64,000 nt of DNA from Sporopachydermia quercuum. Taxonomy: Eukaryota; Ascomycota; Sporopachydermiomycetes; Sporopachydermiales; Sporopachydermiaceae. A program made the translations under genes and the position numbers. This document shows positions 1-64,000 of this stretch, piece by piece; the first letter of the stretch is position 1, and each line of letters begins with the position of its first letter. The stretch is taken from contig BCGN01000001.1 in assembly GCA_001599295.1 (NCBI GenBank), forward strand, positions 1,178,001 to 1,242,000, written 5' to 3'. The notes beneath the pieces were generated by a model. That model saw nothing but the letters and a program-made list of their open reading frames with translations. It did not search any database and had not been told where the DNA came from.

Positions 1-202
1 AGAGGAGAAAGATCTTGCTTATATTCGTCGTTTATCGAATGTTATGATATTCATTAATGTTCCTTACTATGCAACAGCACAGGTTATCAATCGCATTCTA
101 ACCAATTCTTCTAGAAAGTAGAATCCATGATCATCAGCTAATCCGTCAGTCCTTTGTGTGAGATTTATCAACTTTTTCTTCGAAAACTAAATAAGCATCA
201 AT

Positions 203-2530
203 ATGCCATTGGTTAATAACCATTTGGATCAATTTATCTACAAAGAACATACCTGTACAAGTAGTATATCAACAAACAGGAATTTAGCTTTAGAAGTATT
301 TGCATCTGAGTGTCCGTTATATATGACACATTACCAAACAAACAACTCTTCGAAACTCCTGAGGGAGGCTGTATCAGATGAGCTAGATTCTAATCCTGAA
401 GATGACAACCGCTCACAGCAAGTTCTTCCAGATTATGTTGATATTCTGAAGGAATCGGAGTCACTGCCGAACTGGGATCAACATGGTTATGTTGTTGCTT
501 CGGATTCGCAGTCGCTATTGAGTTCATTGGTGAGTAGAGATCATGAAATGGACCCAAGCACTACCAATGAATCAGAATATGTCTCATCACTGACCTCTAA
601 TAGTGAAGAGTTGATGGTTCCTCATATTCATGCGCAACAACCTAGTATGTCTCCAAACAGATCGTCAAGAGACAGTTACCATCAGTTACCATCAATACCT
701 TCATTAGCTACTAAGGTGAATATCGCGATTGAATTGCTGCCGTCTACCGCGAACTTATCAAAAATAACATCTGTAACCGAATATACAAATGGTGATATTT
801 TATCAGGTATAGCAACTGTAACCAACGTATCAATGAAAGCAGTCAAATTCAGTGATTTCATCATTAAGCTACAAGGAGTTGTTGCATCAGAGCTAGATGG
901 TACATTTCAGAGGTCTGTCAATGAGCGAGTGTTTCTGAAAGTATATGATCACACTGCTTGTTTCAATGGTTTTAATAATGAGAATGATCTACCTAAAGAC
1001 CAGATATTACCACCAAAAAGTTCTTTCAAAATCCCTTTCAAATTCGTTATCCCATACAACTTGCTAGAAACAGCTTGCTCTTGCGAGCTGTTAAGTCACC
1101 GAATACTACCGCCTTCGTACGGCATTGATACTAGTTTTGCTTCAGCTTCTACAAAGAAAGACTTCAAAGTGAAGGAACCTTTAGGCTATTTTGCTGCTGG
1201 GAAACCAGGTACGTTACTGGTAATAGATGACAAATCTTCCCCATTATGGTCAACAACCTATTCAATTGTTGCAATAATGACAGCGGATATTGAATCTGAT
1301 CAAAGTAGCAAGAAGATGCAAAAACCTTCATTAATGCCAATGAGATCAGACTCCTCGTCTAATGCAAATTTTCCTATGGCGGTTGGGTTATCGCCCTCAA
1401 CAACTCATGATAGTGGTGGTACGGGCGTTATCAAAAAAAGAACGTTCTATTTAAGGTTCAAACCAACGATTAATGCTTCTCAGAAATTAACTCTGCAAAA
1501 TGATTTAACCCCTAATAACAAACTGAAGTTTCAACAGATGATTAACAGTTATCTTGACTACTGCAGGAGAAACATAGCAACAATTGAGCCAACGTTCGAT
1601 TATGATACAGCTGAAGCTAATGAACTGATCAATTCCTTATCAAGAAATAGCTCCTCTGAGAAAATGAATACTGCTTCATCAACAACAGTCTTCAGAGGTA
1701 AACGGTTCATATTCAATCACCCAGAAATAGAGGAGACTGCTGATATCGATATCATCAATAACTACATTACAGAAAGATTTCAACTAGCAAAAACAAGTAA
1801 ACTTTTCCATAAAACAACTTTTAAGCATAAACATGCAACAAAATCAGATAAGGCAGAGACGTTGCCAGAGTTGACCATCAAATGTAAGTTTGATGAACTG
1901 AAAAATATTCCAACAAAACTTCCAAAAATCATTGAGAAAACAAATGAAAGATTATACTCTTCGGGGTCGTTGGAAGACTATTTAACTCATATTCCCTTAA
2001 AGTTAAATTTGATAGGCCAAAGTAATAGACCTAAGATATCCAAGATCATTTGCAGTTTGCTGATTCATGACGTTCAAACAAAAGCATCTGTTCCTATCGT
2101 TTATGATCTTGGTATGGTTAAAAGTAACGGAAAACTTGATCAACTTCAAAAATATCTGCAATCTAGAGCTAAGCACAATATTTTAGACCCTCAGAATCAA
2201 GACGGTAGCAAGTACTTCAAAGATATGGTAATTACCCATCACAGTATTGAATTGTCAAACAGTGTACTGGCTNATTCTAGTGTTGAGTGGAAACAAGTAA
2301 ACAATACAGACATCGGCGGCTCTTCACAGGTAGAGCTTGAAGGCATGATTAATGTTCCCATTGATTTGTCTTCTGTTTCAACTATTATTCCTTCTTTTCA
2401 GTACTGTAATGTAGCAAGAATGTATTCCATACAAATACAAATCGCATTCGAACGAGGATTTTCTTTTATCAACCACAAGAGCGGAAAAGAAGACAAAAGA
2501 GCAACTATCGAAATACCAATCTCAGCTTAA
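203..2530 (+). CDS. Bul1/Bul2-type alpha-arrestin, Rsp5 ubiquitin-ligase adaptor
   Basis: A 775-residue single-exon protein. Family role: Bul proteins bind the HECT ubiquitin ligase Rsp5 and direct it to plasma-membrane permeases for ubiquitylation and endocytic sorting. In the sequence, the first 170 residues are polar and low in complexity. An arrestin-like N-terminal Bul domain follows at about residues 170-400, including a conserved-looking stretch around PPSYGID. A Bul C-terminal domain follows at about 410-770. PPSY at residues 303-306 is a possible Rsp5 WW ligand, although it lies inside the folded domain. The start is the first in-frame ATG, in a good yeast context. One codon holds an ambiguous base (N at 2272). 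Which Bul paralogue it is cannot be settled from sequence alone, so no symbol is given. The next gene downstream is 2.9 kb away. Confidence 0.8.
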   Translation: MPLVNNHLDQFIYKEHTCTSSISTNRNLALEVFASECPLYMTHYQTNNSSKLLREAVSDELDSNPEDDNRSQQVLPDYVDILKESESLPNWDQHGYVVASDSQSLLSSLVSRDHEMDPSTTNESEYVSSLTSNSEELMVPHIHAQQPSMSPNRSSRDSYHQLPSIPSLATKVNIAIELLPSTANLSKITSVTEYTNGDILSGIATVTNVSMKAVKFSDFIIKLQGVVASELDGTFQRSVNERVFLKVYDHTACFNGFNNENDLPKDQILPPKSSFKIPFKFVIPYNLLETACSCELLSHRILPPSYGIDTSFASASTKKDFKVKEPLGYFAAGKPGTLLVIDDKSSPLWSTTYSIVAIMTADIESDQSSKKMQKPSLMPMRSDSSSNANFPMAVGLSPSTTHDSGGTGVIKKRTFYLRFKPTINASQKLTLQNDLTPNNKLKFQQMINSYLDYCRRNIATIEPTFDYDTAEANELINSLSRNSSSEKMNTASSTTVFRGKRFIFNHPEIEETADIDIINNYITERFQLAKTSKLFHKTTFKHKHATKSDKAETLPELTIKCKFDELKNIPTKLPKIIEKTNERLYSSGSLEDYLTHIPLKLNLIGQSNRPKISKIICSLLIHDVQTKASVPIVYDLGMVKSNGKLDQLQKYLQSRAKHNILDPQNQDGSKYFKDMVITHHSIELSNSVLAXSSVEWKQVNNTDIGGSSQVELEGMINVPIDLSSVSTIIPSFQYCNVARMYSIQIQIAFERGFSFINHKSGKEDKRATIEIPISA

Positions 2531-5402
2531 TCCTCCTAGATTCATTCTTCCATTTTTCCATAGTTAATATATCATCAGGCTGTATTTATGTATGCATATA
2601 TTTGATCCTCACTTTTTCAGGTGCAGTCAGTCATTATACCTAAATCCCATAACTTGCGGTCGGATAAAGACGGACGAAGACATTTAATTATAAGTTTGTT
2701 ATTCAGACAACAACCTCACCTAGTATATGAATTAAACATCGGGATGATTACCCATTATATACATTATCGAGCTGTGCTGTTGGAATAAGGTTTCGATGAG
2801 ATAAGAAGTTTTGATGCCGCATGAGGAAATAGTAGTGCTGACATCAAAATTTTGAGAGCGAGGAAGGAAATTCGGTTAGAGACTCAAATGATTCTAACAC
2901 AATATACATTTAATTCAGTAGTTTCAAGCCCAACAATAGAATGCTAATAGTAAAGAAGATTCGTTACAACTATTATTTGATTCATAAATTCGAAGAGTCT
3001 CTGATAAGTTACCGATGAAGAGAAATTATTAACAATGCATAATAATGCATAAATCCGAACTCTAATATGTATTGGAATTGAGGAAAGGCAAATTAAATTG
3101 TTCATTCTTTCTTTCTGAATTGCCAAATAACACACAATGAGTGATATACAATAAACCATATCAATATAATCAATCGATTGAAACTAAGGATTGTGTAATT
3201 TGATCCCTTTATTGAACGAAGCCGTAATCATTTCTTCTCAATAGTTCATTTTCGCATATAATAACGGATAATCCAGCCAGTACTTGGATGTTGAATAATG
3301 TCAGGTTCGCTAGGTATAGTGAAGAAAGATTGCACACACTTTAACATCTAAGCGACCGGGCATAAGTAGGAAATTTCGAAGGAAACAGATTTTATAATTC
3401 TTTCGAGCATTCATTATCATAATTAACTGCGATTCANTCATTCTCTTTCGCATAGAATGCATTCTGCACGTGATATTACTACTTAAGCAAAGCTGAACTA
3501 TAAAAGGAACACAATGGCAAACGTTCAAAAATCAATACATATTAAGAAAATACACCTATTCCTATCTGTTTCAACAACTAAACCAACTACCATTATCTTG
3601 TCAGCCACAACAACTAACCCATGTCTCACCAGTAGACCTTCTAACAAACGTCCCCAACCATGNAACCTCTGATTCCATTTCACTTTTTTACAAGTTGTAG
3701 ACAGTAAGGGAAGTACATATAGTGCAAAATTCCTGCTTTCTTTCTCTTTAAACGCTAATCTTTCACCGTCCAAATAGGTTGTNAACTTGCACTTCAATCA
3801 GTAAAACACATCTTCTCAGTTTCAAGTTTTCAAGTTTTTCATTTATTCCTTCTTCTTCTTTTGAAAGAACTCGCTTCTCAAGTAACTAGCGCTACAAGAA
3901 GAACTCATTTATTCATTTCAATTGTTAATGCAAGGAGTCCCTTTAACCTTAATTTAATGTTTTCCTACTCAGCTCTACGTCTACTTCACTCTAAAATAAA
4001 GACAGAACTCACATTCGTTTATTGAATAAATAACAAATATCCTGAACAAATTTCTTCTAATCCACACTGCAACTGCAGTACATCAGATACACCATCGATA
4101 GTTAAATAACTTAATAATAAACGGCTTATACCGGTATGGGCGAGTTATGAACTTTCATAGATACGTTCTGGTCGAATTTTATATGTTGTACTGCAGAAGT
4201 GTGCATTGAATTTAACGAATTGGGAAGCTCCCCAAACCAATGTCCAGCGAGTAGTTTGTCGTTTGAATTCATAACATAGTGGAGGTGAAATTACCTGAAT
4301 CCAGTGTTCATTGATGCAGGTTGTGAACTCTGAAAATATGGGTTTATTTGCCTCCATCTGTAGCTCAATTTGTAGTAGTTCTCAATCTAAATTTGCTGGA
4401 AAATTTTGTGCCAGCGCTCTCTGGCATTTGGACTCTTTCGGGCTGAGAAATTTAAGTTTGTATTTTACTCACTTTCACTATTTGGTCAACTTTAAAAAGG
4501 GCCGTTCCCATCATTTCTCGGGAATAGGAGAAACTGGAATTTGTTGCTGAGAAAACCTGGGGAAATTTTACAAAGAAAACAGGCTATCTAGTGAAGGAAT
4601 AACCAAATAGGCCTCATCAGTCCGAAAGAAAGGGAAAAGAACATAGACTAAAGAGCAATTCTAAGGACGTCTATTTAATTATAGCAAAATAATATTATGG
4701 TTTTGTATCTCGCNTNCTNNNAGNANGCGAGATCTTCAGGTCTAGGGGGTCTCTGACCGCCAGACAAGCCTAGCTAATTCTCCAGAAATCGCAACTAAAT
4801 ATTTGAACTGGAGAATTGCTTACACCGTGAAACTCTTTCTTATTGGTATATATCACAAATTTTCATTATTAAATTTTTCTTTTAACTACCATATCTCATC
4901 TTCTTCGTCCGCCTTTTTTTTCTTTCATTCCAGTGAGATTTGCATCTCATCGGAGTCAACGTTGACAGATTAAGATTAGCGTTTACAACTACAGACAACC
5001 TTAAGTGGGGAACTCTAAAACTTTACTTCTATAGCATCATGCTTACCAAGATTTTTCAAGATATTCTCAAGCTTTTCATTATATAAACGAGGATTGGCTA
5101 TTCATTAACAAATAAACATAAATGAAAGAAGTCCACTTGATGAACTTGTTTACTATGGATCATTGTTCTTCCTTAAGCTATAAATTGGACAACTAGTACA
5201 ATCAATAAGGAAATACCCCGTACGAGGTAGATTTTAGATCACAGGGTTGAGTATCATTTCAAGCCATCAATCAGCTATTAAGGAGCAGGGAGTTCCAACA
5301 AAAAATAGTTGCTATCATCAGTTATAGCAGGCACCAAAGAAAATATCAATCAATTAATTGAAATACAAAGGCATTTAATCTAGCTGAACAGTTCAATAAA
5401 AG
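2531..5402. other. Gene-free interval, 2.9 kb, with a GC-rich hairpin island
   Basis: There is no convincing coding region; short ORFs on both strands lack family resemblance and consistent codon use. A CACGTG box lies at 3477-3482. The only conspicuous structure is a cluster of inverted repeats at 4707-4817, described separately. The last kilobase is presumably the promoter of the F-box gene. Single Ns occur at 3437, 3663 and 3783. Confidence 0.6.
4707..4817. other. Cluster of three inverted repeats, candidate structured RNA or invertible palindrome
   Basis: Three hairpin-forming elements sit in about 110 bp that is more GC-rich than its surroundings. (1) ATCTCGC at 4707-4713 pairs with GCGAGAT at 4727-4733, around a partly ambiguous centre. 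(2) CTAGG near 4742 pairs with CCTAG near 4769 and encloses GGTC-TCT-GACC. (3) AATTCTCCAG at 4776-4785 pairs perfectly with CTGGAGAATT at 4808-4817, with a 22-nt loop. No tRNA A or B box is present and I recognise no known RNA family. That it is transcribed is inference only; the pairing itself is directly visible. Confidence 0.3.
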
Positions 5403-7277
5403 ATGAACTCAATTTCTATTTTAGATCTACCTGATGAGATTCTCTTCAAGATCCTACATGATGTGTTCATGACAACTAATGAACACTCAGGTTTCTATAT
5501 AAACGATAGAAGGAAATGGAAATTTAGTAAAAACGTTCCATATGTTTGCAGAAGATTCAATCAATTGTCTTACCAAATCCTTTATAATTCAGTTGTTTTA
5601 GAAACCGAGACTCAACTGATTGACTTCCTTTCAAATTCAAATCCTCAAAGTCATCAATTTATCAAATACTTCAACGTATCGAAATTGCATGATAGCAGTA
5701 AATCGTTCTCCAAGAGGAAATCAGTGACTGAACAATTGCCAGAATTCCAACTAAAATTCAATTCAACTCTCCAGTTATCAAAAGTAAAGTTATCTCCAGC
5801 AATTGATCGTTTTCTTACTTACAATTCCTTGCTACAGTTACTTTCTGGGCCAAGAGGTCATCTGAAGTATCTTGATATGTCAGGTATTGATACTGAACAT
5901 TTCAATGAATTATGGGTACAGTTAGTCAATGATACCGAAAGGAGAAATGAAGTTGTTCCTTTGTTGAAACAACTAAAAGGCATATCATTTCATGGATGCA
6001 CTACTTTACAACCTGAGGTATTTGAATTTGTTCTCAGGCATTTAAAATCTATCAAGAAGCTTGATTTATCAAAGACCCAGGTCATGGCTGATCACCTAGT
6101 ATCTCTATTGAAGGCCCACGATGATGATGATGATGCTGATGATGAAAATGAAGATAAAGAACTACAATTGACACACCTATCGCTCACAAATTGTACTAAT
6201 CTTTGGAATAGTTNTGAGCTAAACGCATCAATCACATTTTTCTCATTCTTAGCAAGGTTACCGCATCCTGATAAATGTGTTTTCTTGTCAATAGAATCAA
6301 CTACTAAACAACGAAATACTTTCACCCCTACAATGATTAGATCCTTGCTTGAAGTCCTAGATACAAAGGGTTTTGTCAATCTTCAGTATCTGAACATATC
6401 GAATCTAGTACCTTCTTTAACGGATGATCTACTTACCAATTTGAGGACTATTTTGTTGAAATGCAGCAACTCTCTGGTGTCATTATTCTTAAAGAATATC
6501 AACATTGCACCAGGAAGAGTGTTGAAATTGGTCAATGGATTAGAAAAGCTGAACTTCATTGATNTCAGTTTCAATCCGTCAGTAGCCTCATTTACTTTAA
6601 AGGGGACATCGTTTCTATTGGATTTACCAGAAAACGTTTCAGTGTTAGAATTCGAGCCATCAGTTTTAGAGTCAATCAAACCTGAAAGATTGGCCGAGAA
6701 AAATTGGAAAGTTACATCTTTACAAGGATCCAAACGATCATGGATTGTGAAGAATATAATAAAACCGGCAGTATCAACTACACGTTTAGCTGAAAGTTCT
6801 ACTTCCGAAGCAGTTTCAGAATCTCTGGATGACCACTTGTTTCAACCTATTGAAGAAGATGAAACAATATCTATTACTGTTAATTCAGAACCAATGGCAC
6901 CATCAACAGGCTCAGTATTCCGTTCACGATCAAGATCTCGCCACAGAAACAGATCTGTGGCACGGTCACCCAGTTTATCTTCTGCTCACCGGTCAATCTC
7001 TCGTTCCATGTCAAGACCGCGTAACGATTTCTCTCCTCCTCCACCAACAGGTTCAGTATTTACTAGTTCATATGTAAATGCCGACAACTATTCATTAGAT
7101 TCATTAACTACTTATACACATTCTGATAGTATAGCCACAGTGAGAACTAAGACATCAGCTGTACCCAATCTTGATATGGACGCCAGGTTAGTCTATGCAT
7201 CAAAGAAGTTAAGTTTAGATGATGATTCTGAAACAGTGGAAGATGGCGTTTACCGGTTCCTTGCTTTACGAACATAA
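5403..7277 (+). CDS. F-box protein with leucine-rich repeats and an Arg/Ser-rich tail
   Basis: A 624-residue protein beginning with an F-box (LDLPDEILFKIL at about residues 8-19). F-box proteins of this type bind Skp1 and act as substrate receptors of SCF ubiquitin ligases. Leucine-rich segments (LKYLDMSGI, LKQLKGISFHGC, IKKLDLSKTQV, LTHLSLTNCTN, LQYLNISNL) run through the middle as irregular LRRs. They are interrupted by an Asp/Glu run at about residues 239-252, encoded by GAT repeats. The C-terminal third is disordered, with RS dipeptides at about 507-518. The target is unknown. Several yeast F-box/LRR proteins have this outline, and I cannot assign a one-to-one orthologue. Two codons contain N. 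It is convergent with the RAP1-like gene downstream, 138 bp away. Confidence 0.75.
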   Translation: MNSISILDLPDEILFKILHDVFMTTNEHSGFYINDRRKWKFSKNVPYVCRRFNQLSYQILYNSVVLETETQLIDFLSNSNPQSHQFIKYFNVSKLHDSSKSFSKRKSVTEQLPEFQLKFNSTLQLSKVKLSPAIDRFLTYNSLLQLLSGPRGHLKYLDMSGIDTEHFNELWVQLVNDTERRNEVVPLLKQLKGISFHGCTTLQPEVFEFVLRHLKSIKKLDLSKTQVMADHLVSLLKAHDDDDDADDENEDKELQLTHLSLTNCTNLWNSXELNASITFFSFLARLPHPDKCVFLSIESTTKQRNTFTPTMIRSLLEVLDTKGFVNLQYLNISNLVPSLTDDLLTNLRTILLKCSNSLVSLFLKNINIAPGRVLKLVNGLEKLNFIDXSFNPSVASFTLKGTSFLLDLPENVSVLEFEPSVLESIKPERLAEKNWKVTSLQGSKRSWIVKNIIKPAVSTTRLAESSTSEAVSESLDDHLFQPIEEDETISITVNSEPMAPSTGSVFRSRSRSRHRNRSVARSPSLSSAHRSISRSMSRPRNDFSPPPPTGSVFTSSYVNADNYSLDSLTTYTHSDSIATVRTKTSAVPNLDMDARLVYASKKLSLDDDSETVEDGVYRFLALRT

Positions 7278-7415
7278 GTAATATCAATTCCAAGATATGA
7301 CCATGTTAAACCTTGCAGTTTATTTTTTGGTTATAATTATATTACATAGGGAATACTATCAATTCTGATGAAATCAACAAATATAAATAAGCATTATGAC
7401 AGCTCGAAGCTTAAT

Positions 7416-9248
7416 CTATCGAGAATGATAATTATCTGATTTCACGTAATTTACTCTTCTGTCAACTGCTTCTATACCATGTTTCTGTTGTAAATAGTTT
7501 CTTGCCTCTTGACTTCTAGTCCCGCGTTTCCTTGTCATTATTAGTATCTGTTTATCATCCTCAGCAGTCCAAATTCCTGGAATATTACTGAAAAGTTCAT
7601 CAATTCTTTTAACCAATGTACCATTATCCAATTCGGGATCAGTTTTTACTAGATCTGACTTCAGTATAGTACTCAAGCACATGTTGAAAGTATGATTATC
7701 ATCACCTAAAAGACTTTCAACAGCTTGTTCCACAAAATGTGGATGTACATCAAAAAGCTCAGATATTATTATTACATATTTTTGGACTTCTTGCTGATAT
7801 ACTGCCGTAGAGAGAAGGAAATCGGGTGCTTCTGGTAATTCAATATCACTTCCTGGCTGTTGACCAAATTGATGGTGATTTGGTGATTCTGACGCTGATA
7901 TAGTAGTTGTAGTTGTGGTAGTGGTAGTTGTTATAGTTCTATGACTATCATTGATATCAGTTTCGCTGTCCCGTCGTTGCTTGGGAAATATTTTGTTGAC
8001 AAATGTTGATAGCAGCCAACCAGCACGGGAAGGACTGGTTCCATCTTGTAAATTGTCTTGATGTGAACGGATTTGACGTTGTGGTGTTGTTTGAAAGAAA
8101 GAAGAGTCCAAATTACGGGATTCGTCTGATAAATGAATATGTGGCGTGTTTGATTGAGAAGTCGGTTCGTCAATTGACGATCTTTGTAAGGTTTCTAAAG
8201 CTCCTCTGTTTATTATTATCGATTCATGTTCTCCAGTTTCTTCCTGTTGCTCTAAAACTGTTGTTTTTTCTTCATTTTTACTTTCTTCTCTTGATTCTTC
8301 GTGGTTTCTGTTCTCCTTCTCGTGAAATTGACTCGTTCTTCTATGATCATCAGCAGATAATATACTATCTAATTTACCTTCTGCCTCAGCTTTGAGTAGT
8401 TTCCGGAGTTTAAATCGTACACCGTAGAAATTCCGCTCTTTGTTAAATTTATCCTTGATATCCTCAACTATTCTTCTACATATTTCTGCTTCCGATTGCT
8501 TTTGGGATTTACCTTGCCTATACTTTGAAATCATAAATCGTACTTCATCTTCCGAATACAACCTTTCGTCTACTTCTTCACCATTAGGATTTTCGTTTTC
8601 AGAATCCGAATTCGATTCCAAATCAATGTCTAAATCTTTCTCTTGGGAAAATTCTACTAATTCATCAACACTCAATGTTTTCTCCTTAAACTTCCGTAAT
8701 TGGTGTTCTTTGACTAACACCCTGACCTTAGCTCGAACTCCATAAAAAGTTCTGTTTGCGCTATCATCTAAATGACGCAGTATTCCACGTACAATTGAAG
8801 CTTCTGAGNGTTGTTTTCTATATCCTGTGGCAATCCTTTGAATCATCATCTTCTCTTCTTGTGGGGTATATACTACTCGTNTAAATTTAGTAGTTTCAAT
8901 TTTTGACCTTGTTTCAAAAGGAGCAAAATCCACCATTTTCTCTTTGGAAATACTCTCATAAACGTAATCAGTATTCAATACTGGCTTCTCAGGTATATTA
9001 TTGATTTCCTCGTTTTTAAACCTATCGACAAGAACAATATCTGCATCATTGATGTTATGTACTACTTTCCCTCCATTTTTTATTATCAAATCTTCTAGCA
9101 TAGAAGTAGCAAATTCCATGTCGTCAATACTCTGAATATAAAATATTAAGGGTACGTTAGAGCCATTTTTAGTGAAAATTGGAGCAATGATAGTGGTNGT
9201 TTCGCTGTTAGATTCATCATCAGTATTGTTTGATGATGCAGTAGTCAT
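7416..9248 (-). CDS. RAP1-like telomere/transcription protein, paralogue A (BRCT, two Myb, RCT)
   Basis: A 610-residue protein with RAP1 architecture. It has an N-terminal BRCT domain at about 32-108 (KNGGKVVHNINDADIVLV), then two Myb-type repeats at about 125-182 (VVYTPQEEKM ... FYGVRAKVRVLV) and 229-287 (RLYSEDEVRF ... FYGVRFKLRKLL). A long disordered linker includes a run of ten threonines. The C-terminal RCT domain at about 485-605 ends with the signature PGIWTAEDD and QKHGIEAVDRRVNYV, matching the end of fungal and human RAP1. RAP1 coats telomeric DNA or binds a TRF-like partner, and its RCT recruits silencing and length-control factors. The start ATG is at 9246-9248. Three codons contain N. 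Its neighbour at 10557-12563 is a paralogue on the same strand. Which of the two binds DNA is unknown. Confidence 0.8.
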   Translation of the reverse strand: MTTASSNNTDDESNSEXTTIIAPIFTKNGSNVPLIFYIQSIDDMEFATSMLEDLIIKNGGKVVHNINDADIVLVDRFKNEEINNIPEKPVLNTDYVYESISKEKMVDFAPFETRSKIETTKFXRVVYTPQEEKMMIQRIATGYRKQXSEASIVRGILRHLDDSANRTFYGVRAKVRVLVKEHQLRKFKEKTLSVDELVEFSQEKDLDIDLESNSDSENENPNGEEVDERLYSEDEVRFMISKYRQGKSQKQSEAEICRRIVEDIKDKFNKERNFYGVRFKLRKLLKAEAEGKLDSILSADDHRRTSQFHEKENRNHEESREESKNEEKTTVLEQQEETGEHESIIINRGALETLQRSSIDEPTSQSNTPHIHLSDESRNLDSSFFQTTPQRQIRSHQDNLQDGTSPSRAGWLLSTFVNKIFPKQRRDSETDINDSHRTITTTTTTTTTTISASESPNHHQFGQQPGSDIELPEAPDFLLSTAVYQQEVQKYVIIISELFDVHPHFVEQAVESLLGDDNHTFNMCLSTILKSDLVKTDPELDNGTLVKRIDELFSNIPGIWTAEDDKQILIMTRKRGTRSQEARNYLQQKHGIEAVDRRVNYVKSDNYHSR

Positions 9249-10556
9249 TGTGCCTGTGATTGCTGATAAGGTAAATCACAACAAGTAGATAGATGTATCT
9301 GATACTGTTGATAAGCAAGTGAAAGTGAAAGTAAGTCAAAAAGAGAAAAATAGTTTACTATTGAGGTTGGCCCTTAATGAAATACGAGTATTTAATTGTG
9401 TAGTTTGACCATAGCAGTTGAGTTCGCTACTGGATAGTAGTATGGTTTCGATAGTAAATAGGAGGAAAGGGAGGGGTGAAGGAGGTTTCGTTTACTCGGA
9501 ATTAAAGTTTGGATTCATGCGAGAGTTATGCAATGTGTATGCAGCTAAGTTATCTAATTGGTGGGTATTCAACATACATACGAAATGATAATAATAAGTT
9601 GATGGATGGTGAAAAAATATAATAAAATAAAATAAAAAATGGGTATTGAGAAGTATTGCAAGTTGACTATTCCTCAAATATCGAGCTGCAACTTAGTATT
9701 CATTGTATGTAATGAGCTAGCGCGATATAGCATATGTAGCTTTTCATAATAGTAAGGAATAAGAAGAGGTAGAGCAAAAGCAAATACTGTAAACTCAAAT
9801 TAAAGTGTATGTCAATCATTGATGGTGAGAAGGGATACTTGTCTCAGTAGGAATGATGGTTGAGAGTATTTCAGTTAAAGGTGTTAGAAGTAGATACTTA
9901 TTTTAAGCTTTCTTTCNTTGAATTTGGTAAGTAGATAGAGCTCGTTATTTGTCTTCCTCACATGTTTGACAACACGCATGGAATCATTGATGTTAAGGTT
10001 TGTTGTTGACAGGCTAAAACCTTATGAAATGGTTATCTTCATTGTACTTCTAAAGCTATTAGCTATAATGAACCAACTATAAGAAAGAAAAACAAAAGGC
10101 TGCTGTATGTCAAGCTATTTATCTTCTCATCAAATAATCTTTCTATCCTGAAAATTAAATCACTGAAGTCTTCCGTATAATAACTATAGAAACTTAACAA
10201 AGAAGTTGCTGGATTATAGTTCTAGCTTAGGTTTTGACCGTTAACTTTAAATTTATTTGAAACTTTAGCTCTACTGATTCATTTCATTTAAAATAATCTG
10301 ATAACATAGAAGTAGGCCGACTTGTCAATAGATAGAGCTGTCCTAGTCTACGTAAAATAAACAACTACACTTACCGTCATGTCTATATCTTCTCAAAAGT
10401 ACTCCTTGAAACATTGATCCGCAAATTTATCTACATTACATCTATACATTCATCTTGAAAATACCTTGTATCTAACTTTGAATTGCATCTTCACTATCTT
10501 CTAATCGTACATACAAATCAATAATAAATTTCACTACAATACACGCTTATCTAAAA
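9249..10556. other. Gene-free interval between the two RAP1-like genes, 1.3 kb
   Basis: This is the presumed promoter of paralogue A plus the 3' end of paralogue B. An A/T-only stretch near 9610-9640 is the main compositional feature. I see no third gene copy, tRNA or transposon remnant separating the paralogues. One N lies at 9917. Confidence 0.5.
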
Positions 10557-12563
10557 TCAAAAGCTCAGACAATTACTAGATTGAGCATAGGTTAACCGCA
10601 ATAAATAATTATCTTCGCCATGTTTGTCGATAAGGTTTTGAACAAGTTTCGACCTCTTCGTTGATGAGATTTTTGGGTTCAAAATTCTTTTCAGAGCAAA
10701 ATCATCTCCAGTGGTCCAAATGCCCGGGGTATCAGGGAAAAGATCGTCCAGTGATTGATCCTCTTCTTTCCCATAATCAGATGAAAACACCATTTCATAC
10801 TTTTCAATAAGCTTTTCAGTGTCATTATAATCTATGCCTATTAATGCTTCATATACTTCTCTTGCAGTCATTGCTTCTATTTCGTACCGATTACAGAGAT
10901 AATCAATATGATCAGCCAGAAGTTTTTCGTATTCATCAAATCCAAGATTGAGGTCAGGTCTAAGAGGAATTATATCATTTTTTGTCTCATCATGTTGTCC
11001 ATGATCCGGAATTGCTGATTCTGAATCAGAAGAAGTTGCTTCTATTCTATCAAGTGCTGGTGTCAGATGATCTCCATCACGCTCAATAGTACTTGTAGAT
11101 TTCTCTAGTATATTGAACATCTTCGAACCTTTGAACAGGCTTATCTGGGTATTTACTTCTGATCTTCTGATCTCTGTGGGCTGCTGAGCTGTATTTGATT
11201 TGTTCGCAGCAAGGGTTTGAATTTTCTCTAGTATAGAGGCTGATATACTGCTGCTAGCAAACTTTGACGGCGACTGTGATGCATCAGTTTCTTCTTCGAT
11301 TGGATCATTGGACTCATTCGGTTGTAGTTGTGGTATTAATGAATTCATATCCATCCGTTGACGTTTACTGTCAGGTTCATCGTTTGAGTTTTGTTGTGTA
11401 GAGTTGATGGTGTTTCCTGAGTCAGATAATTGTGATGAATGTTGCGATTGAAGAATAGCAGATTCTACTTGTGAGCTGATTTCGTTTGAATCGTTGCTTT
11501 GAGTAGCTATTTCCGAAATGCTTCCGGAAATGTTCTCCTGCTGCTGTATCTCAGGAATATCTTCAAGAATGTCTTCATTAGAATCTTGCTGTGTTTGTTC
11601 GATCATTGATGGTGTATCATCTGTTGTACTATGATCCAATTGCCGGGGTGGGGATGATGTTCTTTCTTGTGTTTGGTTTTCTCTATTTAGAGAGAGGTCC
11701 TCGTCAGGCTCATTATTTCGTCTGATGCCCATAGTTTCATTGTTATTCGAAGAGGCAGTAGTAGTAGCATTCACACTGAGAGATTCATCGATCTGAGGTC
11801 CATTATCAACTCTAGCAGATTCAGCATCTATTTGAGCCTTAGCCTTGCTCTCTCGACTTGAAGCCTTCTTTGGACTTGATACCTCTTCTTTAGGACTTGG
11901 TGTGTCATCATTTTCAGCGGGTTCATGCTCAATCAATGCTGCTTCCGGAGCAGGCATATAACTTCTTCTTATTTTAAGATCAGAAGGAAGTTTACTAGGA
12001 CGCCAATACTTAGGCGGGTGATCAACATATTCTCCTTTTTCAACCTTCTCCCAGTAAGGTTTCGCTTTCCCAATATCAAATCTTCTTTTATCGGCCAAAA
12101 TCCGTAATTTATAACGAACAGCATCAAATGACCGGCTTGATCCCATCTGTCTCACTATTTCAAACACTGTTTCACGTTCTGTTTTATTTTGCGCTCTATA
12201 TTCTCTGCAAATAGATTCCATCAAATCTTCTTCATCAGATGTGTAGTTGATTGGTCTCCCTGTTGATGTAGTANTTATACCTACCCGAAAATTAACCAAT
12301 GAAGGTAGCTTGTTGTCATGAACAGCTTTGTATAAAAATTCCAGTTTAAATATTTGACATCGTATATTAACAGGCATTGGAGCTCCTTCTTGATATAGAA
12401 CAATATCTGCATTTCTTGTTGACTGTACTATTTCACCCCCACCTTTAAGAATTAGCTTCTCTAATAGCTCTATTCTTGGTGAACGAGGAGGTAAAATTCT
12501 TATTTTCAGAGGTTCGTCATCTTTCGTGAAAAGGTCACTCGCTATTGTTTTTTGAGCTGCCAT
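10557..12563 (-). CDS. RAP1-like telomere/transcription protein, paralogue B (BRCT, one Myb, RCT)
   Basis: A 668-residue protein with the same domain order as its neighbour. A BRCT domain lies at about 15-92 (LKGGGEIVQSTRNADIVLY). A single Myb repeat lies at about 105-160 (INYTSDEEDLM ... SFDAVRYKLRILADKR). A roughly 380-residue Ser/Asn/Gln/Glu-rich linker follows. An RCT domain lies at about 545-660 and ends in DTPGIWTTGDDFAL and a DKHGEDNYLLRLTY segment. The single-Myb form resembles human and filamentous-fungal RAP1, which is tethered to telomeres through a TRF-type protein; that this holds here is inference. Spacing of BRCT, Myb and RCT signatures agrees with paralogue A, indicating duplication of a whole gene. 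The start is the first ATG of the open frame. One codon contains N. Confidence 0.8.
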   Translation of the reverse strand: MAAQKTIASDLFTKDDEPLKIRILPPRSPRIELLEKLILKGGGEIVQSTRNADIVLYQEGAPMPVNIRCQIFKLEFLYKAVHDNKLPSLVNFRVGIXTTSTGRPINYTSDEEDLMESICREYRAQNKTERETVFEIVRQMGSSRSFDAVRYKLRILADKRRFDIGKAKPYWEKVEKGEYVDHPPKYWRPSKLPSDLKIRRSYMPAPEAALIEHEPAENDDTPSPKEEVSSPKKASSRESKAKAQIDAESARVDNGPQIDESLSVNATTTASSNNNETMGIRRNNEPDEDLSLNRENQTQERTSSPPRQLDHSTTDDTPSMIEQTQQDSNEDILEDIPEIQQQENISGSISEIATQSNDSNEISSQVESAILQSQHSSQLSDSGNTINSTQQNSNDEPDSKRQRMDMNSLIPQLQPNESNDPIEEETDASQSPSKFASSSISASILEKIQTLAANKSNTAQQPTEIRRSEVNTQISLFKGSKMFNILEKSTSTIERDGDHLTPALDRIEATSSDSESAIPDHGQHDETKNDIIPLRPDLNLGFDEYEKLLADHIDYLCNRYEIEAMTAREVYEALIGIDYNDTEKLIEKYEMVFSSDYGKEEDQSLDDLFPDTPGIWTTGDDFALKRILNPKISSTKRSKLVQNLIDKHGEDNYLLRLTYAQSSNCLSF

Positions 12564-13618
12564 ATTGGTGTAATGCTTTTGTTTTTAAAGATTGCTGTTT
12601 GTCATTACTTGATAGTTATTCTTTATCGCGCCTAATATGTTTGTTCTACTTATTCAAAGGAAAATGCTATCTGAGTACATATAAACGAAATGAATCAAAC
12701 ATCAGATTGCCAAAGTAAAAGGCAATCCTTTTGATTTGAGCCGTGATACTCTGATTGCGGTCAGATGTGAAGAANAAAAAACTCTTGTCATCACCGACGA
12801 GGTGTTCGAACAGTATAAACTATTGATATCAGAAAAGTAAACAAAAATTATTAGAGAAGAGGCCCGCATCTACGCGGAAGTTAAGTTTCATGCAATACTA
12901 TGCACGTATAGCTTTTTAGGACAGTTCAAGGGGACCATGGGACAAAGTTGCTTCAAAAGAAAATATATTTAGCTGCACTCACTGTTAATGACTGTGTACC
13001 TAGAATAAAATAATTTTATATTATTAGCTGTATATTCTTGAGTTTTATTACTTCCGAAATGTAACCTCAATTAGATCTAATCACTTTCTATTTNAGTGTC
13101 ATGAAGTACATCCTCAGCTTCATTTGCACAATCTTACAGTATCTTGCATATACTTCAATACACTTGCATATCCATCAATTTACTTATTGTTCAGTTTAGT
13201 TCTCTCAAAGAGATCTACACTATACTATCAACCAAAAGAAGAATAGCAATTCCCTACTATTATTCTTATAATGTATACTACTAACATAACAACAATAGTT
13301 TATTTTCGANAATCATGGACTTGTCTTTATTCCTACTTCACAATAAAATCTCAGGAACAGCCCCTTCAACCTCACTAATAAGCGTTTACATAATCTAAAA
13401 ACAATCTTAATCGATCTGATCTGCAAAGCCGTAACCAGAAACAACAACAAAATGGCTATTCATTGAATTCACGTCTGTTGATCTGCATGTTATTTGTTAC
13501 TTAAAAACTATTCTTTTAATCTTTTAAGTCGTGATAAACTTCTTGAATCCACACTCTTTCAAGTTGAAGGAACGTTGATAGCAAAATCAAGTAATTATGG
13601 TTTCAATGAGCTAACAGA
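12564..13618. other. Divergent intergenic region, RAP1-like B / ALG14
   Basis: About 1.05 kb between divergently transcribed genes, so it should hold both promoters. I see no additional ORF of note, no tRNA and no strong motif. Single Ns lie at 12775, 13094 and 13310. Confidence 0.5.
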
Positions 13619-14384
13619 ATGAGTATAACCTTCTTGTGCATAGCAGTATTGGCTCTGGTGAACATAGTGGTTATTCGGATAGCAATTCTGTTGCCAACTC
13701 TCCAATCTCAACCAGATATAAATAAAACGAAAAGGCATGGAGAACGGACAAAGTTGATGGTTTTCCTTGGGTCAGGAGGCCATACTGGTGAAATGTTCCG
13801 AATGATAGATAAGCTTGATCTCAGTAATTACTTTGAAAGGTATTATATTTACTCTTCAGGCGATAATACATCTAGAGAGAAAGCGGAAAAGTACGAAGAA
13901 CAGAAATGCTCGAAATTGGATGTGGGAGCAAACTCTAGATCTTACAAGCTTTACGAAGTTGTCAGAGCTCGAAAAGTTGGTCAATCATGGATTAGCACAC
14001 CTTTTACTACTGTGATGAGTTTACTGAGTTGTTTGAGGATAGCACTTTTAAGTCCTGAGGTGATCGTTTGTAATGGACCGGGAACAACAGTTCCTTTGTG
14101 TTACCTTTTGTTCTTGTTAAATGTATGTGTGATATGCTTTTCATTTATGAACTAACTTTATGGGAACCGTTAAAGTTTCATTCTGGTACTAACCAAATGG
14201 ATTATAGGTTGTCGGTTCGAATAAAACAAGAATAGTATATATTGAATCTTTGGCTCGGGTGCAATCATTATCATTAACTGGAAAACTTCTTTTGCCAATC
14301 GCCAACAGGTTTATTGTTCAATGGGAACAATTGAGATACAAGTATGGTAAAGGTAGACTAGAGTATTATGGGATCTTAGTTTGA
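13619..14384 (+). CDS. ALG14: ALG14, UDP-GlcNAc transferase membrane subunit (one intron)
   Basis: Alg14 anchors the catalytic subunit Alg13 at the ER membrane. Together they add the second GlcNAc to dolichol-PP-GlcNAc in N-glycan synthesis. Exon 1 is 13619-14122 (168 codons) and exon 2 is 14208-14384. The 85-nt intron has a GTATGT donor, TACTAAC at 14188-14194 and a TAG acceptor, phase 0, giving a 226-residue protein (usual size about 220-240). Residues 1-30 are an N-terminal membrane anchor. Next comes the family motif FLGSGGHTGEM, then VICNGPGTTVPL-like sequence at the end of exon 1. Exon 2 supplies YIESLARVQSLSLTGKLL, IANRFIVQWE and the terminal YYGILV, all Alg14 hallmarks. Without splicing the frame closes within ten codons of the donor, so the intron is required. 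Confidence 0.92.
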
Positions 14385-15166
14385 AACCAGAGAAGATTAG
14401 AATGAACAAAAAGAAGCAAACGAAGAAACCCAAGACAACAATCTGAACATGAAGCTAGGAGAATCCCCTGTACTGAAGCTCTATTTATGTGGTCCTTGCA
14501 TTTAATCATTCGTTTGCTTATTTATATTATTTATATTTAATAGTAATTTGCATCAAATTCATTAATGGACTCTCTCATTGAACTAAGAAAAATGTCTTTC
14601 AACTTTTGCATTCATCATCTACAATCTCAATTTGTTAGTTATACTCCTAGAAGAGTTCAGCATTTACCTTTACAATTTTCAACATTCTTTTCATCTGTCT
14701 TCATGAAGTTAGCTCTCAATTGTTTCTTTGTTTATCATCTTCATCATTTATTCATCTTANGGTTATTTAGAGGTTGATCCCTGTTTTATATGATTATGTG
14801 ATCCAATAATTGCCCAATTTCATCAATGAGTTGCTCCGCATCCTTCCATGTCATGAATGACAAGACAAATACGCAATGAAAAAAAACTCAATTGTTCATG
14901 ACAAACTATACCAAACAATTGCTGTACGAAAAATGACTAAGACGTCGCACCTATAATGTAATACTCCCTTATATGGGTGCTTGACAGGCAGACCATTCCG
15001 ATATGAAAGACAATTGAGCTGTACTTCTTTCTTCTTCCTTGTTTCAAATAGTTTCTTGTTTTTTCAATTTATATCGAAAGCATTGAATTCCGAATCAAAG
15101 TAATCTGAATTGAACGAACAAGTATTTGATTAACACAAAGATATTTCTAATTTACAAACTATCAAA
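14385..15166. promoter_or_regulatory. TPI1 promoter region
   Basis: About 780 bp upstream of a glycolytic gene. TATGGGTG at 14972-14979 is the complement of CACCCATA, the core of the Saccharomyces Rap1 site, about 190 bp before the ATG. A pyrimidine-rich tract with CTTCC motifs follows at about 15020-15065; CTTCC is the Gcr1 element in Saccharomyces glycolytic promoters. Both readings are by analogy. One N lies at 14760. No separate gene is seen. Confidence 0.35.
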
Positions 15167-16086
15167 ATGGTAAGTAGATTGTTGACGGAATAGAAGGAGG
15201 AGATGGGATGGGATCATGATTGATGAATCCGAATTGCTTGAAAGATATATACGAATACGGAACATTAAGAACAGAAAGCGAACAATGGTCAGAACATTCC
15301 TACAAACAATTAAACATTACTAACAGTTACAATTAGGCTCGTATTTTTTTTGTTGGAGGTAACTTCAAGATGAACGGCAGTCTAGCCAGCATCAAGAAGA
15401 TTGTTGATGATTTGAATGCTGCAGATTTACCTTCTAATGTTGAAGTTGTTATCTCACCACCTGCACCTTATCTTGCTTTAGCTGCTGCTGAAAACAAACA
15501 ACCTACTGTTTCTGTTGCTGCTCAAAATGCTTTCAACAAGGCATCTGGTGCTTACACTGGTGAAATCTCAGTTGAAAGCATCAAGGATGTTGGTGCCAAG
15601 TGGGTTATTCTTGGTCATTCTGAACGACGAACTATCATCAAGGAATCTTCTGAATTCATTGCCGACAAGACTAAGTTTGCCCTTGATAATGGCGTTCCTG
15701 TTATCTTATGTATCGGCGAAACTTTGGAAGAACGTCAATCTGGCAAGACTTTGGATGTTTGCAAGTCTCAATTGGAGCCTGTCATTGCTAAGTTGACTGC
15801 TGATGACTGGAAGAACGTTGTCATTGCCTACGAACCTGTCTGGGCTATTGGTACCGGTTTGGCTGCTACCCCTGACGATGCTCAAGAAACCCATAAGGGT
15901 ATTAGAGCTTATTTGAAGGAAAAGCTAGGTGAGGAAATCGCCGAAAGCGTTAGAATCTTGTATGGTGGCTCCGTCAATGGCAAGAATGCTACTACTTTCA
16001 AGGACAAGGCTGATATTGACGGTTTCTTGGTTGGTGGTGCTTCCCTCAAGCCTGAATTCATTGATATTATCAAGAGCAGAATCTAA
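15167..16086 (+). CDS. TPI1: TPI1, triosephosphate isomerase (intron directly after the start codon)
   Basis: This enzyme interconverts dihydroxyacetone phosphate and glyceraldehyde-3-phosphate in cytosolic glycolysis. The open frame that begins at 15370 lacks the N-terminus. The true gene starts with an exon whose coding part is only ATG (15167-15169). A 167-nt intron follows, with GTAAGT donor, TACTAAC at 15318-15324 and TAG acceptor at 15334-15336, then exon 2 at 15337-16086. This gives [15 protein letters not shown], restoring the catalytic Asn and Lys (N10, K12). The catalytic His (LGHSERR) and Glu ([11 protein letters not shown]) are present, as is the phosphate-binding YGGSVN. The protein is 250 residues, against about 248 in other yeasts. 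Codon use is strongly biased, with no CTG codon noticed, as expected for a highly expressed glycolytic gene. Confidence 0.95.
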
Positions 16087-18002
16087 ACAGGCTTCAGTTT
16101 ATAATATCATCCTTTGAATCGTATTTTTTGATGATCTTACGTATGGGATTACTCAATTCTACCGAATTGTTTATTTGTAATTGTCCTACTTATTAAATGT
16201 AGCTTCCAAAAGCTCAATTATGTCTATGAACATTAACTATTGTAATTTTCTTGACTGTAATAACCCGGCTTATACCATAAATACGTCTACAATCAAATGT
16301 AGGACAACCTGTTCAATTGCATCCATTTCGCTTGCACATCTTGAGCTTGTCTAAAAACAGATATATCTTTACAATCACACCCAATCATCAACGGTGGTTC
16401 TTAGTGTTGATGTAATCAAAAATAGACATGGAGTGAAGAACAAAAAACGACTTGGTTCTTCATCCTCACATCAAATTCATCACAGAATAAGCGAAGCTGT
16501 ACTTTGACTGGGATAATACATAAAGCCGAGATTGGTCTTCTTAGTAGGTAGTGATAAGAAACTCGAAGATCCAATAAAGGTTTTTTTTGCACATATTGCA
16601 TGAAAGCCAAGGGCTAGTCAATTTCCTGCGGGTATTTTTTCTTCCACCTCCGCGTGGAAGAACATATGTTCCCGTATGTTTCCTTGTTTGACGTACGTTC
16701 CTGCAGAGCACATTTGCTAGTCTTTTCAGTGCAGTTTTTGTCTGTTCGTATTTTTACAGTANATCACTACCCACCCATACTCTCTAATAAAAGGTTACTT
16801 GGTAGCATTCTGCAAGATACAGCGCTTGTTCCGCTTTTCCCAGTTATTCTTTTTTCCCATCTAGCAAGAGTGCTCATTTCAACACTAAGTATCCCCTCAT
16901 TTCTTATCAGTTTTATTCCATACAACAAAAAACTCACACAAAAGTGACCATATTCCTACGTATTTATGTGATATCCCTGCACCTCGGGTGACCTACGTAA
17001 ACTCTACAGGTACGTCATTGCCCGTAGTTGGAACGTATTATAACTACGAAACACTCATAAAATATTCACTATTACAAAGGGAGTGTTAGTGTGTTAGTGA
17101 AATTTTTGAAATCATATATCATAAGCAGTCTAATTATATACGTTTCTTACTTTTCTTTTAATAACAAACCAACTATCTCGTTTCTTCTCCCTACATTGTT
17201 ACTACAAAGGTAAGCTTTAGCGGCTGATCATGTGACCAGAACATTTTTGTCCCATTTCCCATTTAATATTCGGTACTTCACCTCAGTTGTTGATTGTAAG
17301 CAATCCTTACAATAGGAAGTATAATAATTCTTGGCTTCTCCTCCTACAAACAAAAGAGCAGAAAGAAGGGTAATAAACCAGCTAGTTATTCGTTATCAAA
17401 ATTATTGTCATTGCAAATCGGAACTTGAATCACTTGCGTATGAGGATTATGGAGAGGGATTAAGAGAAAGAGATTGGCTGCACGATAGTTATCCACGCGG
17501 TGTCGTTAGCTGAAGTGATAGATTCTAAGCAAGTCATTTAGTGACGATCTAAAATAGGTGCCTTAGTGAAAATTGAATTGGGCTTATAGCTGTTCTAAGT
17601 CCAGTTAGTGTCTCTATTTGGTGAATAGATGTTCTGGTAATCTCAAGCAAATTTATCTGCATTGTTGATTGTATATGAGCTTTTCATTGATCACGAGAAA
17701 GTTAGTTTTCTAGAGCAGGTTAATAATCAGAATCATTTTCAATCTGTTATTACTATCATTACCTATCGAACTATACAATAAAGGTACAAAGAGTTTTGTT
17801 AAAATCATCTAATATTTAACTGGGATAACATATACCACGAATTGTATTGCTTGATATACAGGTTTCACAGAACGATAACAACCACAAGTTTTGTTACCTG
17901 GTTGGTAGCGTCCACCAATATTCAGCGCAGTTCTATACGCAACATCGCTGAAAGAATTTTTACTCACTTCTGTATATTATATTTGTAACTGCATGCCTCA
18001 AC
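16087..18002. other. Gene-free interval TPI1 to SLM1, 1.9 kb
   Basis: No convincing gene. A perfect 7-bp hairpin lies at 16641-16660 (CTTCCAC, 6-nt loop, GTGGAAG). CACCCATAC at 16772-16780 resembles a Rap1 site. CATGTGACCA at 17229-17238 is shared with the GCN20 promoter. A 60-codon frame at 17331-17513 opens only with TTG and was rejected. One N lies at 16762. Confidence 0.5.
16641..16660. other. Short perfect hairpin
   Basis: CTTCCAC at 16641-16647 pairs with GTGGAAG at 16654-16660 around the loop CTCCGC. It lies about 550 bp past the TPI1 stop. It is not followed by a clear T-run, and its function is unknown. Confidence 0.3.
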
Positions 18003-20324
18003 ATGGATTCTCAGATTAATCGGTCATTAGGATCGTTATCATTGAATTCCCAAGGAACGGAACGAGAACTTCAGAGCTCATCACCAAATCTAATGAATGC
18101 GAGTGCACGCCTTGACTCATTTGCTAAAAGTTTTGAAAACCAAACACAGCAGCAACATCAACAAAATGAACGGAACTATTCTTTTGCTAACTCCAATTTT
18201 GGAAGCTACAATGATAGCAATTTTAATCCTGCTAACAATAGCTACTCAAACACTATGCACAATCATTCTCTTTCAATGAACAACTCAGCTCCAAAAACTA
18301 ATTTCAACAACTTCAGCTCAGGCGTTCATGTGATCAAGAATGAACCTGTGTCTAGCACAATCCCACAATTTCAAACTGCCCATCAATTGAATGTCATTCA
18401 TCCTGTGAGGTCTAATTACTCAGAGATTTCTCAATCTACGAAATCAATTGTTAGCAAAATGCATCAACCGATACCATCTACAGATCGAAGATCTCCTTTT
18501 CATACACCTGTTCCTATAAACTCAAATCCTACTGAAATACTTGCTTCTAGGTTTCAAATCTGGAGAAAAATTATTAGAGGTCTCAATTCGTACTTTCTAG
18601 AGTTTGCTAATGTCCAAGAGGAAGTAGTTAGGCAACACATACGTTTAGCACATGCTGTTAACTTTCCTTTCTTTCAAAACGGGGGAGTGACTTCTGGAAA
18701 TAGATCATCTGGTTCATCTGGTCCTGGTGAAGTAGAGCAAGATTTTCTTGCTGCTAAGAAGTTCTTTCTAGGATCTGGATCGGGAAGCATTCGAGATGTT
18801 CCAGGAACTTTCCTAGCCTTCCATAAAATATCAGCTGCTAATTCATCTAGGATAGCAAGAGAATTACACCAAATTGTAATTCCTCGTTTGGAAGAATTAC
18901 GCAGAGATCTTTTGGTGAAAATCAAGGAAATAAGAAGCTTGGCTTCTGATTTCAAGAATACAGTGGCTAAAGAACAAGCGTTAACTGGAAGAGATTTAGA
19001 AAACTATTCTAATGCTCTTGACATTAGCAAAACAAGTACCAGTGCAGTTTTAAACCCCAAAAGAGATCCTTATTTATTAAAACTTGTCATTGATCGACAA
19101 ATCAGAAAACAGATTCTAGAAGAAAATTATCTTCACGAAGCATTTTTGAACCTACAAGGTTCAGCCAAAGAATTGGAAAAAGTTGTTGTTCAAGAGGTTC
19201 AACAATCTCTCATGACATTCTCTAAATTAGTGTCAGTTGAAGCACATACTATTTTGGAATATTTNGTATCAAAGATTGATTCTGGATTCCCAAGTTTAGA
19301 TCCAGCGAAAGAATGGGACGAATTTATCCATCGTGATGTCAATTTTGTGGATCCTGATTTACCATTAAGAAATGTGTCAGACATCATATATTCGCATATG
19401 AATGATCCCATAGCAACAGAGGTTCGTTCAGGTTATTTAGAAAGAAGATCTAAATTCTTAAAAAGCTATACCAGAGGATGGTATGTCTTGACACCATCAT
19501 TCTTTCACGAATTCAAATTCCCTGATAGAAGGAAAGATCCCATTCCTGTTATGTCGTTATCATTAGATGATTGTCAATTATCTGAGCATTCAAAGGCGAA
19601 TTCAGGGTCCGAATCTTCCAAATTTATCTTATTTGCCAAGCAGAATGGTATTATATCCAGAGGTCATAATTGGGTGTTCCGTGCCGATAGTTATGACGAG
19701 ATGCTTGGTTGGTATAGCGACTTGAAAAGCTTAACTGAGTTAAGCGATTCCAGCACTAGAGCAGCTTTCATTAAGAAACGTAAGAGGAAAGCAGCAATGT
19801 CTCAACCTGGATTACAACTTGATTATGGTCCTGACCAAAACCAACATGTATCTCAAGCACAATGGAATAATCTTCTTCAAGACAACCCGGAAGATCAAGA
19901 AATTCCTTTTGAACTGTATGCTCCAGGAAATGATGTGCCTGAAGAGGGTCCTTCTAATACTCCTATTGACGCTACTAATAAAGTTGCATCTGAGGCGATA
20001 CCAGGTCCTGAATCTAAGGATGTTGTTGATGGGATTCTACTGACACCTATTGATTCAGCTGACTTAGATAAAGCTTCATTCATACCAAGACGCAATGACC
20101 ATAGTTTCGTAGAGGAGCAAGAAGAGAAAGAACGTTCTAAGCATAATGCTAATGCTAATGCTAATGCTCACGCAGGTGCTATTGCTGATACTCATGATCA
20201 TGCTGATGTTAATGACAATGGCAATGAATATAATCTTACTAATAATGAGGAAAGCAGAGATGAGAACGAAGTATATCAAGAAAATGTGCCTGGAGAAGAT
20301 CATCATGCACTGAACGGTAACTAA
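18003..20324 (+). CDS. SLM1/SLM2-like BAR and PH domain protein (TORC2 / eisosome effector)
   Basis: A 773-residue protein. Slm proteins bind PI(4,5)P2 at the plasma membrane and link TORC2 to Ypk1, actin organisation and sphingolipid control. The first about 170 residues are Asn/Ser-rich and disordered. A helical F-BAR-like region spans about 175-440, starting ILASRFQIWRKIIRGLNSYF. A PH domain spans about 474-580 (SGYLERRSKFLKSYTRGWYVL through GHNWVFRADSYDEMLGWY). The disordered tail contains repeated AN dipeptides at about 20146-20166 and an acidic end. A glycine/serine insert, GSGSGS, sits between the first BAR helices. The protein is somewhat longer than Saccharomyces Slm1/2, mainly in its tails. 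One codon contains N. It is convergent with the WSC gene. Confidence 0.85.
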   Translation: MDSQINRSLGSLSLNSQGTERELQSSSPNLMNASARLDSFAKSFENQTQQQHQQNERNYSFANSNFGSYNDSNFNPANNSYSNTMHNHSLSMNNSAPKTNFNNFSSGVHVIKNEPVSSTIPQFQTAHQLNVIHPVRSNYSEISQSTKSIVSKMHQPIPSTDRRSPFHTPVPINSNPTEILASRFQIWRKIIRGLNSYFLEFANVQEEVVRQHIRLAHAVNFPFFQNGGVTSGNRSSGSSGPGEVEQDFLAAKKFFLGSGSGSIRDVPGTFLAFHKISAANSSRIARELHQIVIPRLEELRRDLLVKIKEIRSLASDFKNTVAKEQALTGRDLENYSNALDISKTSTSAVLNPKRDPYLLKLVIDRQIRKQILEENYLHEAFLNLQGSAKELEKVVVQEVQQSLMTFSKLVSVEAHTILEYXVSKIDSGFPSLDPAKEWDEFIHRDVNFVDPDLPLRNVSDIIYSHMNDPIATEVRSGYLERRSKFLKSYTRGWYVLTPSFFHEFKFPDRRKDPIPVMSLSLDDCQLSEHSKANSGSESSKFILFAKQNGIISRGHNWVFRADSYDEMLGWYSDLKSLTELSDSSTRAAFIKKRKRKAAMSQPGLQLDYGPDQNQHVSQAQWNNLLQDNPEDQEIPFELYAPGNDVPEEGPSNTPIDATNKVASEAIPGPESKDVVDGILLTPIDSADLDKASFIPRRNDHSFVEEQEEKERSKHNANANANAHAGAIADTHDHADVNDNGNEYNLTNNEESRDENEVYQENVPGEDHHALNGN

Positions 20325-21005
20325 AATGGAATTTTTCACGTTTTTTTCATATGCTTTTACTTTATAAAAACGTGTATTTTGATCGGTATTTATATTGATA
20401 AGCAGGTCAACTGTAGTGTAGATATAAGCACATGCTTGGTCTTGATGATGTTGATAGACCTATGTAGTAATACAGATTACCATCAAGTATAATAGTAAAT
20501 CAGTACAGCAGCAATGTGTTCTAGTATCAAGACAAATTCCAATAGCCAAACGTCAAAAGAACAAAATGAGGGAAGAGAAAGAAAAAAGAAAAAAGAAAGG
20601 ATGAATAGAAATTAACAAAGAAACAGGCAAAATGAGAAGGATTGTGATAGAACGGAGAACAGAATTAAGGAGAATTAAGCAACAACAAAAAAATAAAATA
20701 AAATAATAAAAAAAGAAGTTAAAGACAAGAAATAGCCAAAAAATAATATAAAAAATAATAATACATATCAATCAAACTGATATACAAAATCGATAGCCCA
20801 ACCAGAAAGAAACAGAAGTATAAGACAGTAAATCAATAAATAATAATAACTAAGTAAATGCATTCATAATTGGCAATAAAAACCATCCTAATAGGTACTT
20901 GATAATTGTTGTGATAGTCCAGTAACAAGACTTAAAAAACAGTAATGACCTGAGACTTATCATTGAATGTTCCCAACGAAGGTTACATCAGAAGAAGTTG
21001 ATCAA
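20325..21005. other. Convergent intergenic region, purine-rich
   Basis: About 680 bp between two 3' ends. The strand shown is strongly purine-rich from about 20565 to 20860 (GA and A runs). No gene or clear palindrome is seen; it is presumably the 3' UTRs and termination zones of SLM1-like and WSC genes. Confidence 0.45.
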
Positions 21006-22115
21006 CTATAGATCAGGGTTTGTAACTTGAAAGATCTTTCTACTGTAGTCAGAAGCGTCAGGTAATGATCCAACAGATAACCTTGAAGTACCTAATACAT
21101 CAGGGTTTAACCTTTGGTCAATAGGGTTAACGTACGTACGATTACTGAATGCGTGATGAGGATCATTACTGATGATAGTCTCGGATATCTGCGTGAGAGC
21201 CTTCTCATCAAATCCGTTGCTGTCTTGATCAGATTGTGGACGACGACGACTGAAATAGGCGTACATTATTATTGCAGCCAGAATAATCACACCAGCAATG
21301 ACACCAACAACTATTCCTGCTATAGCTCCACCAGATAGCCCAGAAGAACTTGAAGACTTTGAAGACTCCTCTACTGTGGTTTCTTGAGAGCCACTGGAAG
21401 CAGATGAAGATGTTGATGTGCTAGTAGAAACTACATCAGCTGTAGAATATACCGATGTGACAATAAGACTAGTTTGAGTATTGGTTACAACTCCGGTCAC
21501 TTCGGAAAGCGATTGGGTGATACTACTGCTTGCAGTAGATGATACTGGTGTCGAGGATGTCATTTTTATCGATGTTGCTTTCAGGGACGAAGAACTAGAC
21601 GTCGATGTTTCAGATGTTGTTTCCTCAGAACTTTCCGATGTCGCAGTGGACAAATCTGAAGATGAGGAAGTAGAACTTGAAGCTCTTGTTCCCTCTTCTG
21701 AAGTAGAGCTCTCCAAACTTTCTGATGAGCTTTGGCCCTCATCTTCATCCGCAATAAAATCCGGCGAGGTATAAACGCTGAATGACGAACTGCCGCCGCA
21801 GTTTTCTTCCGGATATCCATTACAAGTAGTAGTACAACTTCCTGTGCCTGATGAATCCACTAAAGATGAAGGTAATGAACTCCCACAGTAACAACTTCCT
21901 CCGTTAAATGTAGCTGCAACTGAATAGCCTGCTGCATTGCAAGTGTCGCTGCAATACTGTGATGTTTGCCAAGTATAATAATTGTTTTGTGTCAGCAGTC
22001 CCGAGACTTCAGTTTCAGAATAACATCCTAGGTAAGAATAGGTGGCTTGGACAGGTAAGGCTTCAAATGCTGACAAGGCCAAAACCGATAACCAAAACGA
22101 ATTCGTGCTCCTCAT
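21006..22115 (-). CDS. WSC-family cell-wall stress sensor
   Basis: A 369-residue type I membrane protein. Wsc sensors are mechanosensors that activate Rho1 and Pkc1 through Rom2 when the wall is stressed. A signal peptide covers residues 1-24. The cysteine-rich WSC domain covers about 25-115, with eight cysteines in YLGCYS, CSDTCNAAGY, CYCG, CTTTC and NCGG contexts. A Ser/Thr-rich, presumably O-mannosylated rod follows at about 122-255. A single transmembrane helix lies at about 264-288, followed by SRRRP. The cytoplasmic tail of about 80 residues ends with the conserved family pattern LGTSRLSVGSLPDASDYSRK and VTNPDL, implicated in Rom2 contact. A TGAGTCA element lies 229 bp upstream (22344-22350). 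Which WSC paralogue it is cannot be decided. Confidence 0.88.
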   Translation of the reverse strand: MRSTNSFWLSVLALSAFEALPVQATYSYLGCYSETEVSGLLTQNNYYTWQTSQYCSDTCNAAGYSVAATFNGGSCYCGSSLPSSLVDSSGTGSCTTTCNGYPEENCGGSSSFSVYTSPDFIADEDEGQSSSESLESSTSEEGTRASSSTSSSSDLSTATSESSEETTSETSTSSSSSLKATSIKMTSSTPVSSTASSSITQSLSEVTGVVTNTQTSLIVTSVYSTADVVSTSTSTSSSASSGSQETTVEESSKSSSSSGLSGGAIAGIVVGVIAGVIILAAIIMYAYFSRRRPQSDQDSNGFDEKALTQISETIISNDPHHAFSNRTYVNPIDQRLNPDVLGTSRLSVGSLPDASDYSRKIFQVTNPDL

Positions 22116-24608
22116 TTTGCAAAATCTTTTTGTTTGTTTGTTTCGAATTTATAATATATGCTTTTTGTTTGCCCTAGTATTCAAAGGGTAATATGTGTTG
22201 TTTTATCAAGTGTGCAGCCTTGAGATCAAGTCAAATGTGTGCGCAGGCGAATGTACAACTTAATATTGAGAAGAAATTAAGGAAGAAAGAAAAACAAAGG
22301 AAACATTAACTAGAAAACACTCACTTTCTTACAACAGAATCATTGAGTCAAGTTATTGATTGATATTGATCACTGACTGTCTGTTCATCTGCTAATGTCT
22401 AATAGTATGTATGGTGTTACCAAGATTCCTTTGTGCTTTCTCTATTAGAATTGGTTCATCAACTATCTATGCTGTCTAAATTGTATATGTAATTGACAAA
22501 CTATCCTTCCTCACTCTAACATCTATATATCCTAGTTTTTTGTCTTCAGAGCCAAAGTTATCGATTCTTTTCAATATCTTCAATCTTCTCAACCTCTTTT
22601 ATTACTATGATATCTATTCCTTAACAAGTCATGTTGCTGTTTGCATTGGTTTCGGATTATTATGTGTCGATTCAGTGCTTGTAAACAAACTCATTAAGAT
22701 GAAAATTAAATATTCACATGTAACTGAGCGGTATTGCAATATCCATCTTTTATCTCAAAGTAATAAGGTTAAGGTAAATGAATTTCAGATTTCAGTTTGA
22801 ACTTTTTATAGTAAGGTTTAAACTGTAAGATGAATATCACTTAGTTGGTTGATCTTTGTAGTTGATAGAAAATCCTGTTTGATTGATACAATAAATGCAA
22901 ATCAACTATTAGGCGTTTACTACAAAAATGACCGATTTAATGTGTTCAAAGAAAGTGAAAGCATTGTTACGTTCGGTTATATTCATAAATAAATCAAAAA
23001 CAAAGAACCAAACAGTTTCAATCGTTGCTATGTCGTCAAGCTGTTTCAACAAAACAGCTTTGTTCCCTACAGATTCCATACACGCATCAGTGAAGCGAAA
23101 CCTTAAAAATATCAAAATAGAATTTTGTTCAAGTGCTTTTCACAAGACTCGTTTTTGCTTGATATACGGAAGGAAAGTGGCATCTGGTTTTCAATTGCCA
23201 AAGGAAGATGCAAAGATCGTTAAGGAATCTTTCTCTGAAAGGGTTGTTAGAAGGTGCGGAAAGATAAAAGTAAGAATTCTTCAGTTCAGATTTGGTTCGG
23301 AAGTCAGAAAATTACCTCTCGCAGTAGTCAGATGGTTATCCGATGGTAAATAATGAAGGATATATAGAAGAAATAAGATAATCTGGTACTATTTTCAGCT
23401 TTTCTTTCTAATGAGAAAGGATATCTAAGGAGACAAGTGAGTCAAATGCAAGTTATTTACACTCAATTTCGTTTTGTTGGCATTGTTCTTCATTAGTTAC
23501 TGTTAAATGATTGCTTGTTGATGATGAATACGGAGAAATTGGATTGCTGTGACAATACATCATTAAACCCTTGTAAAATTGTAAGAACAGGTTCAAATTT
23601 ATTCCTCTACATGAAAGTCAAGATGAAATGGAAGGCAATTTGTTCAGAGAGGAGTGGTAGAGTTGAATGAATAATACAATAGAGCATCAGATCGGCAATT
23701 AACAGTCAGCCAACAGTGATTGAAGAAGAGGTAGTGATATAATTGATTTTTTCTGCTGGTTCTCCCTGAAATAAGCGATGTCAAACGTGTTGATATTGAA
23801 TATTGAAGTAGCCTATCATATTGACAAAACTGTTTTCGCTTTCTCAGGCACACTTTCAGTTGTATTTACGCTTATTTCTCATAGGAAAAACTCTTTTTTC
23901 TGATAGTGGTGTTATTGGATTATAATTGTATACCTCACCTCATTCCTTTTCTTTGGAACGTTTTATGAGTTTCCTGGTATTAAACCCAACTAATGAAAGT
24001 TATTAATAAAATCGGAATTAAATAGTTACAAACGAGAAAGCTTTTATTCTATCATCAATCCTGCATGATTATACTATTTAACATATTTTAAATGTATAGA
24101 TCTAGATTGTTGCATTGTTATTACTAGTAAAGGAGCTTTTCATAGTTTCTACTAACGTTGATATCATTTCAGTAAAAAAATGATTATACAATCCAATAAT
24201 AGAATAGGTTCATTAGAAAATGGAGTTCAAAAACTGGCTGGCATTAAGTACAATCTCGTAATAATGATGTATACAGAATAACTTAATCATGAGACATTCC
24301 AAATACATTGGATAGTAGTCTGGAACATTGCTATGACAAGGAATGGGGGGGTAATATATAAATTCCAAACTTGAAATAAGTGGGTCGAGATTTAATTAGC
24401 TATCATGGTTCCAACTCAGNTCACGTTTTGAGTATTAATCCGAGTTTTCCACTATGATGATTAGCGGATGCTAACAAGATAGTATAAACTAGTATAAATA
24501 GAATAAGTGCCGATGTTGTTGCGGGTTTATTAATCCGTGATAACTAGCTATGATATATGTAAACCATCAGAAGCGTACTGAAAAATTCGCAAAGTATTGC
24601 ATGAGACT
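22116..24608. other. Interval WSC to GH72 gene, 2.5 kb, with one doubtful ORF
   Basis: This holds the WSC promoter, a 141-codon frame at 22928-23353 (listed separately) and the 3' side of the GH72 gene. TGAGTCA boxes lie at 22344-22350 and 23438-23444. A run of seven G lies near 24346. One N lies at 24420. No RNA gene is recognised. Confidence 0.45.
22928..23353 (+). CDS. Possible small basic protein, unrecognised
   Basis: A 141-codon ATG-initiated frame. The predicted product is basic, Lys/Arg-rich, with cysteines spread along it (CSSCFNK-like, CSSAFHKTRFC, RRCGKIK) and no transmembrane segment. I recognise no family. Codon choice is not clearly different from flanking noncoding triplets, and the ORF sits in a 2.5-kb otherwise gene-free interval. 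It may be chance. A homologous frame in a related species would be the deciding evidence. Confidence 0.25.
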   Translation: MTDLMCSKKVKALLRSVIFINKSKTKNQTVSIVAMSSSCFNKTALFPTDSIHASVKRNLKNIKIEFCSSAFHKTRFCLIYGRKVASGFQLPKEDAKIVKESFSERVVRRCGKIKVRILQFRFGSEVRKLPLAVVRWLSDGK

Positions 24609-26364
24609 TCATGTTGTGTTAGAAATTATCATGGGTATTGTAATCGTCATGATAATACAAACTCCAACGTAAAAGATATTCAAATGCGACAATTGATCAA
24701 GCGCGTTGTTTTTAATCGAAAAGAAGTTCTTTCCTTTATTTTTGTTTGAATTTTGCTTATGTCTGTTCCTGTCTCGCGTTACTTGATAATTCATCGTTTC
24801 GTCTATTTGTTCAACCATCTTCACTCTTGGTGATTTAAGTTTAGTTTTTCCATCTGCATTAATTATTATATGGTTTGTTGTAAATTTTTCGGGACCTAGA
24901 TTGACATATCTTCCTATCTCTACTTCTACACCAGTATTGATTAGATCATCAGCAATTGATTCAGGAAGTCCCTTTGAAATGTCAAGATTCTCGTACGCAT
25001 CATCGCATGGAACGAACTCTGGCTTCTTTTTTGATGTGATCTTTGAGATGGATGGCTTAGAAGCTTGAGCGTAAATGGTTTTCAGAGTATTGAAGTCAGG
25101 TAGTAGAATTGAATTTCCTTTTTCATCATAATCAACCAATCCATAATTATTTGATTCTTGAGCAAACTCGTAAATAAGCCCTCCACTGAAGACATCAGTC
25201 ATTTCTCTAGAGTAAAGGGCTAAAACTTCTTCAAATAATCTAGGTGTGATTTCGTTGCACCCGTATCTTTTGATAAATCAGTTAATATGGGAACTTGTTT
25301 TCTGAATCAAAAGGATCAAACGTACTCTGATAAAAATACTGGTCGAGAATAATATTCATAATCTTGTACTAGCGTGTCGTATCCACTTGAATGGAAAGTT
25401 TGCGATCCGCACCCTGAAGATGTTAGTCAAACAGAAAATATACAATATTTGATAGCGGCAGCGTAGTAATGACTTCAATCAAATTTAAACAGGGTACTTC
25501 AGACATTGATAGGAATTCACTCCATAAAAGTCCACAGCTTCGGATTCTTCTCCACATTCAAGATATTTGGATAATGAAATACGATATTGTAAATCATCTG
25601 CTGCAGAATAGCCCACAGGTATACTTCTAGGTAAGTTGAAATTGATATAAGCTTTGATATCCCTTATCACACCTTTCATAAAAGTAGAACAAACCTATGT
25701 AAAAAGGGAACATTAGTGTGATGAACATAGTCAAACAAGCTNAATTTGGTATCAGTACTTGTGCAGATCTTCGATCATTAATAACTTCATTTCCAGCGAA
25801 ATAGGCTAAAGTATTGTTGTAATAACCAAACTGTTCGACCACTTGGAAAACATGTTTCATGTAATCGACGTTATATGAGTGCCAGGGGTCATATCTATTC
25901 AAACTTTCGTTGGGACCTGGTGAGTTGANATCAAGAACCAAATATATACCTGCGCTTGCTAAGAGTGTCATACATTGATCGTGATTCAAATTAGGATTTA
26001 CCGAGTAAACACGAATCGTATTGATACCAAGCTCTTGGAACAAGAAAATATCTCGTGCACAATCTTCAATATTTGAGAGAGGGTCCCATGACTCTGATAC
26101 ACCTGATGATCCTCCTGGTTGATAGTCAACTCCACGAATAAAGAACTTTCTAGTTAGTAAATCAGAATCTATCTTGCCCTCGTTTCGCGATCTGATACAG
26201 CATTTTGCTTCTAATTGCTGCTCCTATTAGGTATGTCATACAGGTTCATTAGTAACCACATCAACAAAATATCTACCTCTAATTTCTATTGAATGAATGC
26301 AATATACTGGTAAAACCCAACTGGCCAAAACTACAATGCATTGCAGAAGTAGTTTAGCGCTCAT
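24609..26364 (-). CDS. GH72 1,3-beta-glucanosyltransferase, Gas4/Gas5-like (five exons)
   Basis: The family cuts and re-joins beta-1,3-glucan in the wall. Exons on the minus strand are 26364-26242, 26145-25759, 25694-25505, 25413-25326 and 25266-24609, giving 481 residues (Gas5 is about 484). A signal peptide covers about 1-22. Acid/base Glu161 lies in YFAGNEV and nucleophile Glu263 in FLSEYGCN. Trp234 of SYQWCG and Glu263 are both codons split by introns. The C-terminal hydrophobic tail (about 455-481) after a basic linker fits a GPI signal. No Cys-rich X8/CBM43 module is present, so it belongs to the Gas3/4/5 group. Donors GTATGA, GTACTG and GTCTGA are unusual, and only GTACGT is near consensus. 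Every junction keeps frame and family sequence, so I read it as an intact gene. Ns fall in an exon and an intron. Confidence 0.85.
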
Positions 26365-26966
26365 TGTGTTCAAATCAAATCAATCCCACTCAACTATTAT
26401 AACTAAATCCAAGCAATTATCTGAACCACTACTGATAGTCAACATTCCTTTGATACGATAAGATAATAGTCTTCTTTCTGATCGCAATACAACTACATCT
26501 ATCCCATATCGTAACTCGTGCCGTATAATAGCGAAATAATAACTGGTGAATTATGAATCAAAACAATACATTATCCATTCCTTCCTTCATGATAGGATGG
26601 ACCCCCACAGTTTGTGTCAATATTTTTCTATTGAACTTAAAGTTTTGTTTCTGTCATAAGGAACACAATTGAGTAATTTTTGATTAAGTTATTCTTTTGA
26701 AATTGTGGTCAACCGCTATAAACTTTAATGCCTCCCCAAATCAATGTGCCTAAAATGCAAATATTAGTAATGGAAATTGTGTGGGGGTCGAGAATAAGTA
26801 AAAACTCGAAACTACATAAAAAACAAAAATTGTCTTCCAGTGTTGTATCCTGCATTATATTAAGCTCATGTATCAAGGCGATGGGATATTCAAGTAGCAT
26901 TATTTGGTTTGTTGAAAAGAAGCAGAATTTTTAAAGAGAAGAAAAGTGTTTCGAGAATTTTACAAA
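26365..26966. promoter_or_regulatory. Divergent promoter region, GH72 gene / KduD-like gene
   Basis: About 600 bp between divergently transcribed genes. Short frames in both directions at 26709-26934 are not supported. I find no strong motif beyond A/T-rich tracts. Confidence 0.4.
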
Positions 26967-27734
26967 ATGGCATCTCAATTGTTTTCGCTAGAAGGAAAGG
27001 TAGCACTCATAACTGGTGCTACTAGAGGCATTGGTGCTTCTATGGCAATTGCATTGGCAGAAGCTGGAGCATCTATTATTCTTGTTCAGAGAAGTGATAT
27101 TTCTACTACGAAAGCTGGTATTGACAAAACAGGACAAACTGTTAAGATATTGAAAGCTGAACTAGATAATAGAGATGAAGTGAAACAGGTCGTGCCAAAA
27201 GCTGTTGAACTATCACCAACTGGACAGATTGATATTTTAGTTAACTGTGCTGGAATTCAAAGAAGGCATCCTTGCCATGACTTTCCATTAGAAGAATGGG
27301 ATGAAGTCCTTCAAGTCAATTTGACCACACCATTTGTTTTGGCTCGTGACATGGCAGCACATATGATTTCCAAAGGCATTAAAGGAAAGATCATTAACAT
27401 TGCTTCCTTATTAACATTCCAAGGTGGTCTTACTGTTCCTGCTTATGCTGCCTCTAAGGGTGGTATTGGACAATTAACCAAAGCTTTGTCAAATGAGCTT
27501 TCGTCTAAGGGTATCAATGTTAATGCAATAGCTCCTGGTTACATTGACACAGATATGAACACTGCTTTGATTAATGATCCGGTTAGAAGTGAACAAATTA
27601 GTGTTAGAATTCCTGCTGGAAGATGGGGACGTCCTGAAGATTTCAAAGGCCCTGTGGTTTTCCTTGCCAGTCCTGCAAGTGATTATGTCTGTGGTGAAAT
27701 CCTCTTGGTTGATGGGGGATGGATGGGACGTTAA
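26967..27734 (+). CDS. Short-chain dehydrogenase, KduD (2-deoxy-D-gluconate 3-dehydrogenase)-like
   Basis: A 255-residue classical SDR. It has the NAD(P)-binding TGATRGIG at about 16-23, NCAG, and the catalytic Ser in IASLLTF with YAASKGG (Tyr-x3-Lys). It also has the PGYIDTDMN and LVDGGWMGR endings typical of bacterial KduD, which acts on 2-keto-3-deoxy sugar acids. The open frame reaches back to a GTG at 26946, but MASQLF at 26967, preceded by AAA, is the natural start. Compact length and the gap-free match to the bacterial family outline suggest possible bacterial origin, although fungi do carry related SDRs. The exact substrate cannot be read from sequence. It is divergent from the GH72 gene and upstream of SSL1 on the same strand. 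Confidence 0.8.
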   Translation: MASQLFSLEGKVALITGATRGIGASMAIALAEAGASIILVQRSDISTTKAGIDKTGQTVKILKAELDNRDEVKQVVPKAVELSPTGQIDILVNCAGIQRRHPCHDFPLEEWDEVLQVNLTTPFVLARDMAAHMISKGIKGKIINIASLLTFQGGLTVPAYAASKGGIGQLTKALSNELSSKGINVNAIAPGYIDTDMNTALINDPVRSEQISVRIPAGRWGRPEDFKGPVVFLASPASDYVCGEILLVDGGWMGR

Positions 27735-28653
27735 AAAGTTTGTTACTCACATAAGATAGACGTATCTTTTCATCTATTTTAGTCACGTCTATATTCCATG
27801 CCATATGAGTTCATACTTTCAAACAATCATGTATTATGTNTTTCAACAAAACGTTTCTTTTGAGCTTTTGTATGTTTGGAAGCTATAGATATATATTTGC
27901 GTCAGTGACCTCCCTACATTGATCTCATGCTAGAATTCAATAAACCTGACTATTTGTTGAATTCTAAAAGAGAAGATAAAAACCTTCTCTTTGTCTGCAG
28001 CTGGCTTTTATATACCTCCCAGAATTTATTTTGTCATTCCCATCACATTTTTTTCTCGCTTTTACGTAACCTACAAGTGTCGATAACGTACTTTTATTTT
28101 GTACTCCCAGTCCATATATATCATGTATCAGAATGAAATGATTATTGCCATGAATACTTTTTTGTTTCCTTTTCTCCATATGCTGATAGTTGATAGTTAG
28201 CCGTTAATTTCGGTGAAGTAGAAACAAGCTTTGAATAGAATTTCATAATCATATGCAGGGAAAATCTGTTCTGAATCACGTGATCCAACACTGAATCTCT
28301 TGTTTACTAAACTTAGCATTACATCTCTTATTGTTCACCTGCTATAATGTCTATCTATATAGCATGCGATAAAGAAAGAAACAAAAATATTAAAAAAAAA
28401 TACATTACCTGTTAAGAAGAACACATTCACAATCTACTAGGAACACTTCTGCCTATTAGTTATTCATGTTTTTCATCGAGTGTACTAGCTAGGTCAGAGA
28501 ATCAATTGTTCCTTGTCAGTTTTCCTTCGGTGGCTCACTCAACCTGAGCAGATAGAAAGACAACGGACACGCTCCAGTAAGTAAAGGGAAAAGAAAAGAA
28601 ACTGAATATAAAAGCGTCAAAAACAACCGGCTGAAATACTCTCATAATAAAAG
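27735..28653. promoter_or_regulatory. SSL1 upstream region with a TCACGTGA box
   Basis: About 920 bp. The palindrome TCACGTGA at 28276-28283 matches the Cbf1/bHLH (CACGTG) element, about 375 bp before the SSL1 ATG. One N lies at 27840. No gene is seen. Confidence 0.4.
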
Positions 28654-30047
28654 ATGGACGAGTCAGATGATGGCGATTATATTGAAAATATAAGTTCTGA
28701 AGGGGAAGGAAACTATGGTATTTCCAAAAGAACCAGAACCAAAACAGATTCTGCTAGTGGGGTGTCAAAAAATTCTGCAGGAAATTACTCATGGGAAGAT
28801 GAATATCAACGAAGTTGGGATATTGTACAGGAAGACGAAGGAGGCACACTGGCAGGAGCTGTTGCAGGATTAGTAGAAGCAAGAAAACGACGCTTACTAA
28901 GAGACGACTCTTCTTTACAAAGAGGAATTATTCGAACAGTGGTTTTAGTTATTGATATGAGTTCCGCAATGAAGGACAAAGATTTACGACCCAACCGATT
29001 TGCTTTGACCATCAATTATGCTATAGAGTTTGTCAATGACTTTTTCGATCAAAATCCTATTTCACAGTTAGGAATACTAGTTATGAAAAATGGAATAGCA
29101 ATAATGATATCAGATGTTGGAAGTAACCCTCATGAGCACGTTGAGCATTTAAGAGATCTTCGATCACAGGATCCTACTGGTGAACCATCATTACAAAATG
29201 CATTGGAAATGGCAAGAGGCTTACTCCTGCATGTTGCTTCACATTGTACGAAAGAGATAATTATGGTATTTGGAGCTTTGCTATCAACAGACCCAGGCGA
29301 TATTAATAAAACTATTCGATGTCTTGTGAGGGAAAAAATAAGAGTGAAAATCATTGGACTAGCAGCACAGGTTGCCATTTGTTCCGAAATAACGAAAAGA
29401 ACCAATTATGGTGATAATAAGAACACCTACGGTGTGATTCTCAATGAATCACATTTTAAAGAATTACTAATGAACCAGGTGACACCCCCTGCCTTATCAA
29501 CAACATCTTCTTTAGCTCAAGAAGGCTATGCATTAGTTAAAATGGGATTTCCTATAAGAGTGTCTGAAGTTTCTCCTTCTTTTTGCTTCTGTCATTCAAA
29601 ACTACGATATGGTGGATTTAGATGCCCTCAATGTAGAGCGAAGATATGTGCTCTACCAACAGCTTGTCCCTGTTGTGGCATAATGTTAATTCTGTCCACT
29701 CATTTGGCTAGATCTCTCCATCATCTACTACCTTTGAAATCATTCAAAGAAGTTCCTCGTAGCGAGTAAGTTTCCGTTTGATGTTAAAGGGAGAAGATAA
29801 AGAATAATAATTATTTGTATTGTTTTGGTATTTAATTACTAACATGATTCTCAATAGAACATACAAATCGACATATTGCTATGGATGTCAAATAAAATTC
29901 CCTACCGAATCCCAAATAAGCTCACGATATGAATGTGAACGCTGTGGACAGCATTTTTGCATAGATTGTGATGTGTTCTGTCATGAAAGTTTACATAATT
30001 GTCCAGGTTGTGAGTCAGGTCTACGGAAGAGCAGACCATTATCCTAA
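28654..30047 (+). CDS. SSL1: SSL1, TFIIH core subunit (one intron)
   Basis: Ssl1 (human p44) is a core TFIIH subunit needed for RNA polymerase II initiation and nucleotide-excision repair, where it stimulates the Rad3/XPD helicase. Exon 1 is 28654-29765 and exon 2 is 29858-30047, joined through a codon split GA/A. The 92-nt intron has GTAAGT, TACTAAC at 29837-29843 and a TAG acceptor. The product is 433 residues (Saccharomyces 461). An acidic N-terminus is followed by WEDEYQRSWDIVQED, then a von Willebrand A-like domain from about residue 95 (VVLVIDMSSAM) to about 270. A cysteine-rich region (CFCH, CPQC, CPCCG) follows. Exon 2 encodes the C-terminal RING-like C4C4 finger (CYGC, CERCGQHFCIDCD, CPGC). 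Convergent with the Whi5-like gene. Confidence 0.93.
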
Positions 30048-30405
30048 TGTTGTAAGTAATATCAATTGCATCAACAATTATTGTAATATAAAAGAATATA
30101 TAAAGGGGATATCTAGAAGAAGAAAGATTTACCGATTTCTTTCTGGAAGACACATTTAGAACAACATTCAACATACTGTGGGCAACAGATAATCAGGGAC
30201 ATCTACCATGAAACATGTAAGCATGAATATCTATTATTATTATTATTAATAGAGAAATAAAACATCTGAGAACTAAAAATATTTGTCATTATTCCAATAC
30301 AACCAATTGAAATCCCTATTATTAAGATATTCTTAATACCAACAAACCACCATGATAACCAAAAAAGACCCCAATTAACCCGAACCAATTTATATAATCA
30401 TTCAT
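30048..30405. other. Short convergent intergenic region with an ATT microsatellite
   Basis: Between the 3' ends of SSL1 and the Whi5-like gene. An imperfect (ATT)n run lies at about 30231-30249. Nothing else is seen. Confidence 0.4.
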
Positions 30406-32199
30406 CTAATTCCAGCCAGATAAAGAGTTATCTTCATTTTTCTTCTTTGGAGTTTTGAACAATAACCTACCAGGCGTATTACCTAACCTAGAAGCGCCAG
30501 AAGTTGCTTTAGGACTGGGAGTAAATATATTCACATAGTCATTCATATTGAAGCCAGATGAAGGCGTACTTGGGAATACCGGTAGATTAATAGGTAACGG
30601 TGTTGAGTTTCTAGGTTTCAAGAACTCATGTTCAGAATCCCAACCGGGGATCTGTTTCCCTCTAGGTGTACCATGTAAAGCAGTAGCAGGTGAAGGGGAA
30701 GTAGCTAGAAACATTAAAAGATCAGCTCCAGTTTCGTCCTCAGCTTTCCTTGGAGTTCTAATTTCAGCTATGTTTGTATATTTTTGAGGTGGAGTATTTG
30801 GAGGGTTAAGATTCTCTTGTTCAGATTGATTGCTTTGCTCGGTTTTGGTAGGTTGCACCCTGGATGGTTTCGTTGGTGTTGGGAAGTTGAACATGGCAGC
30901 ATTCAGGGCAGCCTGAGCAGCAGACTTTTGAGATTTAGCTGATGCAGTGATAGATAAGGAAGAAGAGCTCTTTCTATGTCCTTTTGGTCTTCCACGTTTA
31001 CTCTTAGCACTGTTGGATGGTGTGATGTCATTCGAAGAATCTCCTTCTAGAACACTAGTAATAGAGAGGTTAGAAGTAGAGCTTGGAAGGTTTATTTGAC
31101 GTACTGAGCCAATAGGTCTTGAATTAGAATGAGATCTTTGATGTGACATGGGAGGTCCTTGACGAACAATCGTATCAGGAGAGGATTGAAGGGAAGAGAT
31201 AGAGGAGTTGTTTCTATACATTCTGAAGTCATGAATTGAAGAAGAAGAGCTCTTGTAATAAGGGTTTGATACTGACGCTGCATTTTGAACCATTGACTTG
31301 GAATAAACAACATTATCCATTGAAGGTTGCCTTCTATGGCCTTGAGCATGTGCGATANCCGGTTGAGGTTGTTTACTAATTGACATTGTACGAGCTCTCT
31401 TGCGAACAGGGGGCCCAAATGTTAAACCTGGTCTTAAAGCATCAGCACCATTATTAACAGCAGCAGCAGCAGCAGCTACTGCATTAGACCCACTAGGAGC
31501 ACTGCTATTAATAGTATTCATGAATCCATTAGGTGTTGATGCCAGACTTTTCAGAACAGAATTACTTCCCAGAGACTGCCTTCTGACATTGGAATTCGGT
31601 GTTGTAACAGTTGAAGACACTGGGGTTAAATTCATGGAGGAGTTAGTACTGTACGTGGCAGAGATGGAACTAGAAGTTCTTCTGTGAGTATTAGGACCTT
31701 GAATTGAGATAGAAATAGATTGCTCAGGAGAAGACTTAACCATGGATCGTTGACTCATAGGAGAAGACTCCTCATCATTTTCTTTGTCAATGTTAGTATT
31801 TGAGTCTGAAGAAGCTATTCTGGGTTCTAGATTATCAAGAGCGACCTTCTCCCAGCCATGCTTAGTTTTGAACGATGCTAATGCTAATCTGTTCTTTAAT
31901 TGATGAGTTATTCTTGCAATCTCTGCTCTCTTGAGAACTTTTTCAATGGCCTCTGCTTCTGTTACTTGAGTAGCAACATTTGGTGCATATGAATCTTGAT
32001 TCATCTCTGATGCTTGTGATTGATGTTGAAAAGCTGCAGTAGAAGATGGATGCTGAGATNGATGATAAAACCCAGGCTCTGTTTGAATTCTATGTTGGAA
32101 CTGCATATGAGTAGGAGTCATTGATGAATAATCAGAATTTATAGCAAGGATGGGAGAACCTGTTGCACCNAGATCGTTATTATTATTCATATAGGACAT
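30406..32199 (-). CDS. Whi5/Nrm1-like G1/S transcriptional repressor
   Basis: A 597-residue mostly disordered, Ser/Pro/Asn-rich protein. The recognisable part is the Whi5/Nrm1/Srl3-type helix at about residues 90-126 (KRAEIARITHQLKNRLALAS, then FKTKHGWEKVALDNLE), the segment that docks on SBF/MBF. A second conserved block, ADLLMFLATSPSPATA at about 492-507, is seen in filamentous-ascomycete relatives. Many SP/TP sites fit CDK control of the repressor. Family role: it holds G1/S genes off until Cln-CDK phosphorylation (Whi5), or closes MBF genes after S phase (Nrm1). The promoter contains SCB and MCB boxes (listed), which would suit an Nrm1-like feedback loop. Four-alanine and longer Ala runs occur mid-protein. 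Three codons contain N. Confidence 0.75.
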   Translation of the reverse strand: MSYMNNNNDXGATGSPILAINSDYSSMTPTHMQFQHRIQTEPGFYHXSQHPSSTAAFQHQSQASEMNQDSYAPNVATQVTEAEAIEKVLKRAEIARITHQLKNRLALASFKTKHGWEKVALDNLEPRIASSDSNTNIDKENDEESSPMSQRSMVKSSPEQSISISIQGPNTHRRTSSSISATYSTNSSMNLTPVSSTVTTPNSNVRRQSLGSNSVLKSLASTPNGFMNTINSSAPSGSNAVAAAAAAVNNGADALRPGLTFGPPVRKRARTMSISKQPQPXIAHAQGHRRQPSMDNVVYSKSMVQNAASVSNPYYKSSSSSIHDFRMYRNNSSISSLQSSPDTIVRQGPPMSHQRSHSNSRPIGSVRQINLPSSTSNLSITSVLEGDSSNDITPSNSAKSKRGRPKGHRKSSSSLSITASAKSQKSAAQAALNAAMFNFPTPTKPSRVQPTKTEQSNQSEQENLNPPNTPPQKYTNIAEIRTPRKAEDETGADLLMFLATSPSPATALHGTPRGKQIPGWDSEHEFLKPRNSTPLPINLPVFPSTPSSGFNMNDYVNIFTPSPKATSGASRLGNTPGRLLFKTPKKKNEDNSLSGWN

Positions 32200-32618
32200 C
32201 CTTAGAGCCTTTCACTTGGATGGTTCCAGATAATTTTCCTTATTCTGATACCAACAAACAAATAGCAAAAGGTTTGTAGGTTTCTCCAGTTGAACGGTCG
32301 ATATAAATTATGGTCCGCCTGAACCAGAGTAAGATACTTGATTGAATTGTAGATTCAATTTTCTTGATGGACAGGAACCAGATGCGATGATCAATACTNA
32401 GTCAATCAGGATATTTTCAATTTAAAGCCAAAAGTGTTATCTTTTGTTCGTTCACTCTTTGTTCATACGAGAGAAGAGATAGCAAAACAGCTAGGTAGTC
32501 GGGGAGTAGGATTGACTAATCTTCTAGTTTGGTAGAGAACCAGTAAAGGAAATATCTCATTAATGATCAAGAACGGTAGTTTTCGATCTGTTCATCGGAA
32601 TTCTGAGAGTGAACTAGA

Positions 32619-32625
32619 CACGAAA
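32619..32625 (+). promoter_or_regulatory. SCB-like element CACGAAA
   Basis: An exact match to the Swi4/Swi6 cell-cycle box, about 420 bp upstream of the Whi5-like start codon. The motif is short, so weight comes from the nearby MCB and the nature of the gene. Confidence 0.35.
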
Positions 32626-32790
32626 GAAGAAGAAAGTCTCTGCTGAAAGAAAGGAAAAGGAACAGGAAAGCTCGTTTGGTGATTACTACAGTGTTTTTAC
32701 CTCATAGGATCCTTCTGGTAGAAAATTAGTTGACAAGATATAAAGACCCCGTCGCGGCCTAATGTAATATTGCCTATTCAAGTAAAGTGG

Positions 32791-32796
32791 ACGCGT
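32791..32796. promoter_or_regulatory. MCB-like element ACGCGT
   Basis: An exact MluI cell-cycle box (MBF site), about 590 bp upstream of the Whi5-like start codon. In Saccharomyces, NRM1 is itself an MBF target. Confidence 0.4.
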
Positions 32797-33557
32797 TCTT
32801 CGTGTCAGGGTTTCATATAGAAATTCCTATCTAGGAAGGTGAACGAGACACGTCGCGGAACACGAACGCAAAGCTTTTGTTTCTCAAGTAAAGTGGTATT
32901 AAAGGTAAAATGAGACTGAGGTACGGGTGTTATAGAATGCAGTGAAAAGGAGCAATTGTGTAATAAGTAAAGTAGTTCATAAGTAATTGTCAGTAGAGAG
33001 GGTAAGAGAGAAAAGATCATGTCAATATATTATAAGATTTGGTAATAGATAGGTGGTTATCCTTTTAATTTCCATGTGTTTTCAGATTAATACAGTTCTC
33101 AATCACGAACCTCTAGAATCTGATAAGGCTTACGGTATGTACACCTAATGCAGAATGTATGCAGGAGTATGCATTGTAGAATGAAGTTAGTGGATATTTA
33201 GCATCACATCTCCTTACAACAACTGCTGATTGGACTGAGATGTAAGGTCAAATGATATGACGCAAGCCGATAGCTTGTTATAATGGACAGAGAATAATGA
33301 TAGGAAGGTAATTGCAACAGGATTGACAAGGTAACAAACACTATCACAAACCATCGTAAGGCAAATACGCTTAAATTAATAGATAGGAACTCGTAACAGG
33401 TCGTTCAATAAGTATATACATTTCAGGAGATTTCCAGAATAGAATGTAAAAGGGATCTAACTAGAAAACGAAGTTATGATTAGTTATATAATATAAAGAA
33501 AATGATACACAACACAATGACAGATAAATGAATAAAGGCCATTTAACCTCCACTGTT

Positions 33558-34603
33558 TTAGAAGAAGAGCCAGCCAATCAAAAAAGCGATAAAAGCTAAC
33601 AAGGCAGCTGTTGTAACAGGAACACCTTCAATCTTTGAACTTTTGGCAACTTTTTCTTGAGGGGGCTCAACCACAGTTGATCTATCCTTATTAGATTCCA
33701 TCTTTTGATTCAATTGATTAATTCTTTCTTGTGATTTCTTCAATTCACTCTCAACTGTAGGATCAGCAGCCAATGTAGATTTAGTAGTCTGGCCTGGAGA
33801 GTGGAAACCGTTTTCACCATCGGAAGCCGACGAAGCCAAATGAGAGCCACCATGGGCTGCGACAACAGGGGCAGCAGCAGCAGCCGGCTCAACAGGTACA
33901 TGGGATGAAGCCGGAACCGAGCCTTGGTTGGCGGTTGCAACAACAGGAGTTGATTCCTCCTTGGGGCGAAAGTTGTAGACAACCTTGATCTTCTTGTTGA
34001 CGATCTGACCTTTGTTTTCTTGTTCTATCGTTGACCATATTTCATTCAACGGATACTTTGCTTGTTCATCTGAAACAGGAATGGAAACCAAAAGGAACTT
34101 ATCCTTGCAAACGTAATCAGGCGATGGTTCTTCCCTGAATCCTTGCAAAATTACTATGGACTAGTTAGTAGTCATACCTTGGATCAAATATCACACTTTA
34201 TGCAAATGCGGTAAAATCAAAAAAAAATAAAATCATTCCAACGATATATACTTACTAGAAACTTGTACCTCTGCACCTGGCTTCACATAAGCTGAGTTCG
34301 GTCGAACACAGTAGCTAATTTGGTTAGAGCATTAGTCCATAGCCGACCTCATGATCAAACAGACAAGGTCTTAGTATTACCTCTCTAACTAAAGATACAT
34401 ACGTTTTGGGAGCAGTCGTTCGGACTTTGAAGGCATATGTTGTATCTGAACTATTAGAGATAGTGAGCACCTCAGTAGATGATTGCGTGAAAGGTGCTAC
34501 ATGATCTATGTTAGTAGACTAATCAAAAATCAAGCTCAGCAAGCCCAACGCATAGTTATTCTTACGTACCATAAAACTTTAGCGTTCCTGGTGTGACTTC
34601 CAT
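33558..34603 (-). CDS. SCS2: SCS2-type VAP protein, ER membrane tether (four exons)
   Basis: VAP proteins sit in the ER and bind FFAT motifs, forming contacts with plasma membrane and other organelles and regulating phospholipid synthesis. Exons on the minus strand are 34603-34570, 34496-34403, 34314-34256 and 34153-33558, giving 260 residues (Saccharomyces 244). Introns are 73, 88 and 102 nt with donors GTACGT, GTATGT and GTAAGT. The spliced N-terminus MEVTPGTLKFYAPFTQSS plus AFKVRTTAPKTYCVRPNSAY is a typical MSP domain (residues 1 to about 125). A Pro/Ala/Val-rich linker, a short coiled coil (about 190-215) and a C-terminal tail anchor (about 239-260, ending FLIGWLFF) follow. Intron 1 has two in-frame AG acceptors 9 nt apart. 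The family is certain; SCS2 versus SCS22 orthology is less so. Confidence 0.9.
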
Positions 34604-35220
34604 TTTGACTTCAGCTGACTATTTTACTTCCGTGATGTTGATCTTACTGTTAAACGACAAANCCTTTGTTGTATGAATTAACACGCGATTGAATTACTCA
34701 GCACACTCGATTAAACAGTTATCAGTCTCAATATGGTCCTTTTGATCAGAATCAATTCAATGCTGAAAAGGAGCAATCAATTTCTGGATCTACTTCTGAC
34801 TTATAGCTTAAACAGCTTCTGACATTTATTTGATATTTTGATGAATAATGACTTGGTCAATAAAGTCAATAAGAACCGGTTAACTGTTCATTTTTAAGCC
34901 GAATTATCTGGTAAAGCCAACAAGTAGGCATTTGGAGAGTAGAATTAGAAGGGTTCTACTAAGGAGCAAATTAAAGATTACGTTATACTAATAATACTCA
35001 CAAGAATTGAATATGCCGTCATCCTAAAATTAAAAATAAATCTACATTATCTCCGTAATTGTTTTCCTATCATTTCCGTAAATAGATAGAAGTGAAGTAA
35101 ATGTGGAGTAAATGTGAGGTAAATATGGATGGAAAATCGAAGTACGGAGTACGAAAACTCATTATTACTAGTATGAAAACATAATAAACAATTTATTGGA
35201 GTTGTATATAAACACTAAAC
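34604..35220. other. Intergenic, SCS2 upstream / MAP2 downstream
   Basis: About 620 bp holding the SCS2 promoter and the MAP2 3' end. No notable element is seen beyond one N at 34662. Confidence 0.4.
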
Positions 35221-36637
<1,417 letters not shown>

Positions 36638-37321
36638 TTTCCCTAACAATATTATATATATATACAGTTAGACTAAGTCTATCTAACTATCATAATTTCA
36701 CATCAGCCTTGAAACATGAGCTCTAAGGGCAGTATCAGTAGAAGACTTTTTGAATGGTACTATGACAATGGAACCTGAAAGACAGGGAAAAAGGTTTAAA
36801 AGAATGAATAAGAGTCAGGAACCTCATATGGGACAAATAGCCTTTTGTCCAAAAACAGATGAATGAAATACATACTGCTATCCCGACTGCTCTCTGGGCT
36901 TTGTTCTATAGGTAATGGAATATATCCTGGAGAACTATATAACGAAATAGGGTGATGATAATGAGAGCTNCTACTTAATGTGGATGATTACGTATAGGAC
37001 ATGAGAATAGGTCTTTTGAAGACTCCGGTAATACTCAATGCGCTTAGGAATTGCAGGTTAGAATGTTAGGTAGAGGAGTAGTAGGGACTCATTGGGCTGT
37101 CCAGAAGTGAGAAGTAACAGTGAATGATACAGTAGAGAACTATGTGCATAGTTAATTTTTACTTAGGAAAGAACATGTAGATCTGTTATGGTTGGTTAAA
37201 GCACATTTGATGAAGTAGTGAAAAGGTTGTTTCAACGTTAATATCGAAATACAAAATTTACCTATTCTCAGTGTTGTACGTAAAGTGAAGCAGAAATGCA
37301 TATGCTTTGAATCTATATAAC
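36638..37321. other. Intergenic, MAP2 upstream / desaturase downstream
   Basis: About 680 bp, presumably the MAP2 promoter. One N lies at 36970. Nothing further is seen. Confidence 0.4.
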
Positions 37322-38503
37322 CTAATGGAGTTTCAGCTCCTCTTTTTCCATACCATCCTGATTTCTATCCAAAACCGCGACTTTTCTAACTGACTTCTTG
37401 ACAGTTGGCCTTTTTACTCTGCACCATAAATCAACCCGATCATTGGTAATGAAATCCCAAATCACTCTAGACCAGCTATCATGCTTNGGCAAAGGTTCAT
37501 AAAACTCGTTCGCTATGTCATAAACCTGATATAGCCTAGTCCACGGAATGAACGGGAAGTCATGATGCTCATTATGAAGGCCAACATTATAAACCAGTAT
37601 ATTGAATACTCCATAGTAACTGAAAGTCTCTGGAGGAGGAGCATCATTTTCAACAGTGTAATGCTCCGGTGGATCAAGATTGTAGTGTTCAGCAATGAAA
37701 TGACCAGCCAACGGATGTAGAGAGCCAGCCAGAAATGATGACATTAGAAGATAGAACATTGAATACCATCCTAGATACTTTACGATGAAATAATCAATTG
37801 TGAATTGATATACTAGATTCATCAAATGGAATTTTGTCATCTTGACTTGAGTAACACACATTGGCCGAATAGCATAAAATAATAGTTGAAAAGTGCAGAA
37901 GAATGTTTTCCCTAAGATATTGGAAAACATTATAGCTTCCAGCTTAGTTGGTAAATCAGTATCGTAGGTTTCATCACCTTGAAATTTATGGTGCAGTTGA
38001 TGATATGGTTGAAAGGAAGCACTATAAGGAACACCTATAGGCATATTAGCGAAAATAGAGAATAGCTTATTATGCAAAGGCTTCTTGAATCCTAAGTTAT
38101 GACTTAGCTCATGAATAGCAAGAAAAATGTTTTGATTGCATGTCGCTCCAATAACATAGGCTAGTAATAGGAATTCCCATGAAAATGGATGCGTGTTGCG
38201 TAGGAAGTATGCAATTGAGAATTGGACAAGAATGACAAATAAAACGACATATTTCGTCAAAGGCTCATGACCACATAATTTTGATATCTCAGGATGCTTC
38301 TTCAAGATAGCTTTCCGCCGACTTCTATGAGGCTCTTCTTGATAAGTCCAGAACCAATCAGGAGTAGTATTCTCAACATTATGATCTATAGTAGTTGAGA
38401 TTTTCGCTGTTTGTTCTGAATCAAATCTCGACTTATCAACTTCCCCAAAAGCTCTATGCGGGGTGCCTGTACCATTTGATCCAGGTAATACTTGGACCAC
38501 CAT
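37322..38503 (-). CDS. Sphingolipid (dihydroceramide) delta-4 desaturase
   Basis: A 393-residue ER membrane di-iron enzyme that introduces the 4,5-trans double bond into dihydroceramide, committing it to glucosylceramide. It starts with a DES-type N-terminal extension, including WFWTYQEEPHRSRRKAIL. The three histidine boxes are HELSH (131-135), HQLHH (168-172) and HNEHH (310-314). Membrane segments lie around 85-130 and 195-265. A basic C-terminus (KRPTVKKSVRK) follows. Saccharomyces cerevisiae lacks this enzyme. Its presence implies glucosylceramide synthesis with a Gcs1-type transferase elsewhere in the genome. It is a single exon. One codon contains N. Start ATG at 38501-38503; no nearer alternative. 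Confidence 0.92.
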   Translation of the reverse strand: MVVQVLPGSNGTGTPHRAFGEVDKSRFDSEQTAKISTTIDHNVENTTPDWFWTYQEEPHRSRRKAILKKHPEISKLCGHEPLTKYVVLFVILVQFSIAYFLRNTHPFSWEFLLLAYVIGATCNQNIFLAIHELSHNLGFKKPLHNKLFSIFANMPIGVPYSASFQPYHQLHHKFQGDETYDTDLPTKLEAIMFSNILGKTFFCTFQLLFYAIRPMCVTQVKMTKFHLMNLVYQFTIDYFIVKYLGWYSMFYLLMSSFLAGSLHPLAGHFIAEHYNLDPPEHYTVENDAPPPETFSYYGVFNILVYNVGLHNEHHDFPFIPWTRLYQVYDIANEFYEPLXKHDSWSRVIWDFITNDRVDLWCRVKRPTVKKSVRKVAVLDRNQDGMEKEELKLH

Positions 38504-39960
38504 TGTAGTTCGAAAGTTCTATTCTAAAGTGCTAAATGATCTGATGAAATCTAACACAAGACAAACTGAGTGTACAGTTAAGCAAACACAGTTTGTTCGT
38601 TGATTATCACTCACTTTATTCGAGAACTACTTCAGATACTGAATACAACCAATGATCAGTTCAGCTGTCGTCGTAGCTATACATTCCATAAAAGAATCGT
38701 AAAGATAGAAACGCATCAATGTATATCGAAAAATAAAATATAAGGTGATCAAAACGAGGATATGTTTTTTAGGTTTGAATAGCACATGTATGTGGTGCAG
38801 GAGCTGCATTAGTTTGCCATACATTTGAGTTCGAAGACAAAATGTTTGATGGGAGATTCATTTGTGCGATTGTCAAGAATTTTCAATTTCAGTTGNCCAG
38901 ATAATAATATAGTATTTGAAAACGGACTCAATAATAAAAANGATTTGCTGAACATATGTTTTCTTAATAGTTTTGAGAATGTCTTGACATATTCCGAGGG
39001 TANTTTTTTCCTGCAACAATCTGCAATAGTCTGTAAGCATCAGTTTGGGCCTTTTGAAAGAATTGATGCATGCATACGCAAGTGTATGTACAAAAGCACT
39101 TTTACGCATTAACATGCATAGTAAATGGCCTTTCTATTCATGCCTGAAATTTTCTACCGAGCATTGTCTCAGTAGTAAGTAGCTCTCAGCAATACTTACC
39201 GAGCTTATCAGTGATGAGAGATGGAAAGNTAGCCCAAATTAAGTACCATCTTGATAAATAGATGCACATTGATTTAATCTTCAACTCAATACAATCAATT
39301 GAGATTGTCCTGTTTCAGAGAATATCTTTTCCTATGAAATCAGGTCTCAGCGATTGAAAATTATACTTTCTTTTGGTTTCGCANCGTCTCTTTTACATTA
39401 CTTCTTGATTCACAAACTTTTACGACCTACTTGATATATTTAGAGCTTTTTATATCAGATATCTAAGCAATTAATACATAGCAGTATTATCAATTTTTTC
39501 TGTGCTTTTCTACTCGTATTTCAGCTATTCTCTCTTCCGTTCATCCTGCTCTCCTTTACCTGCAGAAAATGCATCTAGTACATCAGAGTCCCATAACCCA
39601 CCCACCTCAAACCTCCTTGGGATGCAAATTACCCAACCAGTGGAAAGATCCAAGCTAACATTTTACTCCGCTCACGAGAAAAAGTACCCTTTGTTTAAAA
39701 TTACACGCAATAAAACATAGACAACGTAATCACCCCTCATTGGAATCTGACATAGTCGGGAAATCGGTAAGTTAGCTAAAACATAAGCAAGATACATACA
39801 TACCCTTGAGTACTGAACTGTGTATATAAAACAGGAGTAACCCAATTGGAAAAAAACCTGAATTGTTTGCACAATTGATTACAAATAAGAAATAGTGGTT
39901 ATCATTAGTGATAATAGTATAAAGCCAGGTTAGAGGAAGCAGAAAGTTAGTCAGCAGGCC
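38504..39960. other. Divergent intergenic region, desaturase / EHD3, 1.46 kb
   Basis: It should hold both promoters. Frames around 38825-39115 on both strands contain several Ns and no family sequence. Ns lie at 38896, 38941, 39003, 39229 and 39383. No RNA gene is seen. Confidence 0.45.
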
Positions 39961-41586
39961 ATGTCATTCAAAAGATTGAGTGGCATTACTAGCTTGAGAT
40001 CAACTATCCGATCAAACAGTTTAAAAATGCCATTAAAAGCAAGAATGAGTACTAGTGCATTACCAAACGTAAGTAATGGAAAGAACATAAAAGGCAACTG
40101 ATCAAATTTGGAGAATCGATTGATGGATTGCCTGATTTTCTGGCTTTTGTTTTTCTTATCTTCTAGTTCCTGATGAGTATTGTAGATGAAATGTGTCATA
40201 CTAACATTGGAATAGAGTCTAGCCTTCGAAGAGGATGCTGATGATGTTCTCTTCAAGGTCAATGGAGTAGTTCGTACTGTTGAGTTGAATAGACCAAAAA
40301 AATTAAACTCACTGAACTATTCAATGGCCAATAAGATTTTACCAAGACTGGTTGAATATGCAAAATCAGATTTGGCCAAGATCATTGTGCTTAAAGGTAA
40401 TGGTGGTAAAGCATTATGTGCTGGTGGTGATGTTGCAGCTCTTTCAAAATTGAATGCTCAAGGACCAGAAGGTAGTAAATTATCAGCCGACTACTTTCAG
40501 AAGGAATATTCGTTAGATTTGTTGATTGCAACATATTCTAAGCCTTATGTTGCTATCATGGATGGTATCACCATGGGTGGAGGATGCGGTTTGAGTATTC
40601 ACGCTCCATTCAGAGTGGCCACTGAAAAGACAAATGTTGCAATGCCAGAAATGGCTATTGGATTTTTCCCTGATGTTGGGGCAACATTTTTCTTACCAAG
40701 ATTAGATGGTAAATTGGGCTATTATCTTGCCTTAACTGGTCAATCATTAAAAGGTGTTGATGCATTAGTTGCAGGATTTGCTACTCATTATGTTCCATCA
40801 GAAAGATTAGCAGACTTAGAAGCAAAACTTGCAGCATTAGAAGCTCCATTTTCTCCCGAACTGGACGAATATTTCTCAATTGTAAATGATACAATTGCAG
40901 ATTATACTGAAAGTATTCCTGAAGATTATGAATTTTCAATTACTGATGCCCAAAGAGATCTTATAGATAAAGCATTCAGCCAAAAGACTGTTGAAGGAAT
41001 CGTTGACTACTTGAAGAAATCAGAAGTGGAACAAGAGTTTGCTACAAAAACCGTTGAATCCCTTTTAGAGCGTAGTCCATTGTCACTAAAGGTTTCATTG
41101 GCCCTTCTTCATAGAGCTGAAGAATTAGATATTACGGTTGCATTAGAACGTGAATTAGAAACAGCAGAGAGTTTCATGTACAAGTCAGATTTCACTGAGG
41201 GTGTTGACGCCAAGCTACTTTCAAAACCTGCCCGCAAGCCAAATTGGAATCCTGCAACCCTCTCCGATGTTACATCAGAGATTGTTCAGTCATATTTAAA
41301 GCCAATGCCAGACACTTCTGTTNCTCCTCTCGATACTTTCACTGATAAGACTTACGATGAGTACCCATATAACTTCGGATTACCAACTGAAAAGGAAGTG
41401 AGATCATACATTACAGGGGAAGATAAATCAAATAGACGTTACTTGCCCACCAAGGATGAAGTTGTGAAGGAGTTTGCAAATAGAACCAAGAACAAGAATG
41501 GTGCCAAATGGAAGGTCAACAATATTTTGAAGAGAAAATCTGCTCCTTCGGAATATGAACCTTCTTATATTGATTGGGTTGACTAA
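39961..41586 (+). CDS. EHD3: EHD3, mitochondrial 3-hydroxyisobutyryl-CoA hydrolase (one intron)
   Basis: It hydrolyses 3-hydroxyisobutyryl-CoA in valine breakdown; in yeast it also co-purifies with mitochondrial ribosomes. Exon 1 is 39961-40068 (36 codons), a basic Ser/Leu-rich presequence (MSFKRLSGITSLRSTIRSNS). Exon 2 is 40216-41586. The 147-nt intron has GTAAGT, TACTAAC at 40199-40205 and a TAG acceptor, phase 0. The 492-residue product (Saccharomyces 500) has the enoyl-CoA hydratase fold. NRPKKLNSLN comes first, then the oxyanion-hole segments KALCAGGDV and MDGITMGGGCGLS, then MPEMAIGFFPDVG with the conserved Glu and Asp of HIBCH enzymes, and finally the long hydrolase-specific C-terminus. 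Unspliced, the frame would lack both presequence and first strand. One codon contains N. Confidence 0.93.
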
Positions 41587-42123
41587 TTATATTTAATCTT
41601 TTTTGTATAATTATAGAATGTTTTATAACAACTGGACCCAACCTTACCAATCATCTTGTCTATACTATCATTATACTATGTTTACGTACTTAGGTTTATT
41701 CTATTTGTAGATAGAAATCTGCTTTCATAAAAGTTGTTGAATAACAAGGTTAAGATATCTCGTCTACTTTCAATTCAAACCAACTTGTTGATCGTGAACC
41801 TTTAGGATGAAATAGGCAAGTATCGGAAATAAAAGTGTNACTTATAATTTCCGGAATTGAGGTCCTCTGATTAAGGATTACATAATCACAAATATTTAAA
41901 TGCAAATTATTTCTACTTGTGTTCGAGTATCATCATCTCTTTTATCAGACANTAAATTCTATCTAAGTTTTTTTTTCTTTCTATTTATTAGCAATTGACT
42001 GTCATATAGACAATATTACTAGTGCAAAGTTGAAGTACAGAGAGGGTGCTTATTACCCGAAAGCCAAATTTGGATATTGATTTCGATTTCAGTATATACC
42101 TAAAGTTCTTTCCAATTGTTAGG
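41587..42123. other. Intergenic, EHD3 / UBP14
   Basis: About 540 bp holding the UBP14 promoter. Ns lie at 41839 and 41952. Nothing notable is seen. Confidence 0.4.
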
Positions 42124-44584
42124 ATGGCTTGCCCACATATCACAAGTACTAATGTTAGAATCCCTTCACCATATGATGCAGTTCATAAAGATGAATGTAC
42201 TATGTGTTTCGACACCACTGTATGTTGAATCAATGAGAAGGAATTTTTTTGNCTGTTGTTTATTGAATTTAATTTTGAGTTTTTGTTTTGTTTATGGATC
42301 CAAGCTAGATTCCCTACTGGCAAGCTACTAACCATATTTCTAGGAATCAGAGTATGGTGTAGATGTATGCTTGGCATGTTTCAATAGTGGATCAAGAGAT
42401 CCAAATATGGATCATACAAGGTTTCACTATCAATTGACATCCCATCCAGTTATTGTGAACATCAAAAAGAGACGTAAGGATGATCTAGACACTCGTAAGA
42501 ATAAAATAGCTAAACTTGAAATCAAAGAAGAGTCTGAAAAAGAACTTTACACTACCACCACACAGGTACTTTGTTTAGAATGTGAAATGGTACTTGAAAA
42601 GGAAGCGAAGTTAGAAAAAGTTGTTGAGGCAGTTCTAAACGCTGACTCTTATTCTAATAAAGCAGAAGTCAAAGCTTGGGAAGCAGAGATCAAACCCTGT
42701 GAACATAGCATTTCATTAGAGCAGCTAGATATAGATAAGAAAATTACCAACGAGTCTTCCTGCAATGACTGTGATTTGAGAGAAAATCTGTGGCTTTGTC
42801 TGACCTGTGGCAACTTAGGTTGTGGTAGAGCTCAATTTGGAGGAGTAGGAGGACAAAGTCATGGCTTATCACATTATGAAGCCACCAAACACCCCATATC
42901 AGTGAAATTAGGGTCATTGTCTCCAGATGGTGGTGCTGATGTATTTTGTTACAGCTGCAATGATGAAGTCGTTGATCCTAGTGTTGGAAAGCATTTGAGA
43001 AAGTTTGGTATAAATATCGCTGATGTTATAAAGACTGAGAAATCAGTTACTGAATTGAATTTAGAGCAAAATTTACAGTGGAATTTTAAAATGACAGAGG
43101 ATGGGAAATTTTTGAAACCAGTATTTGGACCTGGCTTGACTGGGATGAAGAACCTGGGTAATTCTTGTTATATTGCTTCAGTTGTTCAATGCTTGTTTAC
43201 TGATAGATCTTTTATCGACAAGTTTTACAAACCAGAACCGGCAGAATGGCCGATAACAAACGATCCAGCCAATGATCTAGAAACTCAACTATGCAAATTG
43301 GCCCATGGTTTGTTATCAGGTAAATATTCAGTTCCAGATGAGTTTTCTAAGTCCGAAGACAATGAGGAAGGTGTTCAATATCAAAAGGGAATAAAACCAA
43401 CAATGTTCAAAGATTTGATTGGTAAAGGACACGAGGAATTCTCGTCAATGAGACAGCAAGATGCTTTTGAATTTCTTACTTACTTATTCACTAAGATTGA
43501 TGATTTATATAAGAAAAAAGAGAATCCCGTTTCTGCTTTCAAGTTCGAAATGGAGGAACGTCTTGAATGTAAATCATGCAAAAAAGTCCGTTACAACGGA
43601 CTAAAAACCGACAATATATCATTTTCAGTACCTGCAAATGAACTTGACGATGGAAAGTATCAAGAAGTGTGTCTGATTAAATGCTTTGATAGTTTCACTG
43701 AACCAGAAGAGATTGAATATATATGCAAGTCATGTGCAAATAAGGTTTGGATTAAACAGACTAAGTTCAAAACCTTACCCCAAACCTTAATCGTTAATGC
43801 CAGAAAGTTTGCGCTAATCAATTGGGTACCTTCTAAGCTTGAAATACCTGTTACTATTCCTGAAGGTCCTATTAATCTTGAGAAATATATCAGCTTGGGA
43901 ATTCAACCTGGGGAAGAAATACTAGAGGATGACGAAGAAGATTCTTCCGAAGGTAACAATGCAGATTTTACAGTTAATCCTGAAGCTATGATGATNTTAG
44001 AATCTATGGGATTTCCTGCTAATAGATGCATCCGTGCATTATATAATACAGGCAATTCAAATGCTGAAGAAGCTATGAATTGGATTTTTGCTCATATGGA
44101 TGACGCAGATATTGACACACCTTTTGAGGTACCCCAAGAAGATAAGAAGAATAAGAAGAACGCTGTTTCTGAGGAATCGATCAACTCTTTAATGGCCATG
44201 GGTTTCAGCAGACCTCAGGCTGATAAAGCGTTGAAAGAGTGTAGAGGAAATGTGGAAGCTGCAGTTGAATGGGTTTTCAACAATCCTCAAGATCCAGGAA
44301 TGACAGAAGAAGGTGAAGTTGAAGAAGAAGAAGATAATGATAATGATACAACTGAGCCTGGGGTGATTGGCACAGCTGAGAAGCCAGCCAATTATCTTTT
44401 GAAATCAATAGTATGTCATAAAGGTAGTGGCGTTCAAACTGGTCATTATGTTGCATTTATTCGTAAGAAGGTTGATGATGGGGATGAGCAATGGGTTTTG
44501 TTCAACGATGAGAAAGTAGTTATTAGTGGAGAAGCTGATGAGTTAAAGAAACATGCTTATATTTATATCTTTGAACGTGTCTAA
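42124..44584 (+). CDS. UBP14: UBP14, ubiquitin-specific protease for free polyubiquitin chains (one intron)
   Basis: It is the orthologue of USP5/isopeptidase T and disassembles unanchored polyubiquitin. Exon 1 is 42124-42219 (MACPHITSTNVRIPSPYDAV...), exon 2 is 42344-44584, with a 124-nt intron using GTATGT, TACTAAC and TAG, phase 0. The product is 778 residues (Saccharomyces 781). An N-terminal variant zinc finger is partly in exon 1 (CTMCFDT, then CLACFN). The ZnF-UBP domain (CNDCDLRENLWLCLTCGNLG and onward) lies at about 165-260. The USP Cys box LTGMKNLGNSCYIASVVQC has Cys307. Two UBA domains lie at about 565-605 and 635-680. The His box QTGHYVAFIRK has His733. Full length and all catalytic elements are present. 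One codon contains N. Confidence 0.94.
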
Positions 44585-45250
44585 AACAAGANAAGATAAT
44601 AGCCACCGTCGAGGATAAAATTAAATCCATTCAAGTATGTTTGACGAATAAATTGGATATCGTACACTGTTTCAATATTGAATAACAATGTAAATCATAC
44701 GATATATAATACTGAAAAGAAAGTATATGTTGAAAGGGAAGACTAATATGTTTCAAGAGATGATCAAAGAATTCAGGCATTTATATATTTCTCATTCATT
44801 ATTATCCTTTCTTCTGACTACTTAACTTCCCCGTAAATCAGTAGAGTATAGGCATATAACATGAGTTTTCTGATATCTACGAAAGATTCCAGAATATATA
44901 TGTATAAGTGTACAGTTCGAAAAACTATGATTCATAGAGTACTTAATATTCTTATTCTTTAATCCTGTCATTTTAAACGTCATGGTTATAGGGTATTTCA
45001 TTGAGTATCGTAAAAAAAGCCTGCTCATTATGAGTTACTTTTTTATAATGATGACTTTTAATTAGCTAGCTTTCTTTTGAGACAAATCCTATTTAACTCT
45101 ACAAAAAAGCTCTTTTTATTTATATGTCATACCATGTAATAATGCGATTGCTAGAGTATATAGGAAGACATAGGATATATAACCAAATGAACCAAACAAT
45201 ACTTTTTCTCCTTTCTTCTACCTTGATCCGATTTTCTTTTTTTACATCAT
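44585..45250. other. Convergent intergenic region, UBP14 / ARO3
   Basis: About 670 bp between 3' ends. It is A/T-rich, with no motif of note. One N lies at 44592. Confidence 0.4.
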
Positions 45251-48417
<3,167 letters not shown>

Positions 48418-50670
48418 ATGGCTTCAGTATCAGGCAAGATCCGTAGAGCTGCACCTACTATCGACAGTATAGTAAGTGATTATGCTGTAGGTTATGTGCG
48501 ACATTTAGAACAACAAATAACGGATCCTGATACAGCAAGCAGAGTTGATGTCACCAAAGATGTTTCATTTATATCAAATTTGCTAGTAAGCGCAGGCGGG
48601 TTGCAAGAAGAGGTTGAAAAACTTGGAATTGAGATTCAAAATCATTTGATCAAACTGTATGATGAAAATAGAGCTAAGAATGAACTAATTGGTGATACAA
48701 GTAAACGACTGATTGACAAGTCATTGATGTTGTCAACTCAAAGAGAAGCAGTCTCACTGAATTTAGTGAATGGGTTCACAGACTTAGAACATACTGCCCG
48801 AAAAGTTGAAAGTAAAGTTGATAAGAAGAAGTTGGAGAAAGCAGAGAAGCGAATTCAAGCTAAGTTAGAGAAGAGAGCTAATAAATTCGTGAAATACGAG
48901 GCATCAAAACTCTTGGAAGAAGTTGACAATGAAGACTATGATAGTTTCTTCATGAAGATTAATCCTTTGGACTTTTCAAATGGAGGAGCAGGAAAATCAA
49001 AAGACATTCATATTGATAATATTGACTTGTACATTGGTGATGGTAAAAGAATTCTTAGTGATACATCATTATCATTGTCATATGGTCGAAGGTACGGTCT
49101 GATTGGTCAAAATGGTATTGGTAAATCCACTTTGTTAAGAGCGTTGGCTAGAAGAGAATTAAATGTTCCCCAACATATCACAATTCTTCACGTTGAACAG
49201 GAAGTTCGAGGTGATGACACACCTGCATTACAGTCAGTGTTAGACGCTGATGTATGGAGAAAACAGTTATTATTTGAACGAAGTAAAATCAACGATAGAA
49301 TGAAGGAGATTGAAGACTTGAAGCAAAGTTTTGGTGAAAACACTCAAGAAGCTCATAAACTTGATTCTGAAAGAGATGACTTGTTAGGACATTTACAAGA
49401 AATAGATGAAAAATTGATTGAAATGGAAAGTGACAAAGCAGAAGCTAGGGCTGCTTCTATTTTATTTGGTCTTGGTTTCAGTTTAGAATCCCAGAGTAAA
49501 GCAACAAATACTTTCTCTGGTGGTTGGAGAATGAGATTATCTTTAGCTAGAGCTTTATTCTGTAAACCTGATTTACTACTTCTTGATGAACCTTCCAATA
49601 TGTTGGATGTTCCATCTATTACATATTTGGCTCATTATTTGAAAACATACGAAGGAACAGTCTTGGTAGTATCACACGATCGGTCTTTCCTTAATGAAGT
49701 TGCCACTGATATTATCCATCAACACTCTGAAAGATTAGATTATTACAGAAGTACAAACTTTGACGGGTTCTATGCTACAAGAGAAGAAAGAAGAAAGAAC
49801 GCTTTACGTGAATATGAAAATCAAATGGCATACAGAAAACATTTACAGACATTTATTGATAAGTTCCGATACAACGCTGCTAAATCGTCTGAAGCTCAAT
49901 CGAGAATCAAGAAATTAGAGAAACTTCCAGTGTTAGAACCTCCCGAGGAAGATAAAATTGTTTCATTCAAATTCCCTGACCCTGAAAAACTATCACCACC
50001 TATTATTCAATTACAGGAGGTATCATTTGGTTATTCACCTGATAAGATTTTACTGAGTAATGTTGATCTGGACGTTCAACTTGATTCAAGAATTGCCTTA
50101 GTTGGTGCTAATGGTTGTGGTAAGACTACATTATTGAAAATATTGTTAGAACAACTTCATCCATTATCTGGTATAGTTTCAAGAAACCCACGACTAAGAG
50201 TTGGTTATTTTGCTCAACATCATGTTGATCAGATGGATCTTAACTTGAATGCTGTTGCATGGATGGCTTCAAAATACCCGGGCAAAACTGATGAAGAGTA
50301 TAGAAGACATTTAGGATCATTTGGTATCACTGGTACATTAGGTTTACAGAAGATGGAATTATTATCTGGAGGTCAGAAATCCAGAGTTGCATTTGCTGCT
50401 TTATGTCTGTCGCAACCTCATATTTTAGTTCTTGATGAACCTTCTAATCATTTAGATATCCAAGCTTTAGATGCATTAGCTGACGCTCTCCGTAATTACA
50501 AAGGTGGTATTCTTATGGTTTCTCACGATATTTCAATCATTGAAAGCGTGTGCACGGAGATCTGGGTATCAGAAGAAGGAACAGTCAAGAAGTATGATGG
50601 TGATATTCATGATTATAAGAAATATATTTTGAGTAAAGCAACTGGCGCAGGTGTTGTTGCAAAGCATTGA
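48418..50670 (+). CDS. GCN20: GCN20, ABCF ATPase of the general amino-acid control pathway
   Basis: A 750-residue soluble twin-ABC protein. Gcn20 binds Gcn1 on ribosomes and promotes Gcn2 kinase activation by uncharged tRNA. The N-terminal 195 residues are the Gcn1-binding region, with charged helices (about 130-170). ABC1 has Walker A GQNGIGKST (230-238), signature SGGWRMRLSLA and Walker B LLLLDEP. ABC2 has Walker A GANGCGKT (563-570), signature SGGQKSRVAFA and Walker B LVLDEPSNHLD. Length equals Saccharomyces Gcn20 (752). The conserved Leu before GQNG is a CTG codon (49099-49101). It is a single exon, with the start at the first ATG. It is convergent with the opsin-related gene. Confidence 0.95.
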   Translation: MASVSGKIRRAAPTIDSIVSDYAVGYVRHLEQQITDPDTASRVDVTKDVSFISNLLVSAGGLQEEVEKLGIEIQNHLIKLYDENRAKNELIGDTSKRLIDKSLMLSTQREAVSLNLVNGFTDLEHTARKVESKVDKKKLEKAEKRIQAKLEKRANKFVKYEASKLLEEVDNEDYDSFFMKINPLDFSNGGAGKSKDIHIDNIDLYIGDGKRILSDTSLSLSYGRRYGLIGQNGIGKSTLLRALARRELNVPQHITILHVEQEVRGDDTPALQSVLDADVWRKQLLFERSKINDRMKEIEDLKQSFGENTQEAHKLDSERDDLLGHLQEIDEKLIEMESDKAEARAASILFGLGFSLESQSKATNTFSGGWRMRLSLARALFCKPDLLLLDEPSNMLDVPSITYLAHYLKTYEGTVLVVSHDRSFLNEVATDIIHQHSERLDYYRSTNFDGFYATREERRKNALREYENQMAYRKHLQTFIDKFRYNAAKSSEAQSRIKKLEKLPVLEPPEEDKIVSFKFPDPEKLSPPIIQLQEVSFGYSPDKILLSNVDLDVQLDSRIALVGANGCGKTTLLKILLEQLHPLSGIVSRNPRLRVGYFAQHHVDQMDLNLNAVAWMASKYPGKTDEEYRRHLGSFGITGTLGLQKMELLSGGQKSRVAFAALCLSQPHILVLDEPSNHLDIQALDALADALRNYKGGILMVSHDISIIESVCTEIWVSEEGTVKKYDGDIHDYKKYILSKATGAGVVAKH

Positions 50671-51007
50671 CATATAGAATGAAGTCTTCAATATATGATA
50701 AAGCTATTGCGTCAATGTACTACAATTAATGTTAGATTTAACATAATAATTAGAATTTATTATAATTAGTAAATTAAATTAAAGTCGTGATCTCATAAGT
50801 CGTAAAAAAAAAAAATGGAACTACATTCAATAATGAACGAATTCACCATGAGAGAAAATCGGTAAACATTAAAAAGAAAGTTGAAAGGAAAACTCTAATT
50901 GATCGAAACGAATATAGGGAAGATTGAATGCAATCATTCTTACCCTCAGGTTTGTAGTGGTTACCGATACCCCTTATCACCTGATAAACCATTAGGCTGA
51001 ACGTAGA
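50671..51007. other. Short convergent intergenic region
   Basis: 337 bp between the GCN20 and opsin-related 3' ends, with an A-run of about 12 near 50804. Nothing else is seen. Confidence 0.4.
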
Positions 51008-51853
51008 TTAAACTTGGGTTTCTCCAGAAGCTCTTGGGGTTTCAGCAGGAACTTTTTCTTGAACAGGAGCTGCATCAGNTTCATTCCAAGTGAAATAAAC
51101 GAAAATAGCAGGGTAAATCCAGAAGGTACATAAGTTCAAGACACCATAGAAGACAGCTTCAGAATCTGGTTGGATGACGTTACCACCTTCAGATAAACCA
51201 AAACAAATTGGATACAACATCCATAAGAATACCAATGTTGAGGCAGAAAGTGTAAATTTCTTGTTAACAGATTCGGAAACAGCAGAAGCAGATTTTCTTG
51301 TAAACGTGAAAAGATTAGCAGCAACTAATAAGTAGGCAACAAGACCGAACACATAGTAACCCCACTTGTAGGAAGAAGAAATCAAGGAACCAATTAATAA
51401 ACAAACAACGTATGCCATTGTGCATACAACATTGTATAGAGTTCTTTGCCATGGTAAGTTGGCTAACCAAGATAAGTTAGCAACTGACAAGGAAAAAGTA
51501 AAGAACCAACCAACATATCTTGCATAGAAGATTTGTCTTGTACCAGGAACTTCTGAAGGATCTGAAACGGTTACATGATTGAATTGAGCTTGGATTGGTG
51601 TCCAACCTAAATCAGAAGCAACAGTGAAACTTGCTAACATTGCAACGTAAGAAATGGCCAATGTTGAGTAAATGTATAAAGATCTCTTAGCTGGCTTGAG
51701 ATAAGAGACAGCCATGTAAGCAAGGGTTGTAGCACCGAATACAGAAAATACTGCCCAAACCCAGTCGGAACCATGGGTTGTTAAATGGATATCGGCTCCA
51801 GTTGGAGCATTGATTGAAATTACTTCGTTACCAGCTTTCAGTTGATACGACAT
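51008..51853 (-). CDS. Opsin-related seven-helix membrane protein (Mrh1/Yro2/Hsp30 type)
   Basis: A 281-residue protein with seven hydrophobic helices between about residues 28 and 260. It has the family blocks GSDWVWAVFSVFG, ARYVGWFFTFSLS and LYPICFGLSEGGNVI. Relatives sit in the plasma membrane; Hsp30 restrains the H+-ATPase Pma1 under stress, and Mrh1/Yro2 are poorly understood. The helix-7 segment FYGVLNLCTFWIYPAIF has no lysine where retinal opsins attach retinal, so light sensing is unlikely. The C-terminus is short and acidic. Codon use is biased, suggesting high expression. A heat-shock-element match lies at 52208-52222. One codon contains N. Which of the three named yeast members it corresponds to is undecided. 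Confidence 0.88.
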   Translation of the reverse strand: MSYQLKAGNEVISINAPTGADIHLTTHGSDWVWAVFSVFGATTLAYMAVSYLKPAKRSLYIYSTLAISYVAMLASFTVASDLGWTPIQAQFNHVTVSDPSEVPGTRQIFYARYVGWFFTFSLSVANLSWLANLPWQRTLYNVVCTMAYVVCLLIGSLISSSYKWGYYVFGLVAYLLVAANLFTFTRKSASAVSESVNKKFTLSASTLVFLWMLYPICFGLSEGGNVIQPDSEAVFYGVLNLCTFWIYPAIFVYFTWNEXDAAPVQEKVPAETPRASGETQV

Positions 51854-54800
51854 GATTAGTTAGTTTTTGTTATTGAGGTTAAAGGTATGAAGTAAATCAA
51901 AGATTATTTTGATCTAGTGGTTGAAATAACTGAAACTTGTTATTCGACAATTTTGTTTTGTTTTTCGCTTTTTGTTGTTATATGTGTATGTTTTATAACG
52001 TTTGAATTTTAGACAATTTGATATCTTATCAATTAAATTACTTGATTTTATAATGAATAGTAGTACTACAGGGTTCGAGCATAGGGAGCTCTATTTATAT
52101 GTTTCAAGAACTCCATTTTCAAGAAAAATAAATTTTCATTGATTTGCCAATTGTAATGTAATGTTCCTTAGTTTAGATTTCACTAAAAGGTATATAGTAT
52201 AGTATCGGAAGAATATTCCTTCAAATCAGTCATTTGAGAGAATTGCGAGCCATTGATTGTTAATAAAGGAGTTGACTAAGAAATAAACTTTCATGATGTT
52301 CTTCAAAGAAGGTTTAAGATGACCACCGGAATTGGAATAAGGTTAAGATGGCTCAAATTATAAAGAGAATCGAAAGGAAGAAACATTAAGAAATTTCGTA
52401 AGATTGAAAATATAGTTCAGTAAGATTGAGAGTATATTCTGAATCTGGAAGGTGAATATTAAACTACACCACTAATACAAGCTTGAATGATTATTGAGTC
52501 AAAATGAAACGAAAGATGAGTACTGCGTTGTAGTTGTATCGAGATTTGGAAAACGATTTAGTTTAGTAAAGAAACCGAGACAATTATTAGTTGTGAACGC
52601 TTATGATTTGTGGTCTAATAGTCACCTAGGATTAGAAGTAAAACTGAGACTCACTAGTCCTTAAAAGTGTAGCTGACCAAGTGTACTGGAACCTTAAAGT
52701 CCTTCATGATCAAACATCGAATGTAAGCCGTTGATAAGAAAGGCTGTAATGAAAGATTCTACTCATTATAGTAAAGCTGTTGGTATAAACTTCATAATAC
52801 ACTTGCAAATGTTCTTTTTATTTCTATTTTCTTCATCAGTCCCTCAAGCAAGCGAGATCCTCTTCTTAACCACCCGCTCCAGTAANTATTACTCCGAAGA
52901 CCCCGAAAAACAGTTTCGTTATGTATGTTACTGTATTGTATCCTAGTGAGGATAATTAATGATGTAGACGGTTTTTTTTTTATTTTTGAATTTCACAGGT
53001 TGATGCTGTTTGAATGAAATTGTAATACGACAGGGGCTAGCTTAACCTATTCTGTTTTCCGTAGCTCAACTGTTTCCTATGAATCGAAAATGATATACTT
53101 TTTTTTCTAAACAGATTGAATGGTCATTTAGGAATCTTGNTTGAACGAACATTTGTATCCATACAAGTTTGTCTACTTATTTCTCGGAACCTCCGGTGCT
53201 ATCGAAATATGCCGCGAATTATATGCTTTGATAAGGGTGAGAAATGATACTGCATAGATTATATTATGATTTACATTAATTTTTTATTCTCTCTAGATTG
53301 TAGTTTTCTTTGATTTTTTTTTACTGCCCGATCGATGTTGAATATTTAGATCTCTCTCTTGATAAACCAAGGGATTGAGTTTATGATGCTTAATAATTAT
53401 AAATCCAATAACAACAGAAGATCATATGGCATCAAACACAATAAAGGAGAAAATTAAATCTAATTTAACAGTACAACACCTAACATTGCATTGTTTCAAT
53501 TCAGTTTGACTATTTTCCAATCTTAAGCTCAGAAAATTGTGTAGAGTGTTAACCAAATTAAGGGGTACAATCGAGATACAATGAATAAAGTTAAAATGAA
53601 ATATATCTCAGCTTAACTTTATTTTTCACTCATCGTATGACCGTTGAAAAATTTGTTACTACTAGCATTTCTGAGATTTCAAAGATAAGCAAGCTCAATT
53701 GAAGAGAAAATAATGTGCCAATTATTTACATATTATTGGATTTAGATAACTAAATGTTATAAAGCTGATTGTTATAAAAGAAACCCGAACAATTTGTTTC
53801 CAAGCTTTGAGGACTTCCAGTCCAATTATTTAAGGAGTTTAGACTTTACGGGTAGGTATTATTCTCAGCCGTTACTGATCATCCCTGATGAGTATAATTG
53901 TCTCGAATCTCATGGAAATTTCAGATGAACTGAGCTGCGTTAATCATTTCAACGGTAGGAACTTACTGAAAGAAATCTAAACTTCCTTACTTTGATATCA
54001 ATTAAAACTTGTTACTAAAAGCTTCAATCGATAAGAACTAATTAGGCTATTTCTCCTTGAACTTTGAGATTCATTAACTGAATAAATCTCTCTTACAATA
54101 ACTCAATATTAAGTTTTCAGATTTTCTTCAATTTATAATAACATTTCAAGTGGTACAATAATTTTTCGATAAACTAATAGTTCCAACTCCAATGCCATAA
54201 CCCCTTTGAAGAAGAGATTGAGATAATTAATACAAGGAAACTTTTTATCTAATTCAAGGCTCATGTTTTCACAATACGAAGGTTATTCTTTTTCTTGTGA
54301 AATCTCTTGTAGTTTGGGATAATAGAGGACATAAAAAGAATCTTAACATGAGATGAAGTATCAATATCATCGTAACTACTCTTCACTTTAGAAGATTTCC
54401 AATGTCGGTTGTCGGTTTATATACCTTCTCATAGACTATCTAGGCTTTAAGTTTAGATTTTGGGTAGCGTTATTACGTTAACATCAATCTTCTCGTTTCT
54501 CTTTCATAACCGATTGAAATAGTACCAAATGACTTACTATCAACATTCCTCGATCTGAACAAGGACATATTGATCTCTTGTTGCATTATGTTGAAGCAAC
54601 AATTAATGAGGGATGGCTTCTAATATTCATATTATAGAATAATGCTTCTTAAGGTAGTCAGATCAATATCATATGGAATGAGAAAGGGAATATATAGCAA
54701 CTTTTGCCTACTTAGGGAGTAGGTTAGATTAGATTTACATGAATGAGTCTTTTTGCTAATCGTTTGTTTTATGCTTTACAAATAAATGAAGTTGGAGTGT

Positions 54801-56712
54801 ACAAGGTATCATAGATTAAACTGAGCAAACCAAGTGCATACTTTTCATAAAAAGAAAGCAGGTCACAACTTGAAAGTGATTTTCAGACATACCATGTCGA
54901 TTAGGAAGATGTACTTTCGCTGATACTCCCGAATTTTGGCACTTATATAACCTAAACAGGGTATCTGAACAGAAACTATGAAATCACTCTACTTCCGAGG
55001 AATATTATGTCCAAAGAAAAGCTTGAAGACGCTCCAAGGAAAACAATGATACATCCTATGTCTTTCTGATGGGTTCCAAAAGGACCAAGCCGTTATTGCG
55101 TACGGAGCAATTAGGAATAGTTTATATCCTTTTTGAGATTACATGCAATAGGATAGACACTCTAATTGTGCCCCTTTTCCAAGAGTTGAATGAACGAATA
55201 TGCTATCGAAACCTGGAGAAAATCTGGGGAAGTGTTCCTAGCAGTTAATTTGTCATGATCAATTTATTATCTTTCTTTTCAGTGGNAAAATAAAGTCACG
55301 GCATTATGATAATTCGGGTAATAAAATAGGAAGAAGGACTAATTGGATTTGAAGTTGATGAAGATCGTGATAGAATAATTGCAGTTGTTCTTCATTGCTT
55401 CTTTCTTTGTTTAAAATCCTAATAACCTCAACTACTTCAATCTATCATAATATCTGTTTTAATAGCCCTTNTGTTGTTTTTCCACTACTTTTCACAGCGT
55501 TTACTTCATACTTCATCTGATACTCCAATCAGTCATTTCTTTATTTGCTTAAATTATAGACATTGTTAGTCATGGAGGGAAGTTATCTAAAAAAATGGTT
55601 CGATTTTAAGGTTTAAGTATTTGTCAGGAGCCTAACTTTATTATGGTAAAACTTTGGTGTTGCATTCAATTTTTTTTCGGTCTATCGGAGGAATAATGCG
55701 AATTTCGGTGAAGGAACAATGTGTAATTAACAAAGATTAAGACAAATGGGGTATCCTTTCAGGTGAAATGTCACGTTCTCCACAACTTTATTTAAATTAT
55801 GCATGACTAAATCTGGGGAACAGATAACAGTAGTAATTGTGAAGACTTCTAGTGAAAATAATTTGATAATTATTTTGTGATGCTCCAATTTGGCTTCCTG
55901 TAGTTCAGATGCTGTTATTAGAAATCAGCACAGTACGTATAATGCGCTGATTTGCATACTCTGTTGAATAGTACAGCTCTAATCAGTTCTTTTCGCTACG
56001 AAACAAATAGCCTAAAGTTTGAACCTTCGCTTCAACTCCTGACATAGATTTCAATTTCAATTATAGATTTACAATCAAATGAATCTTTTTTCTTTCATTC
56101 GTTTCCTCACAAAAAAGTTTATGTAACCCATCNTAATTTATATTCGCCTGAAATAATTTTTTTCCAACAGTTAAATCAGTTTCTATGTGTTTTTCTACGT
56201 TTTTTTTAATCCATCTTCCAAATGTTTTACTCATAAGGAAAACTAATTAGTTTNTGTTATAATTAAGGTTTTTTGTTTGTCACGAAATTCTCTGTACACA
56301 CTAAACTTTCCTCAGGCCTGACAAAGTAAGTAATACAAATCATTTGCTGGCTTGAAAAATTATGACTCAATTCGTTCAATCACGACAAGTCTGGGGTTTG
56401 CTATATCATGTATATCTTCTCTCACATCCCTTCTAGTTTGTTTCTTATATAACCTTTGTAATGGCTCAACCAAGATACTAGGATTTTTCTCTCCTTTTTT
56501 GGTACTTTCAAGCTGCTTCAATTGTTTTAAATTCTTTGGTGATATCGTCCTGACTGTCGTCAAGTTCTAGCTGGTCTAAGTTGTCTCGAGGAACGTTTAC
56601 ATATATCTTCTTCAGCTCCTGCTTTTCTGGAACTTCTCGGAGTTAACTAACGAACTGACACTGTTATCAGATTTCGTTTCTAAGTTGCTTCTACTACTAT
56701 TAATTATCACCT
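51854..56712. other. 4.86-kb gene-free interval
   Basis: This is the longest stretch without a credible gene in the window. Frames over 60 codons at 52731-52946 and 56352-56570 show no family resemblance. I see no tRNA, long direct repeat, LTR or clear degenerate ORF. A heat-shock-like element sits near the left end, TGAGTCA at 52495-52501, and a T-run at about 52972-52985. Ns lie at 52886, 53140, 55286, 55471, 56133 and 56254. It could be a long promoter, a centromere or hold noncoding RNAs; sequence reading alone does not decide. Confidence 0.5.
52208..52222. promoter_or_regulatory. Heat-shock-element-like site
   Basis: The core AGAATATTCC (GAA-nn-TTC) is flanked by a further GAA on the left and TTC on the right. 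It lies about 355 bp upstream of the opsin-related gene, whose relatives are stress-induced. It does not have three perfectly phased units. Confidence 0.35.
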
Positions 56713-58236
56713 ATGACGACTTCAAATGCCTTGCAAAAGGCAATCAACCATTATGCTAAGTTCAATCCGAGTAACTTGTCNTTGCCTCAAATGGCAAGGT
56801 TTGGACTAACTCCAACACCTCCGCAGCTTTACAGATCATCACAATTCATCAATAATGAAATGCCTATAAGATTAGCTCAGAGAGTGAAAGATTTGCAGAA
56901 TTTACCCGATGGATTGTCAGAAATGCCTTCTATTGTAAAAGTCCGAAGCTGGTACGAAAGATCTTTTGAAGAATTGATCCACTTTAAGAATACTCAAGAA
57001 CATAAATACATCTCGAAAGAATTAAAGCAGAAATTATTGTCTGCCTCGTCAGCGAATGGTATTTATAGTCATAATTTCCATAATCACCATAAACATCACA
57101 GTCATCACAATCACCATACTCATCATAGTAGCACTCTTTCTCCTTCTCAGAGCATTAATACAGATCGTGAAGTATTATCGAGAATCAACCATCATCAACA
57201 TCAACATAGCACACAATCTGATAGCATATTGAAATTTGCATCAAACTTATTGCTAAACAACTGGGGGAAAAGAACATATGCAACAGCGGAAGACCTCAGT
57301 CTAACTTCATTACAGGATATAAATTCAGTAGAGACACTTCTGAAGAGTGCCAGACAACAATGGCCAAAGGAAGTTAATGATTATAATGAAGCATACTCGA
57401 ATCTAATATCTTCAATACGAAGAAGACACGATGGTGTTGTTATAACAATAGCTCAAGGTATTAAAGAATATCAAGAATTAAAATTAAAAGGAGATATAAA
57501 TAATATTTACCAACCAGAAATTCAAACATTTTTAGATAGATTTTATGCAACAAGAATTGGAATAAGATTTTTATTAGGACAACATATAGCTATAAGCGAT
57601 GTCGGATTAGGGAAGGTCAAAGGGGAAAGACTAAAAGAATTGCAAAAAGATGGTTACATCGGACTTATTTGTTCTAATTCAAATATAAGTGAAATATCAA
57701 CGAATGCTATACAATTAGCTCAATCAATGTGTGAAGATTGGTATGATTTGTATGAGGCACCAAGAGTGGAGTTAGTGTGTGATCCAAATTTGAAATTTAT
57801 TTACATTCCCGGTCATTTATCTCATATGATTTTTGAAATTGTCAAAAATTCATTAAGAGCAACCGTTGAAAGATATGGTGCTGATATTGATTATAGGAAG
57901 TTTCCTCCAATTAAAGTTATTGTTGCTGATGGTAATGAAGATATTACTGTGAAGGTATCTGATCAAGGTGGTGGTATACCAAGATCGTACGTACCAAAGG
58001 TGTTCAACTATTTATTTACTACTGTTAAGGATGCTCCGAATTTGATGGAAAGGGATTTTGGATCGAATATGATGGGTGCACCATTAGCTGGTTTCGGTTA
58101 TGGATTACCAATTAGTAGATTATATGCAAGATACTTTGGTGGTGATATACAATTGATTTCTCTTGAAGGGTACGGAACTGATGTATATATTCATCTACCA
58201 AAGCTTAGTACAAGTAATGAATACTTTGTTGCCTGA
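56713..58236 (+). CDS. Mitochondrial alpha-ketoacid dehydrogenase kinase (PDK family, Pkp-like)
   Basis: A 507-residue protein of the PDK/BCKDK family, which phosphorylates and inactivates pyruvate (or branched-chain ketoacid) dehydrogenase in the mitochondrial matrix. The regulatory helical domain carries YAKFNPSNL, ARFGLTPTP and FLDRFYATRIGIRFLLGQH. The GHKL ATPase domain has the N-box EIVKNSLRATVE, G1 SDQGGGIP, and G2 GYGLPISRLYARYFGGD. Residues about 115-200 are an insert dense in histidine (121-140) and Ser/Gln, absent from compact PDKs. The length is close to fungal Pkp2 rather than Pkp1. No strongly basic presequence is obvious. Whether it acts on PDH or BCKDH cannot be read from sequence. 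One codon contains N. Confidence 0.88.
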   Translation: MTTSNALQKAINHYAKFNPSNLXLPQMARFGLTPTPPQLYRSSQFINNEMPIRLAQRVKDLQNLPDGLSEMPSIVKVRSWYERSFEELIHFKNTQEHKYISKELKQKLLSASSANGIYSHNFHNHHKHHSHHNHHTHHSSTLSPSQSINTDREVLSRINHHQHQHSTQSDSILKFASNLLLNNWGKRTYATAEDLSLTSLQDINSVETLLKSARQQWPKEVNDYNEAYSNLISSIRRRHDGVVITIAQGIKEYQELKLKGDINNIYQPEIQTFLDRFYATRIGIRFLLGQHIAISDVGLGKVKGERLKELQKDGYIGLICSNSNISEISTNAIQLAQSMCEDWYDLYEAPRVELVCDPNLKFIYIPGHLSHMIFEIVKNSLRATVERYGADIDYRKFPPIKVIVADGNEDITVKVSDQGGGIPRSYVPKVFNYLFTTVKDAPNLMERDFGSNMMGAPLAGFGYGLPISRLYARYFGGDIQLISLEGYGTDVYIHLPKLSTSNEYFVA

Positions 58237-59237
58237 GTTACTTTGTTCAATTGAATAGTTTTGATTGATCTTTGCATTGGCTTATTTGATTGGATTGGAT
58301 GATTTTATTTTATTTTATTTTATTTTATTTTATTGTTAAATGATGGATTGGGAAGAATGGGACAACTGGGTAGAAGAGACAAGAAAAAAGAAATATAAAA
58401 AATAGAAAGCGCTGAAGACAAAATGAAAATTGATATAAAAAAAAACATAAAAGGTGAAAAGAGGACAGTGGAATGAGAGCAAAGAGTGCGAAGAATGGAA
58501 AGAATATAATAATATATAAACTTGAAGATTCTTATGGTTTAATGAAATTGATGATTGTATGGTTTTATATGGGAAGATTAATTGTAGGATAAGATAAAGA
58601 CGATAATCCCATAGAATCCCTCTGAAAGTTCTTATGTGTTAGGTGGAACCAAGGCGTTATAAATATGTAAGAATCACCGTCTTTGTTAAGNAANGTTCCG
58701 TATGTATAATAACTATCAGTTAGGGTCGTTTCGCCAATAATCCAGAACTCGTACTTGAATTACAGTAATTGTTTTCTTGCATCATACTTATGTTATATTG
58801 ATGTTCAAATCCATATCCCTACTTTCTTTAACACAGCACGAGATAATCAACTCGCTTATTCGAAGGAGCCTTTCAAAATATGACGATTATTCATGTTGAT
58901 TATGATTATCACCGTAAGTTCATCATCACCTNCATCGTTTGCACGTCTGAACATCTGGTGAAATGACCAATGATGTAGTTGTCACAATTTGTTCGAGTTA
59001 ATAAAAAGCCCATTAATTCTCGGGCGCAACTCGTGAAATTTGATCACCACTTATAGTTACTCTTTATATCAATCATCTACGTGTCAGAGATGAATCAAAT
59101 GAAGTCCATAGAATACCATTAACATCCAAGACAGCATAGCATAGTGTTCACTTTATTTACACTTTTTGCATCTACAGTTGAAAAGCTTATNAAGAATCAA
59201 TAATCTTCATTTTTATTGCAAATCATATATACAATAA
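58237..59237. other. Convergent intergenic region, 1.0 kb, with a pentanucleotide repeat
   Basis: It contains the ATTTT tandem repeat at 58302-58334 and otherwise nothing notable. Ns lie at 58691, 58694, 58932 and 59191. Confidence 0.45.
58302..58334. repeat. ATTTT tandem repeat, six full units
   Basis: Six perfect ATTTT units plus ATT, 66 bp past the stop codon of the PDK-family gene. It is a simple sequence repeat, likely to vary in length. Confidence 0.85.
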
Positions 59238-61235
59238 CTAAGTGAATAGATACCTCGTTCTTCGTTTCTGTAAGTTTGAACCAATAAAACCATTCTCATT
59301 ATTTAAATCCACCGCATGAATATGACAATAAATTTTACCGTCATAAGTATAATAACCTTGAGCAACAGCATCATGAGAATGACACTTACAGCATTTTAAA
59401 CAATTCAAATGAAATCTTTGGCTAACGTTATTTTCTAAATATTGCCCTTCAATAATTCCATTACATTCGTAACACATTGATTTGTTAAGAACATGATAGT
59501 GAAGCTGACAATATGGTAAATCATCAAACACGTAGAAAGTTTCCTTTGATGAGAATTCTTTCCCACACTGAGCAAACATACATTTGAAACAATGTTTATG
59601 CCATTTACCAGATAATGTACCATCTTTTGACCAAACAGATTTACCATTTATTACCAATCGACAACCTCTGCAATAAGTATCGCTGATTATTGAAGTACTG
59701 TTGCTGTTGGTGTGACTGCTGCTATTATTTGACATCAATGATAAATTTGAAGTAGTATTTGCAGTATCATTTTCTCCGTATTCTGAGGAAATGGGCGAAA
59801 ATGATGGCTGAGAAGTTGATTCAGAATTAGAATCAGAATTAGAATTATTAGCTGAACTATTGCTGGGATTGTTAATATGTAAGGGCGAAGTTCTAATTGA
59901 ATCATACTCCATTTCATTCTCGTATATGGAGGATGATGTTGATAGTCGATTGATATCATTCGTTGGTAACGATAGTAAATTATCATCTCTACTATAGGTA
60001 TAATGAGATTGAGATTGGTTATAATCTTTCCCAACTGGTTCTGGATCAGTTGTGAAAATAAATGAATCTCCACTTTGTTGAGATACACTTGATACATCAT
60101 ATTTATGACCATGTCCCTTATTATAAGGATTATTTATTTTTGAATCCATTGGTGCTCTTTCTTGTTTAGTAACAGTTTGAAATATTCCAATACTATTGTT
60201 GGAGCTATTACTACTATTGTACGAATTTAGTGGTTGTTGCTGATGTGAAAATTGATTGATAGTATTATGGTTCTGAGGTATCAAATTGGTCAATGGAGGT
60301 GTTTCAAAGGAACTATAACCACTTGATAGTGAAGAAGTTTTTGGCTTGTGATTCACATCAATTGGCTTTCCTGGAGGAACAGTTGAATCATTACTATTAT
60401 TCAACTTATTGTATTCTGTGTAGGCTTTATTCAAAGGAATCGTAGTCACTGATGACCAATTTGATCCGTTGTTTATATTGGTATTACCATTGCCATCACC
60501 ATTGGGGCCTTGTAACGTTGCACTTGGCATCAATGTTGATGGTTTTTGAACTGATGAATTGACATCCGGTAAGAATGTTTGACTTGAAAGTGGAGAAGGA
60601 TTTTTAGTTTTCTTGACAGATCCAGTAGAATAATTTGGAACAACTGGTGCCGAGCGTGGACCATTCTCCTTACCATTTGCAAGATGAGTATCAATTCTCA
60701 AAGACCTTTTGTTTGTATGATATGGTTGTTCTTGAAAGCTATCACTTGCTCCTGTTGGCAAACTGGGATTCGAATGGAAATCTTTATCCATCCTCACCAT
60801 ATTTATATTTGAATTACCTTTGATACTATCCAGACTAGTTGTTCGTATTGCATTATAAGGATTGCTGTTGTTGACATTAGGATTTTTTGAATACTGTAAA
60901 GGATAACGTTTATCCTGTAGTCGGTTTAAACTATTAGTATCATTAGTTGTATCATGGATATTACTATTGTAATTAACATTGCTGCTAATGTTATTGCTGA
61001 TATCGGCATTTGACGAACAAGAGGGCATGCTATTGCTCGTTGATGTTCTTTGAACATAACTGGACCCTGAACCTGAACTGGACCTATTCTTCGAGGATCT
61101 GAAACTATTCCTCGGGGATTTTGGATCTCTGATTTCAAATCCTGCTCTTTCATAAACGCTCTTGGGCGGTACTTCAAGTAAAAATGGAGGAAATGGCGTT
61201 GTCCAATTCCTTAGCATCAAGTTGTCACCGGTCAT
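59238..61235 (-). CDS. Two-LIM-domain protein, paxillin-like (Pxl1-type)
   Basis: A 665-residue protein. About 520 residues are disordered and very rich in Ser and Asn. Two tandem LIM zinc-binding domains close the protein. LIM1 spans about 527-585 (CRGCRLVINGKSVWSKDG, WHKHCFKC, FAQCG, PYCQLHYH). LIM2 spans about 588-640 (CYECNGIIEG, FHLNCLKCCKCH, IYCHIH). Pxl1 supports polarised growth and Rho-GTPase signalling at bud sites and septum. The short conserved N-terminal part (LRNWTTPFPPFLLEVPPKSVYERAGFEI) may be a partner-binding motif. Absence of a RhoGAP domain excludes the Rga1/2 class. Orthology to PXL1 is inferred from domain order and length (706 in Saccharomyces). The start is the first in-frame ATG. 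Confidence 0.75.
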   Translation of the reverse strand: MTGDNLMLRNWTTPFPPFLLEVPPKSVYERAGFEIRDPKSPRNSFRSSKNRSSSGSGSSYVQRTSTSNSMPSCSSNADISNNISSNVNYNSNIHDTTNDTNSLNRLQDKRYPLQYSKNPNVNNSNPYNAIRTTSLDSIKGNSNINMVRMDKDFHSNPSLPTGASDSFQEQPYHTNKRSLRIDTHLANGKENGPRSAPVVPNYSTGSVKKTKNPSPLSSQTFLPDVNSSVQKPSTLMPSATLQGPNGDGNGNTNINNGSNWSSVTTIPLNKAYTEYNKLNNSNDSTVPPGKPIDVNHKPKTSSLSSGYSSFETPPLTNLIPQNHNTINQFSHQQQPLNSYNSSNSSNNSIGIFQTVTKQERAPMDSKINNPYNKGHGHKYDVSSVSQQSGDSFIFTTDPEPVGKDYNQSQSHYTYSRDDNLLSLPTNDINRLSTSSSIYENEMEYDSIRTSPLHINNPSNSSANNSNSDSNSESTSQPSFSPISSEYGENDTANTTSNLSLMSNNSSSHTNSNSTSIISDTYCRGCRLVINGKSVWSKDGTLSGKWHKHCFKCMFAQCGKEFSSKETFYVFDDLPYCQLHYHVLNKSMCYECNGIIEGQYLENNVSQRFHLNCLKCCKCHSHDAVAQGYYTYDGKIYCHIHAVDLNNENGFIGSNLQKRRTRYLFT

Positions 61236-64000
61236 TTTCGGTTTGCTGCTGTGATAACTATTCCCTATAGCAATATATGCTATAATGACGTGAACCCTGT
61301 TTGTTTCCAGTTATTTCTAAAAAGAGTTGTTAGTACTCCAATCAAATGGAACAATCCCATAAATCATCCATAAATCAATTCGGGTTTTACTCCCGTTAGA
61401 AATCAACAAAAGCATCATGAATTGTATATTGAAATACGTATTGTTCGGAATTTTGGTAGCATCTATTGCTATAATCAACATACCTATTCAACTTCTTATT
61501 TCCGCTTCACGCCAGCTAACACGTTAAACTGGGTATCAGAGATAAATTACTTCGCAATAATGTCAATAAATGATACCGTACTTTTTTCTATTGGCAGTAG
61601 TTTCCAAAGTTTGAACTAAGACCAATGGTATCAAATTGATCTCTATATCAAATCATTCAACTATCGAACGGCCTAATTCAATCAATTGCAATAGATATCC
61701 TACGCGAAGAACAGAGATCAAACGATCAAACGAAGAGACGATAATGAAAACAAGAAAAAGTAAACAACCTGTCGAATATCTCTGTCATCATACAAGCTGA
61801 AAATGAAAGAAATAAATAATAACGTTCTCGATTATATAATAAAAGGAGCGAAAAAATAGCTTTAACACAGCTTTGAAGCCAAATTACCCTTTCTGGAAAT
61901 AAAACATTAAGGTTTGGTGTAACATATAACAAAGTTTCGTTGAAAAAACTAAGTTAGGATAAAAGTTTATTAAAGTTGAAACATCGTTCCTCCAACTTCA
62001 GCTTTTTCAATCCAGTCTATCCTACTCTTGATGATACATAACAATGCAGTGATTACCTATAGATTTGAATGAGAAAGAAAGAAAAAAAAAAAAGATAAAT
62101 CTCATTTCTATTATTTCTATTTCTTTTTTATTGTTACTATCAAGCAAAAATTGTTGGACTTGTACAAGAGAAATCCATGCTTGATAGAAGTTTTGATACT
62201 TGAATATAGTATTTGATTCGTAGTTATGTCGTTATCGTCTTTAGAGTTTATGTATTTTCATATCGTAGCGATAAAAAATGAATATCAAAAAACAAAGCAG
62301 TACTTGATAAACTTGTAGAATACACAGTGAAAGGAGAATTATGAGCAAGCTAGTTAGTCCGGCCAAGGTAATGTTGGCATTATGGTTTCTTGTGGAATGA
62401 AGCTTCCATTCACTGTCTAGAATGGTATCGATAATTGTATAGACAAGAACCATGAAAACTCCTCTCAATTTATTCAAGCCCCCCTGCGAATTGATCGACA
62501 ATATTTTAATTAATGTGTGAAATAAAAAAGTTTGAGGTGCTAACGATGATTGGATGAGTGTATAGGCATAGGTATGGTATATCAAATATATCATGATACA
62601 ACTTAGTTAACCCCTGCTAGGAAATGTTTTATTGATTCAAACTGTACGTTTTTACTGTGTGAAAAATGGAAAGCATATTTTCGTAGAATCACAGACACAC
62701 TGTTTTGATTTCTCTACTATAAGTCAACCGTAATTGATTTATTCAGTCAAGTGTTTCCTAGATGTGAAAGATGAAAAGTGAACTTCTTAGCTCATTCTAC
62801 TCAATCTGGAAGCTTTCTATCTTTGTCTAATTCTTAAATCAACCATTGGAATTTTGATAATCGAATAGTCAACCCAAGTCGTTTGAGCATAATAACCACC
62901 TGCTTCTTTCTACTACTCCTACAACGTCACAGAATTTATCAGAGAATAATAGAACTCAGTAAATCTATAACCATTGTTGTACATCTCATAGAACTTATTC
63001 GGACTCGTACTTTGATGAAAGAGTAACCTCTCTTAAACTTAATTATAGTTGGAATTTGTTTATTCTTCTTTCCCTTCCAAGCAAAGTTCACACTCAATTT
63101 AGAGAAAATATCGAAAATGTTTCAAATTTGTTTTACTTTTAACTTTACTTTAGCGAGCGCGTTCAATAGCAAGTCTAATATGGTAGCTACATGACAATGC
63201 ATAGGATACGCGTCAAAAAATGAAAGTTGTGATTAAATACGAGAAAAATGAGTTTGATTTTATGGGAACAAAGAGTTATTGAAATGGTAGAATGAAATCA
63301 TCTGCTAATTCAAAATTTTAGTCAACGCGTTTTTTCTTCCGTTTCAATTCCACCACGCCAAAGGAAATGGAACGAAATGGAACTTCTTTTCATAAATTAG
63401 GAATTATTAAAAGGTGCAAGTAGCTTTCAAAATGCAAAGTGCCAATCCATGATGATCCATTTTTGACTTATTTGTCATTTAATATGTCAAACTCCTAAAT
63501 CGATCGCTTTGGTAAACAACCTGTTTTGGTTGCAGGCTGTCACTTTGAAGAGATCATTAGGACTTGAAATGTGTCGATCCTATTGTAGAAGTTTGGTGCT
63601 TTAAGGTTTTGGATCTTCTCATAGTAAATCCAGCTGTATTGAAATTAATGTGGAAAGAACATCAATAAAAATAGCTTAGAATATTCCAAATCAGAATTGA
63701 GTTTTAAAGTTCGTACTAGGTGGTGGCCTTTTTTAACCTTAATTGACTTTTCAGAACTTTATTTGTCACATTATGAGCTTCCTTGCCCTTAGTCTTAGTT
63801 GACTTTAGCCCATAATAGTCCTATGAGTAGGGTGGTACTTCCAAATCGACTTAACTCGAAAGGAAAAACATAAGAGAGAAGAAAAGAGGTATTTGTAGAA
63901 GTCAATCGGTATTATCATCAATTGGATGATTCCACTACGCTTCAGCATCAATGAATATTCAAGTCAAGCCTTTTTTTGCGGTGGTCATTTCAACATCCAA
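61236..64000. other. Gene-free right end, 2.8 kb, with clustered MCB boxes
   Basis: No convincing gene. A 117-codon frame at 62241-62594 (minus) is hydrophobic but looks like A/T-rich chance sequence. ACGCGT occurs at 63208-63213 and 63325-63330, and AGCGCGTT near 63157. The near part should hold the LIM gene promoter; the far part may be upstream of a gene beyond the window. Confidence 0.45.
63208..63330. promoter_or_regulatory. Pair of MCB (ACGCGT) elements
   Basis: Exact ACGCGT boxes at 63208-63213 and 63325-63330, 112 bp apart, with a related GCGCGT about 50 bp to the left. In A/T-rich DNA this is an unusual concentration of CGCG-containing hexamers. Any target gene would lie to the right of the window or be the LIM gene 2 kb to the left. 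Confidence 0.4.

Follow-up and report, generated by a model that had tools for sequence, protein, structure and literature searches.

Duplicated RAP1 genes have been described in methylotrophic yeasts, which carry RAP1A and RAP1B with different DNA-binding roles (PMC6510891). In Hansenula polymorpha, the telomere repeats are bound by Rap1B and not by Rap1A; the B copy is 16% identical to S. cerevisiae Rap1, compared with 20% for the A copy, and Rap1B retains recognisable duplicated Mybs. The same published survey reported no B-like Rap1 outside the methylotrophs (PMC6510891). The accessible part of a review describes duplicated Mybs in all Saccharomycotina Rap1 homologues, together with duplicated Cdc13A/Cdc13B heterodimers that read the long Candida repeats (PMC4416457).

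In the window (the whole stretch of 64,000 nucleotides that was analyzed), two RAP1-like genes stand in tandem:

7416..9248, minus strand: left RAP1-like gene, 610 aa; open frame, Rap1_C and BRCT_2 above the Pfam cut-offs, coding codon usage
10557..12563, minus strand: right RAP1-like gene, 668 aa; open frame, Rap1_C above the cut-off, coding codon usage
9249..10556, no strand assigned: intergenic spacer between the left and right copies; no coding signal found

Two intact genes had been predicted here, and minus-strand open reading frames (ORFs) were indeed found at exactly the predicted coordinates. Their codon usage was within the range of 13 other ORFs of the window and unlike that of the spacer, for which the codon score was below zero in all three frames of the minus strand, the strand scored. 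PGIWT-x2-DD and KHG-x-n-R segments close both proteins, as had also been anticipated. Identity between the copies was only 28–30% across the two main stretches that aligned, and the locus contained isolated ambiguous bases only; we accordingly rejected the possibility of alleles or an assembly duplicate. The neighbors of the pair in the window are an ORF with an F-box-like match below the cut-off and an ORF that, from its sequence, we take to be ALG14-like. Elsewhere on the same contig, part of the left gene recurs in decayed form.

The terminal domains of the two proteins were compared with Pfam models, using cut-offs of 24.2 bits for Rap1_C, 27.3 bits for BRCT_2 and 21.3 bits for BRCT (PF00533):

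8916..9176, minus strand: left copy BRCT domain (residues 25–111); BRCT_2 36.1 bits
7443..7610, minus strand: left copy RCT domain (residues 547–602); Rap1_C 37.3 bits
12279..12548, minus strand: right copy BRCT-like domain (about residues 6–95); BRCT_2 16.3 bits, below the cut-off
10587..10742, minus strand: right copy RCT domain (residues 608–659); Rap1_C 25.4 bits

Neither copy has lost its RCT, as Rap1_C exceeded the cut-off in both, and the right tail taken alone scored 28.5 bits. The BRCT of the left copy was detected by BRCT_2 (the second model, PF00533, gave 15.7 bits, below its cut-off). By Pfam alone the right copy lacked a significant BRCT, but the resemblance of this region to the left BRCT was clear (z = 13, reached by 0 of 400 shuffles). 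Of the full BRCT–Myb–RCT order that the original prediction assigned to both copies, the RCT therefore stood for both and the BRCT for the left, while the right BRCT was recognized through its sister and not through Pfam. Neither the phmmer comparison of the left RCT with the S. cerevisiae Rap1 RCT (E = 0.53) nor the best PDB match of the right BRCT, which was the BRCT chain of RAP1 (TERF2-interacting protein 1; 7oz0; E = 0.58), was significant. The pair resembles canonical Saccharomyces RAP1 (PDB 3owt, 1ign) in its BRCT–(Myb-like)–RCT order and its PGIWT/KHG C-terminal segments; unlike canonical RAP1, however, the window genes showed no Myb_Rap1 or Rap1-DNA-bind matches.

The predicted full Myb was not recovered by profile, since a search of the middle regions at E values up to 10, in which HMMER filters can drop weak matches, listed no Pfam Myb model for either copy. 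Myb-like repeats were located by means of a signature that was widened post hoc, after the sequences had been seen, and that misses the second Myb of canonical RAP1:

8703..8870, minus strand: left copy Myb-like repeat 1 (about residues 127–182); signature; z = 19 against repeat 2; no Pfam Myb match
8385..8558, minus strand: left copy Myb-like repeat 2 (about residues 231–288); signature; 37% identical to repeat 1; no Pfam Myb match
12084..12245, minus strand: right copy single Myb-like repeat (about residues 107–160); signature; z = 10 and 7 against the left repeats

Two instances of the signature were present in the left copy and one in the right copy; it turned up in 0.08% of 5000 shuffles of each, and in 0 of 17 other ORFs of the window. 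The letters of the recognition helix were nearly identical between the two left repeats. No second repeat was found in residues 171–534 of the right copy, although, because the signature is blind to the canonical second Myb, a second Myb could be overlooked here too. For the right Myb-like region, three helices were modeled (109–124, 129–140 and 146–175; block mean pLDDT about 48–75); the AlphaFold model of the right copy was weak (pLDDT 45.5), and that of the left N-terminus was useless (pLDDT 38.6). Foldseek returned 10 matches for the left N-terminus model and 36 for the right model (best E = 0.37), none of them significant; the latter included six homeodomain or SANT chains (E = 3.8 to 9.3). 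The left middle region had no PDB match by phmmer. Against the two Mybs of canonical Rap1, the three Myb-like repeats gave z values of –0.3 to 0.5 in four of six comparisons; in the other two, both with left repeat 2, z was 2.8 and 2.6 (reached by 5/400 and 9/400 shuffles, respectively) with the helices out of register. A profile–profile comparison of the Myb-like repeats with the canonical Mybs gave a probability of 0.7 per cent. No likeness to the telobox-type Myb of Tay1/Tbf1 proteins emerged from three comparisons (z = –0.7 to –0.2), in which the Tay1-like ORF of the genome was set against left repeat 1 and against the right repeat, and the C-terminus of the TBF1-like protein against left repeat 1. 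Since a Myb_DNA-binding_7 match in the left C-terminal tail (13.9 bits, cut-off 27) overlaps the RCT, we attributed it to chance. We classified the pair as RAP1-like, and not as canonical RAP1, because the Myb region had no Pfam match and was represented by the widened signature and weakly predicted helices.

Rap1_C was found at three places in the genome, namely in the pair and in one canonical gene on another contig (G000:C4:684936-687095), which the original prediction had overlooked. This gene exceeded the cut-offs for Myb_Rap1, Rap1-DNA-bind, Myb_DNA-binding, Rap1_C and BRCT_2, and its DNA-binding domain is well conserved. It is adjoined by a phosphatase-like ORF, presumably PPN2, which also lies beside S. 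cerevisiae RAP1; this S. cerevisiae-type neighborhood is absent at the window pair. Because a canonical third RAP1 exists, the pair cannot be the genome's only RAP1, and the idea that a single-copy RAP1 had been split was abandoned. The proposed strongly diverged RAP1-type duplication was nevertheless supported; the two copies might divide telomere, silencing or promoter functions between them, as the original prediction suggested. The left and right proteins matched each other by BLASTP with 57 and 47 bits and are thus not unrelated families, and their best scores against canonical RAP1 were 32 bits (left) and 25 bits (right). Likewise, z values between left and right were 13 for the BRCT, 7–10 for the Myb-like repeats and 16 for the RCT, compared with 5–6, –0.3 to 2.8 and 6–9, respectively, between either copy and the canonical gene. 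At the level of sequence, these comparisons show that left and right are intact sister copies relative to canonical RAP1, with the BRCT–(Myb-like)–RCT order kept.

As with the methylotroph RAP1A/RAP1B (H. polymorpha DL-1), a canonical-type RAP1 is accompanied by a divergent BRCT–(Myb)–RCT paralogue, with strong divergence between copies. However, H. polymorpha has two RAP1 genes on separate chromosomes, whereas here there are three genes, of which the two divergent ones are in tandem; and both RAP1A and RAP1B have recognisable duplicated Mybs, whereas the window pair was unmatched by Myb models, with a single repeat found in the right copy. The hosts also differ, as RAP1A/RAP1B belongs to the methylotroph clade and the source yeast falls outside that clade in a one-gene tree. 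In this FAS1 tree (five taxa), the source yeast was placed outside three reference budding yeasts with an ultrafast bootstrap of 100, and a methylotroph host was rejected on this basis; an alcohol oxidase query gave no match and, having no positive control, was uninformative. The source is probably an early-branching budding yeast. A literature search for tandem RAP1 genes found none. Since methylotrophs are already described as carrying RAP1A and RAP1B with distinct DNA-binding roles (PMC6510891), the predicted 'undescribed arrangement' holds at most for the tandem three-gene form and not for RAP1 duplication itself. The pair may also be comparable with Candida Cdc13A/Cdc13B, which, in the accessible part of the review, are duplicated telomere proteins answering to long complex repeat units (PMC4416457); those, however, are single-strand binders that heterodimerise.

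The telomere repeat of the genome is TTGGGAGGTAG, uniform and 11 nt long, and contains neither TTAGGG nor GGTGT. Arrays were present at 9 of the 24 contig ends read, and 53 of 54 genome matches to a two-unit pattern were at contig ends. At three of the nine repeat-bearing ends, GGTGT did occur no more than 500 bases from the array. Rap1 site patterns published for H. polymorpha (GGTGY-type) had 4 and 3 matches in the genome, compared with 1 and 1 for reversed controls, which is too few to point to a large regulon or telomeric use; looser patterns had none in roughly 6 kb beside the nine ends. The surroundings of the seven GGTGY-type sites were inspected by eye for ORFs longer than 90 aa; none of these was recognized as a gene for a cytosolic ribosomal protein, in an inspection that short exons would escape. 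The genome also carries a TBF1-like gene and a Tay1-like two-Myb gene, and either product could be a telomere binder. A candidate telomerase RNA template was located (C5:239692); Rfam reported nothing at gathering score for this locus and the window, and a Rif1_N search gave no useful match, which does not establish absence. A literature search with five rotations and one complement of TTGGGAGGTAG revealed no telomere topic by title among the matches listed.

We tentatively favor, at somewhat short of even confidence, the view that a divergent lineage of RAP1 paralogues underwent a tandem duplication long ago, with canonical RAP1 kept; the left copy would bind DNA, plausibly telomeres, and the right copy would act as its partner. 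The two Myb-like repeats of the left copy may bind two similar half-sites in duplex DNA, and the most plausible target would be TTGGGAGGTAG, in which neither the GGTGT half-sites of canonical Rap1 nor the TTAGGG bound by Tbf1/Tay1 is present. The right copy, with its one Myb-like repeat, might contribute through BRCT or RCT contacts, or by pairing that repeat with another protein. The role of canonical RAP1 would then be confined to promoters and subtelomeres, by analogy with RAP1A of H. polymorpha. A bolder version, which we consider improbable, is that the RAP1-derived pair caps chromosomes with Myb-like domains rebuilt for the 11-nt repeat, the two-repeat and one-repeat copies acting jointly, possibly as a heterodimer, and canonical Rap1, Tay1-like and Tbf1-like proteins having moved off the telomere.

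The pair could instead consist mainly of transcription or silencing factors, with telomere binding left to the Tay1-like protein, the Tbf1-like protein or canonical Rap1. The conserved DNA-binding domain of canonical Rap1 agrees with this, as do the many site changes that S. cerevisiae Rap1 tolerates according to the accessible part of one report (PMC6510891), and the presence of Tay1-like and TBF1-like genes, given that Tay1 is described as binding Yarrowia telomeres in the accessible part of another (PMC6746865). However, the composition of TTGGGAGGTAG and the scarcity of GGTGY-type sites, including their absence beside the nine ends, argue against it, and Tay1 and TRF-like binding is linked to GGGTTA in the accessible part of a third (PMC7744550); we regard this explanation as rather unlikely. 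It is also conceivable, if not probable, that the pair and methylotroph RAP1B go back to one ancient duplication, such that RAP1A/RAP1B would be older than the methylotroph clade and lost or missed elsewhere. The shared logic of one canonical RAP1 with a divergent BRCT–(Myb)–RCT paralogue, and the greater divergence of the H. polymorpha B copy from S. cerevisiae Rap1, are consistent with such an origin; but the survey found no B-like Rap1 beyond methylotrophs, the source yeast lies outside the three reference yeasts, and HpRap1B has recognisable Mybs (PMC6510891) where the pair matches no Myb model.

More doubtful still is the possibility that the left copy alone is a working DNA binder and the right copy a drifting relic, or a protein without DNA binding. 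One Myb-like repeat was found in the right copy, where the review, as far as accessible, has duplicated Mybs throughout Saccharomycotina (PMC4416457); its BRCT is below the cut-off and its RCT barely above, and the decayed left-gene fragment shows that the lineage does lose copies of this kind. Nevertheless, 668 open codons with coding usage, conserved PGIWT-x2-DD and KHG motifs, and an RCT that strongly resembles that of the left copy speak against this possibility.

How a telomere sequence can change without loss of the telomere-binding protein is a long-standing question. Here, a single genome holds several candidate binders: canonical RAP1, the RAP1-like tandem pair, a TBF1-like gene and a Tay1-like gene. 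Because these coexist with a uniform repeat free of GGTGT and TTAGGG, the motifs that published binders prefer, and with a candidate telomerase RNA template, a single defined 11-bp ligand is available for assaying each of them. RAP1 duplication would not be confined to methylotrophic yeasts and, if true, capping by a RAP1-derived pair would represent a fixed intermediate stage as telomere recognition passes from one protein family to another.

A search of the genome (16.4 Mb in 12 contigs, with the window at G000:C1:1178001-1242000 on contig C1) for the Rap1_C domain matched three places: two adjacent genes in the window and G000:C4:686850-687083 on contig C4. The two ORFs of the window were present exactly where the original prediction had placed them, and the third match is held by a longer ORF (L numbers, here and below, denote extracted stretches of the genome G000).

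7416-9248, minus strand: left RAP1-like ORF, 610 aa, without internal stops
10557-12563, minus strand: right RAP1-like ORF, 668 aa, without internal stops
G000:C4:684936-687095 (L009:4936-7095): canonical RAP1, 719-residue ORF holding the third Rap1_C match

The codon usage of the left and right copies (0.215 and 0.266 bits per codon) is coding-like, since both scores fall within the range of 13 other ORFs of the window (0.173-0.538), whose own values are somewhat flattered because the codon table was derived from them. For the 1308-base spacer, each of the three minus-strand frames that we scored came out below 0. Within the locus, ambiguous bases occur singly; the whole window (1-64000) contains 65 isolated-looking N letters, which may be heterozygous sites masked in the assembly.

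The ORF on contig C4 exceeded the Pfam cut-offs for Myb_Rap1 (75.7 bits), Rap1-DNA-bind (51.3), Rap1_C (45.2) and BRCT_2 (33.4), and matched a PDB chain labelled as DNA-binding protein RAP1 (5.9e-22). It is adjoined by a phosphatase-like ORF, which we take to be PPN2, presumably the neighbor of RAP1 in S. cerevisiae as well; this suggests conserved gene order. Because a canonical RAP1 is located on contig C4, the pair in the window represents extra RAP1-like genes. In BLASTP comparisons, the left and right copies matched each other with 57 and 47 bits, compared with 32 (left) and 25 bits (right) for canonical RAP1, and are accordingly mutual nearest kin among the three genes. The tandem RAP1-like pair is thus real but is not the genome's sole RAP1, and the proposal that a single-copy RAP1 had split in two gives way to a canonical RAP1 accompanied by a tandem pair of divergent relatives.

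We then compared the domains of the pair. The left copy matched Rap1_C (37.3 bits, cut-off 24.2) and BRCT_2 (36.1 bits, cut-off 27.3), with the second model, BRCT PF00533, under its Pfam cut-off; the right copy matched Rap1_C (25.4 bits, cut-off 24.2), and its BRCT_2 score (16.3 bits) was under the cut-off of 27.3. Both share PGIWT-x2-DD and KHG...R. The middle regions gave zero matches to Pfam Myb models at E up to 10. Using local alignments scored as z against 400 shuffles, we found two repeats akin to each other in the left copy (z 19) and one in the right copy akin to both (z 10 and 7); a second repeat was not found in right residues 171-534. The six comparisons with the two Mybs of this genome's canonical RAP1 gave z values of 0.5, 0.4, 2.8, 2.6, 0.4 and -0.3. 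A pattern combining the start of Myb helix 1 with a Rap1-like recognition helix matched twice in the left copy (GVRAKVR and GVRFKLR), once in the right copy (AVRYKLR) and once in canonical RAP1, whose second Myb it misses. It matched 0.04-0.08% of 5000 shuffles and 0/17 other window ORFs; because it was widened after the sequences had been inspected, it is support rather than proof. The AlphaFold model of the right copy places helices at 109-124, 129-140 and 146-175 at the repeat (block mean pLDDT about 48 to 75), and a fold search with it gave no significant match; the left model was unusable. Of the full BRCT, Myb and RCT order predicted for both genes, the RCT of both and the left BRCT were thus recovered by Pfam, and the right BRCT and the Mybs were not. 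Both copies keep RCT, the left copy keeps BRCT and the right one appears to, by kinship, and the numbers of Myb-like repeats are unequal.

Searching the whole genome with the left protein revealed a decayed fragment.

G000:C1:744633-744761 (L002:1501-1629), minus strand: decayed left-type fragment

Over residues 367-409 of the left protein it shows 60% identity, and it contains four stops. On the correct strand it scored 132, a value reached by 0 of 500 shuffles (27.6 +/- 4.3), and it showed no likeness to the right copy (score 23) or canonical RAP1 (score 21). Since this similarity lies in the left protein's linker, the fragment is a broken remnant of another left-type copy, about 440 kb from the pair and younger than the left-right split. 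Only one ORF of at least 60 aa occurs in the surrounding 3.1 kb.

The position of this yeast was estimated from one gene, by aligning 821 residues of the fatty acid synthase beta subunit with chains 7bc4, 6u5v, 9d4a and 7q5s, presumably of Komagataella, C. albicans, S. cerevisiae and a filamentous ascomycete (identities 61.6, 61.1, 58.4 and 59.8%, respectively). Rooted on 7q5s, the tree placed it outside the other three, which group at ultrafast bootstrap 100. RPB1 scores of 2250 (5x4z), 2098 (7ui9) and 1992 bits (3h0g), chains that we assume to be from Komagataella, S. cerevisiae and S. pombe, do not contradict this placement. The gene contains 10 CTG codons, four of them in the aligned stretch, and three of these four lie opposite leucine in all four references, which is consistent with CTG being read as leucine. 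The yeast also retains a Tay1-like ORF carrying two Myb domains; Tay1 is described in PMC7744550 as lost in late-branching Saccharomycotina. From this limited evidence we conclude that it is probably an early-branching budding yeast.

Malyavko et al. 2019 (PMC6510891) report that eight genomes of methylotrophs contain two Rap1 homologues, with the two genes of H. polymorpha on different chromosomes; RAP1B binds telomere repeats and RAP1A subtelomeres, both occupy ribosomal protein promoters, and other Saccharomycotina yielded no B-like copy. A 2015 review (PMC4416457) describes duplicated Mybs in all Saccharomycotina Rap1 homologues, and duplication with heterodimerisation for Cdc13. No tandem RAP1 pair was found among the matches listed in open-licence literature, searched by title and start of abstract.

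We inspected all 24 contig ends. Arrays of the 11-nt repeat TTGGGAGGTAG (2.8 to 9.1 copies) occurred at nine of them (L011, L012, L015, L018, L019, L023, L031, L032 and L033), and two contig starts begin with N; no description of TTGGGAGGTAG as a telomere repeat was found among the literature matches listed. A two-unit pattern matched at 54 genomic sites, of which 53 lie at array-bearing ends and one is internal.

C5:239692-239713 (L045:3692-3713), plus strand: internal two-unit telomere copy, no long ORF in the surrounding stretch

This plus-strand site is a candidate telomerase RNA template; Rfam gave no match at the locus. The repeat contains neither GGTGT nor TTAGGG. Within the nearest 500 bases of the nine array-bearing ends, TTAGGG was absent from all, and GGTGT occurred once each at three. 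The published H. polymorpha Rap1 site patterns GGTGYAVGGRTGY (with its leading two letters dropped) and GGTGYGAGGWGT matched the genome four and three times, compared with one match for each reversed control, numbers too small for a decision in either direction; looser forms of both were absent from roughly 6 kb flanking the nine arrays.

Two other candidate telomere binders are encoded in the genome.

G000:C1, about 1118697-1120097 (L050:398-1798), minus strand: Tay1-like ORF, two Myb domains
G000:C3 (L027:3472-6273): TBF1-like gene, TRF domain 198 bits

The Myb domains of the former end in DLKDRFR and DLRDRFR, which we take to resemble Tay1/Teb1, and its start may extend past the stretch examined. 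The C-terminal Myb of the latter scored 18.5 bits (cut-off 24.4), exceeding the cut-off only when counted with in-frame neighbours.

The genome thus combines sister copies in tandem, a separate canonical RAP1 and a telomere repeat lacking GGTGT and TTAGGG. Through two near-identical putative recognition helices, the left copy may bind duplex DNA, plausibly at two half-sites of TTGGGAGGTAG, and the right copy, with a single such helix, would be its partner. The failure of Myb profiles and the presence of the TBF1-like gene and Tay1-like ORF count against this reading. The locus itself is a tandem pair of canonical RAP1's divergent relatives, carried by this yeast besides canonical RAP1.
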